Source: a bacterium
GTDB lineage: Bacteria > UBP6 > UBA1177
Assembly: GCA_016290135.1 (NCBI GenBank)
Contig: JAEESW010000002.1
Coordinates: forward strand, 10,001 to 74,000
Direction: 5' to 3'
DNA length: 64,000 bases
Shown here: positions 1 through 64,000 of the stretch, in pieces
How the letters are laid out: every line of letters begins with the position of its first letter
Position numbering within the stretch: position 1 is the stretch's first letter
Program-made: the position numbers and the translations under genes
The notes under the pieces: model-generated
Databases searched by the model: none
Told to the model about the DNA's origin: nothing
What the model saw: the letters and a program-made list of their open reading frames with translations, nothing else

Positions 1-13
1 GAGCTACAGGCCC
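1..13 (-). tRNA. 5' end of a tRNA, probably tRNA-Ile (partial)
   Basis: Read on the minus strand, the first 13 bases are GGGCCTGTAGCTC. This is the acceptor arm and start of the D-arm of a typical spacer tRNA, closest to tRNA-Ile(GAU). It lies downstream of the 16S gene, where rrn operons usually carry Ile/Ala tRNAs. The anticodon is outside the window, so the identity is an inference. Confidence 0.55.
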
Positions 14-20
14 AATAAAA

Positions 21-41
21 TCACTCAAAACTGAACAGCAG
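21..41 (-). other. 3' strand of the 16S rRNA processing stem
   Basis: In the transcript this spacer segment can pair with the 16S leader segment at 1685-1705. I count 18 Watson-Crick pairs, two G-U pairs and one mismatch over 21 positions. Such stems flanking pre-16S rRNA are the usual RNase III substrates; the cleavage itself is inferred. Confidence 0.7.
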
Positions 42-88
42 TCTCTACACAGCTCAGACACCAACTTGCGTCAATGCCTTCTCTCTTG

Positions 89-1621
<1,533 letters not shown>

Positions 1622-1643
1622 AATCCTTTTCTCATTTCTCAAA

Positions 1644-1659
1644 GGTCTATTTAAAGACC
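1644..1659 (-). promoter_or_regulatory. rrn leader hairpin with boxA-like segment
   Basis: In the leader, GGTCT and AGACC arms enclose a 6-nt AT loop, and the segment GTCTTTAAA resembles a boxA antitermination element. The hairpin is directly visible. The antitermination role is inferred from its position about 25 nt before the mature 16S 5' end. Confidence 0.35.
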
Positions 1660-1684
1660 CAATTATTCGCTGTGTGTCTCATTT

Positions 1685-1705
1685 CTGCTGCTCAGTTTTC
1701 AATGA
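1685..1705 (-). other. 5' strand of the 16S rRNA processing stem
   Basis: Leader segment complementary to the spacer segment at 21-41. It lies about 65 nt upstream of the mature 16S 5' end and just downstream of the predicted transcription start, as expected for a pre-16S processing stem. Confidence 0.7.
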
Positions 1706-1726
1706 CCTCTCAAAAAAGCGGGGCGT

Positions 1727-1754
1727 ATCTTAGCGATTCGAAACCAAAAGTCAA
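1727..1754 (-). promoter_or_regulatory. rrn promoter
   Basis: On the minus strand a -35 box TTGACT (1749-1754) and a -10 box TAAGAT (1727-1732) are separated by 16 bp. They are followed by a GC-rich discriminator (ACGCCCCGC), a typical sign of stringently controlled rRNA promoters. An AT-rich tract lies upstream of the -35. The 1755-2003 remainder of this gene-free stretch holds AT-rich DNA, a few CCGG-rich short repeats near 1866-1935, and the start region of the Nudix gene (a TATAAT at 1951-1956 without a clear -35). Confidence 0.75.
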
Positions 1755-2003
1755 ATTATTTTTTTCACTTTTTTCATCTTTTTGCATAACACGCCGATTT
1801 TACTGGGAGATTTTTTTTGCTCAACACCGCGTTTTTTTACCTGGTTCCCAAATACGGCAGTAAAAGACCGGAATCCGGAAGCACCGCAACCGGATCACGC
1901 CGGCAACGCGGAGATCTCAACCAATACCGGCGCCGCAACTCGCTTTTTTTTATAATATGAATATAGTGGCGCGTTGTTTTTGGATATTTTAACTGGGGGC
2001 GAC

Positions 2004-2549
2004 ATGGCTAAGAACACGATAATTTCAGAAAAACAGGTTGCCGACATGCGCGTTTTCACCGTGTCGGAAGTCGAATTGGACAAATCGGGGCGCAGAGTCC
2101 GCCACTCTGTCGTCAGGTTCTGCGGAACGGCATCTGTCCTCGCAATGACGAAGGAGGGCAAAATACTTCTCGAAAAGCAGTACCGCACGCCGATCGACCG
2201 CTGGATCTACGAGATCCCGGCTGGCAAGATCGACAAAGGCGAAACTCCCGAGCACTGCATTATCAGAGAACTCGAGGAGGAGACGGGCTACCGTCCGGTA
2301 AAGCTCGTAAAGACTTTTGAAGCCTACACTTCATGCGGGTGCAGCGACGAATATATGCACTATTTCACCGCGATCGTCGAGAAGATCCCGGAAGGAGAGC
2401 GGAAGCTCTTCCCTGAAATCGATGAAGATCTTGAAATCATCGAAGTCACGCAGGAGACCGCCGGAAAGATGATCGCAGAAAAGCAGATCGTCGATGCAAA
2501 ATCGATCATGCTCCTTACTGCTCTGAAAGCGGGAATGACAGGAATCTGA
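2004..2549 (+). CDS. Nudix hydrolase, ADP-ribose pyrophosphatase type
   Basis: About 181 residues from the ATG at 2004, which has a GGGGG ribosome-binding stretch 4-8 nt upstream; a longer TTG start at 1974 lacks one. A complete Nudix box is present: Gly, five residues, Glu, seven residues, then RELEEETGY near residues 77-99. The preceding W-(I/V)-Y-E-(I/L)-PAGK context is typical of the NudF/ADP-ribose pyrophosphatase subgroup, which hydrolyses ADP-ribose to AMP and ribose 5-phosphate in the cytosol. The substrate is inferred from the family. The gene stands alone between the divergent rrn promoter and the rpsA promoter. Confidence 0.85.
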   Translation: MAKNTIISEKQVADMRVFTVSEVELDKSGRRVRHSVVRFCGTASVLAMTKEGKILLEKQYRTPIDRWIYEIPAGKIDKGETPEHCIIRELEEETGYRPVKLVKTFEAYTSCGCSDEYMHYFTAIVEKIPEGERKLFPEIDEDLEIIEVTQETAGKMIAEKQIVDAKSIMLLTALKAGMTGI

Positions 2550-2597
2550 CACTGAGACCGCACCTGGAACCGGAACAACGCCGAATCACGAATTTTA

Positions 2598-2625
2598 TTG
2601 ACAAAAGTTCCGCTTTCCCTATAAT
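2598..2625 (+). promoter_or_regulatory. rpsA promoter
   Basis: Perfect consensus boxes TTGACA (2598-2603) and TATAAT (2620-2625) with a 16-bp spacer, about 60 bp upstream of the rpsA start codon. Both hexamers match the sigma70 consensus exactly, as expected for a highly expressed ribosomal gene. Confidence 0.88.
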
Positions 2626-2683
2626 ACCGCCCGCACTTTGCCGGATAACCGGCGGTGACGAAAAAAACAGGAGGTATTTTCGT

Positions 2684-4372
2684 ATGTCACAAGAAACTTT
2701 TGCAGAACTGCTTGAAAGCTATCTTCCGAACAAAGAAGAAAATTCAGGCGAAAAAATCAGTAAGGGCATCGTTCGCGCTATCAGAAAGGACGTCATCATC
2801 GTTGATGTCGGCCTTAAAAGCGACGGCGTTATTTCGGCAAGCGAATTCACGCCGGAAGAACTTGCAAACCTTAAAGTAAACGACGAAATCGAAGTCGTTG
2901 TAGAGAACTGGGACGGCGACAGAGGTATGTCTCTTTCCAAAGAGAAGGCTTCCAAACTCAAAGTTTGGGAAGTTGTCGAAAAAGCATTCCAGGACGGCTC
3001 GCTCGTCAACGGAACGATCGTTGCTAAAGTCAACGGCGGTCTTGCAGTCGATATCGGCGTCAAGGCGTTCCTTCCCAACTCGCAGGTTGCCCTGAGACCC
3101 ATCAAAAATGTCGATGACCTCATCGGCAAGACTTATGATTTCAAAGTCATCAAATTCGACAAGAAGAAAGGCAACATCGTCATTTCGAGAAGAGACCTTC
3201 TTGAGAAAGAAAGAGAAGCTCTCAAAAACACGACTCTCGAAAAACTTCAGGAAGGCGCGATCGTCAAAGGTCTTGTCAAGAACATCACCTACTACGGCGT
3301 TTTCGTTGACTTGGGCGGCATCGACGGTCTTCTTCACATCACCGATATGTCATGGGGCAGAGTCAACCATCCGTCCGAAATGTTCAAGATCGGCGACGAA
3401 GTCGATGTCAAAGTCCTCAAATACGACAAAGACTCCGAAAGAGTCAGCCTCGGTGTAAAACAGATCACGGACGATCCGTGGATCCACGCGACTGAAAAAT
3501 ACGCAGCAGGCAAAACTGTTAAAGGCATCGTCGTTTCTCTTGAAGACTACGGCGCTTTCGTCGAGCTCGAAAAAGGCGTTGAAGGTCTCATCCACATTTC
3601 CGAGATGTCCTGGACGAGAAGGATCAAACACCCGGGCAAAATGGTTGCTATCGGCGACGAAGTCGAAGTCAAGATCCTTGAAATCGACGTTGAGAACAGA
3701 AGAATTTCTCTCGGCATGAAGCAGATCGAGCCGAATCCGTGGGAACTTCTCAAAGACAAGTATCCGGTCGGAACAATCGTTAAGGGAACAATCCGCAACA
3801 TCACAGATTTCGGTCTTTTCGTAGGTGTTGAAGAAGGTATCGACGGTCTCGTAAGGACCAGCGACATCACTTGGGACAGAAAACTGAAACACCCGTCGGA
3901 ATACTACAAGAAAGGCGACGAGATCGAAGCTGTCGTTCTCAATATCGACTCAGAGAAACAGAGATTCTCGCTCGGCATCAAACAGCTGACCGAAGATCCG
4001 TGGAAGATCTTCAAGGATCAGCACAATGTCGGCGACAAGATCGAAGTCGAAGTCGTAAAAGTTGCTGAATTCGGCGTTTTCGTAAAAGTTTTCGACACGA
4101 TCGAAGGTCTTGTCCACAAAACTGAATTCGAAGACAACAAAGAATACCAGCCTGGCGACAAACTCGAAGTCATCATCAAATCGATCTCCGATACAGACAG
4201 AAAAGTCTCTCTCAGCGTGAAAGCGCTTACCGACGAAGAAAATCAGAAGATCGTCGAAGAGGCAGAAGCTGTCATCGAAAAAGTTCCGGAGAAACTCGGT
4301 TCGATGGCTGCCGCATTCAAAGCTGCGGAAGAAAAGGCTGAGGAAAAAGCTGAAGAAAAACCGGCTGAATAA
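2684..4372 (+). CDS. rpsA: 30S ribosomal protein S1
   Basis: S1 binds mRNA on the 30S subunit and helps to start translation. The 562-residue protein contains six consecutive S1/OB-fold RNA-binding repeats, the full count seen in proteobacteria-type S1. Later repeats carry recurring signatures such as YGVFVDLGGIDGLLHITDMSW and YGAFVELEKGVEGLIHISEMSW. It ends in a charged, Ala/Glu/Lys-rich tail. The ATG at 2684 follows AGGAGG with a suitable gap. It is preceded by a perfect sigma70-type promoter and followed by a strong intrinsic terminator, so it appears to be a single-gene unit. Some relatives fuse S1 to other proteins; nothing of the kind is seen here. Confidence 0.97.
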   Translation: MSQETFAELLESYLPNKEENSGEKISKGIVRAIRKDVIIVDVGLKSDGVISASEFTPEELANLKVNDEIEVVVENWDGDRGMSLSKEKASKLKVWEVVEKAFQDGSLVNGTIVAKVNGGLAVDIGVKAFLPNSQVALRPIKNVDDLIGKTYDFKVIKFDKKKGNIVISRRDLLEKEREALKNTTLEKLQEGAIVKGLVKNITYYGVFVDLGGIDGLLHITDMSWGRVNHPSEMFKIGDEVDVKVLKYDKDSERVSLGVKQITDDPWIHATEKYAAGKTVKGIVVSLEDYGAFVELEKGVEGLIHISEMSWTRRIKHPGKMVAIGDEVEVKILEIDVENRRISLGMKQIEPNPWELLKDKYPVGTIVKGTIRNITDFGLFVGVEEGIDGLVRTSDITWDRKLKHPSEYYKKGDEIEAVVLNIDSEKQRFSLGIKQLTEDPWKIFKDQHNVGDKIEVEVVKVAEFGVFVKVFDTIEGLVHKTEFEDNKEYQPGDKLEVIIKSISDTDRKVSLSVKALTDEENQKIVEEAEAVIEKVPEKLGSMAAAFKAAEEKAEEKAEEKPAE

Positions 4373-4393
4373 CTCATTCCTTCATGATTTCAC

Positions 4394-4417
4394 GGGGCAC
4401 TTCGGTGCCCCTTTTTT
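4394..4417 (+). terminator. rpsA intrinsic terminator
   Basis: GGGGCAC and GTGCCCC arms enclose a UUCG tetraloop and are followed by six T residues. This is a textbook Rho-independent terminator 20 nt after the rpsA stop codon. It ends 16 nt before the start of the next gene. Confidence 0.95.
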
Positions 4418-4433
4418 GTATTCAGGAGTGCTG

Positions 4434-5654
4434 ATGGATCCTTTGAAACGCCCTTTGAAAGTCGCCTTTTACACTTTCGGCTGCAAGGTCAACCTTTTTG
4501 AAAGCGACCAGCTCAAAAAATCGCTTCAGAATGTCGAGACCGTAAGCTGCGACGATGACGCCGATATTTTCGTGATAAACAGCTGCGCAGTAACTGCGAC
4601 TGCCGAAAGTCAGGCAAGAAACATGGTAAGACGCCTTTCAAAGCGCGGTAAAGTAATACTTACCGGCTGCTATGCAAGAAAGATCCAGGGTGAGATCCGG
4701 TTTGAAAACACCGAGATCGTCCCCGATATCAAAGATGTCGCAAAGATGCTCGGTTCAATGCTTTCCTACGACGCTTTTTTCACGCGGAGCAGACCTTTCA
4801 TCAAGATCCAGAGCGGCTGCGACCAGTTCTGTGCATACTGCATAATCCCCTATCTCCGCGGTCCGCTCAAAAGCGTTCCTCTGCATGAGATCAGGGCTTT
4901 GCTGCAAAAAATTGCGGACGAAAACTTCAAAGAGGTCGTCCTCACCGGGATCCATATCGGAAAATACGGAAAGGATCTTGACGACGGCACGACTCTGGCA
5001 GATGTCGTCAAAGCGGCTTACGAAACGGTCGGACGAGTACGTCTCGGCTCGCTTGAATCACCCGAGATAGATGAAAGACTTTTCGAATATGCAAAAAACG
5101 GAATGATCCTTCCCCACTGGCACATACCGCTGCAGAGCGGCTGCGACAGGACTTTGCAGGCTATGCGGAGGCCTTACAGGACCGATGCTTTCAGGCGTTC
5201 GGTCGAAAAAGTCACCGCTTGTTACGATTCCATGCCTGCTTTCGGCACCGACGTCATCACCGGTTTTCCGGGAGAAACCGACGCCGATTTCGCCGGAACT
5301 GTAAAATTCATAGAGTCGCTCCCATTTGCTTACGGCCATGTATTCCCCTTCTCCGCCCGCCCCGGGACTCCGGCTGAAAAAATGGAACATGACGATCCTG
5401 TTCCCAAGCAGTTGAAAAAAGAGCGCGCCGCGATCCTCCGGAACATTTTTCAGGCAAAAAAGGAAGATTTTCAAAAATCGCTCGAAGGCACGACTGATGA
5501 AGTGATAATCGAAGAAAAGATCGACGAAGGTCTTTTTGCATCGACATCATCGAAATATCAGACAGTAAATATCAAAGGTGTTTTCAGGCCGAGAGAGCTC
5601 GTAAAAGTCAGACTTTCTTTCGAAAAAGGAAGGCTTTTCGGCTCAAAATCGTGA
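4434..5654 (+). CDS. mtaB: tRNA (N6-threonylcarbamoyladenosine-2-methylthio) transferase, MtaB type
   Basis: Radical-SAM methylthiotransferase that adds a methylthio group to t6A37 in tRNAs decoding ANN codons. The roughly 406-residue protein has an N-terminal UPF0004 domain (FGCKVNLFES, INSCAV and TGCYA supply the three Cys of the auxiliary cluster). The radical-SAM core has the CxxxCxxC motif SGCDQFCAYC near residue 125, and a C-terminal TRAM-like segment follows. Within the MiaB/RimO/MtaB superfamily, the N-terminal FGCKVN sequence favours MtaB. The ATG at 4434 follows CAGGAG; an in-frame TTG upstream lies within the terminator T-run and is unlikely. No separate promoter is obvious between the terminator and the gene. 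Confidence 0.9.
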   Translation: MDPLKRPLKVAFYTFGCKVNLFESDQLKKSLQNVETVSCDDDADIFVINSCAVTATAESQARNMVRRLSKRGKVILTGCYARKIQGEIRFENTEIVPDIKDVAKMLGSMLSYDAFFTRSRPFIKIQSGCDQFCAYCIIPYLRGPLKSVPLHEIRALLQKIADENFKEVVLTGIHIGKYGKDLDDGTTLADVVKAAYETVGRVRLGSLESPEIDERLFEYAKNGMILPHWHIPLQSGCDRTLQAMRRPYRTDAFRRSVEKVTACYDSMPAFGTDVITGFPGETDADFAGTVKFIESLPFAYGHVFPFSARPGTPAEKMEHDDPVPKQLKKERAAILRNIFQAKKEDFQKSLEGTTDEVIIEEKIDEGLFASTSSKYQTVNIKGVFRPRELVKVRLSFEKGRLFGSKS

Positions 5655-5691
5655 TATTTACAATTAAATTAAGAAAAACACGTCTCATTTC

Positions 5692-5719
5692 TTGACCTTA
5701 TAAATTATAAAAATATAAT
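5692..5719 (+). promoter_or_regulatory. Promoter of the pilBTCSR operon
   Basis: TTGACC (5692-5697) and TATAAT (5714-5719) are separated by 16 bp and lie about 40 bp before the pilB start. This is a sigma70-type promoter, although the operon encodes a sigma54 activator (PilR). Confidence 0.82.
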
Positions 5720-5755
5720 GCCGCGGGTGAATGATAACCGTTTGTGGAGTCACTT

Positions 5756-7501
5756 TTGAACAACCGACAGTTAACAGGAATGCTGATCAAGAGAGGAATA
5801 ATCTCTCTTCCTGAACTCAAATCCCTTGAAGAGCTTTCGATAGAATCAGGCGAAAGCATAAAAGACATCCTTTTCAAAGAGAACCGGCTTGACGAAAATC
5901 AGCTGGTCGACATTCTCAGCGAACAGTACAATGTCCCGAAGATCGATCTTTCGGAACTCGAGATCCAGCCTGAAGTCATAGCGCTGCTGAACGAGCAGAT
6001 CGTAACGAGATACAATGTCATACCTATCTCGAGGATCGGAAACACGCTCACAGTCGCAATGGCTGACCCTTCGAACATGAACGCGCAGGACGACATCAAG
6101 TTCCTGACCGACTACAATGTCGAAGTGGTCATCGCTTCATCGAGCGACATCGAGGCTGCAATCACGAAATACTACGGCGAGCAGGCTAAAAAGGATGATA
6201 AGAAATACGGAGACATCAGTTTCGACATGGAGGCTCTGCTCAGCGAAGCCGACGACGTCAAACTGAGCGAGACCAACTTCGACGAAAGCACATCTCTCGA
6301 AGACATGATCCGCAACTCGGAAGAGGCACCGGTCATCCGTTTCGTCAACATGGTCCTCCTTGACGCGATCAAGAAGAAGGCATCAGATATCCACGTCGAG
6401 CCTTACGAAAAGAGCTTCAGGATCCGTCTCAGAATGGATGGTGTCCTTTATGATGTCGTCCATCCGCCGAGAAACACGATGGATGCGATCGTAGCAAGGC
6501 TCAAGGTCATGGCGAACCTCGACATCGCGGAAAAACGTATCCCTCAGGACGGTCGTATCAAGATCAAGATCGGCCAGGGAGAGGATATGGACTTCCGTGT
6601 TTCGGTCTGCCCTGTCATTTTCGGCGAAAAAGTCGTTCTCCGACTTCTCGATAAGAGCAACCTTCAGCTCGACATGACCAAGCTCGGCTTCTTCCCCGAC
6701 CAGCTCGAAATCTTCAAAGAAGCGATATACAAACCTTACGGAATGATGCTCGTTACAGGTCCTACCGGTTCCGGAAAGACCACGACGCTCTACTCCGCCC
6801 TTTCCGACCTCAACAAAGACGATGTCAACATTTCAACGGCAGAAGACCCGGTCGAGTTCAACCTCGAAGGTATCAACCAGGTCGCGATCCGCGAGCAGGT
6901 AGGTCTCACCTTCGCTTCGGCACTCAGATCTTTCCTCCGTCAGGACCCTGATATCATGATGGTCGGTGAGATCCGAGACTTCGAAACGGCCGACATCGCG
7001 GTAAAAGCGGCTATCACGGGCCACATGGTTTTGAGTACCCTTCACACGAACGACGCACCTTCGACCATCACCCGTCTCATCAACATGGGTGTTGAGAGTT
7101 TCCTTGTCACATCCTCAGTCAACTGCATCATGGCTCAGCGTCTCGGCAGAAAGATATGCTACAACTGTAAAGAACCGATAGACGTGCCGAAATCGGAGCT
7201 TCTGAAGCTCGGGATCAAGGAAGAACAGATCGCGGACGGTTACCAGATCTATCAGGGCAAAGGCTGCGAAGTGTGCAACGGAACGGGTTACAAAGGCCGA
7301 ATCGCGTTCTATGAAGTCATGAAGATGACAGACCCGATCAAAGACGCCATTTTGAACGGCGCAAGCTCGATGGAACTCAAGGAACTCGCGATAAAGCTCG
7401 GCATGAAGACCATGAGGATGAGCGCGAACCTGAGACTTCTCGAAGGAACAACAAGTATAGCCGAAGTTTTGAGAAACACGGCACCCGATGAAAACGCATA
7501 G
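5756..7501 (+). CDS. pilB: Type IV pilus assembly ATPase PilB
   Basis: Hexameric cytosolic motor that powers pilus extension. It has an N-terminal MshE-like domain (residues ~1-145), a linker, and a GspE/PilB ATPase core. Visible core motifs are Walker A GPTGSGKTTT, an Asp box, Walker B IMMVGEIRD and the His box TGHMVLSTLHTN. A tetracysteine zinc site follows (CYNC...CEVCNGTG), characteristic of PilB and absent from PilT. The TTG at 5756 is chosen because GGAG lies 6 nt upstream; an in-frame GTG at 5744 would add four residues but has no ribosome-binding site. First gene of pilB-pilT-pilC-pilS-pilR. Confidence 0.95.
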   Translation: MNNRQLTGMLIKRGIISLPELKSLEELSIESGESIKDILFKENRLDENQLVDILSEQYNVPKIDLSELEIQPEVIALLNEQIVTRYNVIPISRIGNTLTVAMADPSNMNAQDDIKFLTDYNVEVVIASSSDIEAAITKYYGEQAKKDDKKYGDISFDMEALLSEADDVKLSETNFDESTSLEDMIRNSEEAPVIRFVNMVLLDAIKKKASDIHVEPYEKSFRIRLRMDGVLYDVVHPPRNTMDAIVARLKVMANLDIAEKRIPQDGRIKIKIGQGEDMDFRVSVCPVIFGEKVVLRLLDKSNLQLDMTKLGFFPDQLEIFKEAIYKPYGMMLVTGPTGSGKTTTLYSALSDLNKDDVNISTAEDPVEFNLEGINQVAIREQVGLTFASALRSFLRQDPDIMMVGEIRDFETADIAVKAAITGHMVLSTLHTNDAPSTITRLINMGVESFLVTSSVNCIMAQRLGRKICYNCKEPIDVPKSELLKLGIKEEQIADGYQIYQGKGCEVCNGTGYKGRIAFYEVMKMTDPIKDAILNGASSMELKELAIKLGMKTMRMSANLRLLEGTTSIAEVLRNTAPDENA

Positions 7502-7510
7502 AGGTAAAAA

Positions 7511-8608
7511 ATGGAAAATCCAAATGCTACAGTTTCATTGCAGGATCTGCTCTCTCTGATGATCGAACAGGGAGCTTCAGACCTTCACATCACAAGCGGT
7601 TCACCGCCTCAACTCAGGATCGACGGAAGTTTGAGACCGGTCAATGTGCCGCCGCTCTCTCCTGTTGAAACAAAAAGGCTTGCATACAGCATCCTGACTG
7701 AAAAACAGAAAAAGATCTTTGAGGAAAAGAATGAGATCGACCTCAGTTTCGGCGTGAAGAACCTCAGCCGTTTCAGAGCCAACATCTTCATGCAGAGAGG
7801 CGCTGTCAGTGCCGCAATCCGTGTCATCCCCTACAAGATCCTCGATTTCAGACAGCTTGGTCTGCCGCCGATAGTCGAAGAGCTTGCAAAGAAACCGAAA
7901 GGGCTGATTCTCGTCACGGGACCTACCGGAAGCGGAAAGTCGACCACCCTTGCTTCAATGGTCGACTACATCAACCGCAACCGTCACGGACACATCGTAA
8001 CGATCGAAGATCCTATCGAGTTCATACACTCGCATAAAAACTGCATCGTCAACCAGCGTGAAGTCGGTGCCGACACAGGATCTTTCGCATCGGCTCTCCG
8101 CGTTGTCCTCAGGCAGGACCCGGATATCGTCCTCATCGGCGAGATCCGTGATATCGAGACTATGACGACCGCGCTCAGCGTCTCTGAAACAGGTCACCTT
8201 GCGCTTGCAACGCTCCACACGAACAGCACGATCGAAACGATAAACAGGATCATTGATATGTTCCCTGTAAACCAGCAGAACCAGGTCAGAGCTCAGCTCA
8301 GTTTCGTTCTTCAGGGTATCGTCGCACAGACGCTCATCCCGAAAAAATACGGCGGCGGCCGTGTCATCGCCTGCGAAGTCATGGTCCCGAACGCTGCGAT
8401 AAGAAACCTCATCCGCGAAGAAAAACTTCAGCAGATATACTCCAGCATGCAGTCGGGCCAGAACGACAGCGGAATGCAGACAATGACGCAGGATCTGGCG
8501 AGACTGGTAAAGAACGACATCATCAGCATGGATGAAGCTTTGAACTTAGTCCCGCATCTGGATGAGTTTCAGGCGATTCTGGCAAGAACCAACCAAACGA
8601 GGAGGTAA
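7511..8608 (+). CDS. pilT: Twitching motility retraction ATPase PilT
   Basis: ATPase that depolymerises type IV pili and drives twitching. The 365-residue length is standard. Walker A GPTGSGKSTT, Walker B IVLIGEIRD, the His box TGHLALATLHTN and the C-terminal AIRNLIRE motif typical of PilT (needed for retraction) are all visible. The zinc site of PilB is missing, as expected. The start has GAGG 5 nt upstream and lies 9 bp after pilB, so the two are surely co-transcribed. Confidence 0.95.
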   Translation: MENPNATVSLQDLLSLMIEQGASDLHITSGSPPQLRIDGSLRPVNVPPLSPVETKRLAYSILTEKQKKIFEEKNEIDLSFGVKNLSRFRANIFMQRGAVSAAIRVIPYKILDFRQLGLPPIVEELAKKPKGLILVTGPTGSGKSTTLASMVDYINRNRHGHIVTIEDPIEFIHSHKNCIVNQREVGADTGSFASALRVVLRQDPDIVLIGEIRDIETMTTALSVSETGHLALATLHTNSTIETINRIIDMFPVNQQNQVRAQLSFVLQGIVAQTLIPKKYGGGRVIACEVMVPNAAIRNLIREEKLQQIYSSMQSGQNDSGMQTMTQDLARLVKNDIISMDEALNLVPHLDEFQAILARTNQTRR

Positions 8609-8610
8609 AA

Positions 8611-9804
8611 ATGCCTTTTTACAAGTATGCCGGTGTCAACAAAAAAGGAGAAACGGTCAAAGGATCGATCGATGCCGATGACGAAAAAGGGGCAAGACAG
8701 GCCTTGCTGGCGCAGGGTGTCAGAGTCGATTCCCTGAAAAAGGACTGGACGAAAATAGAGCTCGGCGGCGGAGGCATGAAGCCGAAAGAACTCGTTATCT
8801 TCACGCGTCAGTTTGCAACGATGATCAACGCCGGTCTTTCGATCATCCAGGGTCTGGAGATCCTTGCGGCACAGTCCGAGACACCCTATTTCCGCAGCAT
8901 TCTGAGAAAGGTCAAAAATTCGGTCGAAGAAGGTAAATCGCTCAGTGATTCGCTCAAAGACCACAAGGTTTTCACAGATCTTTACGTCAACCTCGTTGCA
9001 GCAGGCGAAGTCGGCGGTATCCTGGATACGATCCTTGACCGTCTCGCGATATTCCTTGAAAAGAACGCAGCGACCACGGCAAAGATCAAGAGCGCGATGA
9101 AGTATCCGGCAGTCGTCCTTACTGCGACAGTCGTAATTACGATAGTCCTTCTCTACTACGTCGTTCCGACCTTTGCAACGATGTTCATGAGCAACGGACA
9201 GCAGCTTCCCGGACTTACGCAGGTCATCGTCGATATGAGTAACTGGGTCCAGGAAAACATACTTTTCGTGATCGGAGGGATCGTTGCCGTTATTTTCGGA
9301 TTCAGGACGGCAATGAAAAACCAGAAATTCCGTTTTGCGTTCCACAGATACGCCCTCAACGCTCCTATCGTCGGAGATCTGATCAGGAAATCCGCCGTTG
9401 CAAGATTCACGAGAACTCTTGGAACCCTTGTAAGTTCCGGTGTTCCGCTTGTCGACGGGCTTGAAGTCGTCTCGAGAACTTCTGGTAATTTGATGATCGA
9501 AAAGGCTATCATATTCGTCAGACAGAAAGTCATCGAAGGAAGCGACATGACGACCCCGCTCACCGAAGCAGGCGTTTTCCCGTCGATGGTCGTTCAGATG
9601 ATCGGTGTCGGTGAGGCGACAGGTGCGATGGATACGATGCTCAACAAGATCGCGGACTTCTACGAAGAAGAGGTCGATGTCGCGGTCGACGGTCTCACCA
9701 GCATGATCGAACCTATCCTCATGGTCGTTATCGGCGGTATCGTCGGAACGATGATGGTCGCTATGTATCTTCCGATGTTCAGCATGGGTAAAGCTGTCGG
9801 ATGA
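8611..9804 (+). CDS. pilC: Type IV pilus inner-membrane platform protein PilC
   Basis: Polytopic platform that couples the PilB/PilT motors to pilin insertion or removal. The 397 residues contain two GspF/T2SSF domains (roughly 70-190 and 275-395). Each carries the typical FTRQFATMINAGLSI / FTRTLGTLVSSGVPL start, and hydrophobic segments lie near 170-195, 220-245 and at the C-terminus. The strong GAGGAGG ribosome-binding site lies within the end of pilT. Confidence 0.94.
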   Translation: MPFYKYAGVNKKGETVKGSIDADDEKGARQALLAQGVRVDSLKKDWTKIELGGGGMKPKELVIFTRQFATMINAGLSIIQGLEILAAQSETPYFRSILRKVKNSVEEGKSLSDSLKDHKVFTDLYVNLVAAGEVGGILDTILDRLAIFLEKNAATTAKIKSAMKYPAVVLTATVVITIVLLYYVVPTFATMFMSNGQQLPGLTQVIVDMSNWVQENILFVIGGIVAVIFGFRTAMKNQKFRFAFHRYALNAPIVGDLIRKSAVARFTRTLGTLVSSGVPLVDGLEVVSRTSGNLMIEKAIIFVRQKVIEGSDMTTPLTEAGVFPSMVVQMIGVGEATGAMDTMLNKIADFYEEEVDVAVDGLTSMIEPILMVVIGGIVGTMMVAMYLPMFSMGKAVG

Positions 9805-11366
9805 GCCGTCTCTCGGCGGACGAGTTCCGCAACCACCTGAATTATTACCTCGTAATCCGTTTCTTCTTCGTTTTCACCGTCATATTTTCATTCTTTCTTT
9901 TCCCGTTCATCCGCGAGAATACCGATATCTTCTCATTTGCAAACAAATGCTTTCTCCTTTCATCGTTCATAATACTCGTATTCAACATCGCCTCGCTGAT
10001 CTTCGGCCGTTTTATCCGTGAAAAGTATCTTACACTTTTCGCCTATATGCAGTTCATCGTGGAGATCACATTCTGGGTCATGGTCTCATACATCAGCGGC
10101 GGAATAAGTTCCCCCTACCTTTATGTCATAATCATAAACATCGTTTACGCGGGGATCCTCATGCGGGAAAAAGGGGCGGCGGTCACGATACTTTACGCAT
10201 TCACTCTGCTTCTCCTGCAGGGCATGTGCATCAAATTCGACTTTCTTCCGCTCATAACCTCAGAACTCGTGAAGACCTACACAGCATCGTGGGAGTCCTA
10301 TTTTTCGCGGCTTTTCACCTACCTTCTCTTTTTCTCATTCACAGGTTTCGTAGCAAGCAGGATAACGAAAAGTTTCCGGCAGGCGAACAGTTCACTTATC
10401 GAGTCCACACTAAGGAACAAAGAGATGCAGAAGCATTTCTTCGCGATATTTTCGCAGATAAATATCGGTATCGTGATCTTTGACGAAACGGCGAAATTTT
10501 ATGTGAACAGATACGCGGAACAGTTCGAAGATATCCTTGACAGATTTCTTGCCGAAGCAACGAAGGACACCGCTTCAAACGGCGCGTGGTCTGAGAAAAA
10601 GATCGGCGATTTCTGGCTTTCCTACACCGTGATGCCCTACATCGAGAACCAGAAAGTCATTATATTCTCAGATCTTACTGCGATCAGAAAGCAGGAGGAA
10701 AGTTTCGAACTTCAGGAAAAGCTGGCAACTATCGGAAAACTCACGGCAACGATAGCCCACGAGATCAAAAATCCCCTCACAAGCCTCATCGGAGCAAGCG
10801 AACTGATGTTTTCAGAAATAAAAGAGAGCCAGCCCGAATCGGAGGAGCTCATCGAGATCGTCCGCCGTGAAGGAACACGCGTAAAGACCCTGCTCGATTC
10901 ACTTTTCAGATACACCGAAGAGACTTCATACACACTTATGGAATGCGTTCCGAGTTCGATCCTGACAGATGTCGTGACACTTTTCAGACTCGGACATCCG
11001 AAAGTAAAAATAACCTGCAAAGTCGATGAATTTTCCGTTCTCGGAGACGCCGAAAAGCTGAAACAGGTCTTCTGGAACATAATGACAAACAGCGCTGAAG
11101 AGATGAATGACGAAGGAGAAATCAACATATTCTCGGAACTTTCCGAAAACTCTTTCAAACTCTATTTTGACGACACCGGCTCAGGTTTCAACGAAAAAAA
11201 TATCGACAAAATTTTTGACCCGTTTTTTTCAACAAAAAAGCGCGGGACAGGTCTCGGACTTGCTCTCGTTTATAGGATCATCACAAAACACGGCGGCAAG
11301 ATAAAAGCCATGAACACCGAAAAAGGTGCGAGAATTATTATAGATTTCGGAATCAAGGTTAAATGA
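9801..11366 (+). CDS. pilS: Sensor histidine kinase, PilS-like
   Basis: 521-residue membrane histidine kinase. Six hydrophobic segments in the first ~190 residues match the PilS sensor domain that monitors pilin in the membrane. A PAS-like stretch follows, then the H-box IAHEIKNPLTSL, N-box WNIMTNSAEEM, G1 DTGSGF and F/G2 region FDPFFSTKKRGTGLGLALV. The start overlaps the pilC stop by 4 bp (ATGA) and the end overlaps pilR in the same way, indicating translational coupling. Partner of the adjacent PilR by context; in known systems the pair controls pilA transcription. Confidence 0.9.
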   Translation: MSRLSADEFRNHLNYYLVIRFFFVFTVIFSFFLFPFIRENTDIFSFANKCFLLSSFIILVFNIASLIFGRFIREKYLTLFAYMQFIVEITFWVMVSYISGGISSPYLYVIIINIVYAGILMREKGAAVTILYAFTLLLLQGMCIKFDFLPLITSELVKTYTASWESYFSRLFTYLLFFSFTGFVASRITKSFRQANSSLIESTLRNKEMQKHFFAIFSQINIGIVIFDETAKFYVNRYAEQFEDILDRFLAEATKDTASNGAWSEKKIGDFWLSYTVMPYIENQKVIIFSDLTAIRKQEESFELQEKLATIGKLTATIAHEIKNPLTSLIGASELMFSEIKESQPESEELIEIVRREGTRVKTLLDSLFRYTEETSYTLMECVPSSILTDVVTLFRLGHPKVKITCKVDEFSVLGDAEKLKQVFWNIMTNSAEEMNDEGEINIFSELSENSFKLYFDDTGSGFNEKNIDKIFDPFFSTKKRGTGLGLALVYRIITKHGGKIKAMNTEKGARIIIDFGIKVK

Positions 11367-12790
11367 TGGAAAATTCTGAAAAAGTTAAGATTCTTGTTAT
11401 CGACGACGAACTCAGCATGCGTCAGTTTCTCCAGATACTGCTGAAAAAGGACGGCTACGACGTCACGACTGCAGAAAACGGCGAAATCGCGCTGCGCAAG
11501 CTGAAAGAAGAAAATTTCACGGTGATCCTGATGGATTACAATATGCCTGAAGCAATAGACGGCATCGATCTACTGAACGAACTCCTTCACACGAGTCCGA
11601 GATCTCAGGTCATCGTGATCACAGCTTATGCATCGACGGAACAGGCGATAAAGGCGATAGAACTGGGAGCAGTCGACTATGTCAGCAAACCTTTCAATGT
11701 TGCGGAGATACGCGACATCGTGAAGAAGTGCGTTGCATCGGCCTCACAGATGAAAAAAAACGAGGAACCGCCGAAAACTCCGGCGGCGAAACCGGATACC
11801 GAAACACGGAACATGCCGGAAGAAAGCGGCATGATCGCCCAAAGTCCGCAGATGAAAAAGATCCTCGAACTCGCCCTCCGCATAGCTCCGACCGACAGCA
11901 CAGTCCTCATTACCGGAGACAGCGGAACAGGAAAGGAGGTCCTTGCGAACTTCATCCACAAAAACAGCGGCAGAGGCGACCTTCCATGGTATCCGATAAA
12001 CTGCGGTGCGATCCCTGAGAATCTTCTTGAAAGCGAACTTTTCGGGCATGAAAAGGGCTCTTTCACCGGCGCATATCAGACAAAAAAAGGTTATTTCGAA
12101 GTCGCCGGGAACGGCACGCTTTTCTTAGATGAGATCGGCGAACTCGGTGAAAATATGCAGGTGAAGCTGCTTCGAGTGCTTCAGGAAAGGGTTTTCACGA
12201 GGGTCGGAGGCACAGAAAAAATCCCGACGGGAGTCCGCCTCATCGCCGCGACCAACAAAAACCTTCAGGAGCAGATCAAAAAAGGAAAATTCCGCGAAGA
12301 CCTTTACTTCCGCCTGAACGTTATCGAGCTTTACATTCCGCCGCTTGCGGAAAGACGCGCCGACATAATGCCTCTTGCTGAAATGTTCCTGGATCAGTTC
12401 TCGAAAAAAACAGGGACAAACTTCAGATTTTCAGACGAGATCCTTGATTTTTTCAACCGCTACAACTTTCCCGGGAATGTCAGGGAGCTCAAAAATATCA
12501 TCGAACGCGGCACGATATTCGCACGCGACGGGCTTGTCTCGGAGATCAGCATCGAAAAAGCGACCTCTTCACAAAACAGGCAGCCATCCGGAGGAAATCC
12601 TTTCGAGATCGACCTTTCGCACAATGTGGATCTTGACGAGATCTTATCAGGGATCGAAAAACGCTACATCGTTGAAGCCCTCAAAAAGACGAACTACAAC
12701 CGCCACGACACCTGCGTTCTGCTCAATCTGACAGAAAGGATGCTCAGATACCGCATGAGCAAGCTCGGGATCAGGGATGAAAAGGAATGA
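11363..12790 (+). CDS. pilR: Sigma54-dependent response regulator, PilR-like
   Basis: 475 residues: receiver domain (VLVIDDE-type acidic pocket, phospho-acceptor Asp in ILMDYNMPE), AAA+ sigma54-activation domain, and a Fis-type HTH at the C-terminus. In the AAA+ part Walker A is GDSGTGKE, the sigma54 contact loop reads GSFTGA rather than the commoner GAFTGA, and Walker B is GTLFLDEIGEL. PilR-type proteins activate sigma54 promoters, classically pilA. No pilA and no convincing -24/-12 promoter is present in this window, so its targets are elsewhere. The ATGATG start allows either of two adjacent codons. Confidence 0.92.
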   Translation: MMENSEKVKILVIDDELSMRQFLQILLKKDGYDVTTAENGEIALRKLKEENFTVILMDYNMPEAIDGIDLLNELLHTSPRSQVIVITAYASTEQAIKAIELGAVDYVSKPFNVAEIRDIVKKCVASASQMKKNEEPPKTPAAKPDTETRNMPEESGMIAQSPQMKKILELALRIAPTDSTVLITGDSGTGKEVLANFIHKNSGRGDLPWYPINCGAIPENLLESELFGHEKGSFTGAYQTKKGYFEVAGNGTLFLDEIGELGENMQVKLLRVLQERVFTRVGGTEKIPTGVRLIAATNKNLQEQIKKGKFREDLYFRLNVIELYIPPLAERRADIMPLAEMFLDQFSKKTGTNFRFSDEILDFFNRYNFPGNVRELKNIIERGTIFARDGLVSEISIEKATSSQNRQPSGGNPFEIDLSHNVDLDEILSGIEKRYIVEALKKTNYNRHDTCVLLNLTERMLRYRMSKLGIRDEKE

Positions 12791-12798
12791 CCTGAGTC

Positions 12799-13671
12799 AT
12801 GAACAAACTTCTGGCTTTCATAAAATCGGCGCGTTTTGCCGAAGTCTCGATCCTTCTCGGTTTCCCGATGATAGGTCTTTTCTTCGCCTTCAGATCGGCA
12901 GATCAGCTTTTTTCACTTCCGGTTTTTCTCTTTGTTGCGGCTATATTTTCTCTCTTCACTGCCATCTATGCGTTCAACGGCCTTGCTGGAAGTGAAGACG
13001 ACTGCCACAACTCGCGCCTCTCCGACCTGAAAGGGGTAAAGACTTCATTCATAGTCACTCTCTCGGTCTCGCTCGTTCTTTCGCTCGTTCTTTTTTTCCT
13101 GATAAGGCCTGTGCTCGCGCTCTTTGCAGCCGTAAGTTTCCTTCTCTGGTGCATCTATTCGTTCCCCAAAAAAGGGTTCAAATACCGGCCTTTGCTCGGG
13201 ACGCTGATACACTTCATCGGTCAGATCATCCATTTCCTCATGGGATACACGGTTTTAGCCCCGCTTGACAGAGGGAGCGCAGCCGTATCAGTTTATTTTG
13301 CCCTTCTTTTTTCGGCAGGGCACATAAACCATGAGCTCATAGACCACGATGCCGATAAAAAAAGCGGGATAAAGACAGGTGCTGTCTGCTTCGGAGTTTC
13401 GGCATGGGAAAAGGTCTCCCTTCTCCTTTTTCTTGCAGCGGCGCTCTATATTTCCGCCCTTTCACTGATCGAAAAAGAACTCTTAAAAGTCTCTTTTCCG
13501 TTCATGATCGCAGGCTGTATCCATGTGATCTTCAAAATATGCACAATGAAAAGAGCTTCTCTGCAGGCGAAATTCCTTGCCGAGAGAAGTTTTTACAGAA
13601 TACTCTACTTTGCCGCGGGAATAGTCTTCATTTTGGCGAAGATCTTTGATCTTACAAACTTTATCAAGTAA
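12799..13671 (+). CDS. UbiA-family membrane protein (prenyltransferase-like)
   Basis: 290-residue protein with about eight to nine membrane helices. The second UbiA Asp motif is recognisable near residues 184-195 (HELIDHDADKKSG). The first motif is atypical: Asn60 is followed by GLAGSEDD instead of the standard NDxxDxxxD spacing. UbiA enzymes transfer prenyl groups to aromatic acceptors or act on other polyprenyl substrates; the substrate cannot be told here. It starts 8 bp after pilR and is followed by an unknown gene and etfB, so it seems to be transcribed with the pilus regulators. A redox-quinone or lipid role is possible given etfB downstream, but this is only an inference. Confidence 0.65.
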   Translation: MNKLLAFIKSARFAEVSILLGFPMIGLFFAFRSADQLFSLPVFLFVAAIFSLFTAIYAFNGLAGSEDDCHNSRLSDLKGVKTSFIVTLSVSLVLSLVLFFLIRPVLALFAAVSFLLWCIYSFPKKGFKYRPLLGTLIHFIGQIIHFLMGYTVLAPLDRGSAAVSVYFALLFSAGHINHELIDHDADKKSGIKTGAVCFGVSAWEKVSLLLFLAAALYISALSLIEKELLKVSFPFMIAGCIHVIFKICTMKRASLQAKFLAERSFYRILYFAAGIVFILAKIFDLTNFIK

Positions 13672-13676
13672 TTACA

Positions 13677-14660
13677 ATGAGTTACACAGCAAACATAATT
13701 TATTTTTCAAATAGGCCGGATGCTTTGAAAATAAGCGCCCATCTTGCTCTCTCAGGGATAAGTTCCGAACTTTTTCCGGTGAAAAAATGCATCATCACGG
13801 AAGACATTTCCGACTTTTTCGTCTTCGACAAAACCCAGGCGGATCCGCTTGAAAAGGCCTATCTGCGCGACGGGAAGACCGGTCCGGCGGCTCTTCTTTC
13901 GATACAGAAGATGATCCTCGACAGGATAATCAACGATGCAAAAGAAGAGACTCTTTTCTTTGTTGAAGAGAGTTTCATCCCGGAATGTTTCTACATCAGA
14001 AAAGCCCTTTTCAGGAAGAGAAAAACTTTCTTTTCTTTCGGCAGGCTTGCTCCGGAATCCGGCCTTTCGGTCGTCAGAGGCGCACTTGACCTGGGATTCC
14101 ACGAGGCGTCGTTTTTGGATTTTCCGGAGCCTGAAAAAAACTGCCGCCCTGCTGCAAAAGTATCGTGCTTTCCTGAATTTGACGGCACTTTGGCGATAGA
14201 TGCCCCGCCGGATCCGGTCCCGGTGCGTTATCTCCGCTTCTTCAGAAGCCCGCTGCAGCTCACGAAAGCGCTCATCCGCTTTTACGACTCGCTTCTTCCC
14301 AGCCGAAAGCATGCAGAGATCTTTATCTATTCACCAAACAAGGCAGCAGACTCATACACATCTTCCGAAAGGACTGCGCAGCTCATCAGACTTTTGGGAG
14401 CAAGAGGAAGAACTTTTTCCGACTTTTCGGAACTTCCTTCAGGCACGACCGTTCTCACATGGTCGACAAAGCGCTTTTTCCAGCTCCTCAAAAACGGATT
14501 CAGGCCGGTACCTGCGACAAGATCGCTTGCAGCAAAGATGTTCGACCAGAAGACAAAATCACTCGCCCGACTTATCGTATCATCTCCCGAAGCCGGAGCA
14601 GCTTTAAAAATAAAAAATTTTCTTCACAACTGCGAACTGAGGAATCTCAAAATAAGATGA
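13677..14660 (+). CDS. Unknown protein, 327 residues
   Basis: I do not recognise this protein. It has no signal peptide, no membrane helix and no obvious catalytic motif. The N-terminal ~100 residues alternate hydrophobic strands and charged helices. The middle contains several Phe/Arg-rich stretches, and the C-terminal third (roughly 215-290) reads like a Rossmann-like or receiver-like alpha/beta fold (HAEIFIYSPNK, GTTVLTW). It starts 5 bp after the UbiA-like gene and its stop overlaps the etfB start (ATGA), so it is translated in the same operon. Its genomic partners are the only clue to function. Confidence 0.75.
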   Translation: MSYTANIIYFSNRPDALKISAHLALSGISSELFPVKKCIITEDISDFFVFDKTQADPLEKAYLRDGKTGPAALLSIQKMILDRIINDAKEETLFFVEESFIPECFYIRKALFRKRKTFFSFGRLAPESGLSVVRGALDLGFHEASFLDFPEPEKNCRPAAKVSCFPEFDGTLAIDAPPDPVPVRYLRFFRSPLQLTKALIRFYDSLLPSRKHAEIFIYSPNKAADSYTSSERTAQLIRLLGARGRTFSDFSELPSGTTVLTWSTKRFFQLLKNGFRPVPATRSLAAKMFDQKTKSLARLIVSSPEAGAALKIKNFLHNCELRNLKIR

Positions 14661-15448
14661 ATATCGCCGTGCTCATAAAACAGGTCCCGAGGACCGACAA
14701 AATAAAGATAGACAAAGAAAAGGGAACGCTCATCAGAAAAGGGGTCGAATCGATCCTGAATCCTTACTGCGAATACGCTCTCGAAGCAGCTGTCGCGATA
14801 AAAAAACAGATCAAGAACACAAAGATCACCGTCATAACGATGGGGCCGCCGAGCGCAAAAGCTGTTATCCGGCGTGCCGTCGCTCTCGGTGCAGATGAAG
14901 GTGTCATCCTGAGCGACAAAGCCTTTGCCGGATCTGACTGCCGGGCCACCGCTTATGCCCTTTCCTGCGGCATAAAAAAGGCCTGCGGAACCCCCGACAT
15001 CATCCTCTGCGGGCGTCAGGCAATAGACGGCGATACCGCTCAGGTACCTGGAGAGACCGCGCAGATGCTGGGGATCCCGATGATTCCCTATATCACTGAA
15101 ATAGTCAGCATCTCGGAAAGATCACTGACCGTAAAAAGCGAATTCGACAACAAAGAACTTACCCTTTCCGCAGACTTTCCTCTCATTCTCACTGTCAGGA
15201 AGGGCTCGAACAACAGACGAATGCCTTCTTTGAGCGATGCGATACGGGCTTTTTCCTACGAGCCTGAAATAATGAGTGCGCAGGAAGCCGGATGTGATCC
15301 TGAAAAACTCGGTCTTTCAGGAAGTCCGACAAGAGTCGTGAAGATCGTTCCGGTCGCAGCAAAAGGAAACTGCCGCTTCTTCAACAGCTCCGACTGCGCC
15401 GAAGGTCTCGCTGAAATCAAAAAAATGATCGAAAAAAACAAAGAGTGA
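14657..15448 (+). CDS. etfB: Electron transfer flavoprotein beta subunit
   Basis: 263-residue EtfB/FixA-type protein. N-terminal IAVLIKQVP, the AMP-binding LCGRQAIDGDTAQVPG motif and the segment FPLILTVRKGSNNRRMPSL are characteristic. The ATG at 14657 overlaps the upstream stop by 4 bp; the frame stays open further upstream, but that part is antiparallel to no conserved sequence. EtfB normally forms a heterodimer with EtfA, which carries FAD. No etfA, acyl-CoA dehydrogenase or EtfQO gene is adjacent, which is unusual because etfB and etfA are nearly always paired. Confidence 0.9.
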   Translation: MNIAVLIKQVPRTDKIKIDKEKGTLIRKGVESILNPYCEYALEAAVAIKKQIKNTKITVITMGPPSAKAVIRRAVALGADEGVILSDKAFAGSDCRATAYALSCGIKKACGTPDIILCGRQAIDGDTAQVPGETAQMLGIPMIPYITEIVSISERSLTVKSEFDNKELTLSADFPLILTVRKGSNNRRMPSLSDAIRAFSYEPEIMSAQEAGCDPEKLGLSGSPTRVVKIVPVAAKGNCRFFNSSDCAEGLAEIKKMIEKNKE

Positions 15449-15455
15449 TCTTTCT

Positions 15456-16007
15456 CTAACCTATCTCAAGAAGCCTTTTGGCGACAAATTCAGGAGAGTC
15501 TTTGAGATTGTGGTGAATAATAAAAAATTCAGTCTGTGACATCAGTTTTTCAAGCATCGAAAAGTAGTGCCCGAAAAGCTGGTTTTCCCCTTCCGCAGGA
15601 GGCGCGGCGCAGAATAGAAGCTTTTTCCAGATGAGAGCCTTGTCAGTCAGTTTTTCAAGGTAAGTCTCTTTTTCGAACTCTTTGGCAACAAAAAGAAACG
15701 CCCTCAGTTTTGCCGTGAGCTCCTGATTCACGAGATATTTTTTCGTGCTGAAATTTTGTTCGTTCTGATCCCAGAAACTGCTTACGATTATGCCGCTATC
15801 AGCAAATTCAAGAAGACTTCTGTCATCGTTGATGGGGTTGAACAATTCTTTCAGTTTAAAGCAAAGAGTCGATTTACCTATTCCGCAGACTCCGCCGCAG
15901 ACAAAGGCGAAACCGTTTTTTTCAAAAGAACTCGAATGAACGATGAGACCTTTTTCAGCCGAGTACAACTCGCGCTGAACTTGAAGCGTCTCGGAAACAG
16001 GGGACAT
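15456..16007 (-). CDS. HprK-like P-loop kinase
   Basis: 183 residues with a Walker A motif CGGVCGIGKSTLCFK near residues 36-50 and an acidic NDDRSLLEF segment near 60-68. This layout matches the HPr kinase-like proteins that accompany PqqD-type proteins and small precursor peptides in RiPP loci, some of which phosphorylate their peptide. It is shorter than true HprK (~310 residues), and no HPr-binding or N-terminal HprK domain is visible. It starts 2 bp after the stop of a 37-residue peptide gene and ends the PqqD operon. A kinase role toward that peptide is an inference. It converges on etfB with a 7-bp gap and no visible terminator. Confidence 0.7.
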   Translation of the reverse strand: MSPVSETLQVQRELYSAEKGLIVHSSSFEKNGFAFVCGGVCGIGKSTLCFKLKELFNPINDDRSLLEFADSGIIVSSFWDQNEQNFSTKKYLVNQELTAKLRAFLFVAKEFEKETYLEKLTDKALIWKKLLFCAAPPAEGENQLFGHYFSMLEKLMSQTEFFIIHHNLKDSPEFVAKRLLEIG

Positions 16008-16009
16008 CG

Positions 16010-16123
16010 TTAGTCACATTTAAACGGATCATCTTCTGTCGGAACACACTCACTCGCGTAGACCACCTTTCTGTCAAGTTCGATCTCTTCGATAATTTCA
16101 GGTTTCTGATAATTCTTTTTCAT
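16010..16123 (-). CDS. Small peptide, candidate RiPP-type precursor (37 residues)
   Basis: Short gene with an excellent ribosome-binding site (GGGAGG, 5-6 nt before the ATG). The peptide begins MKKNYQKPEIIEEIELD, a Lys/Tyr/Pro-Glu leader pattern shared by many small peptides next to PqqD or lasso-type machinery. It ends in a Cys-containing tail, ASECVPTEDDPFKCD, with two Cys, one Ser, one Thr and four acidic residues. It sits between a giant lipoprotein and an HprK-like kinase in an operon headed by a PqqD-like gene. No homologue can be confirmed here, and the precursor role is an inference from leader style and neighbours. Confidence 0.65.
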   Translation of the reverse strand: MKKNYQKPEIIEEIELDRKVVYASECVPTEDDPFKCD

Positions 16124-16145
16124 AATATCCTCCCATAAATAAAAA

Positions 16146-19100
16146 TTAAAAATCCAATCTTTCGCAGTTTCCTGCCGCTTTCGCATTGTTACAATAAATT
16201 ATAGCATCGTCAAGCATCATCAATTTTGGGTTGGAACCTGTTTGATAAGAAAACACCTCGAAAACCGAAGGCTGCGTTCTAAGCTGTTTTGCACCAGTCG
16301 CACCATCAGTATAGGTGTAGTAAATAAGCACACCGGTTGAAGAAGTAATTACCAAATCATCTGCTCCGTCACCGTTGAGATCTTTCGCTTCTGTCGCAAC
16401 GGCAACAACATTGGACGAAGGAGTAAAACCGTAATTATCGTAAATAGCAGAAAAATCGTTTATAGTCATATCTGGTTTAGAATTTATACCGCTGATTGAG
16501 CCGTAGTAAATCCTTGTTTCACTTTTTTCATCTGTATCGTAATTATAAACAAAATCGGTTATTCCGTCACCGTTGAAATCACCTTTACTCATATACAATC
16601 CAGGGCTGGAAAGAGATTTGAATTTAGGAGTAAGTGAACCTTCGGAAGTGCCGCCGTAAAGTATATAGAGTGCGTTGTCAGAACCTAAAACGAAATCAGT
16701 TTTTCCGTCATCATTGAGGTCTCCTACATCCATCATGCCTGAATTGCCGACTTTTGCATCAGTTGCATTACCTGTGAATGTAAGATCGGGTTCTTCGCCT
16801 ACAAAACCGCCTTCCTTGCAGCCTAAGTAAACATAAACTTCTCCGGCTTTGCTGAAATCCCCGACATTTTTCGAAGGTGCTGTAATTAAAATATCATCAC
16901 AACCGTCACCGTCAAAATCTCCAGTTGCAAGCCCTCTGTTTGCCTGATTCGAAGCATCTTTTGCCCTGAAAGAAAAAGGAGTTCCTTCAAAATCGATTCC
17001 GTCCTCTGTTCCGAAGAAAACAAAAACATTTCCCTTATAATTGGTGTAAGCAAAGTCTTTGAAACCGTCACCGTTGAAATCTGCTTTTGACGAAATATCC
17101 TGACCAACCATTTCTGTTGAACCGATTGTGCCGCGGAACGATTTTATAAGCGTATGGCCGGCACCCGAATAGATATCAACAAAACCGTTATACTGGTTGT
17201 CTATACCTGAATCCGACTTGTAGCGGTTTGAAATAGCGTAGTCCTCAAAACCGTCGTTATCGACATCTCCGATGATTTTAAGTCTGAAATTGTGGTAACC
17301 GCTCGAATTTTCATAAATATTGGTCCACTCCATTTTGAGAGTGCCGAAATCTTTGACCGAGCCTGCATTGACCTCACCAAAATTCTTAGCCATGACTCTG
17401 CCGTCATCCGCAAGGACCGCATTGACCGCTACGACTGCCGCACAGTAGCTGTTTCCGTTTTTGTGGATGTCTGCCGTAAGCGTTCCCGCCGCATTCGTCA
17501 CCGCATTTACGAAGAAGTTGTAGCTCATCTGCGTATCGAGAGGTTTCGTGATCTTTCCCGCAAATTCAGTGAGCGGAACAGTCGCACTGTCGAATTCATC
17601 GACTATAGAACATGTTCCTTCGTCATAGCTCTGGTAGCGCACTTCGTAAGCGTAAGGCTTTGCTGCAAGCGGATCCCACGCGAAATTAAGTTTTCCCAGA
17701 AGAGCATCTGCAGTCGATGCGGATGCCGCGGCCGTTACAGGCTCAGGAAGCGCCAGATCGACGTGAAGCGGAACGGAATATCTCTGAACGAATCCGCTTT
17801 CAGTCTTGAGAACGAAAACAAGGTCGTAATCAGTCTGACCGTTCATATTCGTGTCTGGAACTGCCAGATTCGAGAAATCGGCAGAATAGTAGTTTTCAGG
17901 AATAGCGTCCCCCTGCATCTTGACAAGGGAAACCTTAGCATATTCGAAACCGGCAGGTGCGTTTTCGATCTCCATAAAGCCGCCGGTCACAGAATTCTGG
18001 ACCGTGAATTTTATCGCCGATCCGGCCTTGAAATTAAGTATTCCGTCTCCCGGAGTAAGGTCGTCATCATATCCGAAACCAAGTTCGGCGAGCTCTGTCT
18101 CTTCGGTCGAAGGATCGTCCGTAAGCTCGTAAATGCTGCAGTATTCAGCCGATTTAGGACATATTTTCGGGCTCGCGACATATACGCCGGGAGTTCTGTC
18201 TGTCGCAGCAAGATAGTAGGTCTCGCTGTAAAGGCCTGATGTTATCGAAAGTTCCGAAACAGCAACGAGATTGAGCGGAAGACCGACGGTCTCATAACCT
18301 GCCGCACCTATCGTGACAGTATTGCTTACAGAACCGATCTCGTAACCTACTTCCGTTCCCTGAGCCGCATAGATCCTGACAGCAGCTTTGCACGAAGATT
18401 CTGCACAGTTTTCAAGTTCAGCCGGGCCGAACCATACCGGTTTTGCCTCATGAGTGACGTTCATGACCGTGACGCCGTCTGCTTTCTTCAAAGTGATCTC
18501 GGGAACATCGTGAGTTACCTCAAACGTGTTTCCGACTGAAGCAGTAACGTTTCCGTGATCGTCCGTAAGTGTGAGATCTGCGCTCCACTCACCTTTTGAA
18601 AGCTGCAGCGTCTTTTCAAAAACGCCGTTTTCCGTAATGACCCCGTGCCATGTTTTTACACTTTCCCCTTTTGTCGCAACGAGAGTATAAGAGGTCTCAG
18701 GCGCGGCATTTGAAAGATCGATCGTCATTTTTACCGGATAGTTTTCCGTATCGAAAGCAAGCGAATTTATCATCGGAGCGGTGATATCGACTTCGTAGTA
18801 TTCTTCATCTCCGCCGCCTATCTTTCCGGGATTCCCCGCGAAATCGAGGACTTTGACTATGAACTGGTGTCTGCCGTCTATGAGATCCGGCAAATTGACA
18901 ACGATATTCTGCCTGTCATCTGAAAGAGTCGCCAAGTCCGTAATAACGATTTCGACCGAACCGAAAACATGACTGACTTCAACGATCTCACTAAGGATTT
19001 TATCAGAAACGATCTTCATTTTTACACCGTTGAGGCTGTGGGCAAACTCTGCCACGCTTGCCCCTTCGAGATGCTCGACATCACTCATAACGAGCCATCT

Positions 19101-21044
19101 CGAATCGTCACCTTTGCCTTTCGGAGATACGACCGCGAGAACCGGATTGGTCGTACTTACCGTGACAGGATCAAGAGTGGTTGATGAAATATTGCCGGTG
19201 CAGTCTTTTACTTCGACTTTGAGAGTGTGCTTCGCCTCACTGAGTTCGATATCTTTAAAAACGACCGAAGCGCCTGCATTTGACTGCGTCGCAAGGACTT
19301 TATTCGGAGTTCCGCTGCCGCCGTTGGTATATAAAGTGACAGTTCTGTTTCCGTCTCCCGTGACATTCGCCGCATCGCTGACACTGATGCTGACCGTTAC
19401 CGGATTCTGCACCGCATTGACGGTCGAAACGATCTCCTCACCGTTTTTCCCGACAACGGAAACCGCATCAATAGAAGGCGAATTGACATCGAAAGTTATA
19501 GTACGGTTGCCTGAATCGACCGTTTTGTCGTTGAGAGTATCGTAAAGCACCGCGCGGAAGACCCTGGGAGAGCAGGAATCAGCAAGCGTTGGGTCTACAA
19601 AAGAAAGCGATTCGGCTCCGAATCTGCCTGTTTTGAGAGAGGTGATCACCGTATCTACTTCAAAAAGCTCTACTTCAAGCCCGGGAATCGAATCAGTGAT
19701 ATTGAAAGTCGCAAAAATCCCAGAGGAAAAAGTGCTCTGAGAAAAGATTTTGTTGTCCAACGGGAACGCCCACGCAATCTCCGGACTTTCAGTCACGACA
19801 ATGATCTTCTGGATATATTCGGCATCCGGAATATCTTCAGACTTGCCGCCGACAACGACTTTCACAGTGTTTTCACCTTTATTGAGCACAAGTCCGCTCA
19901 TCATTATGAAACCGTTTTCGACACCACTCTCGGTAAGTGTTCCCTCCCAGACAGGCGACCACTCTTCGCCGTTTTTTGTATAAACATTGAATTTTGCACC
20001 TGCAGCAGTGTTTGCAAAACCGACTTTGAAACAGACGCCGTAAGCATCTTCACCGTGAATAGCATTCTGCGTCGTTCCGACATAGATCTTACCGTCTTTG
20101 ACTACTGCGCCGTAGTTGTTCGCCTTGCAGGTATCGGCATCACCGTTTCCCAGTTTGTCGCTATTCCACGGAGCGAGGATCTCGATATTCGCGATCGAAA
20201 AATCGATTTTCCACGAAAAAGAAACCACGTCGGATTCAGTTCCGCCGACATTTACGGCCTTGAGAGAAAACTGATGGTCTCCTTCAGTAAGATTTTCGTA
20301 AACTTTCGGCGAGGTGCAGTTTTCCCACTCGTTCGCATCGATCTTGCAGCGGAAAGCCGCCTCTTCGATATCGGATTCGAATGTGAATTCAGCCGTAGCG
20401 ACCGATGAAACAGCCTGCGGATGCGAAGTTATCTCTGCAACCGGCTTCGCTTCTTTCGGTCCGGTATCACTGTCGCTGTCATCTACCGGATTATCGCTGT
20501 CGCTGTCAGCATCGTCATCAGCAGGCTCAGTGTCGTCGTCATCATCGGGTGTCGTATCACTGTCGTCTTCCGGTTCAGGATCGGAATCGCAGGTCAGAGT
20601 TATTTCAGCCTTAACATAAGGATTCAGGAGCAAAAAAGCTGAAAGTTTATACTCACCTTTTTCAGAAAGATCGATCTCGAAAGCGGCTGTCTGTTCCGAA
20701 AGGAGACTCTTCAAAGTTTCCATATTCTTCCCTTTAGCTACAGAAAGAACGATATCCATTCCGTCATGAAGTTTTTCGGAAACTTCGCCGAGAGCGACTT
20801 CCACCGTGACTTTTCCGCAGAGATGCGCTCCGTCTTCAGGTGAAGTTATCGCGATCTTATAATCATCTTCCTCAAAACCTGTGCATTTTCCTTTATCCTT
20901 GCCTTCTTCCATCGAACAGTATGAACCATATCCGCACTCTTTGTCTTCAACGCATTTTTTACTGTTTCCTCCGCTGCACGAAACAAGGATAAAAATCAGA
21001 AACAATACGGAAAAGAGTGTTGAAAATCTCCGTTTTGAACTCAT
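16146..21044 (-). CDS. Giant surface lipoprotein with Ig-like region and FG-GAP repeats
   Basis: About 1632 residues from the ATG at 21044 (GAGGTG upstream; the TTG and ATG further upstream overlap the pqqD-like stop). It has a lipoprotein signal with lipobox LVSC (Cys23), a short Cys-rich segment, a ~45-residue Asp/Glu/Ser linker, then a long all-beta region of repeated Ig/cadherin-like units (about 200-1280). The C-terminal ~300 residues contain at least five Ca2+-binding FG-GAP/VCBS-type repeats (DVDNDGFEDY, DFNGDGFKDF, DFDGDGCDDI, DLNDDGKTDF, DFNGDGITDF, DLNGDGADDL). FG-GAP propellers occur in adhesins and secreted surface proteins. It lies inside the PqqD-peptide-kinase operon, which is odd for such a protein. 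The function is unknown; surface adhesion or substrate of the system are both possible. Confidence 0.88.
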   Translation of the reverse strand: MSSKRRFSTLFSVLFLIFILVSCSGGNSKKCVEDKECGYGSYCSMEEGKDKGKCTGFEEDDYKIAITSPEDGAHLCGKVTVEVALGEVSEKLHDGMDIVLSVAKGKNMETLKSLLSEQTAAFEIDLSEKGEYKLSAFLLLNPYVKAEITLTCDSDPEPEDDSDTTPDDDDDTEPADDDADSDSDNPVDDSDSDTGPKEAKPVAEITSHPQAVSSVATAEFTFESDIEEAAFRCKIDANEWENCTSPKVYENLTEGDHQFSLKAVNVGGTESDVVSFSWKIDFSIANIEILAPWNSDKLGNGDADTCKANNYGAVVKDGKIYVGTTQNAIHGEDAYGVCFKVGFANTAAGAKFNVYTKNGEEWSPVWEGTLTESGVENGFIMMSGLVLNKGENTVKVVVGGKSEDIPDAEYIQKIIVVTESPEIAWAFPLDNKIFSQSTFSSGIFATFNITDSIPGLEVELFEVDTVITSLKTGRFGAESLSFVDPTLADSCSPRVFRAVLYDTLNDKTVDSGNRTITFDVNSPSIDAVSVVGKNGEEIVSTVNAVQNPVTVSISVSDAANVTGDGNRTVTLYTNGGSGTPNKVLATQSNAGASVVFKDIELSEAKHTLKVEVKDCTGNISSTTLDPVTVSTTNPVLAVVSPKGKGDDSRWLVMSDVEHLEGASVAEFAHSLNGVKMKIVSDKILSEIVEVSHVFGSVEIVITDLATLSDDRQNIVVNLPDLIDGRHQFIVKVLDFAGNPGKIGGGDEEYYEVDITAPMINSLAFDTENYPVKMTIDLSNAAPETSYTLVATKGESVKTWHGVITENGVFEKTLQLSKGEWSADLTLTDDHGNVTASVGNTFEVTHDVPEITLKKADGVTVMNVTHEAKPVWFGPAELENCAESSCKAAVRIYAAQGTEVGYEIGSVSNTVTIGAAGYETVGLPLNLVAVSELSITSGLYSETYYLAATDRTPGVYVASPKICPKSAEYCSIYELTDDPSTEETELAELGFGYDDDLTPGDGILNFKAGSAIKFTVQNSVTGGFMEIENAPAGFEYAKVSLVKMQGDAIPENYYSADFSNLAVPDTNMNGQTDYDLVFVLKTESGFVQRYSVPLHVDLALPEPVTAAASASTADALLGKLNFAWDPLAAKPYAYEVRYQSYDEGTCSIVDEFDSATVPLTEFAGKITKPLDTQMSYNFFVNAVTNAAGTLTADIHKNGNSYCAAVVAVNAVLADDGRVMAKNFGEVNAGSVKDFGTLKMEWTNIYENSSGYHNFRLKIIGDVDNDGFEDYAISNRYKSDSGIDNQYNGFVDIYSGAGHTLIKSFRGTIGSTEMVGQDISSKADFNGDGFKDFAYTNYKGNVFVFFGTEDGIDFEGTPFSFRAKDASNQANRGLATGDFDGDGCDDILITAPSKNVGDFSKAGEVYVYLGCKEGGFVGEEPDLTFTGNATDAKVGNSGMMDVGDLNDDGKTDFVLGSDNALYILYGGTSEGSLTPKFKSLSSPGLYMSKGDFNGDGITDFVYNYDTDEKSETRIYYGSISGINSKPDMTINDFSAIYDNYGFTPSSNVVAVATEAKDLNGDGADDLVITSSTGVLIYYTYTDGATGAKQLRTQPSVFEVFSYQTGSNPKLMMLDDAIIYCNNAKAAGNCERLDF

Positions 21045-21058
21045 ACCACACCTCAGCA

Positions 21059-21346
21059 TCAAATTATTTCCACAAGTTGTTTTTCCAAAAATTTCTCAAC
21101 GATTTCAATGACATCATTTTCGATCACGGAAAATTCGTCAAGAGTTTCGACTTCGAAACGGGCCGCAAAAAGTACGATGATCTCCTTGACAGTGCGCTTC
21201 CCGTCAATAAGCGACCAGAGCTCGGCCGCGGATTCATTCAAAGTCACCACTTTGTCCGATTCCGGAGAAACTGCGACAAGAGTGCCGTCAAAAGAGCGCC
21301 GGCAAGCGACGTCGTCCTTGATTTTTAAAACTTTGTCCTTTTCCAT
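21059..21346 (-). CDS. PqqD-family protein (RiPP recognition element-like)
   Basis: 95 residues from the ATG at 21346, chosen because GGAG lies 5-8 nt upstream. It shows the PqqD pattern: an N-terminal beta region with VACRRSFDGTLVAVSPESDKVVTLNESAAELWSL (read in parts), then IDGKRTVKEI and a helical C-terminus. PqqD-like domains bind leader peptides of ribosomally made, modified peptides and present them to tailoring enzymes. It is first in an operon with a giant lipoprotein, a 37-residue peptide and an HprK-like protein. No radical-SAM enzyme, protease or transporter accompanies it here. Confidence 0.85.
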   Translation of the reverse strand: MEKDKVLKIKDDVACRRSFDGTLVAVSPESDKVVTLNESAAELWSLIDGKRTVKEIIVLFAARFEVETLDEFSVIENDVIEIVEKFLEKQLVEII

Positions 21347-21373
21347 CGTATCTCCATAAACCAAAAACATTAT

Positions 21374-21401
21374 ATTTTAATAACAATTAAGTTTTTAGCA
21401 A
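21374..21401 (-). promoter_or_regulatory. Promoter of the PqqD-like operon
   Basis: Minus-strand TTGCTA (21396-21401) and TAAAAT (21374-21379) with a 16-bp spacer, placing the start about 20 nt upstream of the PqqD-like start codon. It is divergent from the promoter at 21420-21447, with only 18 bp between the two -35 boxes. Confidence 0.6.
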
Positions 21402-21419
21402 AAAAACCGTTCTTTTTCT

Positions 21420-21447
21420 TTGATTTCAGTATTTTTTTATATATAAG
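21420..21447 (+). promoter_or_regulatory. Promoter of the DUF1566 lipoprotein pair
   Basis: TTGATT (21420-21425) and TATAAG (21442-21447), 16-bp spacer, about 37 bp before the ATG at 21485. Divergent from the PqqD-like operon promoter, so the two units may share control. Confidence 0.6.
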
Positions 21448-21484
21448 CCCGAAATCGGAGATAGTTTTTGTGACGGAGGCACTT

Positions 21485-22453
21485 ATGAAAAAATTTAAAC
21501 TGCTTTTCATTCTGGTTTTATCGGTTTTTTTTGCTTTTTCATGCTCTCACAACGATGACGAGGAGGAACTTGCGGACACCGACAGCAGCGCAGTACAGGA
21601 CGCTGACAACAGTACAGACACTGTGCCCGACGAAACCACAAACGACGATGACAAAACCGATACCGCATCTGAAAACAACGATGCCGACACATCGGATACC
21701 GGTATAACGGATAACGACATAACGGAAAATGCCGATGATCCCGACACAACGCCTGATTCAGGCGATCCACAGCCTGACGGAGAAAACACCGATCCTACCG
21801 AAGACTCCGATGAAGCGGCTGATGATTCCTATTCAGACTCCGACACTTCTGACAACGATACAACGGACAGTGACGATGACAGCGACACGGATTCCGGCGA
21901 TTCCCAGCCTGACGATGACGGAGACACTTCAGCTCCGGAACAGCCGTCTTTTCCTGAATGCAGCCCGGCAAGCGCGAAACCGTGCATAGATTCAGCGACC
22001 GGACTTATATGGTCTTCGGCGACCTCTCAGAACAAGAAATGGGCTGAAGCAGGAAGCCACTGCAACGGCTTGACTGAAGGCGGCTTTGAAGACTGGAGAA
22101 TGCCGACGATCAGCGAACTCAGAACGCTTGTCCGCAACTGCCAGAAGACTGCTGCCGGCGGCGCCTGCAACGTTACCGACGAATGCACAGCCTCCTACTC
22201 CACCGCAAACCCGAAGTGCTATGACATAAATTTGTGCACGAGCACGACGAACGCTCTCGGGATCGAGAGATGCGGAGACAAAACCGACGGCTCGTACAGC
22301 CTTCTCGGAGACGCCTCGGTCTATCTCTGGTCTTCATCAGTTCCAGACGAAGATCACGACAAGGCATGGTATATCTACTTCAAGAATACCAATATCTTAA
22401 ACCAGAAAAAAACTTTGACCGGAATGGTCCGCTGCGTCCGCAAGATCAAATAA
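21485..22453 (+). CDS. Lipoprotein with acidic linker and one DUF1566 domain
   Basis: 322 residues. A lipoprotein signal with lipobox AFSC (Cys20) is followed by ~130 residues of almost pure Asp/Ser/Thr/Glu/Pro linker. A single DUF1566 (Lcl C-terminal) domain follows (about 160-322), recognised by CIDSATGLIWSS, EDWRMPTISELRTLVRNC, YLWSSS and the terminal MVRCVRKIK. The ATG at 21485 follows GGAGG. DUF1566 is common on bacterial surface proteins and in Legionella Lcl adhesin; its ligand is unknown here. Six Cys in the domain suggest disulfides. First of two co-directional paralogues. Confidence 0.85.
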   Translation: MKKFKLLFILVLSVFFAFSCSHNDDEEELADTDSSAVQDADNSTDTVPDETTNDDDKTDTASENNDADTSDTGITDNDITENADDPDTTPDSGDPQPDGENTDPTEDSDEAADDSYSDSDTSDNDTTDSDDDSDTDSGDSQPDDDGDTSAPEQPSFPECSPASAKPCIDSATGLIWSSATSQNKKWAEAGSHCNGLTEGGFEDWRMPTISELRTLVRNCQKTAAGGACNVTDECTASYSTANPKCYDINLCTSTTNALGIERCGDKTDGSYSLLGDASVYLWSSSVPDEDHDKAWYIYFKNTNILNQKKTLTGMVRCVRKIK

Positions 22454-22474
22454 CCGCAATTTTTGGAGATAAAA

Positions 22475-23776
22475 ATGAAAAAAAGTTTGTTGATCTTCAC
22501 CTTGATCTTATCGGTATTTCTTCTCTTTTCCTGTTCCAGCAACGATGACGGGGAAGAACTGACTGACACAGACAGCGACACATCGCAGGACGCTGACAAC
22601 AGCATTGACACTCTTCCCGACGAAACATCAAACGACGAGGACAAAAACGATACCGCACCGGAACAGGACGATCCGGACGATATCGAAATATCCGATATTG
22701 ACACATCGGAAAATGATCCTGATGATTCCGACGATCCCGACACATCGGATGCAGACACATCGGAAAATGATCCCGACCCTACAGATCCGATCGATGATCC
22801 CGACACGACTGACGATGAAGATACCGGCATCGTGATACCCGACATCCCCGTCGTTTTCGGCAACATCTGCACCGGCCAGACCAAATGCTACAGCGAAACA
22901 GCCGAGATCACCTGCCCGGATGAAGGCGAAGCGTTCTTCGGCCAGGATGCGCAGTATGCAAAAAAAGGAACATGCATCCCGCAGAAATTCACGGTCAAAG
23001 GAAGCGGGGAAGAAAAGATCGTTTTTGACGAGAACCTCAAGCTTGAATGGCAGCAGAAAATCACAAAAAATGTCGATTGGCAGCAGGCTTCGGAAGAGTG
23101 CGCAAAAGAATACGCCGGAAGTTACGGCTGGCGTCTTCCGACACCGAAGGAGCTCCTTTCGATCGTTGACAACGGCAGATACGATCCAGCGATAAATACA
23201 GATCTTTTCCCCGGCACAACCGACGAATGGTTCTGGACTTCCGCCGATTTCGCCTCAACTGCAGATGCAGATCAGAACAAAGCGTGGTTCGTCCGCTTCG
23301 ACAGAGGATTTTTAAGCCACAAAGTCAAGACTGAAAGCGAAAATATGCATGTCCGCTGCGTCCGCGGCACGCCTCTGCCTGACGGACAGTTTGAAACCGA
23401 AAAGATCGGCGAAGACGAAATAGTCAAAGATTCAGTCACCGGTCTTGTCTGGCAGAAGACCTATAAAGACAGCGTGAAAACTTTCGCAGACGCCCTTTCC
23501 ACCTGTGAAAACCTTGAATACGCAGGAAAAAGCGACTGGAGGCTTCCCAACAAAAACGAACTTGCCTCACTCGCAAACTACGGCAAATACCGCCCAGCTT
23601 CAGACTTTCCCGGAATGCCGAACCGTTCTTTCCGCACATCCTCAAGTGATGCGAAAAAGAGTCCGACCTCCGATGACTGGAAAAACGCATGGTATGTCAC
23701 CTTCTATGACGGCATCGTAAATTTCGGCGGCAAATCCAATTCAGATATCGTCCGCTGCGTCCGCAGAGGCGAATAA
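22475..23776 (+). CDS. Lipoprotein with acidic linker and two DUF1566 domains
   Basis: 433 residues. Signal with lipobox LFSC (Cys20), then a ~100-residue acidic linker closely similar to that of the gene upstream (shared DTDS..QDADNS.DT.PDET), showing recent duplication. Two DUF1566 domains follow: residues ~185-305 (ASEECAKEYAGSYGWRLPTPKELLS ... VRCVRGT, read in parts) and ~310-433 (GKSDWRLPNKNELASL ... VRCVRRGE). The first ATG with a GGAG site is at 22475. Likely co-transcribed with the gene 21 bp upstream. Confidence 0.85.
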   Translation: MKKSLLIFTLILSVFLLFSCSSNDDGEELTDTDSDTSQDADNSIDTLPDETSNDEDKNDTAPEQDDPDDIEISDIDTSENDPDDSDDPDTSDADTSENDPDPTDPIDDPDTTDDEDTGIVIPDIPVVFGNICTGQTKCYSETAEITCPDEGEAFFGQDAQYAKKGTCIPQKFTVKGSGEEKIVFDENLKLEWQQKITKNVDWQQASEECAKEYAGSYGWRLPTPKELLSIVDNGRYDPAINTDLFPGTTDEWFWTSADFASTADADQNKAWFVRFDRGFLSHKVKTESENMHVRCVRGTPLPDGQFETEKIGEDEIVKDSVTGLVWQKTYKDSVKTFADALSTCENLEYAGKSDWRLPNKNELASLANYGKYRPASDFPGMPNRSFRTSSSDAKKSPTSDDWKNAWYVTFYDGIVNFGGKSNSDIVRCVRRGE

Positions 23777-23796
23777 ACCGACATGTTTCCCCGTAG

Positions 23797-23816
23797 AGAC
23801 GTGACCTGACACGTCT
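23797..23816. repeat. REP-like palindrome, copy 1
   Basis: AGACGTGACCTGACACGTCT: 7-bp arms AGACGTG/CACGTCT around a 6-bp centre, flanked by GTAG on one side and TTAC on the other. It overlaps the last base of the stop codon of the RAYT gene. An inverted copy lies at 24598-24617 on the far side of the gene, and a third, full copy lies inside it. Confidence 0.8.
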
Positions 23817-24475
23817 TACAAATTTATGTAAAAACAATCTTCTTCCCATTTTCTCACGTTGTTCTCTATATATTCTGTGATAAGATCCATTTCTTTCTGA
23901 TTTCTGATGATGTGATCGTGGAAACGGGTTTGCCATGCAAATTCAATTTCATGCTGGTTTGCAAACCTTTTTATTGACTGTTTGAACTGGCATATCACGT
24001 TGGATAACCACGATTGTCCTTGCACCGCACATTCAATGGGTGTAGAGACGTGACCTGACACGTCTCCTCTGTGACCTGACACGTCTCCTCCGTGACCTGA
24101 CACGTCTCCTCCGTGACCTGACACGTCTCCTATTTTCTGGATGTTATCATTTCCTACAACAGGAACATCCCGTTTTTTGTGCGGTATCTTGCTGCTGTCA
24201 ATAGACAGAATAAGGTGAATATGATTTGGCATTATCGTCCATAACATGATTTCGGCATATAAATAATGTTCGTTGATTGTCTGCAACTGCTGTTTTGCGT
24301 ATTCTCCTATCGGGGACAAAATCATTTCACGGTTTTGAATTGTTCCGAAAAAATATTCCCGATTTTTTGTGCAAATGGTCACAAAATAAAAACCGTCGTC
24401 GTAATCGTGCCATTTTGCCCGTGCCGAATCTATGCGGTATTTGTTTTTGAATTTATCACAATCCATTGTAAACAT
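23816..24475 (-). CDS. REP-associated tyrosine transposase (RAYT, Y1 family)
   Basis: 219-residue single-domain Y1 transposase. The HUH motif HIH is at 85-87 (MPNHIHLI) and the catalytic Tyr is probably Tyr202 in EYIENNVRKW; WQTRFHDHII precedes it, as in the RAYT group. RAYTs cut and join single-stranded REP palindromes. The gene is bracketed by inverted copies of a 20-bp REP-like palindrome. Residues ~115-142 are a GGDVSGH heptad repeat encoded by 21-bp tandem REP-derived units, between the HUH and Tyr motifs. No clear ribosome-binding site is seen at the first ATG. It appears intact, but activity cannot be judged from sequence. Confidence 0.88.
   Translation of the reverse strand: MFTMDCDKFKNKYRIDSARAKWHDYDDGFYFVTICTKNREYFFGTIQNREMILSPIGEYAKQQLQTINEHYLYAEIMLWTIMPNHIHLILSIDSSKIPHKKRDVPVVGNDNIQKIGDVSGHGGDVSGHGGDVSGHRGDVSGHVSTPIECAVQGQSWLSNVICQFKQSIKRFANQHEIEFAWQTRFHDHIIRNQKEMDLITEYIENNVRKWEEDCFYINL
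24046..24065. repeat. REP-like palindrome inside the RAYT gene, copy 2
   Basis: A full 20-bp copy, AGACGTGACCTGACACGTCT, in the same orientation as copy 1 and with the same GTAG flank. It is translated as part of the RAYT protein and forms the first member of the tandem array that continues to 24131. Confidence 0.85.
24050..24131. repeat. 21-bp tandem repeat (REP half-site) within RAYT
   Basis: Nearly four tandem copies of GTGACCTGACACGTCTCCTCC (read as 20+1 bases), the REP half-site plus CCTCC. The unit length is a multiple of three and keeps the frame open, giving the GGDVSGH heptad. Copies 2 and 3 are identical; copy 1 differs by one base and copy 4 is cut short. There are no spacers, so it is not a CRISPR. 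Confidence 0.9.
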
Positions 24476-24507
24476 TACACATTACCGCGCAACGTTAAAA
24501 TCGGAAT

Positions 24508-24535
24508 ATTTTAATTTAATTTTCAATTAAATCAA
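24508..24535 (-). promoter_or_regulatory. Possible RAYT promoter
   Basis: Minus-strand TTGATT (24530-24535) and TAAAAT (24508-24513) with a 16-bp spacer, 33 bp before the first ATG, in a very AT-rich stretch. Confidence 0.5.
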
Positions 24536-24597
24536 TGTCAAAATTAGATTTATTTTATTAGATTGATTGAGAGGAACGTTTTTTGAGACGTTTATTG

Positions 24598-24617
24598 AGA
24601 CGTGTCAGGTCACGTCT
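24598..24617. repeat. REP-like palindrome, copy 3 (inverted)
   Basis: AGACGTGTCAGGTCACGTCT, the exact reverse complement of copy 1, followed by CTAC. Just upstream, at 24573-24600, two partial GAGACGTTT units lie in tandem. Together with copy 1 it brackets the RAYT gene as an inverted pair. Confidence 0.85.
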
Positions 24618-24653
24618 CTACATAGGAAATGCGCAAAATGCGGTCTGCAAGGC

Positions 24654-25193
24654 CTACCTCACACAACGGACATTGCTGTAGTCAGCCTTATAGTAGTAGC
24701 TCACGTATCCGTAGTAGAAAATCACGATCCATGCGTCATCTGTATCATCTGACCGAGGAGAGGAAGACCAAAGATAAACAGTGTCGTCATCTCCAAGTTT
24801 GCTGTAATATCCGCCGTTGTTTTCCATATAACTGCAATAACAACTGCTGCTATAGCAGGATGAAGAAAGACAACTCGGATCCTGAACAGCACATGAACCG
24901 CCTGTCTGGGAACCGGCACAGTTTTTGATAAGCGTCCTTAACTCGTTTATATTCGGTAAATGCCAGTCCGAATAGCCGCCTTCCGTCAGATTGTCACAAT
25001 ACGAAACTGCGTTGCTCCAAGTATAGCCGCTTGACGACCTTGCCGACCAGATGAGTCCGCTTGATGAATCTTTGCACGGTGTGCCTGACGACGCGCTGCA
25101 TTCCGGAAACTGAGCATCGTCCGTATCGCCGCCGCAGCCGATGACAAAAATCAAAGCTGCAAAAACAGCAAAACATGCACAAAATCTTTTCAT
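24654..25193 (-). CDS. Small DUF1566 lipoprotein
   Basis: 179 residues. Start at 25193 has GGAGG upstream; lipobox VIGC (Cys20). There is almost no linker: a DUF1566 domain follows directly (CKDSSSGLIWSA, YSDWHLPNINELRTLIKNC, YLWSSSPRSDDTDDAW, NVRCVR at the end). A Ser/Tyr/Cys-rich insertion near residues 120-135 contains several closely spaced Cys. The shortest DUF1566 member in the window, and probably the clearest view of one isolated domain. It has its own promoter. Confidence 0.85.
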   Translation of the reverse strand: MKRFCACFAVFAALIFVIGCGGDTDDAQFPECSASSGTPCKDSSSGLIWSARSSSGYTWSNAVSYCDNLTEGGYSDWHLPNINELRTLIKNCAGSQTGGSCAVQDPSCLSSSCYSSSCYCSYMENNGGYYSKLGDDDTVYLWSSSPRSDDTDDAWIVIFYYGYVSYYYKADYSNVRCVR

Positions 25194-25242
25194 TTTTTCC
25201 TCCAGCATCAAAACAAGTTAGTTTTTAAACAAAAAACGCAGT

Positions 25243-25270
25243 ATTGTAGACAGCATGACAGCAAAGGCAA
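25243..25270 (-). promoter_or_regulatory. Promoter of the small DUF1566 lipoprotein
   Basis: Minus-strand TTGCCT (25265-25270) and TACAAT (25243-25248), 16-bp spacer, 50 bp before the start codon. Confidence 0.65.
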
Positions 25271-25297
25271 GCTTTTGTTTCAGGAATAGAACAACCT

Positions 25298-25358
25298 GCG
25301 GGCGAGCCTCCCGCGCTCCGGCAACAATTCAGCACGCGGACCGCGTGTGCTCCGGCAA
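25298..25358. repeat. Twin hairpins, each followed by GCTCCGGCAA
   Basis: GCGGG...CCCGC (25298-25314) and CACGCGG-A-CCGCGTG (25333-25347) are each followed, directly or after one base, by the 10-bp direct repeat GCTCCGGCAA (25315-25324 and 25349-25358). The unit abuts the stop codon of the Fic gene. It may be a second REP-like family or a terminator for Fic; there is no T-run. Confidence 0.55.
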
Positions 25359-26501
25359 TCATACCCCTTTTCTGAGAATCTTCAGATAGTCTTCGTAGGA
25401 ATAGATCCTTGATTTGCCCGATTTCGATGTCTGTTTAAGGATCCCGTTTTCGCAGAAAAGTGAGATGTAGTTCGCCGCGGTGTTGTAGGAATAGTTAAGT
25501 GCGACTGCGGTTTTCTTTGTTTCAATGATAGGATTCTGCTCGAGATAATGCAGAAATTCAAGCGTTTTCCCGCTATTTCGCTGTGTTTCAGCGAGAAGTT
25601 TTTCGTTTTTATAGTGCAGTGCCGTTAAAATATCGATCGTTTCAGTCGCGTCGGATGCTGTTTCGGCAACTCCGCGCAGAAAAAATTTGATCCACTGCTC
25701 ATAATTTCCGGTCCGCCTGACTTCCGCCATTCTGTCGTAGTATTCGATCCTGTTCGATTTCAGGTAGTACGAAAGATACAAAATCGGGGATGAGACCGCC
25801 TGATTCTGCATGAGGAAAAGGGTGACGAGAAGTCTTCCGACCCTGCCGTTGCCGTCCAGAAACGGATGAATCGTTTCAAACTGATAGTGCAGAAGCGCCG
25901 CTTTGACAAAGAGATCCATCCCCTCTTCGGCATTCATGAATTTTTCAAAATCGGAGATACATTCTTTCATGTCAGAAGGATTCGGCGGAATGTATCTTGC
26001 GTTTTTCAGTGTGCTGCCGGCTCCACCGATCCAGTTTTGCGAAACACGGAATTCGCCGGGAGTTTTGTCGCATCCGCGGACGCTTTTCATAAGCACCGCG
26101 TGAGTTTCGCGTATCAGCCTGTTGCAAAGCGGAAGTTCCGCCAATCTCCGCGTCGAGAAATTTATCGCTCTGACATAGTTCACTACATCGGAAACATCGG
26201 CGTTGGCATTCTCATCAGCTTCGGGATAAAGCACATCATCGAGAGTACACTGCGTCCCTTCGATCTGCGACGACAAAACCGCCTCTTTTCTCACATACAT
26301 CGAAATAAAGAGGTCTTTGTTGGGTATCCTGTTTGAAACACTGTTTAAAGCCGCGACTTTTTCATGCGCATCGATAATGAGAGACATCATTTCCGGATCG
26401 ATTTCTATCGCCGGATCCGGCGGCAGCGGCTGAGGATAAAACGAATAGTAGGCACTTTCGCCGCTGAAATTTTTAACTGTTTTTCCTGCCCTGTTTTCCA
26501 T
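25359..26501 (-). CDS. Fic-family protein (AMP transferase-like), class II
   Basis: 380 residues. The Fic core motif HPFLDGNGRVGR is complete at about 212-223, including the catalytic His and the phosphate-binding Gly/Arg. The inhibitory helix motif, Ser77-x3-Glu81-Gly82 (SSQIEG), lies N-terminal, which makes it a class II, self-inhibited Fic protein. A C-terminal winged-helix-like region follows (roughly 300-375). Fic proteins usually transfer AMP to a target Tyr/Ser/Thr. No antitoxin gene is adjacent, in keeping with the built-in inhibitory motif. It starts after AAGGAGG and has its own promoter with repeated sequences around it. Confidence 0.9.
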   Translation of the reverse strand: MENRAGKTVKNFSGESAYYSFYPQPLPPDPAIEIDPEMMSLIIDAHEKVAALNSVSNRIPNKDLFISMYVRKEAVLSSQIEGTQCTLDDVLYPEADENANADVSDVVNYVRAINFSTRRLAELPLCNRLIRETHAVLMKSVRGCDKTPGEFRVSQNWIGGAGSTLKNARYIPPNPSDMKECISDFEKFMNAEEGMDLFVKAALLHYQFETIHPFLDGNGRVGRLLVTLFLMQNQAVSSPILYLSYYLKSNRIEYYDRMAEVRRTGNYEQWIKFFLRGVAETASDATETIDILTALHYKNEKLLAETQRNSGKTLEFLHYLEQNPIIETKKTAVALNYSYNTAANYISLFCENGILKQTSKSGKSRIYSYEDYLKILRKGV

Positions 26502-26528
26502 GAGAAACCTCCTTGAGTTTTCCGCTCT

Positions 26529-26556
26529 ATTTTAGTTGAGAAATTTCAAAAATCAA
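26529..26556 (-). promoter_or_regulatory. Promoter of the Fic gene
   Basis: Minus-strand TTGATT (26551-26556) and TAAAAT (26529-26534) with a 16-bp spacer. The spacer holds the palindrome GAAATTTC, which is part of a direct repeat (26538-26554 and 26640-26655). Confidence 0.65.
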
Positions 26557-26655
26557 CGATTTTTTGAGTTTTATTTGCAGTTTTTGGAAATAAATTTCAT
26601 AAAATTTATATTTTTTGAGTTTTCTTGGTTAAAATCCAAGAGAAATTTCAAAATC
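26538..26655. repeat. Paired direct repeats in the Fic upstream region
   Basis: GAGAAATTTCAAAAATC at 26538-26554 recurs with one A fewer at 26640-26655. ATTTTTTGAGTTTT at 26559-26572 recurs exactly at 26610-26623. The first copy lies across the spacer and -35 box of the Fic promoter, so the set looks like an operator array. The winged-helix-like end of Fic could be the binder; this is an inference. Confidence 0.6.
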
Positions 26656-26682
26656 GTAAAAGCATAAAATGATGAGACGGCT

Positions 26683-27552
26683 CTATTTCCAGATTTTTTC
26701 CGAAACTATCGCGCCGGTTCCGAGAAGGAGCATGATGAATCCGGCAATGAAATAAGCCGAAAGTTTTTCACCGAGAAAAATGACGGCAAAAACCGATGCT
26801 ACCGCAGGCTTCAGCATGAAAATAAGCGAAGAACTGACAGGTGAATACTTTTTTATCGTCGCTAAAAACGTGACGTAACCCAGGCCTGTGACGATGAAAC
26901 CGAGATAAACAAAGGCTGTCAGCTTTGCGTAATCTTTAAAGAAAACCGGATTCAGCGCAAAACTTTTTCCGGTGAGTGCCATAAAGACCGAAAGCGAGAC
27001 GATACCGAAGAAAAAGGAGACTAAATTGACCGAAAACGGCTTGATCTTGGAGACCGTTTTCTTGCTGAGAACGGTAAATCCCGCAAAAATAACGGCAGCA
27101 GAAACGGCATAGATCGCGCCGTAGTTCAGCTTAAAGCCTTTTTCCCACATGATTACGAATATTGCGGCAACACCGATAAGCAGCCCGATGATCTTTCTCG
27201 CGCTGATCTTTTCGTAACCTGCGATCGAAGAGATTATCATTACAAAAAGCGGGTTCGAGCAGAAGATCGCCGCCGCCGTTGCCGGAGTGCTCTCCCTGAC
27301 TGCGAGCTGAAGCAGGCTCATAGAGACGAAAGCGTTCAGAAAACCGAGTAAAAACAGGAAAAACCAGTCGCTTTTCGAGAAGTTTCTGATCTCGGCAAAG
27401 CGTTGCTTCATGCCGGGATAAAGCAGGAAAAAGACGAAACCCATGAAAAACCGCCAGAAAGTGAGGGCAAACGGGTCGATGTAAGGCATGAGCGGTTTCG
27501 AGACGACTTCAAGAGAAGCGAAAATAAGCAGAGTTAAGATGAAGTAAAGCAT
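26683..27552 (-). CDS. EamA/DMT-family transporter
   Basis: 289-residue membrane protein with about ten hydrophobic helices arranged as two EamA repeats (about 1-140 and 145-285), the classical drug/metabolite transporter layout. The second repeat ends with the characteristic KPAVASVFAVIFLGEKLSAYFIAGFIMLLLG region (read in parts). The substrate is unknown. It starts 31 bp after the stop of the upstream P-loop gene and probably shares its transcript. No strong ribosome-binding site precedes the ATG. Confidence 0.85.
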   Translation of the reverse strand: MLYFILTLLIFASLEVVSKPLMPYIDPFALTFWRFFMGFVFFLLYPGMKQRFAEIRNFSKSDWFFLFLLGFLNAFVSMSLLQLAVRESTPATAAAIFCSNPLFVMIISSIAGYEKISARKIIGLLIGVAAIFVIMWEKGFKLNYGAIYAVSAAVIFAGFTVLSKKTVSKIKPFSVNLVSFFFGIVSLSVFMALTGKSFALNPVFFKDYAKLTAFVYLGFIVTGLGYVTFLATIKKYSPVSSSLIFMLKPAVASVFAVIFLGEKLSAYFIAGFIMLLLGTGAIVSEKIWK

Positions 27553-27583
27553 GATTTTAAAGATAAAGCATTGAAATTAATAA

Positions 27584-28591
27584 TTATTTTGAAAGTTCAG
27601 CAAGCGTTTTCATTGCGTCGGAAAGACCTTTGTACATCTTTTTGTACTCTTCCTTGCCCCACTCTTTCGGATCTTTGCGGATGAAAGTCGTAAGGTCTTC
27701 GCGGTTGTCGAATCTTGCGACCGGAATATTCCATTTTTTGGTCGTGAAGACCTCTTTGCCTTTCTTTTTGACCGTAACCGTGCGCTCGACTTTTACCGTG
27801 TTCGGCTTGTCGCTCGTTTCGATGAGGTAAGCCATGTCGTCGCAGCCGTATTCGCCGAGCATTACTTCAAGCGGAACGCCGTGGTTGAGGATCGAGCTCT
27901 CGCCGTTCGGTTTTGCGCGTTCGTAGTTCTTTCTTCTGCTCTCTTCCGGCGTTACCCAGACGTAAAGTATCGAAGCTCTGTTGAGGATGTGTTCGGAGAA
28001 CATCTCAAAAGCCGAAGCATAGCCCTGCGGAGGGGTAAGAGGCATTTTTGCGCCGTTCGCACCGCCGCGTGCAAGCTCGATGACGATAGTCTTGTTAGTT
28101 TTGTCAGCCGCAGCCGTCGCATTTTTTTCTTTGAGAAATTCAGCGACTTCCGCTTCAATCGCCTTTCCTGCTGCGATTCTGATGTCCCACGGGATCTTCC
28201 CGAATTCGCGCCCGAGATCGAGTTTTTCGCGGATATTGTCCATTCTGTCGAAAAGCCACTGAGCCGCCGACGGAACACTGATTACGTTGGAATTTACGAG
28301 ATCTTCGTAATCTTCGTTGAGAAGTTCTATCAGAGTCGACCATTCCATCGGATCCTTGAAAGGACGCGTCGCCCCTTTGTAGAAAATATAGTGCCAGCCG
28401 AGTTTGCTGAGCTCATCGTCGATCCTGTGCATGAAATGAACATACGGATAATCGTCAAGCTGAAGCGTCTCGCCCATGTGCATATCGTTTTCGCACTGTT
28501 TTTTGGTGAGATGTTCCATAAATCTGCGGACTTCCGACTTTCCCGAAGCGGGAAGTGCCAGCAACAAAACGGTGTCGAGCAATTTTTTCAT
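27584..28591 (-). CDS. Conserved P-loop protein of unknown function
   Basis: 335 residues with an N-terminal P-loop-like LALPASGKSEV (residues ~11-21), followed by a long mixed alpha/beta region with ARGGANGAKMPLTPPQGY near the middle. It resembles adenylate-kinase/AAA-type nucleotide-binding folds, but I recognise no specific family. The start at 28591 has AGGAG upstream. Promoter TTGACA-16-TATAAG is just upstream. It is followed by the EamA transporter. A nucleotide or sugar kinase role is possible but cannot be supported further. Confidence 0.8.
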   Translation of the reverse strand: MKKLLDTVLLLALPASGKSEVRRFMEHLTKKQCENDMHMGETLQLDDYPYVHFMHRIDDELSKLGWHYIFYKGATRPFKDPMEWSTLIELLNEDYEDLVNSNVISVPSAAQWLFDRMDNIREKLDLGREFGKIPWDIRIAAGKAIEAEVAEFLKEKNATAAADKTNKTIVIELARGGANGAKMPLTPPQGYASAFEMFSEHILNRASILYVWVTPEESRRKNYERAKPNGESSILNHGVPLEVMLGEYGCDDMAYLIETSDKPNTVKVERTVTVKKKGKEVFTTKKWNIPVARFDNREDLTTFIRKDPKEWGKEEYKKMYKGLSDAMKTLAELSK

Positions 28592-28624
28592 GATGTTTCT
28601 CCTGTCAAAAAGTTAAAACTGCTA

Positions 28625-28652
28625 CTTATAAACTCTCGGTGACAAATGTCAA
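28625..28652 (-). promoter_or_regulatory. Promoter of the P-loop / EamA unit
   Basis: Minus-strand TTGACA (28647-28652) and TATAAG (28625-28630), 16-bp spacer, 33 bp before the start codon. Confidence 0.78.
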
Positions 28653-28662
28653 AACTTCCGCA

Positions 28663-30792
28663 TCACTCCGCAGAACGGACACAGCGGACATTACGGCTGT
28701 AACCACTTTTATTGAGATTCAATATGTAGGCACTGGTGAATGTTATGCACCATGCGCTGTTCGTATCGTCCGATCTGACAGAGGAAGACCAAAGAGTTAT
28801 GGCGTCTTCATCACCGAGTTTGCTGTAATAACCCTCGTTGTTCTGAATGGAGTCACAAGAACAGTTTTTATTGTCAGATGATGACAAATGATCTGGATCT
28901 GATATAGCGCAGGCTCCGCCTGTCTGAGTATTGTCGCAGTTTCTGATAACTGTTCTGAGTTCGTCAATGTTCGGCATTTTCCAGTCGTCATGGTTGCCTT
29001 CTGTCAGGTTTTCGCAGTATGACTCGGCAGAACTCCAATACATTTGATCAGATCTCGACGACCATGTCAGACCGCTTGTCGAATCTCTGCACGGGGTACC
29101 GCTTGTCGGGCTGCATTCAGGAAGACACCATTTGCCGTCCCACTTGCAACTGTCAAGACATCTGAAACTGCAAGCCTCACCATTGTCTTCTCTGCTGTAG
29201 AAAGCGATCGTTGATGATGGAAGCCATTCGCTTCCGCTCCAAGTCTGGGTTATCTCTGAAACCGTGTTCCACTGTGCATTTGAAGGCAGACCCGTGCATG
29301 CTGCCACCCGAGTATCTGCAACGCACTGAGAATCTCTCCATGAATAGTTTTCTTTGCATTTGAAACGGCACTCGCTAGCGCTTGCAGTTTCATTATAAAC
29401 AGCAGTTGTCGCCGGAAGCCAGGCTGATCCGCTCCAAGTCTGCATAATTGAATCGACTGTGTTCCACTCTGCATTTGAAGAAGGCAGACCTGTGCAGGCT
29501 GCCGATTGAGTATTTGCAACGCACTTAGAACCGCTCAATGTATAGTTATCCCTGCATTTTAAGCTGCACTCCGTAGTGCAGAGAACGCAGTCAGTCTCAC
29601 CGGAAGCACAGTCGGTTTTTCCGTTATTTTCGCCGAAATCGCACGCTTCGTCATCCTGCTTCGTGCCGTCACCGCAGTAAGAAGCAAGACCGTCGCACCA
29701 TGCGTTGCAGTGACCGTAAGTGTCGTTATTTTCACCGTCGTCGCATATTTCGCCCTCATCTTCATCGATGATGCCGTCGCCGCAGTAACGCGAAGGACCG
29801 CTGCATGCTGCGTTGCAGTGAGCATATTTGCCGTTATCCGCGCCGTCATCGCATGTTTCTCCTTCCAGAGTATCAATTGAGCCGTCCCCGCAGTATGATG
29901 TAATGCCGGCTTCCAGCTTACATGAAAGTGAGCAGAGTTCGCAGCTTTCTTCACCGTAGTCGCAGAAAAATCTGCCGTTGTCGGCACCGTCATCGCACTC
30001 TTCCCCTTTCTCGACAACGCCGTTTCCGCATTCCGTAACAGCAACCGGTTCTTCATCTTTATCTTCATCCGGTTCGGTATTTTCGTCATCTTCCTCTGCA
30101 TCTCCGGTATCTTCCTGTTCTTCAGAGTCTCCCTTGAGTGCAATGAAAGTGTAAGCCGTGAAATGACCTGTCGTCATCATGATCGGATCTCCCGCCGCGC
30201 TGTTCATGATAGGATCACCAGCGGCTGTTACCATGATCGGATCACCTGCCGCACTGAGCATTTTCTGCTTACCGCCGTCACTCATCATTATCGGATCACC
30301 TGCCGCATTCAGCATGATCGGGTCGCCGCCTGCACTCATCATTATCGGATCGCCGGCTTCGTCCCTGCCTGTTATCTGAACCGCAGCACCTGTTTTGCTG
30401 TAGCTCCACGCCCCTTTTTCTTCATTGAAAACGGCAGCGGTAATGACCTGATTTTTAATGTTTTCCTTATTGGTCATCCTGATCAGAATAGGCTTTTTGA
30501 AAATCGTGCCGCTCGGTTCGCACTCGACGACCGTGCTCATGACCTGTTCGCCTTCAGAAACGGAATATTGCGAAGTTTCATAAACAGTCATCGTGATTTT
30601 GGTATTCGAATCAAGAGCATCGGCCGGAACTTCGATCGAAACCGATTCGTCGGAAGTCGAGATCGTTCCGCCATCCTCGGCAGAAACTTCCTGCGTTACC
30701 TTCTCTTTAATGACATTTTTCTTTCTGCCGCCGCAGGATACAAACGCTAACAGCGAAATAAAAACCAAAATCAGACAAAACACACGTTTCAT
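28663..30792 (-). CDS. Large Cys-rich lipoprotein: 9-residue repeats, DUF4215 repeats, DUF1566
   Basis: 709 residues from the ATG at 30792 (GGAGG upstream). Order of parts: lipobox FVSC (Cys20); a ZU5-like beta domain (about 40-150) that ends in TGHFTAYTF; seven tandem 9-residue units AAGDPIMMS-like inserted before that ending; an acidic linker; four to five DUF4215-type Cys-rich repeats (CGNGVVEKGEECDDG, CGDGSIDTLEGETCDDG, CGDGIIDEDEGEICDDG, CGDGTKQDDEACDFG); two copies of a CTGLP..NA.WN...QTWSG..WLP module; and a C-terminal DUF1566 domain (CRDSTSGLTWSS to NVRCVRSAE). DUF4215 repeats are typical of myxobacterial surface proteins. A surface adhesin or binding role is likely but unproven. Confidence 0.85.
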   Translation of the reverse strand: MKRVFCLILVFISLLAFVSCGGRKKNVIKEKVTQEVSAEDGGTISTSDESVSIEVPADALDSNTKITMTVYETSQYSVSEGEQVMSTVVECEPSGTIFKKPILIRMTNKENIKNQVITAAVFNEEKGAWSYSKTGAAVQITGRDEAGDPIMMSAGGDPIMLNAAGDPIMMSDGGKQKMLSAAGDPIMVTAAGDPIMNSAAGDPIMMTTGHFTAYTFIALKGDSEEQEDTGDAEEDDENTEPDEDKDEEPVAVTECGNGVVEKGEECDDGADNGRFFCDYGEESCELCSLSCKLEAGITSYCGDGSIDTLEGETCDDGADNGKYAHCNAACSGPSRYCGDGIIDEDEGEICDDGENNDTYGHCNAWCDGLASYCGDGTKQDDEACDFGENNGKTDCASGETDCVLCTTECSLKCRDNYTLSGSKCVANTQSAACTGLPSSNAEWNTVDSIMQTWSGSAWLPATTAVYNETASASECRFKCKENYSWRDSQCVADTRVAACTGLPSNAQWNTVSEITQTWSGSEWLPSSTIAFYSREDNGEACSFRCLDSCKWDGKWCLPECSPTSGTPCRDSTSGLTWSSRSDQMYWSSAESYCENLTEGNHDDWKMPNIDELRTVIRNCDNTQTGGACAISDPDHLSSSDNKNCSCDSIQNNEGYYSKLGDEDAITLWSSSVRSDDTNSAWCITFTSAYILNLNKSGYSRNVRCVRSAE
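30172..30360. repeat. 27-bp minisatellite, seven units, in frame
   Basis: 189 bp encoding seven 9-residue units, five close to AAGDPIMxS, one AGGDPIMLN and one diverged DGGKQKMLS. It lies inside the lipoprotein gene. Unit length is a multiple of three, so copy number can change without frameshift. Confidence 0.85.
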
Positions 30793-30823
30793 GAAAGCCT
30801 CCATTGAAAACCTCACCTCGACA

Positions 30824-30851
30824 ATTATCAAAATTTCAAACAAAAAGGCAA
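30824..30851 (-). promoter_or_regulatory. Promoter of the large Cys-rich lipoprotein
   Basis: Minus-strand TTGCCT (30846-30851) and GATAAT (30824-30829), 16-bp spacer, about 31 bp before the start codon. Divergent from the promoter at 30897-30924. Confidence 0.6.
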
Positions 30852-30896
30852 GAACAGTAGAGAATAAAACTCCTGCATTCAAAGCACCTTTTAATC

Positions 30897-30924
30897 TTGA
30901 CTTGCTCTCTTTAGTCCCTATAAT
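30897..30924 (+). promoter_or_regulatory. Promoter of the nfu-MBL-rng unit
   Basis: TTGACT (30897-30902) and TATAAT (30919-30924), 16-bp spacer, 42 bp before the Nfu start codon. Confidence 0.8.
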
Positions 30925-30966
30925 TCCCCGTTTTTGTTTTTTTACTTAATTTTTAGGGAGATCACA

Positions 30967-31203
30967 ATGGCAGCAAACGATTGGAAAGAAAAGGTAAAAG
31001 AGGTCCTTGAAGACGTACGTCCGGCACTTCAGAGGGACGGCGGAGATGTCCAGCTCATGGAAGTCACAGATGACGGTATCGTAAAAGTCGCTCTTCAGGG
31101 TCACTGCGCAGGATGCCCGATGAGTCAGATGACTCTCAAAATGGGGATCGAACAGCACATCAAAAGACTCGTTCCTGAAGTAAAAGAGGTCGTAAACGTC
31201 TAA
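30967..31203 (+). CDS. Nfu-type iron-sulfur cluster scaffold
   Basis: 78 residues, the size of a stand-alone NifU C-terminal (Nfu) domain. It has PALQRDGGDVQL and the cluster-binding CAGC (Cys47, Cys50), followed by PMSQMTLKMGIE. Nfu proteins pass Fe-S clusters to client enzymes; MtaB at 4.4 kb in this window is one type of client. The ATG at 30967 follows GGGAG. It leads an operon with a metallo-beta-lactamase-fold protein and RNase G. Confidence 0.92.
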   Translation: MAANDWKEKVKEVLEDVRPALQRDGGDVQLMEVTDDGIVKVALQGHCAGCPMSQMTLKMGIEQHIKRLVPEVKEVVNV

Positions 31204-31259
31204 TCTCTTTCCAAACCGGCGCGCAGACACGCAGCCGGCTTCGGTATCCGGAGGATGAA

Positions 31260-32030
31260 ATGCTTTCCATAGTCCCGCTCGGCTGTTACGGCAGCGATCT
31301 TGAAAACAAAAAAAGCATCTCGATGCTCGTTTCTCCGTCTATCGTGATCGACACGGGTTCGATAATGTCATCTCTCGACACAGACCAGCTGCTTGCGATA
31401 AAACATGTCATCATAACCCACTGCCATTTTGATCATGTCAAGAATCTGCCGATATTTGCAGACTTCATGCTTTCGCTCGGGAATCATTCTTTCACTGTAT
31501 ACACGACCGAAAATATTATGACGCAGATCATGGACCATATTTTCAACGATCTTGTATGGCCCGATTTCACGAGACTTCCGAGCAGGAAAAGTCCTACGAT
31601 AAAATTCCAGCCGATAAGATTCGATGAGCCTTTTTCGATCGAAGGGACAGAATTCCTGCCGATCGAAGTGGACCATGTCGTCGAATCACTCGGATTCATC
31701 ATCAGGCATGGCGGTGATACCATCGCATACTCAGGTGACACCGGTATCTGCAGTAATTTTGTGGATCACATAAACAGCGATCCTTCAATAAAAACGATAT
31801 GCTGGGAGACCTCTTTCCCGAACAGGCTCGAAAAGCTGGCGACCGCGTCGAAACACCTGACACCGGCCATGCTCGCAGGCGAACTCGAAAAAATCAACCG
31901 CCACTGCGAGATCCACACTTTCCACTTGAAACCGAATCTGGAAGATGAGATCATCGCAGACACGAAGAGCATCAAAAGTCCGATGAAGATAATCCCGATG
32001 AAGCAGAAACGTCCGATAACAGTATCCTGA
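31260..32030 (+). CDS. Metallo-beta-lactamase-fold hydrolase, class II cyclic nucleotide phosphodiesterase-like
   Basis: 256 residues. The metal motif HCHFDHVKNLP (near residue 54), a later SGDTG with bridging Asp, and HTFHLKP supply the expected His/Asp ligands. This arrangement is closest to the class II 3',5'-cyclic nucleotide phosphodiesterase branch of the fold, but the substrate is not proven and tRNase Z-like or other roles remain possible. It lies 56 bp after the Nfu gene and 12 bp before RNase G, so it is most likely co-transcribed with both. Confidence 0.78.
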   Translation: MLSIVPLGCYGSDLENKKSISMLVSPSIVIDTGSIMSSLDTDQLLAIKHVIITHCHFDHVKNLPIFADFMLSLGNHSFTVYTTENIMTQIMDHIFNDLVWPDFTRLPSRKSPTIKFQPIRFDEPFSIEGTEFLPIEVDHVVESLGFIIRHGGDTIAYSGDTGICSNFVDHINSDPSIKTICWETSFPNRLEKLATASKHLTPAMLAGELEKINRHCEIHTFHLKPNLEDEIIADTKSIKSPMKIIPMKQKRPITVS

Positions 32031-32042
32031 ACTTAAAAAACA

Positions 32043-33572
32043 ATGAACAGACAGATCATCGTAAACAACACTTGCGGCGAAAAAAGGATCGCGATCCTTG
32101 AAGACAGAAAGCTCGTGGAGCTCCACGTCATGCACTCCGAGGAAGGAAGCTGCCTTTCGAACATCTACTCCGGCATAATCCGCCGTGTTCTGCCAGGAAT
32201 GCAGTCGGCATTCGTCGAATTCGGCGGAACGAGGACAGGTTTCATCCACGCGAACGATCTTAAACTCAACATAACTTACGAAGAATATCAGAAAAATATC
32301 GAAAGCGATGACGAAGATATTGAAGAATCGGAAGAACAGGCTCCTGAAACAGCCGGCGAGCCGCGCAAACGCACAGACATCACCGAATATGCAAAAGAGG
32401 GCAACAGGATCCTTGTGCAGGTCGTAAAGGAACCTATCGGCCAGAAAGGGGCAAAGCTCACGACACACATCTCACTTGCCGGAAGATACTGCGTTCTCCT
32501 GCCGACAATCACGCACATCGGCGTGAGCAGAAGGATCAACGACCGTGAAAAACGCGAGGAACTCAAAGAGTTCGGTCAGAAAGTATTGAAGAAAGGCTAC
32601 GGCATAATTTTAAGGACTTTGGCCGCCGAAACAGACATCAAGACCATTGAAAAAGAGGTCGTTTTCCTGATAAAGAAGTGGATCTCCATCCAGAACACTT
32701 TCCAGAAAAGCAGAGGGACAGCCCTTATCGAGCAGGCGCTCGACCCGATGCTCGATTTCGTGCAGAATACCGGCATGGACGAACTTTCGGATATCGTCGT
32801 CGACAACAAAAACGATGAAAAGGCAGTGCGCGACTACTTTGCTTTTTACGGCGAGAATCCCGATGACAAGGTTAAATTCTACGATCTGCCCTACCCGATC
32901 TTCGACTACTACTCGATCGAACCTGAAGTAACCAAACTGGTAAAGAAGAAAATATGGCTCAAAAGCGGCGGATTCCTCATTGTCGAGCAGACCGAGGCTT
33001 TAACAGTCATCGATGTCAACACCGGCAAATTCGTCGGTAAAGGCGACCTCGAAAGCACCGTAGTCAAAACGAACTGTGAAGCTGCCGAAGAGATCGCATA
33101 CCACCTGAGACTCAGGAATCTTGCAGGGATCATCGTCGTTGACTTCATCGACATGCGCAATCAGGCAAACAAGAAAAAAGTTATCGCCGAACTCGAGCAT
33201 GAGCTTGAAAAAGATCCGGCGAAGTGCACGGTTTTCTATTTCACGCGCCTCGGACTTATCCAGATAACAAGAAAAAGAACGACCGAAAGCAACATCTCGT
33301 CGCTCACCGAGCCGTGCCCCTACTGCAGCGGGAACGGCATAATCAGATCACGCGAGACTGTGACTTTCCAGATTTTCAGGGAAATAAAGAAACACGTAAA
33401 ACTTTACGGCAGCAGAGTCCTGACCGTCAAAGCACATCCCGAAACGATATTTGCACTCGAGCAGAAATATTCCGACGAATTCGAAAAACTCAAAAAGGAA
33501 CTTAAGATCTCTGTAAACACCGAATCAGACAATCAGCTCCACAGAGAATCGTTCACCGTCGACGGGAAATAA
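32043..33572 (+). CDS. rng: Ribonuclease G
   Basis: 509-residue RNase E/G family endonuclease that matures the 5' end of 16S rRNA and helps to degrade mRNA. It has an N-terminal S1 domain containing an acidic insertion (about 85-105, many Glu/Asp), the catalytic Asp region TVIDVNTGKFVG and the later VDFIDM, and the zinc-link CPYCSGNG. The length, without a long C-terminal degradosome scaffold, fits RNase G rather than full RNase E. No strong ribosome-binding site precedes the ATG. Confidence 0.94.
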   Translation: MNRQIIVNNTCGEKRIAILEDRKLVELHVMHSEEGSCLSNIYSGIIRRVLPGMQSAFVEFGGTRTGFIHANDLKLNITYEEYQKNIESDDEDIEESEEQAPETAGEPRKRTDITEYAKEGNRILVQVVKEPIGQKGAKLTTHISLAGRYCVLLPTITHIGVSRRINDREKREELKEFGQKVLKKGYGIILRTLAAETDIKTIEKEVVFLIKKWISIQNTFQKSRGTALIEQALDPMLDFVQNTGMDELSDIVVDNKNDEKAVRDYFAFYGENPDDKVKFYDLPYPIFDYYSIEPEVTKLVKKKIWLKSGGFLIVEQTEALTVIDVNTGKFVGKGDLESTVVKTNCEAAEEIAYHLRLRNLAGIIVVDFIDMRNQANKKKVIAELEHELEKDPAKCTVFYFTRLGLIQITRKRTTESNISSLTEPCPYCSGNGIIRSRETVTFQIFREIKKHVKLYGSRVLTVKAHPETIFALEQKYSDEFEKLKKELKISVNTESDNQLHRESFTVDGK

Positions 33573-33589
33573 AGACAAATACAGAGACG

Positions 33590-33675
33590 TTTTGCCTAAA
33601 TGTGGGGACGTTTTGCAAATGAGGAGAGGTTTTGTTTGCCTAAATGAGGAGACGTTTCATGAAACGTCTCTACTC
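33590..33675. repeat. REP-like array with perfect 20-bp palindrome
   Basis: The convergent gap between RNase G and the GGDEF gene holds four degenerate GAGACGTTT/GAGAGGTTT units separated by TGCCTAAATG-type stretches. It ends in the perfect palindrome AGACGTTTCATGAAACGTCT (33650-33669), followed by CTAC. The AGACGT arms and CTAC flank match the palindromes around the RAYT gene 9 kb away, with a different centre. Confidence 0.75.
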
Positions 33676-35652
33676 GGATTCTTCTTCCATGCCGCTGTTG
33701 TAAACAGAAACCTGGTCACGCCCGTGCTCTTTTGAGTAGTAAAGGGCTCTGTCGGCGTTTTTGATCAATTTTTCAGCACTGTCCGAAGGTTCCGGGAAAG
33801 AGGAGACGCCCATAGAGATCGTTATATTAAGAGGCGAACCGTCGGCATTGACCGTGGCATCGCGGACGACATTCCTGATCTTCTCAGCGATCTTAAAAGC
33901 ATCGTCGATAGAAGTGCTGTTGAGCAGAACGACGAACTCCTCGCCGCCGTAGCGCGCCGCGAAATCGACTTTGCGGATAGATTTTTTTATTGTTTTTGCG
34001 ATGAAGCGGATAACATCATCGCCTGCTTTGTGACCATAGGTGTCGTTCACTTTTTTGAAGAAGTCTATGTCGAGCATTATCATCGAAAGCTGAGTCTTTA
34101 TCCTGCTCGTTTCGCTTATCTTGCGCTCTATCATGTTGTTGAAACAGCGCCTGTTGTAAAGCCCTGTCAAACCGTCAACATTGGAAAGCTCCTCCATCTT
34201 TTGGAACATTTCTATGTTGTTCATGGCCGAAGTCACGACTTTGGAGATCATTCTGACCGACTCAGAGTGCTTTTTGAGTTCTTCAAAATCCTTCATTGTA
34301 TCGGTAAGGACTGAGATCGTCCCTTTGACATCGTTTTTAAAAGTCATGCAGCGGATCATGATGCAGCTTTTTTTGTTAAGGCCCTCAAATTCAGCAGGGA
34401 AAAGAGGTTCGCTCTTCCGCCTGTTCACATCAGTCGCCTCGTAGTAGTCGTCCATTTTGCCGCATGACATCATGGCGTGGACAGACTGCCCGTCATTCAT
34501 ATCGGCTTTTAAAGGATCGCTGACATCGCTCATTTCAAGCGGCCATGTCCCTTTTGAACTTTCCTTAACGCTGAAAGAGTAGCCGGTGAAATTCTGATCT
34601 TCGTTCTTCTCCGCGACAAAAACACCGCTCGCCTCAGGTGCGAGGTTGAATATCGCAAGAGCCGCCGCTTTGAGGAGCCCGTCGTGGTCAAAGGCATCGA
34701 CTATATTCGAAGTTTCGCGGTAAAGTGTTGCATTTCTCTGTTTTTCAAGGGCGATACGGCTGAAAGTCTCGGATTGTCTCAGCTGTTCCAAGACATCATC
34801 CTTTATTTCGGAGAATTTCTCGATAAGTTCGTCCTTATCAGCCCTTCCCTTCAGCGCGATATCGACAACGAGGACATAATCCGGCAGATCATCGGAATCG
34901 ACCAGCAGCATCGGGTAGTATATCCTGAAATCGTATTCCGGCATCATCGGGATATTTTCCCTTTCATCAAGGAGCGTCCTTGCAGCGACTGCTGTTTTGT
35001 CGTGAACCACTCTGAAAAGGAGCCCCTGCTGCGCAAATTCGACATCTGATTCATATATTTTCGCCCTGTCGTCAGGAAGAAGCACTACGAGACGCAGCGA
35101 AACAGACCTTCCGTCAAAATTTTTGGTCTTTGCGAGATACTTCTTAAGCGGTCTGAAAGGATCGTCCACGAGCGGAGGGCTCACTTTCGACGTTGTTTTC
35201 GGAGGTTCAAACTGCTGCTGACCGAAAATCGACGAAAACCCTTTTCTCATAAAGAACCAGACGCATACCGCAGCCAGAACGAAAAGGACATAAGCGGTAA
35301 AGACCGAATAATCGGAAATGTCCCCGCTGCATATCATCAGGATAAAAGCTGTCACAGCGTATGCCACGTAAGATGCGTCGTCGCTTTTGTGCAGGATCAG
35401 AGGAAGCGCGAGAAAAACGAGAGGAAGCACAGGGCTCGACCCCGCTCCTCCGGTAACGATGAAGACCGGAAGGAGATAGAGAGGAAGCGGCATCTTCTTC
35501 TTTTCGACGAGCTGGACATAAATGATAAGGAAAACAAAAACGCTCCACAGTATGACGAGAAACGGGATACTGTCTTTAAAGTAAAGCGAAAGGAGCGAAA
35601 ACATCAACGTCGTGATGTGCCAAAAAAAACGAAATTCCAATAATGCTGTCAT
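33670..35652 (-). CDS. Membrane diguanylate cyclase (GGDEF protein)
   Basis: 660 residues: about six N-terminal hydrophobic helices (1-140), a ~330-residue middle region with a GAF-like part (roughly 320-460), and a C-terminal GGDEF domain. The active-site loop is RYGGEEF, and the product-inhibition site RxxD (RKVD) lies five residues before it, so the enzyme should make c-di-GMP and be feedback-inhibited. The ATG overlaps the stop of the FtsB-like gene by 4 bp. c-di-GMP commonly controls type IV pili, which this chromosome also encodes. Confidence 0.92.
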   Translation of the reverse strand: MTALLEFRFFWHITTLMFSLLSLYFKDSIPFLVILWSVFVFLIIYVQLVEKKKMPLPLYLLPVFIVTGGAGSSPVLPLVFLALPLILHKSDDASYVAYAVTAFILMICSGDISDYSVFTAYVLFVLAAVCVWFFMRKGFSSIFGQQQFEPPKTTSKVSPPLVDDPFRPLKKYLAKTKNFDGRSVSLRLVVLLPDDRAKIYESDVEFAQQGLLFRVVHDKTAVAARTLLDERENIPMMPEYDFRIYYPMLLVDSDDLPDYVLVVDIALKGRADKDELIEKFSEIKDDVLEQLRQSETFSRIALEKQRNATLYRETSNIVDAFDHDGLLKAAALAIFNLAPEASGVFVAEKNEDQNFTGYSFSVKESSKGTWPLEMSDVSDPLKADMNDGQSVHAMMSCGKMDDYYEATDVNRRKSEPLFPAEFEGLNKKSCIMIRCMTFKNDVKGTISVLTDTMKDFEELKKHSESVRMISKVVTSAMNNIEMFQKMEELSNVDGLTGLYNRRCFNNMIERKISETSRIKTQLSMIMLDIDFFKKVNDTYGHKAGDDVIRFIAKTIKKSIRKVDFAARYGGEEFVVLLNSTSIDDAFKIAEKIRNVVRDATVNADGSPLNITISMGVSSFPEPSDSAEKLIKNADRALYYSKEHGRDQVSVYNSGMEEESE

Positions 35653-35927
35653 TTTTCAGGGATATACTTATATTGATCTGATCGTAACATTTTATATTTG
35701 GACCTGAGGATCTCCTCAGCCGCTTTCGGATCTTTGGAAAAACGGTCGATCTTCAGGCGCAGGCGGCTGTTGTCGCGGCTGATCTCGCGTTTTTTCTCCT
35801 CTATCACCCTGATTTTGTCGCGGTTACGGTCGAATTCGCCGTATGAAACGACAATGTCATAGACAAAAAAAGCCGAAATAAAAAGAAAGAGAAGACCTGC
35901 AATGAACAGGAACTGCTTTTTTTTCAT
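35649..35927 (-). CDS. FtsB/DivIC-like septum protein
   Basis: 92 residues: a short cytoplasmic start, one membrane helix (about 6-26) and a coiled coil (about 30-70) ending in AAEEILRSKYKMLR, the pattern of FtsB/DivIC. These proteins form a complex with FtsL and FtsQ at the division septum. It overlaps ExbD/TolR upstream and the GGDEF gene downstream by 4 bp each (ATGA), so translation of all three is coupled. Confidence 0.82.
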   Translation of the reverse strand: MKKKQFLFIAGLLFLFISAFFVYDIVVSYGEFDRNRDKIRVIEEKKREISRDNSRLRLKIDRFSKDPKAAEEILRSKYKMLRSDQYKYIPEK

Positions 35928-36337
35928 TCTTTAGACCTCGTTGCGACCGCTATATTCTCAAATTTCAAAGATTTAAGAATATCAAGAACTTCAGTGACTC
36001 TGCCATGCGGCGTAGTCACATCGGCTTTGATGACGATAACATATTTTAAACGCATATCCGTGTCAAATTTTGAGAGAAATTCTTTTACCTCGTCAATGGA
36101 CCGGACTTCAGTGCCGCCGAGAGCGATCCGTCCTTCAGAGTTGATCGCTATCTCGAACTTTTCCGCCGAAACAAGCGGGGTGTCGGAACTCGCCTTCGGA
36201 AGATCGACTTTAAGACCCGACTCTTTCACAAAAGTGCTTGTCAGCGAAAAGAATATAAGAAGGGTGAAAAGAACATCGACAAGCGAACTGATATCGATCG
36301 AAAAATCTTTTTCTGCCCGTTTTTTGAGTTCCATCAA
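35924..36337 (-). CDS. ExbD/TolR-family protein
   Basis: 137 residues with one N-terminal membrane helix containing the conserved Asp (SLVDVLFTLLIFFSLTS) and a periplasmic domain. ExbD/TolR proteins use the proton motive force with ExbB/TolQ to drive TonB or TolA. No exbB/tolQ gene is nearby, and the neighbours are a lipid-head-group nucleotidyltransferase and an FtsB-like protein. Either of the two adjacent Met codons may be the start; the first overlaps the previous stop. Confidence 0.88.
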   Translation of the reverse strand: MMELKKRAEKDFSIDISSLVDVLFTLLIFFSLTSTFVKESGLKVDLPKASSDTPLVSAEKFEIAINSEGRIALGGTEVRSIDEVKEFLSKFDTDMRLKYVIVIKADVTTPHGRVTEVLDILKSLKFENIAVATRSKE

Positions 36338-37638
36338 GCCCTCTTTTCACCGGAAAAAGGTGAAAACAAAAAATAGCAGAAAGGAACGAATCCGGCCAGC
36401 CATTCAGGCAGGATCAGCACGCATACGGTATAAACGATCCAGAAAAGAGAGGGTGAAAGCCACGTGGAAGCGATACTTTCAGGGATCTGCGGCAGTTCAA
36501 GACGCTGCAGAAGTGCCGGAGACAAAGAGATCCCGAACATCGCCACTACAAGCGGGAGTGCGACCCAAAGCGTGTCACAAGTGCCCAGGACGACCGGCAG
36601 GACAGCAAGTATAAAGCTGAATCTCCACGAAAAGATGAAGTTTTCGCTTTTTAAAGGAACCGTTCTTACATTGTTTCTGATCTTACCGAGGTAAAAAACG
36701 AACGTCACAAGAAGGAGCGTGGCGACCGAAAGCTGCGGGACTCCGGCAAAAAGAGCTACCGCCGTCAGCAGGAGAGAAGCGATAAAAACGACAGTGCCGA
36801 GCATGTTCCAGTCGAAATGCTCTTTTTCGAAGCACTTCAGAACAGCTTCTTTCGCACTTTTGGCAAAGAATCTGTTCGAAAAGAAGGCAAAGGAAGGATC
36901 TTTGTCGAGGAAGTTGTCCACCAGGCGCTCCTCGGCTTCGTTCTTCATCGACGGAGTGTCAACATCCTGCCAGAGATGCCCGGTCATTTCAGCGCACGCG
37001 AATTTTCCTTCACGCGCCTCCATCCCCATGACATCGGATATCGAGACATCCCCTTTGGCATCGTAGATCTCCTGAAGTTTCGGAAAAACAGAGGTCTTGC
37101 AGAGGAAAAGCCCTGTATCGACCGCATCATAAGAAGAAAGCTCCTTGCCTATCGTCGTGATCTCACCGTTTTCAGTAACGACTTTCGTAGCATCGTCAAG
37201 ATCAAAGACGCCTTCGATGTTCCTGTCGACCGAAAGGACGACATCGTATTTCCCGGCGAGTTCGGATTCCGCCTTTTTCAGGAAATCAGCAAAAAAATCG
37301 TTGGAAAAAATATGATCCGACATAGAAAGAATGAAAGGCGCATCATCAAGACAATCCCTGGCACGAAGCAGCGAAATGCCGTTTTTCTTGTTGTATTCGG
37401 TATTTTCGGCAAAAACAACGCCCTGAATGTTGTTCTTTGCGATATATTCCTTGATCTGGTCGCCGCGATACCCGACAACGACAACGACTTTTTCTATACC
37501 GACGGACTGCATGAGCGTTATGACGCGCTCGATCAGAGCCATTCCTCCGACAGGCATAAGCGGTTTCGGCTCGTTGCGGCCCTCGCTGTTGAGCCTGCTG
37601 CCAAGCCCGCTTGCAAGAATAACGCCTTGTTTTATCAT
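36334..37638 (-). CDS. Nucleotidyltransferase fused to a membrane domain (inositol-1-P cytidylyltransferase-like)
   Basis: 434 residues. Residues 1-235 are a sugar-nucleotide-type transferase: GLGSRL, EPKPLMPVGG, the metal-binding Asp in LSMSDHIF, and a later DVDTP. This subgroup includes CTP:inositol-1-phosphate cytidylyltransferases. Residues ~270-430 hold five to six hydrophobic helices without the DxxDGxxAR motif of CDP-alcohol transferases. The enzyme immediately upstream (37647-38447) does have that motif, so the pair could make an activated alcohol and couple it to lipid. A related CDP-alcohol transferase at 59111 has a degenerate N-terminal domain of the same kind. Confidence 0.8.
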   Translation of the reverse strand: MIKQGVILASGLGSRLNSEGRNEPKPLMPVGGMALIERVITLMQSVGIEKVVVVVGYRGDQIKEYIAKNNIQGVVFAENTEYNKKNGISLLRARDCLDDAPFILSMSDHIFSNDFFADFLKKAESELAGKYDVVLSVDRNIEGVFDLDDATKVVTENGEITTIGKELSSYDAVDTGLFLCKTSVFPKLQEIYDAKGDVSISDVMGMEAREGKFACAEMTGHLWQDVDTPSMKNEAEERLVDNFLDKDPSFAFFSNRFFAKSAKEAVLKCFEKEHFDWNMLGTVVFIASLLLTAVALFAGVPQLSVATLLLVTFVFYLGKIRNNVRTVPLKSENFIFSWRFSFILAVLPVVLGTCDTLWVALPLVVAMFGISLSPALLQRLELPQIPESIASTWLSPSLFWIVYTVCVLILPEWLAGFVPFCYFLFSPFSGEKRA

Positions 37639-37646
37639 CGTTCCAC

Positions 37647-38447
37647 CTAACCTTTCGGTTTCATATCTTCAGAGATCTCAGCTTTTTTCGCCGCGACATA
37701 TTCCTTGTAGCCGTCGAGATCACCTTTGTCGTAGCAGATCGGAGAGAGGAATGTGTATACAAGCATGTGAAAAAGAAGGCAGTCGAGCAGCCACGGTTCA
37801 CCTGTTACGGCTGTCGCAATGCCGCTCAAAACAAGCATCAGGACCGCAACACTCATAAAAAATTTGAATCTTTTGTTGAACTTGCGCCCGTGGTGACTTA
37901 CAAAAGGCCTGAACGAAAGATTGTTCCAGCCTATCCAGATGAAAAGCGGAATAAGAAAATATTTGTAGAAAGGAAGATATTCCGCCGGAAGATACTTGCT
38001 GAGATGGGTCCCGGCCCCGATGAGGCTCATAAGGTAGAAAGCCGAAACAGGACGCGGAGTCCCGAGGAAAAAACGCGGGAAATCTATGTCGTAGACTTCG
38101 TTTCTTGCATGCCTGATGCAACCGAAAACAAGCGGTACCATGCCCATGGCGTAAGCGATGAGAGCATTCAGAAAACCGCCGTTTTCAACTCTGAAAAAAG
38201 CGTAAAGCACGAATGCCGGACAAACAGCGTAAGTCACATGATCGGCAATAAGATCGAGTTCTTTCCCGAATTCGTTGCTCATTTTCGTGATCCTTGCAAC
38301 GATACCGTCACAGAAATCGAGAACGTATGCGACCATAACAAGGTAACACGCCTGCTGGATCTCGCCTTCGATCGCCAGAACAGCTGAGAGAAAACCGACC
38401 GCAACATTCCCCAATGTTACGACATCCTTGAGATGAACGAGCCTCAT
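37647..38447 (-). CDS. CDP-alcohol phosphatidyltransferase (PssA-like)
   Basis: 266-residue membrane protein with six to eight helices. The catalytic signature D-x2-DG-x2-AR-x8-G-x3-D-x3-D is complete near residues 44-69 (DFCDGIVAR, FGKELDLIAD). The overall pattern is closest to phosphatidylserine synthase; a phosphatidylinositol-phosphate-type acceptor is equally possible because the next gene encodes a cytidylyltransferase-like enzyme. It starts after GGAGG and heads a tightly packed five-gene unit. Confidence 0.88.
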   Translation of the reverse strand: MRLVHLKDVVTLGNVAVGFLSAVLAIEGEIQQACYLVMVAYVLDFCDGIVARITKMSNEFGKELDLIADHVTYAVCPAFVLYAFFRVENGGFLNALIAYAMGMVPLVFGCIRHARNEVYDIDFPRFFLGTPRPVSAFYLMSLIGAGTHLSKYLPAEYLPFYKYFLIPLFIWIGWNNLSFRPFVSHHGRKFNKRFKFFMSVAVLMLVLSGIATAVTGEPWLLDCLLFHMLVYTFLSPICYDKGDLDGYKEYVAAKKAEISEDMKPKG

Positions 38448-38487
38448 TTTTCCTCCAAAATCATAAACCGAAACAAAAAAACGGCTT

Positions 38488-38515
38488 ATGATACGGAAAT
38501 TTATTTAAAAATCAC
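38488..38515 (-). promoter_or_regulatory. Possible promoter of the pss-like to GGDEF unit
   Basis: Minus-strand GTGATT (38510-38515) and TATCAT (38488-38493), 16-bp spacer, 40 bp before the start codon. The -35 box is weak. Confidence 0.35.
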
Positions 38516-38586
38516 TTTTTAAGGGGAACTTTTTGAAATTGGAAAAAAAAGGCAGAGTTCAGAAAAAAGGAAAAGGGCCGGAAGTG

Positions 38587-39609
38587 CTATTCTCCGCTTC
38601 CGCTTCCGCTTCCGCCTGACGTTGCAGCGTCATCTTCTTCTTCGGGCGCTTCAGGAGCCTCACCCGGGCAGCAGACGTATGTGCCTTGCGTGTCAGCAGT
38701 TTTCTTCATCGTGTTGAAAATCGTTTCGACTACGCCGGCAGCCTCATATCCGGGAATATAAGTCCCGCCTGATCTTTCGGCGATATATTTTTCCCACTCT
38801 TCCCAAGAACCGATCTCTTTAGCATAGCAGTTGACCTGGGCATAATCCTGACCGACAAAGCAGCCGCCGAGAACAGGAGTCTCGAACGAGCACTGCGCCA
38901 TGATCGCATCATATTCGTTCTTCGCAGCGGAAACTTTTTTGCCGTTTGCGTCGGTCGTATCCTGGAAACCTCCATCAGGCATAAGGTATACCGAACCCAT
39001 CTGGATGGTGGTTCCGAAAGAGGGGATGACGTTGAAGTTCATCTTGTTCGTCTTGACAGTCGTTCCGTCAGCAAGTTCTCCGACGACTTTCATCTTTACT
39101 ACGAGCGGACTTGCGATCCAGTCGATGTCGTTCACATGATCAAGAAGGTTTTTGATCTGCGCTTCTTCGAAAATGTGGATCCAGCCTGCCGCCTGACCTC
39201 CGTCCGGAGATATGACGATACCATGAAGACTTTCTCTTTTCTTTTTGTTCCAAAGTTTCTGGTCGAGAGTGAGCTTCCTTCCGTCAGCCTGCGGTTTCGG
39301 ATCCCACTCGTACTCTATTTCAGCCTCTTTGGCATAGAAATAGTTGCTCTCCGCAGTGGTCAGATCTGTGTTGCCGCCGTCGCTCGACGGAATGTAGTTC
39401 GTAATCTGGAAACCGAGCTTGTAATCAAAATTGAATGCAAGGTCGAGTTTGCCTTCGGTGTAGTAAGTGTCACCGCCGACTTTGATCTGACAGTCATCGT
39501 CCGCCGTGAACGGAACGAATTTTTCAAGGATGACTCTGTTACGCCTCTCGACGCACGAAACCATCACCAGTGAAGCAACCATCAGGGTAAGAATGAAAAG
39601 CTTTCTCAT
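38587..39609 (-). CDS. Unknown lipoprotein at the end of the pil-aro operon
   Basis: 340 residues with lipobox VSC (Cys19), no acidic linker of the DUF1566 type, and a mostly beta-predicted body with six Cys in the last third. The C-terminus is Gly/Ser/Glu-rich (GGSGSGSGE). I recognise no domain. Its ATG overlaps the aroB stop by 4 bp, so it is translated from the pilMNOPQ-aroCKB transcript. An accessory outer-membrane role in the pilus machine is possible but only by context. Confidence 0.8.
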   Translation of the reverse strand: MRKLFILTLMVASLVMVSCVERRNRVILEKFVPFTADDDCQIKVGGDTYYTEGKLDLAFNFDYKLGFQITNYIPSSDGGNTDLTTAESNYFYAKEAEIEYEWDPKPQADGRKLTLDQKLWNKKKRESLHGIVISPDGGQAAGWIHIFEEAQIKNLLDHVNDIDWIASPLVVKMKVVGELADGTTVKTNKMNFNVIPSFGTTIQMGSVYLMPDGGFQDTTDANGKKVSAAKNEYDAIMAQCSFETPVLGGCFVGQDYAQVNCYAKEIGSWEEWEKYIAERSGGTYIPGYEAAGVVETIFNTMKKTADTQGTYVCCPGEAPEAPEEEDDAATSGGSGSGSGE

Positions 39610-40604
39610 CTTAATTCCTCCAAATCTCTCAATATGTCATTAGAATTCCTGCAAATAATTCCGGGAACCCCCGTTTTTTTCAGGTAAACCATCGAAATTT
39701 CGTCCAAATTTCTCTTTTTATCCAACATTATAAATCTACGCCACTTTGCTTCAGTCTTATACTTCCGCAAATCGTTTTTTACTCCGTGTTTTTGTAACAA
39801 TCTTTCAAGTTCCGCAGCCGGAAAGACCTCTTTCGCCCCAGCGGTTTCGGCCCATTCCTGCACAAGAACCATACCGGCGGCCACAGCCAGACCGTGCGGC
39901 AGAGAGTAGTAAAGCTCTATCGCATGTCCGAAAGTGTGCCCCCAGTTCAAAACAATCCTTTTTTCAAGGGTATCCGTAAAATCGTCCCGGACGATCTCGT
40001 ATTTACCGAGGATCGCAAGCGTCAAAGCCTCTTCCGAAAGCAGATCTTCCGCTTCGTATACCATCTCGGCAAGACGACCGCCTTTTATCAAGGCAAGTTT
40101 TATGATCTCGGCCTTTCCCGAAGCGATCTGCCGCTCGTTCAGCGTTTTGAAGAAATCCCTTACTATCACGACTTCATGAGCCGGATAGAAAGTGCCGACT
40201 GTGTTTTTCGCAACGAAATTGACAGCCGTTTTCCCGCCTATCGAACTGTCGACAGCCGAAAGCAGCGTCGTCGGAACAAGGATGAGTCTCATCCCGCGCT
40301 TATAGACCGAAGCCGTAAAAGCTGCGAAATCGGTCGTAGCACCGCCGCCTGCTGCAACGAGTGTCGTCCTGCGCCCGGCATTGAGATCGATCAGCCATTC
40401 CAGACAACTTTCAACATGGTTCAGATCTTTCTCTTTTTCGGCATCGATGTAAAAGATCCGTTCTGCCGGAAATGTCTTTTCAACAAAATCCAGAGAACTG
40501 TCGATCACAAAGCAGCAGTCCTGCCCCAGCGAAGCGGCAAAACCGGAAAAAGATTCCGCAAAACTGACTTTCGTCGTGTGCGTTACTGAAAAAGTGAGTT
40601 CCAT
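39606..40604 (-). CDS. aroB: 3-dehydroquinate synthase
   Basis: Second step of the shikimate pathway, turning DAHP into 3-dehydroquinate with NAD+ and a divalent metal. Visible motifs are GGGATTDFAAFTASVYKRG (NAD-binding), PTTLLSAVDSSIGGKTAVN, GKAEIIKLALI and the metal ligand NWGHTFGHAIE. About 332 residues from the ATG at 40604, which has AGGAG but only 2 nt spacing; an in-frame TTG at 40625 is the alternative. It overlaps the end of aroK by about 22 bp. Confidence 0.92.
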   Translation of the reverse strand: MELTFSVTHTTKVSFAESFSGFAASLGQDCCFVIDSSLDFVEKTFPAERIFYIDAEKEKDLNHVESCLEWLIDLNAGRRTTLVAAGGGATTDFAAFTASVYKRGMRLILVPTTLLSAVDSSIGGKTAVNFVAKNTVGTFYPAHEVVIVRDFFKTLNERQIASGKAEIIKLALIKGGRLAEMVYEAEDLLSEEALTLAILGKYEIVRDDFTDTLEKRIVLNWGHTFGHAIELYYSLPHGLAVAAGMVLVQEWAETAGAKEVFPAAELERLLQKHGVKNDLRKYKTEAKWRRFIMLDKKRNLDEISMVYLKKTGVPGIICRNSNDILRDLEELR

Positions 40605-41083
40605 ATCTCCTCGATCTCCGACCAAATTTCACTCAACCCGCGTCCGTCAGTCTCGACAATGAATGCCGCAGCCTTTTCATAAAGCGGACATCTCGACCTG
40701 AAGAGCTTTTCGTAGCCTTCCGGTCCGAGCTTTTTACAGAGCGGCCTCTCTTCAGACCTTCCGGCGAGATTTTCGAAAGAACTTCTCAAATAAACAAGTT
40801 TGAGAGGACTCTCATAGATCTCTTTCCATGCCGGATGGGCAAAATGGACACCGCCGCCGAAAGCTGCAAGATCGAAATCAGACTTCAGGATACCACTTAT
40901 CACCGAAGTTTCAAGCGTCCTGAAATCATCTTCCCTGCCGTTTTCAAGCAACTCGAATGCCGTCGGATCTTCCGCTTCGATCAAAGAATCGGAATCAACA
41001 GTTTTGAAACCGTTCTTTGAAGCAAAAGCCGCGAGCGAACTCTTTCCGCTTCCCGAAAACCCGATCAGACCGAGCCGTCTCAT
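40583..41083 (-). CDS. aroK: Shikimate kinase
   Basis: 166 residues. Walker A GFSGSGKSS (8-16), the DSD segment that binds shikimate near residue 30, AAFGGG (near 75) and the lid region with EERPLCKK are visible. It phosphorylates shikimate with ATP in the cytosol. It sits between aroC and aroB, with 4-bp overlap to aroC. aroK-aroB next to pilQ is a common gammaproteobacterial order; here aroC is inserted between. Confidence 0.9.
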   Translation of the reverse strand: MRRLGLIGFSGSGKSSLAAFASKNGFKTVDSDSLIEAEDPTAFELLENGREDDFRTLETSVISGILKSDFDLAAFGGGVHFAHPAWKEIYESPLKLVYLRSSFENLAGRSEERPLCKKLGPEGYEKLFRSRCPLYEKAAAFIVETDGRGLSEIWSEIEEIWNSLFQ

Positions 41084-42111
41084 TTACGATTCTCCAAATA
41101 AGCCGCATAAGCCGATCTTATATCACTCAGACTGTCAGACCCGAACTTTTCACAGAAAGCATCTGCCGCGATCAAGGCCGCCATGCTTTCGGCAATAACT
41201 CCGGCACGTTCGATGCACCAGAGATCGTTCATTCCGGGAAGGCATTTTCCAGCCTTGCCGCTGACCGGCGAGACTGAATCCACTTCAAAAGGCTGAGTCG
41301 GGATCGGCTTGAAATAGAGCGTCGCAACCAAAGGCTGGCCGTTCGAGATCCCTCCTTCGATGCCGCCGCATCTGTTCGTGGCCCGTTCGCCGTTTCTACC
41401 GCAAAAGGCGTCCGCAGCGTGTGTCCCTCTCATCCTGTGAAGTTCCGTGCACCCGAAATAGACTCCTTTCACCGACGGTATCGAAATCAATGCCGCCGCG
41501 AGCCGTGAATCCAAGTGATCCGACCACTGGACATTCGAACCCAACCCCGCCGGAATCCCGGAAAGAACAACTTTCAGAACTCCGCCGTAGGTGCCGTTCA
41601 TCTTGTCGGCAAGAGCCTTTTCAGCATCGAAACTGCTGTAAGGAACTCCTCCGATCTCAAGAACTTCGGAAGTGACTGTGACATTCATTTCAGCAAGGAA
41701 CATCCTGCACAGAGCACCGGCGGCGACTCTTAAAGCCGTCTCTCTGGCACTCGAGCGCTCGGCACCGAGCGAAATATTGTCGTATCCGAATTTCCTGAAC
41801 GAGCTGTAATCCGCATGCCCCGGTCTCGGAAACCCTTTATCAACTACTCCGTTTTCAAAGAACCTGCTTTCCGCCGCGTTTTTCAGCAGAAAAGCTATGG
41901 GAGCGCCTGTGGTGACACGACCGGCGACACCCGAAACGACCCTGACATCGTCTTTTTCGACATCAAGTCTTTCAGACCGGCCGAGACCCGAACGGCGTCT
42001 CTTCAAATCTTCCTCAAAAAGAACACTGTCAAACCTGACACCTGCCGGAAATCCGCTGAGAACGGCAACGAGCTCCGAACCGTGAGACTCACCGGCAGAA
42101 ACGAACTGCAT
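41080..42111 (-). CDS. aroC: Chorismate synthase
   Basis: 343 residues. Conserved FMN/substrate motifs include GESHG near the start, RPGHADY, SARET and RCGGIEGGISNGQP. It makes chorismate from EPSP with reduced FMN. The start overlaps the pilQ stop by one base, and the end overlaps aroK, so it is translated as part of the pilus-aro operon. Confidence 0.95.
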   Translation of the reverse strand: MQFVSAGESHGSELVAVLSGFPAGVRFDSVLFEEDLKRRRSGLGRSERLDVEKDDVRVVSGVAGRVTTGAPIAFLLKNAAESRFFENGVVDKGFPRPGHADYSSFRKFGYDNISLGAERSSARETALRVAAGALCRMFLAEMNVTVTSEVLEIGGVPYSSFDAEKALADKMNGTYGGVLKVVLSGIPAGLGSNVQWSDHLDSRLAAALISIPSVKGVYFGCTELHRMRGTHAADAFCGRNGERATNRCGGIEGGISNGQPLVATLYFKPIPTQPFEVDSVSPVSGKAGKCLPGMNDLWCIERAGVIAESMAALIAADAFCEKFGSDSLSDIRSAYAAYLENRK

Positions 42112-44525
42112 TACTCTTCACTTGTTTTCAAAGGAATCGACGATTTTACCTTATTCATGATCCTCGGAGTAAGGAAAATCAGCAATTCGCTTCTTTCAAC
42201 TCTGCTTTCTTCCGACTTGAAAAGCCATCCGAGAACAGGGATCTTCGAAAGCAGCGGAACACCTCTCTTCGTCTGGGAAGTAAGGTTGGTGTAAACACCG
42301 CCGATAACGACCGTGTCACCGCTCTTTATCAAAATTTCGGTCTTAGCTTCTTTCTTTATGATCGAAGGTTCGCCGAGGTAGTTCGAATTCGACCAGTCGG
42401 GTTCGCTCTTGTTGATCTCGATGTTGAGAAGGATCGAACCATCAGCCGTGATGTGCGGCGTGGTCTTGAGGATAAGGCTTGCATCGACATATTTCGTCGT
42501 AACGTCGCCGCCTGTACCTCTCGTCGTGATAGGAATACTGGTACCTTGCTGGATCATAGCTTCCTTGTTGTCAAGAGTCGCAACTTTCGGAGAACTTACG
42601 ATCTTGATCTTACCGTCTGATTCCATGACGTTCAAAGTAAGGTTGAGGTCGTTGATCATACCGACGCTGCCGAATGTGAAACCGAGCGTTCCCGTAGGAT
42701 CTGCAGGTCCCGGAACTGCGACATTCGCGCCGACACCAAGGTTATACGGGAATATCGCGTTGGTCGGATGACCGTTCGCATCGGTATAAGTATGGTGGCT
42801 TCCCCACTCGATACCAAGACCGAGAGCAGCCGTCGAAGTAGCCTCGACGATCCTTGCTTCGATAAGGACCTGCGGAGTTTGCGTATCAAGGTAATCGACC
42901 AGCTGTTCCGATTTGTCGAGGATCTCTTCGACATCCTTTACGATAAGGACGTTGGTCCTCTGGTCGTAGCTGACCGTACCTCTGTCGGTAAGGAGCTCTT
43001 TGATCTGCGGAACAAGTTTGTCGGCCATAGCGTAGTTTACCGGAACAAGTCTTACTTTTACAGGTTCCAGTTTTTTCTGCGCGTTCTTCTTTGCAAGCTC
43101 TTCCTCTTTTTCTCTCTGCATCGTTCTGACCGTAGCAACTCTGATGATGTTGCCGAATCTCTCTTTGCCGAGTGATTTGCTTTTGAGGATGACGTCGAGA
43201 GCCTCGTCCCACGGAATATCGACAAGTCTTACCGTGACGGTGCCTTTTACGTCGTCGCCTGCAATGATGTTGAGTTTGCTGATATCGGACATAAGACGAA
43301 GGATATCAAGTATATCGACCTCTTTAAAATCAAGGTTGATCTTTTTGCCGGTGTACTGGACCTGCTCTTCTTCCATATTGACTGCGCCGCCTCTTTCAGC
43401 TTCGCCGCCTTCTTCCTGAGCGACAGCCGCCTGCGGAAGTCTTACGATCTGAGCTTCGGAATAACCTGCAACGCCCTGGACTTTTTCAGCTTCGGTGTTG
43501 AAAACGAAATCGCTGCCGTGAGCGGTCTCTTCGATCTTGAGATCATGCTTCGCCGATTTCATCTTCGCGATGATCTTTACATTTTCCTTGTCGTTATAAA
43601 CAGCAAGTTCGGCAACAGGACCGGTAAGCGAAGTCGCATCGATGACCTGCTCTTTGTCCTTTGCGATGAAAGCGTTTTTAACAGTGATCTCTATCGTCTG
43701 ACCTGCAACGTTTTTGCTGATCTCGAGTTTTTTGTCCGATTTTACCTTGAGGATCTCGGGATCTTCGCCGATGAAAGCAAGTCCCTGGATCTCGGTCCTG
43801 TTTTCAACAGCCGGGATCTCTTCGGTCTTTTCAGCAGGTTTCGCTTCAGCTACGGCAGTTTCAGCCGGCTGGTTTTTGAAAGCCGCGAACTGCTTTTTGC
43901 CTTCTGCATTGAAAGCATAGACTTTCGAGCGGCTGATCGAGAAATACTGCGGGATATCCTTTTCGATAACGACGCGGTATCCTGCCGGATGGTTCGCACT
44001 TCTCGCACCCTTTACCGATTTCATGGAACCTTTGATCCCGATAAAATCGAAAACGAGCCTGTCCGGACCTTTAAGCGTGAAAAATCTGACTTTTTCAGGC
44101 TGTTCGGTGAATGCAAAACTGATATTTCCCGACTTCGAATTCATCGTGACGCGGCTGTTTTTGAGCTCTTTCGCTTCAGACATCGAAACGAGGCTGTCGA
44201 AATCGCCGGTCTTTACGGAAGTCATGCCTGTTGCAAGCGACTCGAAAAGGACATTGCCCTCGTCCGCGTCGATCTTGAGATGAGCAGCCTTTCTGCCGTT
44301 GACAGTCCCCTGTTCAGCGGTTCCTTCAGCAGCTTCTCCGAGGCCGATGACTTCAACGCTGTCGGAATTGAGTTTAAAGTAAGTTCCGTCAAAATTTTCG
44401 GAAACAACGACTACGTTCCCGTTCTGTTCGACGGACAGTGAATCATTCTTGTTCTGCGCAACAGCAAAAACCGTTACTACCGAAAAAACCAAAACAAGAA
44501 CAAATGATAACCTGAGACTTTTCAT
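42111..44525 (-). CDS. pilQ: Type IV pilus secretin PilQ
   Basis: Outer-membrane channel through which the pilus passes. 804 residues: signal peptide (to about Ala23), two AMIN-like beta regions (about 30-190 and 255-360), an STN/N0 domain (FKEVDILDILRLMSDISKLNI, about 405-470), N1 domain, and the secretin core with VLIEARIVEATSTAALGLGIEWG and the C-terminal SELLIFLTPRIM (long motifs read in part). Last pilus gene of pilMNOPQ; aroC follows directly. Confidence 0.95.
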   Translation of the reverse strand: MKSLRLSFVLVLVFSVVTVFAVAQNKNDSLSVEQNGNVVVVSENFDGTYFKLNSDSVEVIGLGEAAEGTAEQGTVNGRKAAHLKIDADEGNVLFESLATGMTSVKTGDFDSLVSMSEAKELKNSRVTMNSKSGNISFAFTEQPEKVRFFTLKGPDRLVFDFIGIKGSMKSVKGARSANHPAGYRVVIEKDIPQYFSISRSKVYAFNAEGKKQFAAFKNQPAETAVAEAKPAEKTEEIPAVENRTEIQGLAFIGEDPEILKVKSDKKLEISKNVAGQTIEITVKNAFIAKDKEQVIDATSLTGPVAELAVYNDKENVKIIAKMKSAKHDLKIEETAHGSDFVFNTEAEKVQGVAGYSEAQIVRLPQAAVAQEEGGEAERGGAVNMEEEQVQYTGKKINLDFKEVDILDILRLMSDISKLNIIAGDDVKGTVTVRLVDIPWDEALDVILKSKSLGKERFGNIIRVATVRTMQREKEEELAKKNAQKKLEPVKVRLVPVNYAMADKLVPQIKELLTDRGTVSYDQRTNVLIVKDVEEILDKSEQLVDYLDTQTPQVLIEARIVEATSTAALGLGIEWGSHHTYTDANGHPTNAIFPYNLGVGANVAVPGPADPTGTLGFTFGSVGMINDLNLTLNVMESDGKIKIVSSPKVATLDNKEAMIQQGTSIPITTRGTGGDVTTKYVDASLILKTTPHITADGSILLNIEINKSEPDWSNSNYLGEPSIIKKEAKTEILIKSGDTVVIGGVYTNLTSQTKRGVPLLSKIPVLGWLFKSEESRVERSELLIFLTPRIMNKVKSSIPLKTSEE

Positions 44526-44541
44526 TACAATCTCCGTTCCA

Positions 44542-45168
44542 TTAGTTATTCAAATTTTCTTTTACTTGCTCTTTTTCGCCGCCGTTGTTGAATTCAGCAG
44601 CGTCATCCGGCTCGTCGGACTCTTTGAGAGGCGACTTTACAGGAAGTTCAAGATACAACTTGTTGATGATCTTTCTTCCGAGCGGATCTTTGTATGTTTC
44701 GACGATCTCGAGCTTGTCAGGCAGGATCCTGCTGATCTTTCCCCAGTTTTTGCCGATAAAGCTGCCGTTCTTGACAATGTAGCTCTTTCCGTCAGGGGCT
44801 ATAACGACCGCTTTCGGATCAGTTATACCATAGATTATAGCAGAAAGTCTGAGGTCAGTGACATCGAAATTCTGCAGCTCGCTGACGATCTTTTTCTCTT
44901 TGTTGAGACTCGCCATGTCGCCGAAATAGTTTCTGAAAGGATCCTTTTTACCGACAGCGGAGTAGCGGTAGTTCGACCTTCTCTGCGCGATATCGGTAAT
45001 ATCGATCTCTTTTTTTGTCTTGTTCTCAGTCGATTTGGTCTTGCTTACCCTTTCGTATTCGGCTTTGTAGTCGTAGGGTTCGATCTGATATTCGTTGGCG
45101 CAGCCTGCAAGGACCGAAAGCAGGATCAAACATGACATCCATACTAAAGCGTTGATCTTATTTTGCAT
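44542..45168 (-). CDS. pilP: Type IV pilus lipoprotein PilP
   Basis: 208 residues with lipobox LAGC (Cys23), an extended linker and a C-terminal beta domain with KKDPFRNYF and YKDPLGRKIINKLYLELP, as in PilP. It links the inner-membrane PilNO complex to PilQ. The ATG at 45168 has GAGGT upstream; a GTG at 45180 is also in frame but lies on the ribosome-binding site. Overlaps pilO by 11 bp. Confidence 0.88.
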   Translation of the reverse strand: MQNKINALVWMSCLILLSVLAGCANEYQIEPYDYKAEYERVSKTKSTENKTKKEIDITDIAQRRSNYRYSAVGKKDPFRNYFGDMASLNKEKKIVSELQNFDVTDLRLSAIIYGITDPKAVVIAPDGKSYIVKNGSFIGKNWGKISRILPDKLEIVETYKDPLGRKIINKLYLELPVKSPLKESDEPDDAAEFNNGGEKEQVKENLNN

Positions 45169-45820
45169 TCTGACCTCCACCCATCTCGGCTGACGAAAGG
45201 AAACGGTAAGTCGTCGCCCTGAAAGTTATGTCGAGCGCGGTCTTGTTCGGCTGGAAACCGCCGAAAGCAGTCGTGACCTTGCTCTTTTTGTTGTCTTTTT
45301 TAGCGCTGCCGTCGTTTGAGCCGATGACCTTCATTTCAAGATCGCTGACATTGACGATACGCGCAAGTTTGTTAACGCTGTCGAAGAAGCCGAGGACTTC
45401 GTGGAAACTTCCCTTGACTTTCATCGATACGGGAACTTCCGCGTAGAACTCTTTTTTACGCTCGGCAAGAGGTTCGAAGTAATAGACTTCAAGACCGAAC
45501 TTTTCCGCTTCGTCGGAGAGCTTTTTGAGCAGAGAGGGAATCTCTTTTTTATCCGGAAGCATACTGATGGCGACTTTCAGGTCTCTGTCGAGAGCCTCGA
45601 CTTCCTCCATGAACTGCCCTCTGTCACGAACCAGCACGACCATTTTGGAGAATTCCGCCTTCTTCGAGTTATACTCTCTGTAAAGCGATTCCATCGTGTC
45701 GACATGCGGCATATAAACAGTGACGTAGTAAACCGCGATGATGACGACAAGGACCAGAAGCAATCCTCCGTACCTGTATGCCGGTTTTAATTTTCCGATA
45801 TTTACCAGCAAGGATTTCAT
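45158..45820 (-). CDS. pilO: Type IV pilus alignment protein PilO
   Basis: 220 residues: short cytoplasmic tail, one helix (about 17-36), coiled coil and a periplasmic ferredoxin-like domain with EVYYFEPLAER and VPVSMKVKGSFHEVLGFFD. PilO pairs with PilN. The ATG at 45820 is preferred because GGAGG lies 7 nt upstream; the in-frame GTG two codons before leaves no spacing. Confidence 0.9.
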   Translation of the reverse strand: MKSLLVNIGKLKPAYRYGGLLLVLVVIIAVYYVTVYMPHVDTMESLYREYNSKKAEFSKMVVLVRDRGQFMEEVEALDRDLKVAISMLPDKKEIPSLLKKLSDEAEKFGLEVYYFEPLAERKKEFYAEVPVSMKVKGSFHEVLGFFDSVNKLARIVNVSDLEMKVIGSNDGSAKKDNKKSKVTTAFGGFQPNKTALDITFRATTYRFLSSAEMGGGQNAK

Positions 45821-45832
45821 ATTCACTCCTCC

Positions 45833-46471
45833 CTATTGATTAGCACTCGGTTGAGCTGCCGCATTTCCTGCCGCAGGCTGCTGTCCCTCTTCAGGTTTCG
45901 GCTGGGCAGGCTGTTCCTGTCTTCCCGCGAAATGAACAGTCGTGTTCAAACCGTAGGAAAGCACCGTAACACCCTGGACAGCTTTGTCCTTCGTAACCTT
46001 TTTGAGGTTGATGTTCGAAAAGAAAAGGGAATTTTCAAGCTGTTTCATGAAGTTCGCGACTTCCTGGTTCTCCAAAGTCTTTCCGTCGAGATCGAGTTTG
46101 TTGCCTTTGATCGTGAGTTTGTCAGCCCAGATCTTGTTCGACGGAAGTTTCAGCGAAAGTTCGTCAAGAACTCTGACCGGACCGATATTCTGCTCCTGCA
46201 GCTTGATGATCATATCCATTTTTTCCTGAAGTTTCGCTTTTTTGTCTTTCAGGTTCTGGATCTCGCCCATTATCGATTTGAGTTTTGCGATCTCGGCGTC
46301 AGCCTCTGCGATGCGCTCCCTGCTCTCCTCTTCTCTTTTGGTAAGAAGCGAGCTGTTGGAAATTATGAGAACGATGACGACTACGATCGAAATCAGGCAG
46401 ATGGCGATAAAGCCCTTCGCCTCGGTTATGAGCTTGTCTTCCTTTACGGGTAACAGATTGATCTTTATCAT
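45833..46471 (-). CDS. pilN: Type IV pilus alignment protein PilN
   Basis: 212 residues: an N-terminal INLLP motif that binds PilM, one membrane helix (about 22-42), a coiled coil and a periplasmic domain, with an added Gln/Pro/Ala-rich C-terminal tail. The start overlaps the pilM stop by 4 bp. Confidence 0.92.
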   Translation of the reverse strand: MIKINLLPVKEDKLITEAKGFIAICLISIVVVIVLIISNSSLLTKREEESRERIAEADAEIAKLKSIMGEIQNLKDKKAKLQEKMDMIIKLQEQNIGPVRVLDELSLKLPSNKIWADKLTIKGNKLDLDGKTLENQEVANFMKQLENSLFFSNINLKKVTKDKAVQGVTVLSYGLNTTVHFAGRQEQPAQPKPEEGQQPAAGNAAAQPSANQ

Positions 46472-47523
46472 TGTTCGTCCATCCTCCGTAATGCTAATCC
46501 GAGACTCAGTGCAGCGATGTGGCTGTAATCCTCAACTTCCTCTCTCGAAAGGACCTGCCCCGGAACGATTATCTCTTTGAACGGGTTCATTCTTTCGACG
46601 GGAATCGTCAGAGTCGACTGCAGAGCCTGCATGAAGGTGAAACTTTTCGTCGTTCCGCCGGTCACGAAGACTTTTGCAACGCTGTCTTCCGGATTCGTGT
46701 TTGTATAGTAATCAAAAACCCTCATTATGTCGGAGACCATGTTCTTCGCAACGTCGGCAATGATCTCTTCGACCTGGTTCGGAAGGATCGAATCGCCCGC
46801 CGCGTGAGTTCCCGATTTAAGGCTCTCAGCCTGCTGGAAACTGACTTTAAGCCTTCTCGTGATCTCTTCAGTGATGAAGTTTCCGCCCGTCAGGACATCT
46901 CTGAAGAACCTGACATTGCCGTTCGATATAACGACGATGTTGGTCTTCGAAGCGCCGATATTGAGGACAGCGACCGTGTTGTCCTTTTCTTCCGGGTAGT
47001 TGAGTTCGAAAATGTTTGCAAGAGCTGTAGCATCGATCTCGACAGACATCGGTTTTACACCGGCATCGCTTACGACCTGGATAAAGTCGCCGATAAGATC
47101 TTTTCTTGCCGCGATGAGAATGACTCTGTCGCGCCCGTCCTCGACGATATCGGTCTTGATGCCGTCAAAGTAGATCTCTTTGATGTCGTGCGGGATATGA
47201 GTTTCAGCCTCGACTCTCAACGCATCGTAGAACTCCTGCTGAGAAACCTTCGGAACGTTGATGACTCTGTTGATGATTCCGTGTCCCGCAACTGCGATCG
47301 AGCAGAATTTGTCTCTGAATCTCTCCTTTGCGAGAAGCGTTTTGACAGCATCGTTCATTTCATACGTGTTCATGATGCTGCCGTCGACCATCGTGTTTAC
47401 CGGAATCGGGACAAACCCGAATTTTTTAAGCTGATATTTTCCCTTCCCCTTTTTCTGGAGCTGGGCAGCTTTGATCAGATAAGACCCGAGGTCAAGTCCC
47501 ATCAGTTGCTTGTTATAAAACAT
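46468..47523 (-). CDS. pilM: Type IV pilus protein PilM
   Basis: 351-residue actin-like (FtsA-fold) cytosolic protein. It opens with GLDLGSYLIKAAQL, and AVLNIGASKTNIVVI and VFVTGGTTKSF supply further nucleotide-binding motifs. PilM binds the PilN tail and the motor side of the pilus machine. Second gene of the operon after the small XRE regulator. Confidence 0.93.
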   Translation of the reverse strand: MFYNKQLMGLDLGSYLIKAAQLQKKGKGKYQLKKFGFVPIPVNTMVDGSIMNTYEMNDAVKTLLAKERFRDKFCSIAVAGHGIINRVINVPKVSQQEFYDALRVEAETHIPHDIKEIYFDGIKTDIVEDGRDRVILIAARKDLIGDFIQVVSDAGVKPMSVEIDATALANIFELNYPEEKDNTVAVLNIGASKTNIVVISNGNVRFFRDVLTGGNFITEEITRRLKVSFQQAESLKSGTHAAGDSILPNQVEEIIADVAKNMVSDIMRVFDYYTNTNPEDSVAKVFVTGGTTKSFTFMQALQSTLTIPVERMNPFKEIIVPGQVLSREEVEDYSHIAALSLGLALRRMDEQ

Positions 47524-47538
47524 CGCCGCCTCCTCTGG

Positions 47539-47745
47539 CTATTCTTCATCATCCGAAAAAACTTTATGTTTTTCATCAAGCGAAAGTCCCAGAGCAAGAA
47601 GAATCTTTCTCTTCGTTTCCATGCGGCACTTTCCGTTCTTTTCTATCCTGTCGATAGTAAGAACCGAAACGCCCGCCTTTCTTGCGAGTTCAGATTTGCT
47701 CATAAGAAGCCTTTCTCTCATTTTTTTAAGGTTGTTTTCAGTCAT
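47539..47745 (-). CDS. XRE-family DNA-binding protein heading the pilM operon
   Basis: 68 residues that form one Cro/C1-type helix-turn-helix: LLMSKSELARKAGVSVLTIDRIEKNGK is the HTH core. No other domain is present. It starts after a GGAG site and lies 15 bp before pilM. It could repress its own promoter and so the whole pilMNOPQ-aroCKB unit; this is inferred from position. Confidence 0.88.
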   Translation of the reverse strand: MTENNLKKMRERLLMSKSELARKAGVSVLTIDRIEKNGKCRMETKRKILLALGLSLDEKHKVFSDDEE

Positions 47746-47785
47746 TGCCTACTCCTTCGCAATAAAAATAACACATCCGGAGGCA

Positions 47786-47813
47786 ATGATAGTAAGAAAA
47801 ATGTAAAAAGCAA
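47786..47813 (-). promoter_or_regulatory. Promoter of the XRE-pilMNOPQ-aro operon
   Basis: Minus-strand TTGCTT (47808-47813) and TATCAT (47786-47791), 16-bp spacer, about 41 bp before the XRE start codon. The DNA upstream to 47880 is AT-rich with small palindromic ATATGAATATGATATAT-type sequences. Confidence 0.6.
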
Positions 47814-47883
47814 GAAAATTTTGCAAAAAAATATATCATATTCATATAATTATGCAAAATATTACTAAAAAAGCCTTGCATTT

Positions 47884-49167
47884 TTAACCATTTTTACGTT
47901 CTATTGATATTCCTATTCCAGTCAATTTATCCTCAATCGACTCATATCCGCGGTCGATCTGGCGTACATTGTATATCCTGCTTCTCCCTTTTGCCACCGC
48001 AGCTGCCATGAGCATCGACATCCCGGCACGGATATCGGGCGAATCAAGGCTCGCGCCGTGAAGCTGCGATGCTCCGGAGACGACAACCCTGTGCGGGTCG
48101 CACAAAATTATCTGGGCTCCCATCGCAACGAGCCTGTCAACAAAAAAGAGTCTGCTTTCAAACATTTTTTCAAAGAAAAGCACCGTTCCGTCAGCCTGGG
48201 TCGCAGCAACGATCGCTATTGACATAAGATCGGACGGAAACGAAGGCCAGATGCCGTCGTCGATCTTTGCGATCCCGTTGTTCATCTCTTTCATGACGGT
48301 CATTTTCTGTGACGGAACAAAAATATCGTTTCCACGTCTTTCGGTCTTGATCCCAAGTTTGCCGAAAGTGTGCAGGACCATCCTTAAAGTATTATCGCGC
48401 GCGGAATCCTTAATAAGAAGTTCGCCGCCAGTCATCGCCGCCAGAGCGATGTAGCTTCCGGCCTCGATATAGTCAAAACCGATAGTGTGGCTGCAGCCTG
48501 AAAGCGAGGAGACCCCTTCTATCGTAAGAGTGCTCGATCCGACACCGCTGATCTTCGCTCCCATTTTGTTGAGGAAATTGCAGAGCCCCTGGACATGAGG
48601 TTCTGTCGCGGCGTTCATTATGGTGGTGCGCCCTTCGGCAAGAACAGCCGCCATGACGACGTTTTCAGTCCCCGTTACGCTCGCTTCGTCGAGAAAGATA
48701 TCGGCCCCGACAAGTTTCTCGGCGTGGATCTCATAGCCTTCGCCCTCGACTTTGTAGTCGGCTCCGAGCTGCTTGAACCCGAGGAAATGGGTGTCGAGTC
48801 TCCTTCTTCCGATAACGTCTCCGCCGGGAGGAGGCAGGATCACTTCGCCGTTTCTCGCGAGAAGCGGGCCTGCAAAAAGAACGGACGTCCTCACCTTGCC
48901 GCAAAGATCGCGGTCGAGCGGTTTTCTTTGAAGACGGGCCGCATTCATCTCTATTTTGTTTTTCGAGATCCTTGTGACTGAAACGCCTAGATCACTTGCG
49001 ATTTCGATCATATTTCTGACATCGAGAATATCAGGCACATTGTCGAGCACTACTGTTCCGGAAGAAAGAAGAGCAGCCGCGATCACGGGAAGAGCTTCGT
49101 TTTTGTTGCCCGAAGTCACTATCTCGCCTTTTACCGCGGCACCGCCTTGAATATCAAAATATTCCAT
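47884..49167 (-). CDS. murA: UDP-N-acetylglucosamine 1-carboxyvinyltransferase (MurA), Asp in place of the active-site Cys
   Basis: First committed step of peptidoglycan synthesis, transferring enolpyruvate from PEP to UDP-GlcNAc. 427 residues. Motifs: GGAAVKGEIVTSGNKNEALP at the start (PEP/UDP sugar site), VRTSVLFAGPLLAR, and GGDVIGRRRLDTH. The third motif normally reads GGCxIGxRPxDLH, with Cys (E. coli Cys115) as proton donor and target of fosfomycin. Here the codon at 48817-48819 is GAC (Asp117). The same Cys-to-Asp change is known from Mycobacterium, Chlamydia and Borrelia MurA, which stay active and are insensitive to fosfomycin. Confidence 0.95.
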   Translation of the reverse strand: MEYFDIQGGAAVKGEIVTSGNKNEALPVIAAALLSSGTVVLDNVPDILDVRNMIEIASDLGVSVTRISKNKIEMNAARLQRKPLDRDLCGKVRTSVLFAGPLLARNGEVILPPPGGDVIGRRRLDTHFLGFKQLGADYKVEGEGYEIHAEKLVGADIFLDEASVTGTENVVMAAVLAEGRTTIMNAATEPHVQGLCNFLNKMGAKISGVGSSTLTIEGVSSLSGCSHTIGFDYIEAGSYIALAAMTGGELLIKDSARDNTLRMVLHTFGKLGIKTERRGNDIFVPSQKMTVMKEMNNGIAKIDDGIWPSFPSDLMSIAIVAATQADGTVLFFEKMFESRLFFVDRLVAMGAQIILCDPHRVVVSGASQLHGASLDSPDIRAGMSMLMAAAVAKGRSRIYNVRQIDRGYESIEDKLTGIGISIERKNG

Positions 49168-49237
49168 TCAGACATCCTCAAAAAAAACGTCGGCGAGGAG
49201 TTTATCCGAAAATATTTTTTTTTTCCATTTTTTAGGC

Positions 49238-49265
49238 AAAAAAAAGGGCTCCCCGGAGGAAGCCC
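49238..49265 (-). terminator. Terminator of the methylmalonyl-CoA decarboxylase operon
   Basis: On the minus strand GGGCTTCC and GGGGAGCCC arms form an 8-bp stem with one G-U pair, followed by eight T. It lies 30 bp after the OadB-like stop and 70 bp before murA, so it separates the two units. Confidence 0.85.
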
Positions 49266-49294
49266 GTAAAAATCACGAATTCCAGAAATACCGC

Positions 49295-51208
49295 TTAGTG
49301 CGGGATGATACCCAGAAGGATACCTGCAGCGATAGCCGAACCGATAACGCCTGCTACATTCGGAGCCATTGCGTGCATAAGAAGGTAGTTCGTCGGATCA
49401 GCCTGTTTACCGATATTCTGTGCGACACGCGCGCTGTCCGGAACCGCCGAAACACCTGCGCAACCGATGATCGGGTTGAGTTTGTTGCCCGGTTTGAGGA
49501 AGCAGTTGATGAGTTTCGCGATCAGAACGCCGCCGGCTGTTGAGATCATGAACGAAAGTGCGCCGAGAGCGAAAATTTTGATCGAAGCAGCGGTCAGGAA
49601 TGTCTGGGCGCTTGTCGAAGCACCGACCGTGATACCGATGAGAACTGTGACGATATCGATAAGAGCGTTGCTTGCAGTCTTCGAAAGTCTGTCTGTTACG
49701 CCCGATTCCTTGATGATGTTTCCGAGAAGAAGCATACCGATCAGAGGAAGTCCGCCGGGAGCGATGAAGGTGCAGACGATGAACGCGACTATCGGGAAAA
49801 CGACTTTTTCACGCTTTGAAACTACACGCGGCGGTTTCATGCGGATGAGTCTTTCCTTTTTGGTCGTAAGAAGTTTTACGATCGGGGGCTGGATAACGGG
49901 AACGAGAGCCATGTACGAGTAAGCCGCGATAGCAACTGCGCCCAGAAGGTGCGGAGCCATGAGGCCTGTCGTGAAAATGGCGGTAGGACCGTCAGCGCCG
50001 CCGATGATGCCGATGGATGCCGCTTCCTGAATGTTGAATCCAAGGAAGATAGCTATAAGGAACGCCGCGAAGATACCGACCTGAGCGCCGCCGCCGATAA
50101 GGATGAGTTTCGGGTTGGCGATCATGTAGGAGAAGTCGGTCATCGCGCCGATACCTAAGAAAATAAGCGGCGGATAGATACCTTTCAGAACTCCGAAGTA
50201 GAGGTAGTTGAGAACTGAACCCGGATCGTAGACGCCGATCTGAACACCTGCTGCGGTCGGAATGTTTCCGATGAGGATTCCGAAACCGATCGGGAGCAGA
50301 AGAAGCGGCTCATAATCCTTCGCGATAGCGAGGAAAATGAAGATGAAAGCGACGAGCATCATGATGAGGTTTCCGATCGTGATGTGCGCTACAGCCGTGG
50401 TGTTGAAGAAACGGGCGATGAAACTTCTGTTCTTCTGAAGGTAATATTCCATCGTTCCGGACGAACGGAGCGAGAAATTGATGAAAAGCGGAGTTACTTC
50501 ATAAGTTTTGCCGAAGTTTTTGATCGAAAGTGTGCGAGTGAGCGTTACGTCACGCGCCGATTCGCCGTTGAGCATGACCGGGAACTGGTCAGCCGGAGCT
50601 TCGAAGTTGATGAATGCGACACCGTTGTCGGCAAGAAGAAGGTCGGAGTGCCTGTATTCCTTCTGTTCGCCGTTCGGGAAGTAAGCCGTGATTTTGTAAT
50701 CCTGTTTCGCAGGATCGAATGAATCAAGGTCAACTGCTGCAAGTGCCGAATCTTTCTGTTCTTTCTGGTTCGGAAGAATAGCTTCGAGACCTGTGATCAT
50801 AAGGTATCTGCCGATCGTTTTTTCATCACGGTGTTCCGCGATGGTCTTGAATTCGGGAGTTCCCTCAACGACATTGTTTGTGACGATAGCCGCATATTCG
50901 GTCTTTTTCTGTGGAGTGTTGTCAAGAAGTTTGTACTCGATCTCGAGCCTTACAAGAGATTCGTTCTCTTTGCTTCCGGTAAAGACTGAATTTGCGCTGC
51001 CTCTTCTGTGGTACATTGCTTTCGGCGGGATGTTCACGCCGCGCGGAGGCAGCGGACGGGCTGCGGGATAAACCTGCGGCGCCTGCTCAGCCTGCTGCTG
51101 AACGGCTTCAGTCTGCTGCTGAGCCGCTTCTTCAGGCTTGGGCTCTTCCTGAGCAAAAAGAAGGAAGCTCAGAAAAAGCGCAAAAATAAAAATCGTATAT
51201 TTCTTCAT
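49295..51208 (-). CDS. oadB: Na+-transporting decarboxylase beta subunit with long N-terminal extension
   Basis: 637 residues. The C-terminal ~360 are the OadB/MmdB/GcdB membrane subunit: nine or so helices, conserved IGIIGGADGPTAIF and GCAGVSAVPDSARV. It couples carboxybiotin decarboxylation to Na+ export. Usual family length is about 370-430 residues. Here ~265 extra residues come first: a signal-peptide-like start ending near AQEE, a Gln/Pro-rich stretch, then a beta-rich domain of unknown type (about 70-260) before the first membrane helix near 275. The extension should lie outside the inner membrane. It is last in the mce-mmdA-oadG-biotin carrier operon. Confidence 0.92.
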   Translation of the reverse strand: MKKYTIFIFALFLSFLLFAQEEPKPEEAAQQQTEAVQQQAEQAPQVYPAARPLPPRGVNIPPKAMYHRRGSANSVFTGSKENESLVRLEIEYKLLDNTPQKKTEYAAIVTNNVVEGTPEFKTIAEHRDEKTIGRYLMITGLEAILPNQKEQKDSALAAVDLDSFDPAKQDYKITAYFPNGEQKEYRHSDLLLADNGVAFINFEAPADQFPVMLNGESARDVTLTRTLSIKNFGKTYEVTPLFINFSLRSSGTMEYYLQKNRSFIARFFNTTAVAHITIGNLIMMLVAFIFIFLAIAKDYEPLLLLPIGFGILIGNIPTAAGVQIGVYDPGSVLNYLYFGVLKGIYPPLIFLGIGAMTDFSYMIANPKLILIGGGAQVGIFAAFLIAIFLGFNIQEAASIGIIGGADGPTAIFTTGLMAPHLLGAVAIAAYSYMALVPVIQPPIVKLLTTKKERLIRMKPPRVVSKREKVVFPIVAFIVCTFIAPGGLPLIGMLLLGNIIKESGVTDRLSKTASNALIDIVTVLIGITVGASTSAQTFLTAASIKIFALGALSFMISTAGGVLIAKLINCFLKPGNKLNPIIGCAGVSAVPDSARVAQNIGKQADPTNYLLMHAMAPNVAGVIGSAIAAGILLGIIPH

Positions 51209-51217
51209 TTTCGCCTC

Positions 51218-51670
51218 TTAGCCTATTGTTACGAGCGGCTGATGCTCCTTGACATTGTCGCCTTCCTTTACGAGAACGGCCTTTACTGTTCCCGCAGATC
51301 CTGCGTTGATGTCGTTTTCCATTTTCATAGCTTCCATCGTCATGACTTTCTGTCCGACAGAAACGGTGTCGCCTACTTTTACGAGGACTTTCATGATAAG
51401 TCCGGGCATCGGAGCGACGACGTTGTTTCCGCTTACATCGCCTGCAGGTGCAGCAGCCGGAGCAGCGGCAACAGGAGCAGCAGCGGCAGCGGGTCTTGCA
51501 GCAGCCGGTCTCGGAGCGGACGGAGTGAATGCGACAGGTTCGCCGCCTTTGTAGGTAATATCGACATCGTATTCGTTGCCGTTTACCGCAACTTTAGCCG
51601 TTGCGCCGCCGAAATCCTTGACTTCGACGTCAAATTTTTTTCCTTTTATTGTAAGTTCATACTTTTTCAT
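51218..51670 (-). CDS. Biotin carboxyl carrier subunit
   Basis: 150 residues: an N-terminal beta part, an Ala/Pro-rich flexible linker (about 50-78) and a biotinyl domain with EAMKMEN, where Lys116 takes biotin. It carries carboxybiotin between the MmdA-like transferase and the OadB-like pump. The short gaps to both neighbours (10 bp each side) indicate one transcript. Confidence 0.93.
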   Translation of the reverse strand: MKKYELTIKGKKFDVEVKDFGGATAKVAVNGNEYDVDITYKGGEPVAFTPSAPRPAAARPAAAAAPVAAAPAAAPAGDVSGNNVVAPMPGLIMKVLVKVGDTVSVGQKVMTMEAMKMENDINAGSAGTVKAVLVKEGDNVKEHQPLVTIG

Positions 51671-51680
51671 CTTTTTTCCC

Positions 51681-52106
51681 TCACTTTTTTACTGCCTGCC
51701 ATCTTTTGAAACGGCGGGACTGTTTTGCCAAACTTTCGCTTGTCCACGGATTGTTGTTGTAATACTGCTTCGTCTCGGTGAGATAGATCTTGTCGGAGCT
51801 TTCGGTCATATATATCGAAAGACCGATCATGGCAGCGATCTGCTCAAGTTCGCTCTCTTCCGTAACGGGAGCCTCTTCCTTCTTTGCCGGAGCCGGTGCA
51901 GGCGCAGGAGTTGCAGCTGGAGCCGGTTTCGCGTCCTTTCCCGCAAGGCGGTAGAACTGCGAAAGGACTATCGCAAGTATCGCAAGACCTGAAAGAACAA
52001 CGGTGATCCCTATGAAAGGAAGTGATTTTACCAACAATTTGTCGGCATGGGAAAAATCAGCCCACGCACCGACTGCGGTTTGGATCAGACTTAATGACTG
52101 GATCAT
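51681..52106 (-). CDS. Decarboxylase small membrane subunit (OadG/MmdD-like)
   Basis: 141 residues with one membrane helix (about 30-52), an Ala/Pro-rich linker (about 60-82) and a basic C-terminus. This is the layout of OadG/MmdD, which hold the transferase to the membrane subunit. Sequence conservation in this family is low; the call leans on size, helix and position between mmdA and the biotin carrier gene. Confidence 0.8.
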   Translation of the reverse strand: MIQSLSLIQTAVGAWADFSHADKLLVKSLPFIGITVVLSGLAILAIVLSQFYRLAGKDAKPAPAATPAPAPAPAKKEEAPVTEESELEQIAAMIGLSIYMTESSDKIYLTETKQYYNNNPWTSESLAKQSRRFKRWQAVKK

Positions 52107-52114
52107 CTCTCCTC

Positions 52115-53650
52115 CTACAGCGGAATGTTGCCGTGTTTCTTAGCCGGAAGGTCGTCATTCTTCGTGATGAGCATCTCGAGAGCTTTGATAAGTCTCGGTC
52201 TCGTCGTCTTCGGCTCGAAAATGTCATCGATATATCCGTGCTGAGCCGCGATATAGGGATTTGCAACGTTTTCGTTGTAAAGTTCTTCCTGCTCGGCAAG
52301 GAATTTCGCCTTGTCTTCCGCAGCTTCAAGCTCTTTTCTCATAATGATCTCTACTGCGCCTTTCGCGCCCATGACGGCGATCTGAGCCGTCGGCCAAGCG
52401 TAGTTCATGTCGCATCTGAGGTTTTTCGAAGCCATAGCGAGGTATGCGCCGCCCGTCGATTTTCTGGTAACGACCGTGATCTTCGGAACTGTCGCTTCGC
52501 TGTATGCGAAAAGCATCTTCGCACCGTGTCTGATGACGCCGCCGTATTCCTGGCCTGTGCCCGGAAGGAATCCGGGAGTGTCAACGAAAGTGATTATCGG
52601 AACGTTGAAAGCGTCGCAGAAGCGGACGAATCTTGCAGCTTTGTCGGAAGCGTTGATGTCAAGGCAGCCTGCAAGAACGTTGGGCTGGTTGCCGACGATA
52701 CCGACCGTTCTGCCGTTGAGTCTTGCGAAACCGACGATCATGTTGGTCGCATACTGCGGCATGACTTCAAAGAACTCGCTGTTGTCAACGACCATAGCGA
52801 TGACCTGCTTCATGTCGTATCCTTTGTTCGGGTTGTCGGGGATGATCTGGTTGAGAGCTTCTTCCATTCTGTCGAAAGGATCGGTCGGCTCTACCATCGG
52901 GGGCTCTTCAGCGTTGTTCGACGGAAGGTAAGACAAAAGCTGTCTGATCGCAGCGATGCTCTCTTCTTCTGTAGCGTGGGAGAAGTGTGCGACACCCGAT
53001 TTTGTCATGTGGACTGCCGCGCCGCCAAGGTCTTCGACCGAAACATCTTCGTGTGTTACGGTCTTTACGACTTTCGGACCGGTGAGGAACATGTATGAAT
53101 TCGTATCTGTCATGAAAACGAAGTCTGTAAGAGCCGGAGAGTAGACTGCGCCGCCTGCGCACGGGCCGTAAACAGCCGAAATCTGCGGGATGACGCCGCT
53201 TGCAAGAGTGTTTCTCTTGAAGATCTCGCCGTAACCGTCAAGGGCATGTACGCCTTCGGGAATGTTCGCGCCGCCGGAATCGTTGAGACCGACAACAGGA
53301 GCTCCGACTTTCATTGCGAGGTCGAGAACTTTGCAGATCTTTTCGCCGACGATCTTGCCGAGCGATCCGCCTGCTACTGTGAAATCCTGTGCGAAAACGA
53401 AAACTTTTCTTCCGTCGATCGTGCCGTAACCGGTAACTACGCCGTCGCCGATAGCGGCATTCGCGCCGTTTGCACAGCGGAGAGCGTCGATTTCCTCGAA
53501 GCTGCCGCCGTCAAGAAGTTTAGCGATTCTTTCGCGAGCCGTGAGCTTGCCTTTCGCATGCTGAGCTTCGATCCTCTTTTCGCCGCCGCCGAGCTTTCCC
53601 TTCTCTTTTTTAGCCCTGAGAGCAGCTAATTTTTCTTCGATTGTTGTCAT
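52115..53650 (-). CDS. mmdA: Methylmalonyl-CoA decarboxylase alpha subunit (carboxyltransferase)
   Basis: 511-residue carboxyltransferase of the biotin-dependent family. Visible are [60 protein letters not shown] and [13 protein letters not shown] (some read in parts), all typical of MmdA/PccB. It moves CO2 from methylmalonyl-CoA to biotin. With no biotin carboxylase nearby, and OadB/OadG-like partners adjacent, the complex should decarboxylate and pump Na+, not carboxylate. Confidence 0.94.
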
Positions 53651-53678
53651 TCTTTCCTCCTAAATCACAATCTATGAA

Positions 53679-54083
53679 CTAATGATGAGTTTCTTCAGTG
53701 AATTCAATAAGAACTTTCGTCTCTTTCGGATGAACGAAAGCTATTTTGGTGTGGTGTGCGCCGCCGCGCGGAACTTCGTCGATCATTCTGAGTCCTTTTT
53801 CCTTGGTCTGCGCGATATCAGCCTCGACATTGTCGCTGCTTACTGCAAGGTGATGAAGACCTTCGCCTTTCTTTTCAAGGAATTTTGCAACAGAACTTTC
53901 GGGAGATGTCGGCTCCAAAAGCTCGATCCTGCTCTCACCGATGTTGAAAAAAGCAACTTTGACCTTCTGGTCTTCCACGATCTCCTCGCCTGCATACTCA
54001 AGGCCGAGAACATCGCGGTAAATGTTTACGAACGCGTCAATGCTGTTGACGGCAATACCGATGTGATTGATTTTTCTGCTCAT
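53679..54083 (-). CDS. mce: Methylmalonyl-CoA epimerase
   Basis: 134 residues of the glyoxalase/VOC fold: INHIGIAVNSIDAF (metal-binding His), IELLEPTSPES, GLHHLAV and VLIEFTEE. It interconverts (R)- and (S)-methylmalonyl-CoA and so feeds the decarboxylase encoded next to it. The ATG at 54083 has AGGAG upstream; the frame is open further upstream but that part is not protein-like. Confidence 0.94.
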   Translation of the reverse strand: MSRKINHIGIAVNSIDAFVNIYRDVLGLEYAGEEIVEDQKVKVAFFNIGESRIELLEPTSPESSVAKFLEKKGEGLHHLAVSSDNVEADIAQTKEKGLRMIDEVPRGGAHHTKIAFVHPKETKVLIEFTEETHH

Positions 54084-54130
54084 AACTTTCTCCTGAGAAA
54101 ATTCATTTCCTAAAAAACCTAAACGCGCGG

Positions 54131-54158
54131 AAAATACATATATATTTTTAAATTGCAA
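54131..54158 (-). promoter_or_regulatory. Promoter of the methylmalonyl-CoA decarboxylase operon
   Basis: Minus-strand TTGCAA (54153-54158) and TATTTT (54131-54136) with a 16-bp spacer, about 48 bp before mce. The boxes are of moderate quality. Confidence 0.5.
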
Positions 54159-54184
54159 GGTTATCGGAAACGAAAATTTTGCTC

Positions 54185-54212
54185 TTGTGGAATTTTTAAA
54201 ACAGTGTATAAT
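54185..54212 (+). promoter_or_regulatory. Promoter of the unknown lipoprotein at 54244
   Basis: TTGTGG (54185-54190) and a perfect TATAAT (54207-54212), 16-bp spacer, 31 bp before the start codon. Divergent from the mce promoter. Confidence 0.7.
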
Positions 54213-54243
54213 TTTTCGTTTATTTTCTGTTATGGAGGCTTTC

Positions 54244-55194
54244 ATGTGCAAGAAGTTGTTTTTACTTCCGCTTTTCGGGATTTTGCTCGTTTTTTTATCT
54301 GCCGGCTGCGGCAACGGTTCGTGCACTGTCACGAAGTCCTACGGTACTAATTCATTCACTAAAGATGCCGCAAACACTTGCGTAAAAAAACTTGCCGGTG
54401 CAACCTGTTACGAAAATTCAAGTCAGGAAGATATCGCAAATATAGTCGCCGGATTGCAGAAATACGAGTTAGTCTTTAACAAAAAAAAGTGCTACGATTT
54501 TTACGAAAAAGACGAACACGACAATTACAAACGAGTCAAATGTCCTGATATTATTCCGGAAAAGATCAAAATTTCGCAGCTTTCAGGGTGCAATATATAT
54601 TACGACGGCGACAATGAACATACCAGTTGCATGACCCCCTGTCCTGATATCTATTTTTCGACCGATAACGACCTCTTCAAAACCGTAGCTTATAAAGACG
54701 ATTGGGGGGATCTGGCGTGGTTCTCGCAAAGTGCTGACGGCAAAGCGAGTTTTTCGAGTTCCCTCGACTATCAAAAAGCGAGACACACTATTTTCTCATG
54801 GCATGAAGCGGCAGAAGACGGCACGGAAGTCAGAAAAAGTGTCAGAATCGAGATGGAAATCGTTGATCCTGATACTGTTGAACCTGAGGACGACAGGATC
54901 CCGGCACAGTGCGAAGACGACGGCGGCAGAATATACACGGAAGGCGATATCATCCCCAATGAATGCAGCGCTCTTGTCTGCTCTGAAGAAGGATGGAAAC
55001 CCTATGAAGCTTTCGGAACAATGAGCTGCTATAACGATTGTGATCCGAACGGACTTACGGAAACAAGATACTGGGACTGCCCTAACGGAGAATCACTTGA
55101 ATGGTGCGACTGCATAGAAGAGGATGAAAACGGTGTCAAATGGTACTGCATTGAAAGAATCGATCTCCAGTGTCCTCCTGAAGAAGAGTTTTAA
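54244..55194 (+). CDS. Unknown Cys-rich lipoprotein
   Basis: 316 residues with lipobox SAGC (Cys22) and no acidic linker. About 20 Cys are spread through it and are densest in the last 80 residues (CPNGESLEWCDCIEEDENG and neighbours). I recognise no domain. The 15 bp around its start, ATGGAGGCTTTCATG, are identical to those of the large lipoprotein gene that starts at 30792. Stand-alone, with its own promoter. Confidence 0.8.
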   Translation: MCKKLFLLPLFGILLVFLSAGCGNGSCTVTKSYGTNSFTKDAANTCVKKLAGATCYENSSQEDIANIVAGLQKYELVFNKKKCYDFYEKDEHDNYKRVKCPDIIPEKIKISQLSGCNIYYDGDNEHTSCMTPCPDIYFSTDNDLFKTVAYKDDWGDLAWFSQSADGKASFSSSLDYQKARHTIFSWHEAAEDGTEVRKSVRIEMEIVDPDTVEPEDDRIPAQCEDDGGRIYTEGDIIPNECSALVCSEEGWKPYEAFGTMSCYNDCDPNGLTETRYWDCPNGESLEWCDCIEEDENGVKWYCIERIDLQCPPEEEF

Positions 55195-55263
55195 CCGGCA
55201 CACCCTGATATGTACTGCTGAAAGCTCTCACAACTCAGCGGAACAATTCATTCCACAATAAAT

Positions 55264-55291
55264 TTGCGTGAATTTCCGTTTTTTATATACT
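55264..55291 (+). promoter_or_regulatory. Promoter of the ankyrin-fabZ-mpl unit
   Basis: TTGCGT (55264-55269) and TATACT (55286-55291), 16-bp spacer. The predicted start near 55298 lies upstream of the GTG at 55331 and past the earlier in-frame start at 55268, which supports the later start codon. Confidence 0.62.
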
Positions 55292-55330
55292 CGCTCGTTG
55301 CTGTTTTTTATGTTCTTGCGGAGTCTTGCT

Positions 55331-56440
55331 GTGAAAAGATTTTTTCTTTCATTTTTCATTCTTTTTGTTTTCGGGACGGCTCTTTTTGCCGATCAACAGG
55401 CAAACAACAAACTGTTTTTCGCGGTCCAGGCGATGAATGTCGAAAAGGCGCGCAACGCCGTCAAAGCCGGTGCCGATGTGAACGGTGTCGACGATGACGA
55501 ATGGCCCTACTTCATCACGGCGGTAAGCGGCGGCAACATCAACCTGATCGATGTTTTCTTAAGGAACGGAGTCAAGATCAACATTGCAGGACCTGACGGA
55601 AAGACGGCGCTAATGCACGCGATCTCGTCAAAAAACAAAAAAGTCACAAAACTTCTGCTTAATTACAGAGCATCACTCACAGCTAAAGACAGAACAGGCA
55701 AGAATGTCCTCATGTACGCTGCAGAAGCGGGCGATCTTGAACTCGTGAACAGGGCGCTCAAGGCAAAGGCGAACCCGCTCGATGCCGACAGCAAGGGAAT
55801 GAACGCCCTCAACTACGCAATGGCAGGCAGAAACAAACAGATAATCAAAATGCTCGGTGCTTATGAGACCCAGCCGCATGATTTCATAATCGCAGTCGAA
55901 ACCGGCAATGTTTCAAAAGCGCGTACGCTCCTCAAAAAAGGGATCGATCCGAATCTCAAGAACGAATCGGGTGAACCGCCGCTTTTCGTAGCGATAAGAA
56001 ACAACGACAAGGCAATGCTCAAACTCCTGCTTGAAAGCAACGCCGACGTCAACTTCAAGAACAGCAAAGGCTACACCATCCTGATGTACTGCATCGCTTC
56101 GAACAAGATAAAACTTGCGCAGGAACTTCTTAAATACGGCGCTTTGGGCGATTTCAACTTCAAATACGCGAAAGGCCGCACCGCCCTCATGATCGCGATC
56201 CTTTCGAAAGAACGCCGCTTCATCCGCTCGATCAGCAAATTCAGACAGAATCTCGACATCACAGACGATGCAGGGAAAACAGCGCTGATCTATGCTGTCC
56301 ACATGGGCCTCGGAGATGTCGTGAAAGACCTGCTTGAAAAAGGTGCCGACAGATACATCGCAGGAAAGGACGGCAAAACCGCTCTGGATATCGCGGAAGA
56401 GAAAGATCTGGCCTACATATCGATGCTTCTCAGAAAATGA
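55331..56440 (+). CDS. Secreted ankyrin-repeat protein
   Basis: About 369 residues from the GTG at 55331 (GGAG 7 nt upstream). It has a clear signal peptide (VKRFFLSFFILFVFGTALFA, cut near DQQ) and then about ten ankyrin repeats to the C-terminus, shown by recurring GKTALMHA, GKNVLMYAAEAG, GEPPLFVAI, GYTILMYC, GRTALMIAI, GKTALIYAVHMG and GKTALDIAEE. Ankyrin repeats bind proteins; location would be the periplasm. The stop overlaps the fabZ start, so it is translated with the envelope genes that follow. Confidence 0.88.
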   Translation: MKRFFLSFFILFVFGTALFADQQANNKLFFAVQAMNVEKARNAVKAGADVNGVDDDEWPYFITAVSGGNINLIDVFLRNGVKINIAGPDGKTALMHAISSKNKKVTKLLLNYRASLTAKDRTGKNVLMYAAEAGDLELVNRALKAKANPLDADSKGMNALNYAMAGRNKQIIKMLGAYETQPHDFIIAVETGNVSKARTLLKKGIDPNLKNESGEPPLFVAIRNNDKAMLKLLLESNADVNFKNSKGYTILMYCIASNKIKLAQELLKYGALGDFNFKYAKGRTALMIAILSKERRFIRSISKFRQNLDITDDAGKTALIYAVHMGLGDVVKDLLEKGADRYIAGKDGKTALDIAEEKDLAYISMLLRK

Positions 56441-56862
56441 TGAAAAACAAACAGGAAATCATCGGAGTCATTCCACAGCGCGACCCTTTTTTAATGATTG
56501 ACTGTGCGGAAATAGTTGAGCCCGGAAAATCAGCGACAGGCACTAAAACGCTGACAGGAAACGAGGATTTTTTCAAAGGGCACTTTCCCGATGAACCCGT
56601 GATGCCGGGCGTCCTCATCATCGAATCTATGGCGCAGCTCGGCGCTTTTCTCATCCTCAGCATCGGACAATACCGCGGCAGAAAGGTCTATTTCACATCC
56701 ATCGACAACGCGAAATTCAGAAAAAAAGTAGTCCCGGGCAACACTCTGGAACTTTATGTCGAACTGATCTCGTTCCGCCACAATATCGGCAAAGGCTCTG
56801 CGCGCGCCGAAGTAAACGGCGAAACAGTATGTTCGGCGGAACTCGGATTCGTAATTGCATAA
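56437..56862 (+). CDS. fabZ: 3-hydroxyacyl-ACP dehydratase FabZ
   Basis: 141-residue hot-dog-fold enzyme that dehydrates beta-hydroxyacyl-ACP in fatty acid synthesis. The catalytic His and Glu are present in FKGHFPDEPVMPGVLIIESMAQ (read in parts), matching E. coli His54 and Glu68. The N-terminal motif reads IPQRDPFLMID, where PHRxPFLxxD is usual; this His is not catalytic. The start overlaps the ankyrin gene stop. Confidence 0.92.
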   Translation: MMKNKQEIIGVIPQRDPFLMIDCAEIVEPGKSATGTKTLTGNEDFFKGHFPDEPVMPGVLIIESMAQLGAFLILSIGQYRGRKVYFTSIDNAKFRKKVVPGNTLELYVELISFRHNIGKGSARAEVNGETVCSAELGFVIA

Positions 56863-56886
56863 AACATTATATACAAGGAGGCAAAA

Positions 56887-58317
56887 ATGGAACTCAGAGG
56901 AAAAAAAGTTTTATTTGCGAGGATCTGCGGAACGGGCGTAAGTTCGCTCGCCATCATCTGCAAACGCGCCGGAGCGACCGTCATCGGCACCGACCTCGAA
57001 TACTATCCGCCGGTAAGCACGAAGCTTGAAGAAGAGAAGATCCCCTGCTACGGAATGGAAAAGTTCTACGACTTAGTCAAAGAGGAAAAGCCCGATCTCA
57101 TCGTTGTCGGAAACGCCCTCAACGGAAAATCGGAAGAGGCTTCATTCATCATGAAATGCGGGATCCCCTACTACTCGATGCCTTCCCTCATGGAAGATTT
57201 CCTTCTTGACGGCAAATCGCCCGTCGTAATTTCGGGAACGCACGGAAAAACGACTACGACGACAGTTTTCAGCGAAGTTCTGGCAGGAATCGGCAGAAAT
57301 CCGTCGTATATGATAGGCGGCATCCCCGAATTTTCGGGCACGAACGCGGCTTTCAGCGAAGGAGCAGGATATTTTGTGATCGAAGGCGACGAATACGACA
57401 CCGCTTTCTTCGACAAAGGGCCGAAATTCCTCCACTACAAGCCCGAAACGACGATCGTGACTTCGATAGAATTCGACCACGCCGATATTTACGATTCAGT
57501 TGAGTCGATCTTCAAAAACTTCAAGAAACTTGTTGAAATAACTAAGAAAAGAGTCATTCTCTCGCTTGATTTCGACCACAATTTAAGACTGCGCGAATTT
57601 ATACCCGCCGAAAAGCTCTTCACCTACTCCATTTCGGACAAATCGGCAGATCTCTTCGTCAAATTCGAGGAAAGACACGGCAAACTGATGTTCTTCTCGG
57701 CGACATTCAAAAACGGCGAAAAATATTTCTTCGAAACTCCCCTTTTCGGAATGCAGAACCTGATGAATTTAGGTGCGCTCGTCTCATTCCTCAAATGCGA
57801 AGGATTCGACCTCAAAGATTCTAAGATCCTTGAAACAATCAAGACTTTGAAGGGCATCAAACGCCGCCAGGAATACTTGGGTTCGATAAACGGCGGCCTT
57901 ATTTACAGCGATTTCGCGCACCATCCGACAGCTGTAAAACTCACGCTCGAATCGTTTATCGATTTCTTCCCCGAAAAGAAGATCAACGTCGTTTTCGACC
58001 CCGCGACGAATTCCAACGGCCAGAACGTCTTTGAAAAACAGTATACCGAGATATTCAAAAAAGCAGACAAAGTCGTTGTCGGCTTCCCGCCGAAAGCATT
58101 CAAGTTCCCGCCTGAAAACAGGTTCGAGCCCGAGCGCGTAGTCGCAACAATAAACGCAGAAACCCCTGATAAAGCGGTTTATCTCAAAGACATAAACGAC
58201 ACCGTCAACTGGGTCAAGGCAAACAGCGGTGAAAACACCGTAACAGTCATCATGTCGAACTCCGGATTCGACGGATTTTTCGGCAAAATCGCGGAATTTT
58301 TTGATAAAAAGGGATAA
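56887..58317 (+). CDS. mpl: UDP-N-acetylmuramate:murein-tripeptide ligase
   Basis: 476-residue Mur ligase of the murein recycling type: it joins recovered L-Ala-gamma-D-Glu-mDap to UDP-MurNAc. ATP motif SGTHGKTTTT, the Mpl-typical EGDEYDTAFFDKGPKFLHYKP (read in parts), FDHADIY and AHHPTAV are present. Mpl rather than MurC is favoured by the ExDEYDTAFFDKxxKFxHY block. AAGGAGG precedes the ATG. It implies diaminopimelate-type murein. Confidence 0.92.
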   Translation: MELRGKKVLFARICGTGVSSLAIICKRAGATVIGTDLEYYPPVSTKLEEEKIPCYGMEKFYDLVKEEKPDLIVVGNALNGKSEEASFIMKCGIPYYSMPSLMEDFLLDGKSPVVISGTHGKTTTTTVFSEVLAGIGRNPSYMIGGIPEFSGTNAAFSEGAGYFVIEGDEYDTAFFDKGPKFLHYKPETTIVTSIEFDHADIYDSVESIFKNFKKLVEITKKRVILSLDFDHNLRLREFIPAEKLFTYSISDKSADLFVKFEERHGKLMFFSATFKNGEKYFFETPLFGMQNLMNLGALVSFLKCEGFDLKDSKILETIKTLKGIKRRQEYLGSINGGLIYSDFAHHPTAVKLTLESFIDFFPEKKINVVFDPATNSNGQNVFEKQYTEIFKKADKVVVGFPPKAFKFPPENRFEPERVVATINAETPDKAVYLKDINDTVNWVKANSGENTVTVIMSNSGFDGFFGKIAEFFDKKG

Positions 58318-58319
58318 AA

Positions 58320-59096
58320 ATGACGATTTTAGATTCAATCATTCTGGGGATCCTGCAGGGGCTCACGGAGTTTCTGCCGGTAAGTTCTTCGGGACACCTG
58401 GTTCTCGTTGAAAAACTGCTCGGGCACAAGGATGTGCCGCTTCTTTACGACATTCTGCTGCATGTGGCGTCGCTTCTTGCAGTCTTCATTTTTTTCAGAA
58501 AGAAACTATTCAATCTTGCTAAAGAGTGCGTGTCATTCAAATTCAACAAGTCGCACAAGTATGTTCTTATGATCCTCGCGGCAACGATCGTGACGACCGC
58601 GATGCTTTTTGTGACGAAGCCGATGATGAAGTCGATCAAAGAGGAGCCTGTTTATCTCACGGTTGCTTTCGCATTTACGGCAATTCTGCTTCTTATCGCG
58701 CAGTCTTTCTTCAAAAAAGCGGTCCCCGACAAGGAAATAACGCTTAAAGACGCCCTTGTCATCGGATTTTTTCAGGGAATAGCTGTCCTTCCCGGCGTTT
58801 CGCGCTCAGGCTCTACGATAACAGGGGCCCTTTTCAGAAAAATTCCCGCCGCGGAAGCAGTTGAGTTCTCTTTCATGCTTGCTATCCCCGCGATTTTAGG
58901 GGCGCTTCTGCTTGAACTTGTGAAAGGCGGTTTTGCCATGATCGACCCGGTTCCTTCGATCGTCGGCTTTGTTGTTTCGTTTATCGCAAGTCTGGCGGCA
59001 CTCAAACTTCTCGTTTTCATGATGAAAAAAACTATACTTTATCCTTTTGCGATATATCTTTTCGCGCTTTCGGCACTTGTGCCGTTTGTTGTTTAA
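58320..59096 (+). CDS. uppP: Undecaprenyl-diphosphatase
   Basis: 258-residue BacA/UppP membrane phosphatase that recycles the C55 carrier lipid. GLTEFLPVSSSGHL and PGVSRSGSTITGAL are the two active-site motifs, and seven to eight helices are visible. It starts 2 bp after mpl. Confidence 0.95.
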   Translation: MTILDSIILGILQGLTEFLPVSSSGHLVLVEKLLGHKDVPLLYDILLHVASLLAVFIFFRKKLFNLAKECVSFKFNKSHKYVLMILAATIVTTAMLFVTKPMMKSIKEEPVYLTVAFAFTAILLLIAQSFFKKAVPDKEITLKDALVIGFFQGIAVLPGVSRSGSTITGALFRKIPAAEAVEFSFMLAIPAILGALLLELVKGGFAMIDPVPSIVGFVVSFIASLAALKLLVFMMKKTILYPFAIYLFALSALVPFVV

Positions 59097-59110
59097 GTTA
59101 AGGAGGAGTT

Positions 59111-60307
59111 ATGGATTTTTCAGTCGCGATATACTCGGGAAAGAATGTTCCTTACGATCTGAGCACGAAACTGCTCGGACTGACTCTTCTCGAGCGTCAG
59201 ATAAAGATAGCTGAAGCCTTCGGAGCCAAAGAAGTGATCACGGTCGATGAGGCCACGACACGCGGTTTTTCGGGGAAATGGCTCTTTGTAAACGGCGCCT
59301 TTTTCATTCACAAACTCGCAGTCGAGCAGCAGTATTTCGAAAGCACTGAAGACCGCTTCGAAAAAGGGGGAATGTTCGGCTTCTTTGATGCGGAAAAGCA
59401 TAAAGAGGATATCGCAGAATTCCTTAAAAACGGCGTTTTTCCTGAAAATATTTCGACATTCACAGGCCCGGGATATCGCGTAACAGTTGATGCGAAAGAA
59501 AAACTCAAACAGCTTGATTTCGAGCTCTTCGAAGAGATGCGCAAACCGACCAACGGTCTTGTTTCACGCAGTATAAACATGGTGATGGCGATATTCCTCA
59601 CGCGAAACCTGTGGATCCCGCTGCACTTCACGCCGAACATGGTGACATGGTGCTCGATAATAGTCGGAGTCATGTCGGGTTTCGTCGCCTTCAGCGGCTC
59701 GCACCTCGCAATAATTTTAGGCACTCTCTGCGCACAGATAGCCTCAGTCATCGACGACTGTGACGGCAAAGTGGCGCGTCTTACCTACAAGACGAGCGAT
59801 TTCGGACAGTGGCTCGACACCGTGGGAGACTCCTTCGTAAACACATCGCTCACGATCGGTCTCGGCTACGGGCTTGCGCACTACTACACCGCGAACCCCG
59901 TCTCGTCTGCCGCTCTCCAGCCTTATCTTGAAACATGGCCGATATGGATAGCGTGGCTCTCTGTCGCGATCAACTGGTATCACAACTTCGTAAGCTACTT
60001 TGACGTAATCGTCATCAGGAAAACGACCAACATTTTCTCTTTCACATTCTGGTTCGAGAAGAAAAAACGCGTCGTCAAAAGAGTCGATCTCACCGCACCT
60101 GTCTATGCAAAAATGGATCTTCTCAACTTCCTGAAATACTTCTCGAGACGCGACACCTATCTTTTTGTATATTTCATTCTCGCCCTCATCGGACATGCGG
60201 CGACACTTGTCGGATATCTGATCATGGCAGCATTCGTGATCCCGGTATTTTTCATGACCACGATCCACATCTATTTCGGGATCATTAAAAAGATGCACAA
60301 AGCGTAA
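59111..60307 (+). CDS. CDP-alcohol phosphatidyltransferase with N-terminal nucleotidyltransferase-like domain
   Basis: 398 residues. Residues ~1-150 look like a degenerate nucleotidyltransferase domain without the GxGxRx...PKxL signature. The C-terminal part is a membrane CDP-alcohol transferase with a complete motif from about residue 215 (DDCDGKVAR, FGQWLDTVGD) and five to six helices. This architecture is known from bifunctional inositol-phosphate enzymes (cytidylyltransferase plus di-inositol-phosphate phosphate synthase). The first activity may be lost here and supplied by the intact transferase at 36334-37638. The product is not identifiable. GGAGGAG precedes the ATG. Confidence 0.85.
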   Translation: MDFSVAIYSGKNVPYDLSTKLLGLTLLERQIKIAEAFGAKEVITVDEATTRGFSGKWLFVNGAFFIHKLAVEQQYFESTEDRFEKGGMFGFFDAEKHKEDIAEFLKNGVFPENISTFTGPGYRVTVDAKEKLKQLDFELFEEMRKPTNGLVSRSINMVMAIFLTRNLWIPLHFTPNMVTWCSIIVGVMSGFVAFSGSHLAIILGTLCAQIASVIDDCDGKVARLTYKTSDFGQWLDTVGDSFVNTSLTIGLGYGLAHYYTANPVSSAALQPYLETWPIWIAWLSVAINWYHNFVSYFDVIVIRKTTNIFSFTFWFEKKKRVVKRVDLTAPVYAKMDLLNFLKYFSRRDTYLFVYFILALIGHAATLVGYLIMAAFVIPVFFMTTIHIYFGIIKKMHKA

Positions 60308-60332
60308 ACAAAACGCTTCACTAAATCGAATC

Positions 60333-60350
60333 AAAAAAAAAAAAAAAAAA
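60333..60350. repeat. 18-bp poly-A tract upstream of a promoter
   Basis: A run of 18 A, ending 3 bp before the -35 box at 60354. It may act as an UP-like element and is long enough to vary in length by slippage. Confidence 0.8.
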
Positions 60351-60353
60351 TAC

Positions 60354-60381
60354 TTGTTTTTATTGCATTTTCCATTACAAT
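60354..60381 (+). promoter_or_regulatory. Promoter of the tandem DUF1566 lipoproteins
   Basis: TTGTTT (60354-60359) and TACAAT (60376-60381), 16-bp spacer, preceded by the A18 tract and 35 bp before the ATG at 60417. Confidence 0.65.
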
Positions 60382-60416
60382 AAACGAGTTTTTTGTTAAT
60401 TACACCAGGAGGCAAT

Positions 60417-62609
60417 ATGAAACAGAAATTTTTATTCTCGTTACTGCTTGGCATCACTGCTCTTTTTCTTTTTTCCTGTGGAGACAATTCTAAGAAAATA
60501 AAACCTTCTGACAATTCAGATTCCGAAGCGGAAGCGATCGCACAAATCTGCGAAAAACATGAGGCTGAATGCGGTGAACTCACCGTAAAAATCGATGATT
60601 CCTATGAGAAGATCAGCTGCGGCGAATGCAAAACAGGTTTTACCTGCGACGATGCGACAAACAAATGCAAAAATGAATCCGACACTGATGAGCCGCAGGA
60701 TGACACTGATGATCCAACGGATGATAGCGACGAACCTGATGATGATGCAGATACTCTGCCCGATGAAATCCCAGAATCTGAGCTGCCTGTTTGTTCTTCG
60801 GCACATTCGACCCCGTGCAAAGATGCCCAAAGCGGACTTATCTGGTCGGACAAAGCTCTTTTTGCAATGAACCGCGAGGATGCGGCCGATTACTGCGCCA
60901 CTCTGACAGACGGAGGATACACCGACTGGCGTCTTCCGGACATAGACGAACTCAGAACACTCATTATGAACTGTCAGGGCACCATGCCTTCCGGCCAATG
61001 TCGTATCAGCGAAAGGACAGAGTGCCTTGCCGACACGTGCGTTTCCGACGAATGCCGCTGCGGCAACGATACGAAAGGAAAATACAGCAAGTTCGGCGAT
61101 ATCGAAGGGTTTTGGTCATCTTCAAAATACAGCGATGATACTTCATGGGGAGTGCTTTTTCTGAATGCCGGAGTCAGACACGCTGCCAATACCAACGAAT
61201 TTTTCATCCGCTGCGTGCGAGGAGAAAACAGCACAGTTTACACCGATCCTGACATTCCGGCCGATGAGGAGCCCGATCCGTGCAACCCGAATCCGTGCAG
61301 TTCAGTATTGTATTCTACCGGAGAATGTTTTCCAGAAGGTTCAACATATGTTTGTGCATGCATTGAATCGACATGGGACGGTTCTAACTGTGTGACATTC
61401 GACCTTCCGGAATGTGCTTATCTGGATGAACCTGTTTTCCCGTGCATGAATGAGAGTTACAGTGATCTTATATGGTCTTCATGGAACGGAGAAGAAGCAA
61501 CATGGCAGGAAGCACTTCTTTACTGCAAAAATCTCGATGAAGGCGGTTTGCAAAACTGGAGACTCCCGGACATTGACGAACTGAGAACCATTTTCAACGG
61601 TTCTGAAGAATGTGAAGTCAACGGAGACTGCCTTTCTTTCAATGAATGCAGGACGGACGCATGCTGCTCCGGCGAATGTGCTGATCATTCCTGTTATCCT
61701 GGAAATCCTGAAAACAGCAACTACAGTCGTCTGGATCTGCGCGAAACTCTCTGGTCTTCCTCTTCCAATCAGGATGATTACAGTTATGCATGGCTTATAG
61801 ATTTCATTCAGGGAGATATAAACGTGGCGCAAAAAACGGAGAAAAAGCCGTTCAGATGCGTATGGAGCAACCGCTATGTCAACTCGTGCGAACCTAATTT
61901 TTTCTGGAACGGCACAAAATGCGTGCCGGGAAGAAAAGTCTCGAAATGTTACGGCATTCCGCAGCACGCCGAAGGAGCGGAATATATAATCCAGACATGG
62001 AGCGGAACAGAATGGCTTCCGTCGGTATGGGCTCACTATGGCGGCGAGCCGGGAGAATGCGCTTTCAAATGCAAAGAAAACTATACATGGAACGGCACAA
62101 AATGCGTGGCTTACGACTTCGCTTCTTTCCCGGAATGCAGCAAAACATCAGCTTTTCCGTGCAAGGATTCTTCAACAGGCACTGTCTGGTCATCGATAAC
62201 AGCAGGAAAAATGAAAGTGACGGAAGCGATTTCATACTGCGAAACAATGAACGAAGGAGGCTACACCGACTGGCGACTGGCAAATATAGACGAGCTCAGA
62301 ACTCTTGTTGAAAACTTCCCGAAGACTGAAACAGGAGGAATCTGCCGTGTAAGCGAGCTTGAAGAGGGATGCCTCGCAAATTATTCCGAATGCTATAACG
62401 AAGATTGCTTCAATATGGGTCTGACAATGGAAGATCTTTACAAATTCAGTAAATTAGGCGACAAAGTCACATTGTGGTCATCTTCTTATGACCGCGATTA
62501 TGCGGAAAAATGGTCGATATACGAATACTTCGCGCTGGAGTTTGAATCCGGTTCGATAAGATTCGAGGGTGATCACGATGCCAAAAACTATGCCCGCTGC
62601 GTAAGATAG
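60417..62609 (+). CDS. Lipoprotein with three DUF1566 domains
   Basis: 730 residues. Order: lipobox LFSC (Cys21), a ~60-residue Cys-rich N-terminal module (ICEKHEAECGELTV, SCGECKTGFTCDDATNKCKN) shared with the next gene, an acidic linker, DUF1566 domain 1 (about 125-275), an EGF-like Cys segment (CNPNPCSS...CACIES), DUF1566 domain 2 (about 330-490), one QTWSG..WLPS module (about 510-565) and DUF1566 domain 3 (to the end, YARCVR). Start after AGGAGG. The domain array and Cys content suggest a surface-exposed binding protein held by disulfides. Confidence 0.87.
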   Translation: MKQKFLFSLLLGITALFLFSCGDNSKKIKPSDNSDSEAEAIAQICEKHEAECGELTVKIDDSYEKISCGECKTGFTCDDATNKCKNESDTDEPQDDTDDPTDDSDEPDDDADTLPDEIPESELPVCSSAHSTPCKDAQSGLIWSDKALFAMNREDAADYCATLTDGGYTDWRLPDIDELRTLIMNCQGTMPSGQCRISERTECLADTCVSDECRCGNDTKGKYSKFGDIEGFWSSSKYSDDTSWGVLFLNAGVRHAANTNEFFIRCVRGENSTVYTDPDIPADEEPDPCNPNPCSSVLYSTGECFPEGSTYVCACIESTWDGSNCVTFDLPECAYLDEPVFPCMNESYSDLIWSSWNGEEATWQEALLYCKNLDEGGLQNWRLPDIDELRTIFNGSEECEVNGDCLSFNECRTDACCSGECADHSCYPGNPENSNYSRLDLRETLWSSSSNQDDYSYAWLIDFIQGDINVAQKTEKKPFRCVWSNRYVNSCEPNFFWNGTKCVPGRKVSKCYGIPQHAEGAEYIIQTWSGTEWLPSVWAHYGGEPGECAFKCKENYTWNGTKCVAYDFASFPECSKTSAFPCKDSSTGTVWSSITAGKMKVTEAISYCETMNEGGYTDWRLANIDELRTLVENFPKTETGGICRVSELEEGCLANYSECYNEDCFNMGLTMEDLYKFSKLGDKVTLWSSSYDRDYAEKWSIYEYFALEFESGSIRFEGDHDAKNYARCVR

Positions 62610-62633
62610 GAATTTTTTACGGAGGAAACAAAC

Positions 62634-63920
62634 ATGAAATTCAAAGTTTTTATAATAATTGCAGTTTTTGCGGCGATACAGGTTTCCTGCGGTTCCGGTA
62701 AAACACTAAAACCTCAGGATACAACAGCAGATCTTGACGAAGACAGAGTCAAAGAGATCTGTGAAGAACACGAAGTCGAATGCGGCGATTTTATGGCGAC
62801 AGTAAACGGATCCTTGAAAGCGCTTTTCTGCGGAGAATGCGAAAAAGGTTTTACCTGCGACGATGCGACAAACAAGTGTAAAAATGAATCCGATACCGAC
62901 GAACCGGCAGATGACTCGGATGGACCTGCGGACGACTCGGATGATTCCGATGACGATTCTGACAACCAGCCGCAGGAAGTAGAAACAAGAGATATTTCCT
63001 GTACCGGACTTCCCGAAAACGCCGAATGGAACATAGTTTCCGAAATCACCCAGACTTTTGACGGAGAAAACTGGCTACCTTCCGAAAAAGCAGTTTTCAA
63101 TGCCGAATCAAGCACAAACGCATGCCGGTTCATTTGCAAAGAAAATTATGTCTGGAATTCCAAAGAATGTGTCGCATACACTCCGAGCGGTCTGCCGAAA
63201 TGCCGGGCCAATGTTTCGAAACCGTGTGAAGATCCTGTAACCGGAATAATCTGGTCGGAAATAGTTTTACAATACCTGGACTGGGGCAACGCGAAGGCTT
63301 ACTGCGACGATTTCGATGAAGGCGGACACACCGACTGGCGCCTTCCGAATATCGATGAAATGAGGACCGTTGTCAGAAACTGCTCGCGGATGATGACCGG
63401 CGGAGAATGCCCTGTCAGCGAATTGAACGGCGCAACAACCTTCGCAGGAAACTACGATTCCGACGAAACCCGCTTGTCTTGCACCTGCGCCTACGACGCA
63501 GCAGACAGCATTATCGGAGACAGGAACAAAGTGCTCTGGACTTCGACCACTGTTTCAGATGTGACGATGTACGCATGGACATTGGATTCAAACTTATCGC
63601 TCTCCCCCGAAGCAAAGGAATCAAAGGCTTTCATGCACTGCGTCAGATCGGACTACTTTCTGCATGACAACCACTGTGACAAACACTACACATGGGACGG
63701 TTCGGAATGTATCGCAGACACCAAAAAGACCGAATGCAAAGGACTTCCCGAAAACGCGCAGTGGAACGCTGTTTCAAGCATAACCCAGACATGGGACGGA
63801 ACAAACTGGATCCCGTCGGCATGGGCAACTTACAATAAGAACTCCAGTTCATCGGAATGCCGTTTCAAATGCTATGAAGAATTCACCTGGGACGGAAATG
63901 AATGCGTCCTTAAAGATTAA
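62634..63920 (+). CDS. Lipoprotein with one DUF1566 domain between two QTW modules
   Basis: 428 residues; paralogue of the gene 24 bp upstream and likely in its operon. Lipobox VSC (Cys19), the same Cys-rich N-terminal module (ICEEHEVECGDFMA, FCGECEKGFTCDDATNKCKN, read in parts), a shorter acidic linker, one module CTGLPENAEWN...QTFDGENWLPS (about 123-180), a DUF1566 domain (about 185-345), and a second module CKGLPENAQWN...QTWDGTNWIPS (about 365-425). Start after GGAGG. Confidence 0.86.
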   Translation: MKFKVFIIIAVFAAIQVSCGSGKTLKPQDTTADLDEDRVKEICEEHEVECGDFMATVNGSLKALFCGECEKGFTCDDATNKCKNESDTDEPADDSDGPADDSDDSDDDSDNQPQEVETRDISCTGLPENAEWNIVSEITQTFDGENWLPSEKAVFNAESSTNACRFICKENYVWNSKECVAYTPSGLPKCRANVSKPCEDPVTGIIWSEIVLQYLDWGNAKAYCDDFDEGGHTDWRLPNIDEMRTVVRNCSRMMTGGECPVSELNGATTFAGNYDSDETRLSCTCAYDAADSIIGDRNKVLWTSTTVSDVTMYAWTLDSNLSLSPEAKESKAFMHCVRSDYFLHDNHCDKHYTWDGSECIADTKKTECKGLPENAQWNAVSSITQTWDGTNWIPSAWATYNKNSSSSECRFKCYEEFTWDGNECVLKD

Positions 63921-64000
63921 CTAAGATTCCTCTTTTCCTCTTAAAAATCTGCCGAAAAGGATCATTCCGAGCGGAGAAATGACGGCGACTGCGCCGACCC
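63921..64000 (-). CDS. C-terminal tail of a membrane protein (partial)
   Basis: On the minus strand an open frame enters at the window edge and ends in a TAG at 63921-63923. Its last 25 residues are a hydrophobic stretch followed by a basic tail (SPLGMILFGRFLRGKEES). This fits a final membrane helix with a positive cytoplasmic end. It directly abuts the convergent lipoprotein gene. Too short for identification. Confidence 0.45.
   Translation of the reverse strand, partial: VGAVAVISPLGMILFGRFLRGKEES

Follow-up and report, generated by a model that had tools for sequence, protein, structure and literature searches.

A four-gene cassette with a PqqD-like protein, a giant lipoprotein, a short peptide, and an HprK-like kinase: likely core of a leader-directed phosphopeptide pathway

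A cassette with a leader-bearing peptide

The window, by which we mean the whole 64,000-nucleotide stretch of DNA analysed (from the genome designated G000), carries four consecutive open reading frames on its minus strand, coding for a PqqD-like protein, an FG-GAP lipoprotein, a 37-residue peptide, and an HprK-like kinase. The features are as follows, with the basis for each in parentheses.

21373..21405, minus strand: operon promoter (site scan, congener alignment, single occurrence in the window)
21059..21346, minus strand: PqqD-like discrete RRE, 95 aa (PF05402, invariant residues, alignment to LppB)
16146..21044, minus strand: giant lipoprotein, 1632 aa (LVSC lipobox-like signal, domains)
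16149..17338, minus strand: predicted C-terminal integrin-alpha-type beta-propeller, residues about 1236-1632 (AF2 model, Foldseek, alignment)
16129..16133, minus strand: Shine-Dalgarno GGAGG of the peptide gene (sequence)
16010-16123, minus strand: peptide gene, 37 aa (ORF)
16055..16123, minus strand: peptide leader MKKNYQKPEIIEEIELDRKVVYA (unchanged across five congeners, with a YxxPxI motif for RRE binding)
16052..16054, minus strand: Ser24 codon (Tyr5 + 19), predicted phosphorylation site (codon comparison, spacing count)
16010..16054, minus strand: peptide core SECVPTEDDPFKCD plus stop (hypervariable, two Cys)
15456..16007, minus strand: HprK-like kinase, 183 aa (AF2 model, Foldseek, weak NCBIfam matches)
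15867..15896, minus strand: kinase Walker A GGVCGIGKST, K45-S46 (invariant in 12 kinases)
15825-15830, minus strand: kinase N60-D61 pair, downstream of Walker A (invariant in 12 kinases)

All four frames lie where the first-pass annotation had placed them, and its intergenic gaps of 22 and 2 bp are correct, but the first gap is 14 bp and not 15 bp. The promoter that it proposed is also present, with a -35 TTGCTA, a 16-nt spacer, and a -10 TAAAAT (21374-21401, minus strand), and the surrounding block is kept in relatives. Alignment with G013, G016, and G018 shows TTTTTTGCnAAAAAnTnAATTGTTATTAwAATA to be retained in four congeners with diverged flanks, and the block occurs once in the window versus 0 expected; a scan for consensus promoters gave no excess (7 sites versus 7.2 in shuffles). 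The same gene order is found in five of 15 congeners (in one, the contig begins inside the lipoprotein gene) and also in other genera and families, and this recurrence argues that the association is not due to chance. The cassette is missing from the other ten congeners, and the carriers do not form a single clade in a species tree whose bootstrap is rough. No match was found when the kinase was used as a query against plasmids.

The PqqD-like protein matches Pfam PF05402 (E 1e-15), is the sole PqqD in the genome, and does not reach the curated cut-off of the NCBIfam PqqD equivalog (37.8 bits versus 46). Its start is probably at 21346 (95 aa) and not at 21370 (103 aa), since relatives begin at the matching Met and the ATG at 21370 is only 3 bases past the -10 box. 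Residues N45 and D86 (numbered on the 103-aa reading from 21370) are invariant among relatives and align with N33 and D70 of LppB (9x8z), the two residues seen in the crystal structure to hold Pro and Tyr of the leader in place (PMC13381572). The gene has a pN/pS of 0.25 among congeners.

The peptide gene has the best ribosome-binding site of the four, as had been noted earlier, with a GGAGG at a spacing of 5 nt. Among five congeners the leader has a pooled pS of 0.78 and a pN of 0.015 (pN/pS 0.02), nearly all changes being silent and these close to saturation, and the tail is Cys-rich and hypervariable (pN 0.375); this purifying selection on the leader beside a hypervariable tail indicates that the peptide gene is genuine. 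The leader of the window's peptide carries the RRE motif YQKPEI, and the leader Tyr and Pro lie at constant distances from the predicted cleavage site. The conserved leader and the conserved leader-binding Asn and Asp support the earlier proposal that the PqqD-like protein recognizes the peptide, and we predict with high confidence that this RRE binds the leader. We regard the gene association, the purifying selection on the leader, the hypervariable Cys-rich core, and the RRE contact residues as established by sequence comparison, and the locus almost certainly represents a RiPP pathway.

Predicted phosphorylation and the Cys-rich core

A profile of the kinase searched against PDB sequences matched generic P-loop proteins only, so a structure model was needed to recognize its fold. 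The AF2 model (pLDDT 91) has an HprK fold, with HPr kinase/phosphatase 1knx as the best Foldseek match (E 4e-5), and there are weak NCBIfam matches to HprK_rel_A and ScmC; among congeners the gene has a pN/pS of 0.23. The first-pass proposal that the kinase phosphorylates or otherwise modifies the peptide is consistent with the modelled fold, and we consider phosphorylation probable.

Which residue would be modified is suggested by the spacing from the leader Tyr. Ser24, at Tyr+19, is encoded by AGT in four congeners and by TCA in one. A Ser at this position is present in 7/7 peptides from loci without a radical-SAM gene and in 0/12 peptides from genomes with one, a contrast that comprises just three independent lineages without the radical-SAM gene and an offset that was spotted post hoc. 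The phosphorylated Ser3 of the lasso precursor BsfA is likewise at Tyr+19 (PMC10368454), and the phosphorylated Ser of LppA is at Tyr+18 (PMC13381572); phosphorylation of BsfA still occurred when its YxxPxL motif was replaced by Ala (PMC10368454). We lean slightly toward Ser24 as the site used by the kinase. A single acceptor site could not serve the whole family, since the radical-SAM-bearing relatives have no Ser at Tyr+19.

Core composition points in another direction. Cys makes up 11.2% of the cores versus 1.9% of a proteome sample. Each of the 19 cores has one Cys or more, and the number of Cys is even in 17/19; Ser and Thr are at background overall, with no enrichment. Because the cores are enriched in Cys and not in Ser/Thr, reactions at Cys could be more important here than phosphorylation. 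Together with the radical-SAM/SPASM enzymes in the relatives' cluster described below, these properties favor an alternative in which the product is mainly a Cys-modified or disulfide-bonded peptide, the kinase-like protein being an ATP-driven chaperone or priming Ser for another reaction, and loss of the radical-SAM enzyme having left a disulfide-bonded peptide. We think this unlikely, given that the kinase retains its Walker A and Asn-Asp pair, that every peptide from loci without a radical-SAM gene has the Tyr+19 Ser, and that peptide kinase activity has been proven for the HprK-like enzymes of the LPP, Bsf, and paeninodin systems (PMC13381572, PMC10368454, PMC8498205).

Enzymes encoded elsewhere and comparison with known systems

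The cassette had been described as a minimal locus with no protease, radical-SAM enzyme, cyclase, or exporter. Neither its minimal nature nor the absence of a protease holds at the level of the genome, which encodes a SipW-like S26 protease (G000:C60:11579-11950) and an NTP_transf_5 nucleotidyltransferase (PF14907; G000:C28:3225-3827), both tracking the cassette, with the three loci on three different contigs. The S26 protease is present in four of five carrier congeners (in the fifth, the contig is broken there) and in none of ten non-carriers; it has no membrane segment, and its Ser-His spacing is 38-39, compared to 39 in LppS. Its gene lies inside the cluster only in relatives, and it is likely the leader peptidase. 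NTP_transf_5 is present in 5/5 carriers and 0/10 non-carriers (Fisher p 3e-4), and we read PF14907 as the LppN family, which is named simply as an NTP transferase in the description of LPP (PMC13381572). A glycosyltransferase gene preceding the S26 gene was rejected as a pathway member, as it occurs in non-carriers too.

The absence of a radical-SAM enzyme stands for the window's genome, in which the cluster's radical-SAM profile has no match at E ≤ 1e-3, and fails for relatives that carry one or two enzymes of the radical-SAM/SPASM type within the same cluster (G002, G003, and G020-G023). At the loci read, the lack of a cyclase and of an exporter was confirmed: no MsbA-like exporter turned up beside the cassette, the S26 gene, or the NTP_transf_5 gene, and neither a B2 cysteine protease nor a macrolactam synthetase was recognized at the cassette or the relatives' loci. 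A 798-aa membrane protein adjoining the kinase in congeners was discarded as a candidate exporter; it matches spermine/spermidine synthase and is retained in non-carriers. We take the co-occurrence of the enzymes encoded in trans and the radical-SAM absence to be established from the genomes compared, and it appears that an ancestral radical-SAM modification was lost in the genus, so that phosphorylation is now the chief modification predicted. In a further alternative, the genus would retain no more than the decaying remnant of a radical-SAM RiPP cluster, which would yield no product. Both the lack of a radical-SAM orthologue and the patchy presence of the cassette among congeners would fit this, but it is highly improbable, as the leader, kinase, and PqqD-like gene are all under strong purifying selection, the promoter is conserved, and the S26 protease and NTP_transf_5 are kept in trans.

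With these enzymes in trans, and tracking the cassette, the locus comes near a RiPP type already in the literature, that of the linear polyphosphorylated peptides (LPP; lppAKBSDN of Paenibacillus alginolyticus), which was published in 2026. LPP, which its authors confine to Bacillota and to which no function has been assigned (PMC13381572), shares a discrete RRE with matching Asn/Asp leader contacts, a YxxP leader (here YQKPEI), an HprK-like kinase, a SipW-like S26 leader peptidase, an NTP transferase, a variable core, patchy presence, and no cyclase seen. It differs in having the protease and NTP transferase inside the cluster, which also includes an MsbA-like exporter; in contrast, the giant FG-GAP lipoprotein here, and the radical-SAM enzyme in relatives, set the present loci apart. 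Of the LPP leader motif YxxPxVLxHQxIxFETxxS, only YxxPx[IV] and the Ser (Tyr+19 here, Tyr+18 in LPP) are found, and the VLxHQxIxFETxxS part is absent.

Other systems resemble the locus in part. The phosphorylated lasso peptide systems BsfA/BsfB1/BsfK (PMC10368454) and paeninodin (reviewed in PMC8498205) have an RRE (B1), an HprK-like kinase, and a [Y/W]xxPxL precursor, with a B2 cysteine protease, macrolactam synthetase, and lasso core that the locus lacks. Cassettes of other phyla (L223-L240) cluster a homologous RRE, kinase, S26 protease, and short [Y/F]xxP peptide with NTP_transf_5, but they include a radical-SAM enzyme and peptides with a terminal Ser, and no giant lipoprotein was recognized in them. 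SynChlorMet (NCBIfam ScmC, ScmD, ScmE, and ScmF) likewise combines HprK-like, PqqD-like, and radical-SAM proteins and is among the best sub-threshold NCBIfam matches, although the scores are far under the curated cut-offs (ScmC 21.6 bits versus 125; ScmD 24.5 versus 100) and the genome here has no such radical-SAM enzyme. Our literature search found nothing on SynChlorMet with HprK and PqqD, nor on radical SAM with HprK.

The giant lipoprotein and the proposed pathway

The lipoprotein has an LVSC lipobox-like signal, a Cys-rich N-terminus, an Asp-rich linker, Ig-like domains, and an FG-GAP propeller. The AF2 model of the propeller is confident across model residues 170-566 and matches integrin alpha5 in Foldseek (E 2.7e-11); the predicted resemblance to integrin alpha is one of fold only, this being a bacterial lipoprotein with 12-20% identity. 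Co-occurrence of a large FG-GAP lipoprotein, suggested earlier as a check in related genomes, was found throughout: its gene is directly upstream of the peptide gene in 13/13 genomes with an assembled junction, across three families of the phylum, making it a constant genetic partner.

In every complete locus the lipoprotein gene sits between the PqqD-like and peptide genes, and Cys1618 and Cys1627 are invariant in an alignment of 12 relatives. Both observations would suit a model in which the lipoprotein itself is modified, with the PqqD-like protein and kinase acting on its C-terminal Cys-x8-Cys tail and the peptide being a regulator or detached tag. This is very unlikely; the lipoprotein N-terminus is an export signal with no YxxP leader, the RRE contact residues fit the peptide leader, and cytosolic enzymes would need to act before export.

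Another possibility, compatible with the rest of our explanation, is that the lipoprotein is a mere adhesin sharing the promoter, with no functional tie to the peptide pathway. Asp-rich and FG-GAP lipoproteins are frequent in these genomes, and the lipoprotein domains seem to have recombined without regard to the core: G000 and G016 have near-identical cores yet lipoproteins about 71% identical, whereas the cores of G000 and G018 differ and their lipoproteins are 82% identical, such that divergence of the two is not parallel. A region tracking the core was sought and rejected, a slight G000-G016 identity excess around residues 1263-1500 being dominated by domain mosaicism. Against a mere adhesin stand the constant adjacency and the near confinement of full-length homologues to genomes with the peptide locus, with loss jointly with the cassette. 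We give the adhesin model perhaps a minority chance, and somewhat favor the lipoprotein as a functional partner of the peptide.

Overall, we consider it likely that the cassette encodes the central part of a ribosomal leader-directed phosphopeptide pathway that works in an LPP-like manner. The individual reactions, the sequence in which they occur, export, and what the lipoprotein does are inferences, as follows. The PqqD-like RRE would bind the YQKPEI motif of the leader, and the HprK-like kinase, recruited with it, would phosphorylate the precursor, most likely at Ser24 directly after the leader. NTP_transf_5 may decorate the phosphate, and the S26 protease would cut off the leader near Ala23, freeing a core 14-20 residues long, which contains two Cys and a loop with Pro and varies fast between species. 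The lipoprotein would be devoted to this pathway as a binding protein outside the cell that resembles integrin alpha, most likely serving the product as its receptor at the surface, its anchor, or its partner in self-protection. As far as we found, the combination of a phosphopeptide cassette and an adjoining integrin-like lipoprotein has no earlier description. More tentatively, and with greater doubt, it could constitute a new RiPP class, pairing in one operon a rapidly diversifying phosphopeptide with a giant integrin-like lipoprotein of its own, which would act as its receptor at the surface or as a scaffold for its display, with scattered maturation enzymes gained and lost together.

A RiPP pathway can evidently be dispersed over unlinked loci, such that cluster-based genome mining would judge it incomplete, as the first-pass annotation did. 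If the proposed pathway is correct, LPP-type chemistry would extend from Bacillota to an uncultured rumen lineage and further, with related cassettes in many other genomes, and the association of radical-SAM absence with a Ser at leader Tyr+19 offers a testable rule. The constant extracellular partner would provide a lead to the role of such phosphopeptides.

Gene order and the precursor peptide

The four cassette genes lie on the minus strand at the positions given in the first-pass annotation, and are separated by 14, 22 and 2 bp; the last two gaps agree with that annotation, and the first had been put at 15 bp. The likeliest start of the PqqD-like gene is 21346, giving a 95-aa product, because its relatives begin at the matching Met and the ATG at 21370 sits just behind the -10 box. 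The promoter proposed earlier, TTGCTA-16-TAAAAT, is present, and although a consensus scan returned seven matches including this one, versus 7.2 in shuffled sequences, it is probably real, as alignment shows that a 33-base block around it is kept in four congeners while the flanks have diverged, and this block occurs once in the window.

The peptide gene sits between the lipoprotein and kinase genes in five species of the same genus: G000 (the window's genome), G013, G016 and G018, which share the order PqqD-lipoprotein-peptide-kinase, and G015, whose contig starts inside the lipoprotein gene. In the first 24 codons these congeners differ by 8–12 silent changes per species pair over ~12.5 silent sites (pooled pS 0.78, pN 0.015), the sole non-synonymous steps counted being those of one Ser codon switch; in the tail, pN is 0.375, with indels in addition. 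Nearly all-silent change in the leader and replacement and indels in the tail mark, at the sequence level, a translated precursor whose leader is constrained while its core diversifies. We gathered 19 related precursors, with a leader consensus across the order of roughly Yx[KR]Px[ILV][ILV]EE....[RKE]x[LVMF][VLF][YHF][A]. Among 13 distinct leaders of the main loci (the four other carrier congeners share that of G000), positions relative to the predicted cut are -19 for Tyr and -16 for Pro; in G024 and G026, which are more distantly related, the distance is -18. Cys makes up 11.2% of tails versus 1.9% of the window's proteins, with at least one in all 19 tails and an even number in 17, and Ser plus Thr is at background (13.0% versus 12.9%).

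In the same family as these congeners, G002 has PqqD-lipoprotein-peptide-kinase-rSAM-kinase-rSAM-peptide-S26 (rSAM, radical-SAM enzyme; S26, SipW-like protease), and G003 has PqqD-lipoprotein-peptide-kinase-rSAM-S26 and a second locus, kinase-rSAM-peptide. G020 and G021, of a second family, have PqqD-lipoprotein-peptide-S26-rSAM-peptide-kinase, which G022 and G023 match within the limits of contigs and gene calls. G024 has lipoprotein-peptide-kinase, and G026, of a more distant family, has PqqD-lipoprotein-peptide on one strand, while the opposite strand encodes S26-kinase together with a Cys-rich protein that belongs to no known family. This 322-aa protein (L200:7571-8539, CxxC...CC), which has no Pfam or NCBIfam match, replaces the rSAM enzyme beside the kinase and S26. 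In the non-carrier congener G014 the cassette is cleanly missing between its two neighbor genes; comparing this site (L203:1975-2130) with G013 (L029:5500-5640 and 11545-11650), the left flank aligns as far as base 2104, whereas alignment of the right flank already begins at 2059. The 46-base overlap is promoter-like sequence, so the cassette may have been lost when two similar promoters recombined.

A candidate phosphorylation site

The invariant N45 and D86 of the PqqD-like protein (numbered on the longer, 103-aa reading) align with N33 and D70 of LppB, the RiPP recognition element (RRE) of the linear polyphosphorylated peptides (LPP). In the crystal structure of LppB with its leader, these two LppB residues grip the peptide around Pro-13 and form hydrogen bonds to Tyr-16 (PMC13381572). 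The kinase is modeled at a pLDDT of 91, has HPr kinase/phosphatase as its closest structure, and has an invariant Walker A motif and Asn-Asp pair. LppK phosphorylates Ser3 of LppA, 18 residues beyond the leader Tyr (PMC13381572), and BsfK phosphorylates Ser3 of the lasso peptide precursor BsfA, 19 residues beyond Tyr(-17) (PMC10368454). Ser24 of the window peptide lies 19 residues beyond Tyr5. This position is Ser in 7/7 precursors at loci without an rSAM gene (five congeners, G024 and G026) and in 0/12 from genomes with one, a contrast resting on three independent no-rSAM lineages, with G024 65% complete and G026 assigned from its locus only. Among offsets 14–29 the contrast occurs at Tyr+19 alone, an offset spotted in these data rather than predicted beforehand. 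The Ser24 codon is TCA in one congener and AGT in four, at least two changes apart, with Ser kept.

We propose that the pathway works like LPP. It is not filed there because no exporter was found at the loci read, the window peptide lacks the extended LPP leader motif, and LPP are described by their authors as restricted to Bacillota (PMC13381572). Phosphorylated lasso peptides have the RRE and kinase in common with it, but the lasso cyclase is not shared. Cassettes of PqqD-like, rSAM, HprK-like kinase, S26 and short [Y/F]xxP peptide genes occur in many other genomes (sampled outside the phylum as L223-L240), some including NTP_transf_5 (PF14907); no giant FG-GAP lipoprotein was recognized at these sampled cassettes, and the proteins checked from four of this type fall below all NCBIfam cut-offs shown. 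All eight precursors recovered there end in Ser, as would be expected of substrates of kinases acting on a C-terminal Ser.

The giant lipoprotein

In every one of the 13 genomes where the lipoprotein-peptide junction is assembled, the lipoprotein gene is the immediate upstream neighbor of a peptide gene. The encoded protein has a lipoprotein signal, Ig-like domains and FG-GAP domains; the C-terminal 400 residues are modeled as a beta-propeller, nearest to integrin alpha by structure comparison, and close with a tail that carries two invariant Cys. Judged by its lipobox it is exposed outside the cytoplasm, and since it also has a ligand-binding fold, a receptor, anchor or immunity partner is the likeliest role. 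A simple core-specific receptor is disfavored because lipoprotein divergence does not track that of the core.

The congener lipoprotein genes (window 16146-21044; L028, L029, L030) look mosaic: stretches of 95–100% identity (residues 786–1200 between G000 and G018) adjoin others of 45–75%, which suggests domain exchange. Genome G019 (94% complete) encodes a full-size homologue (L109:4594-10583), on a contig ending inside it, and PF14907; neither a PqqD-like protein nor the kinase was found there. Two lipoproteins with Asp-rich linkers (21485-22453 and 22475-23776) lie divergently beside the cassette, and similar genes are found repeatedly in the window and also, in relatives, on this side of the cassette. 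Downstream of the kinase, two long same-strand ORFs (13677-14660 and 14459-15448) overlap by ~200 bases; one of the two likely contains a frameshift or was called from a start too far upstream.

Enzymes encoded in trans

The first-pass annotation had described a locus lacking both a protease and a radical-SAM enzyme. The latter holds for the genome: a profile of the cluster's rSAM enzymes has zero matches in G000, which is 98% complete, so this enzyme is truly absent; within the order, matches above 460 bits occur only in G002, G003 and G020-G023. The former does not extend genome-wide, as an S26 profile matches G000:C60:11579-11950, behind a family-2 glycosyltransferase gene. Further matches of this profile lie in G013, G016 and G018, with zero in the 10 cassette-free congeners; the G015 contig appears to break within the glycosyltransferase gene next to the S26 position.

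The nucleotidyltransferase family PF14907, a neighbor of S26 or the kinase in the related cassettes from other phyla, is present in 5/5 carriers versus 0/10 non-carriers (Fisher p = 3e-4); most other locus-carrying genomes of the order also have it. Within the genus, its gene (G000:C28:3225-3827 in the window's genome) is part of, or adjacent to, an operon of large ATPase/helicase-like genes that is otherwise unrelated, and the cassette, S26 and PF14907 genes of G000 are on three different contigs. In a rough two-gene tree the carriers do not form a single clade: the carrier label needs ~7 changes, three of them forced by well-supported branches. Common descent alone is therefore unlikely to explain the co-occurrence.

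Signal peptidases have a -3/-1 preference, which V-Y-A fits. In the pathway we propose, the PqqD-like RRE would bind the leader, the kinase would phosphorylate Ser24, NTP_transf_5 may decorate the phosphate, and S26 would cleave the leader after V-Y-A; an alternative cut after Val21 would place Ser24 at core position 3, matching LPP and BsfA.
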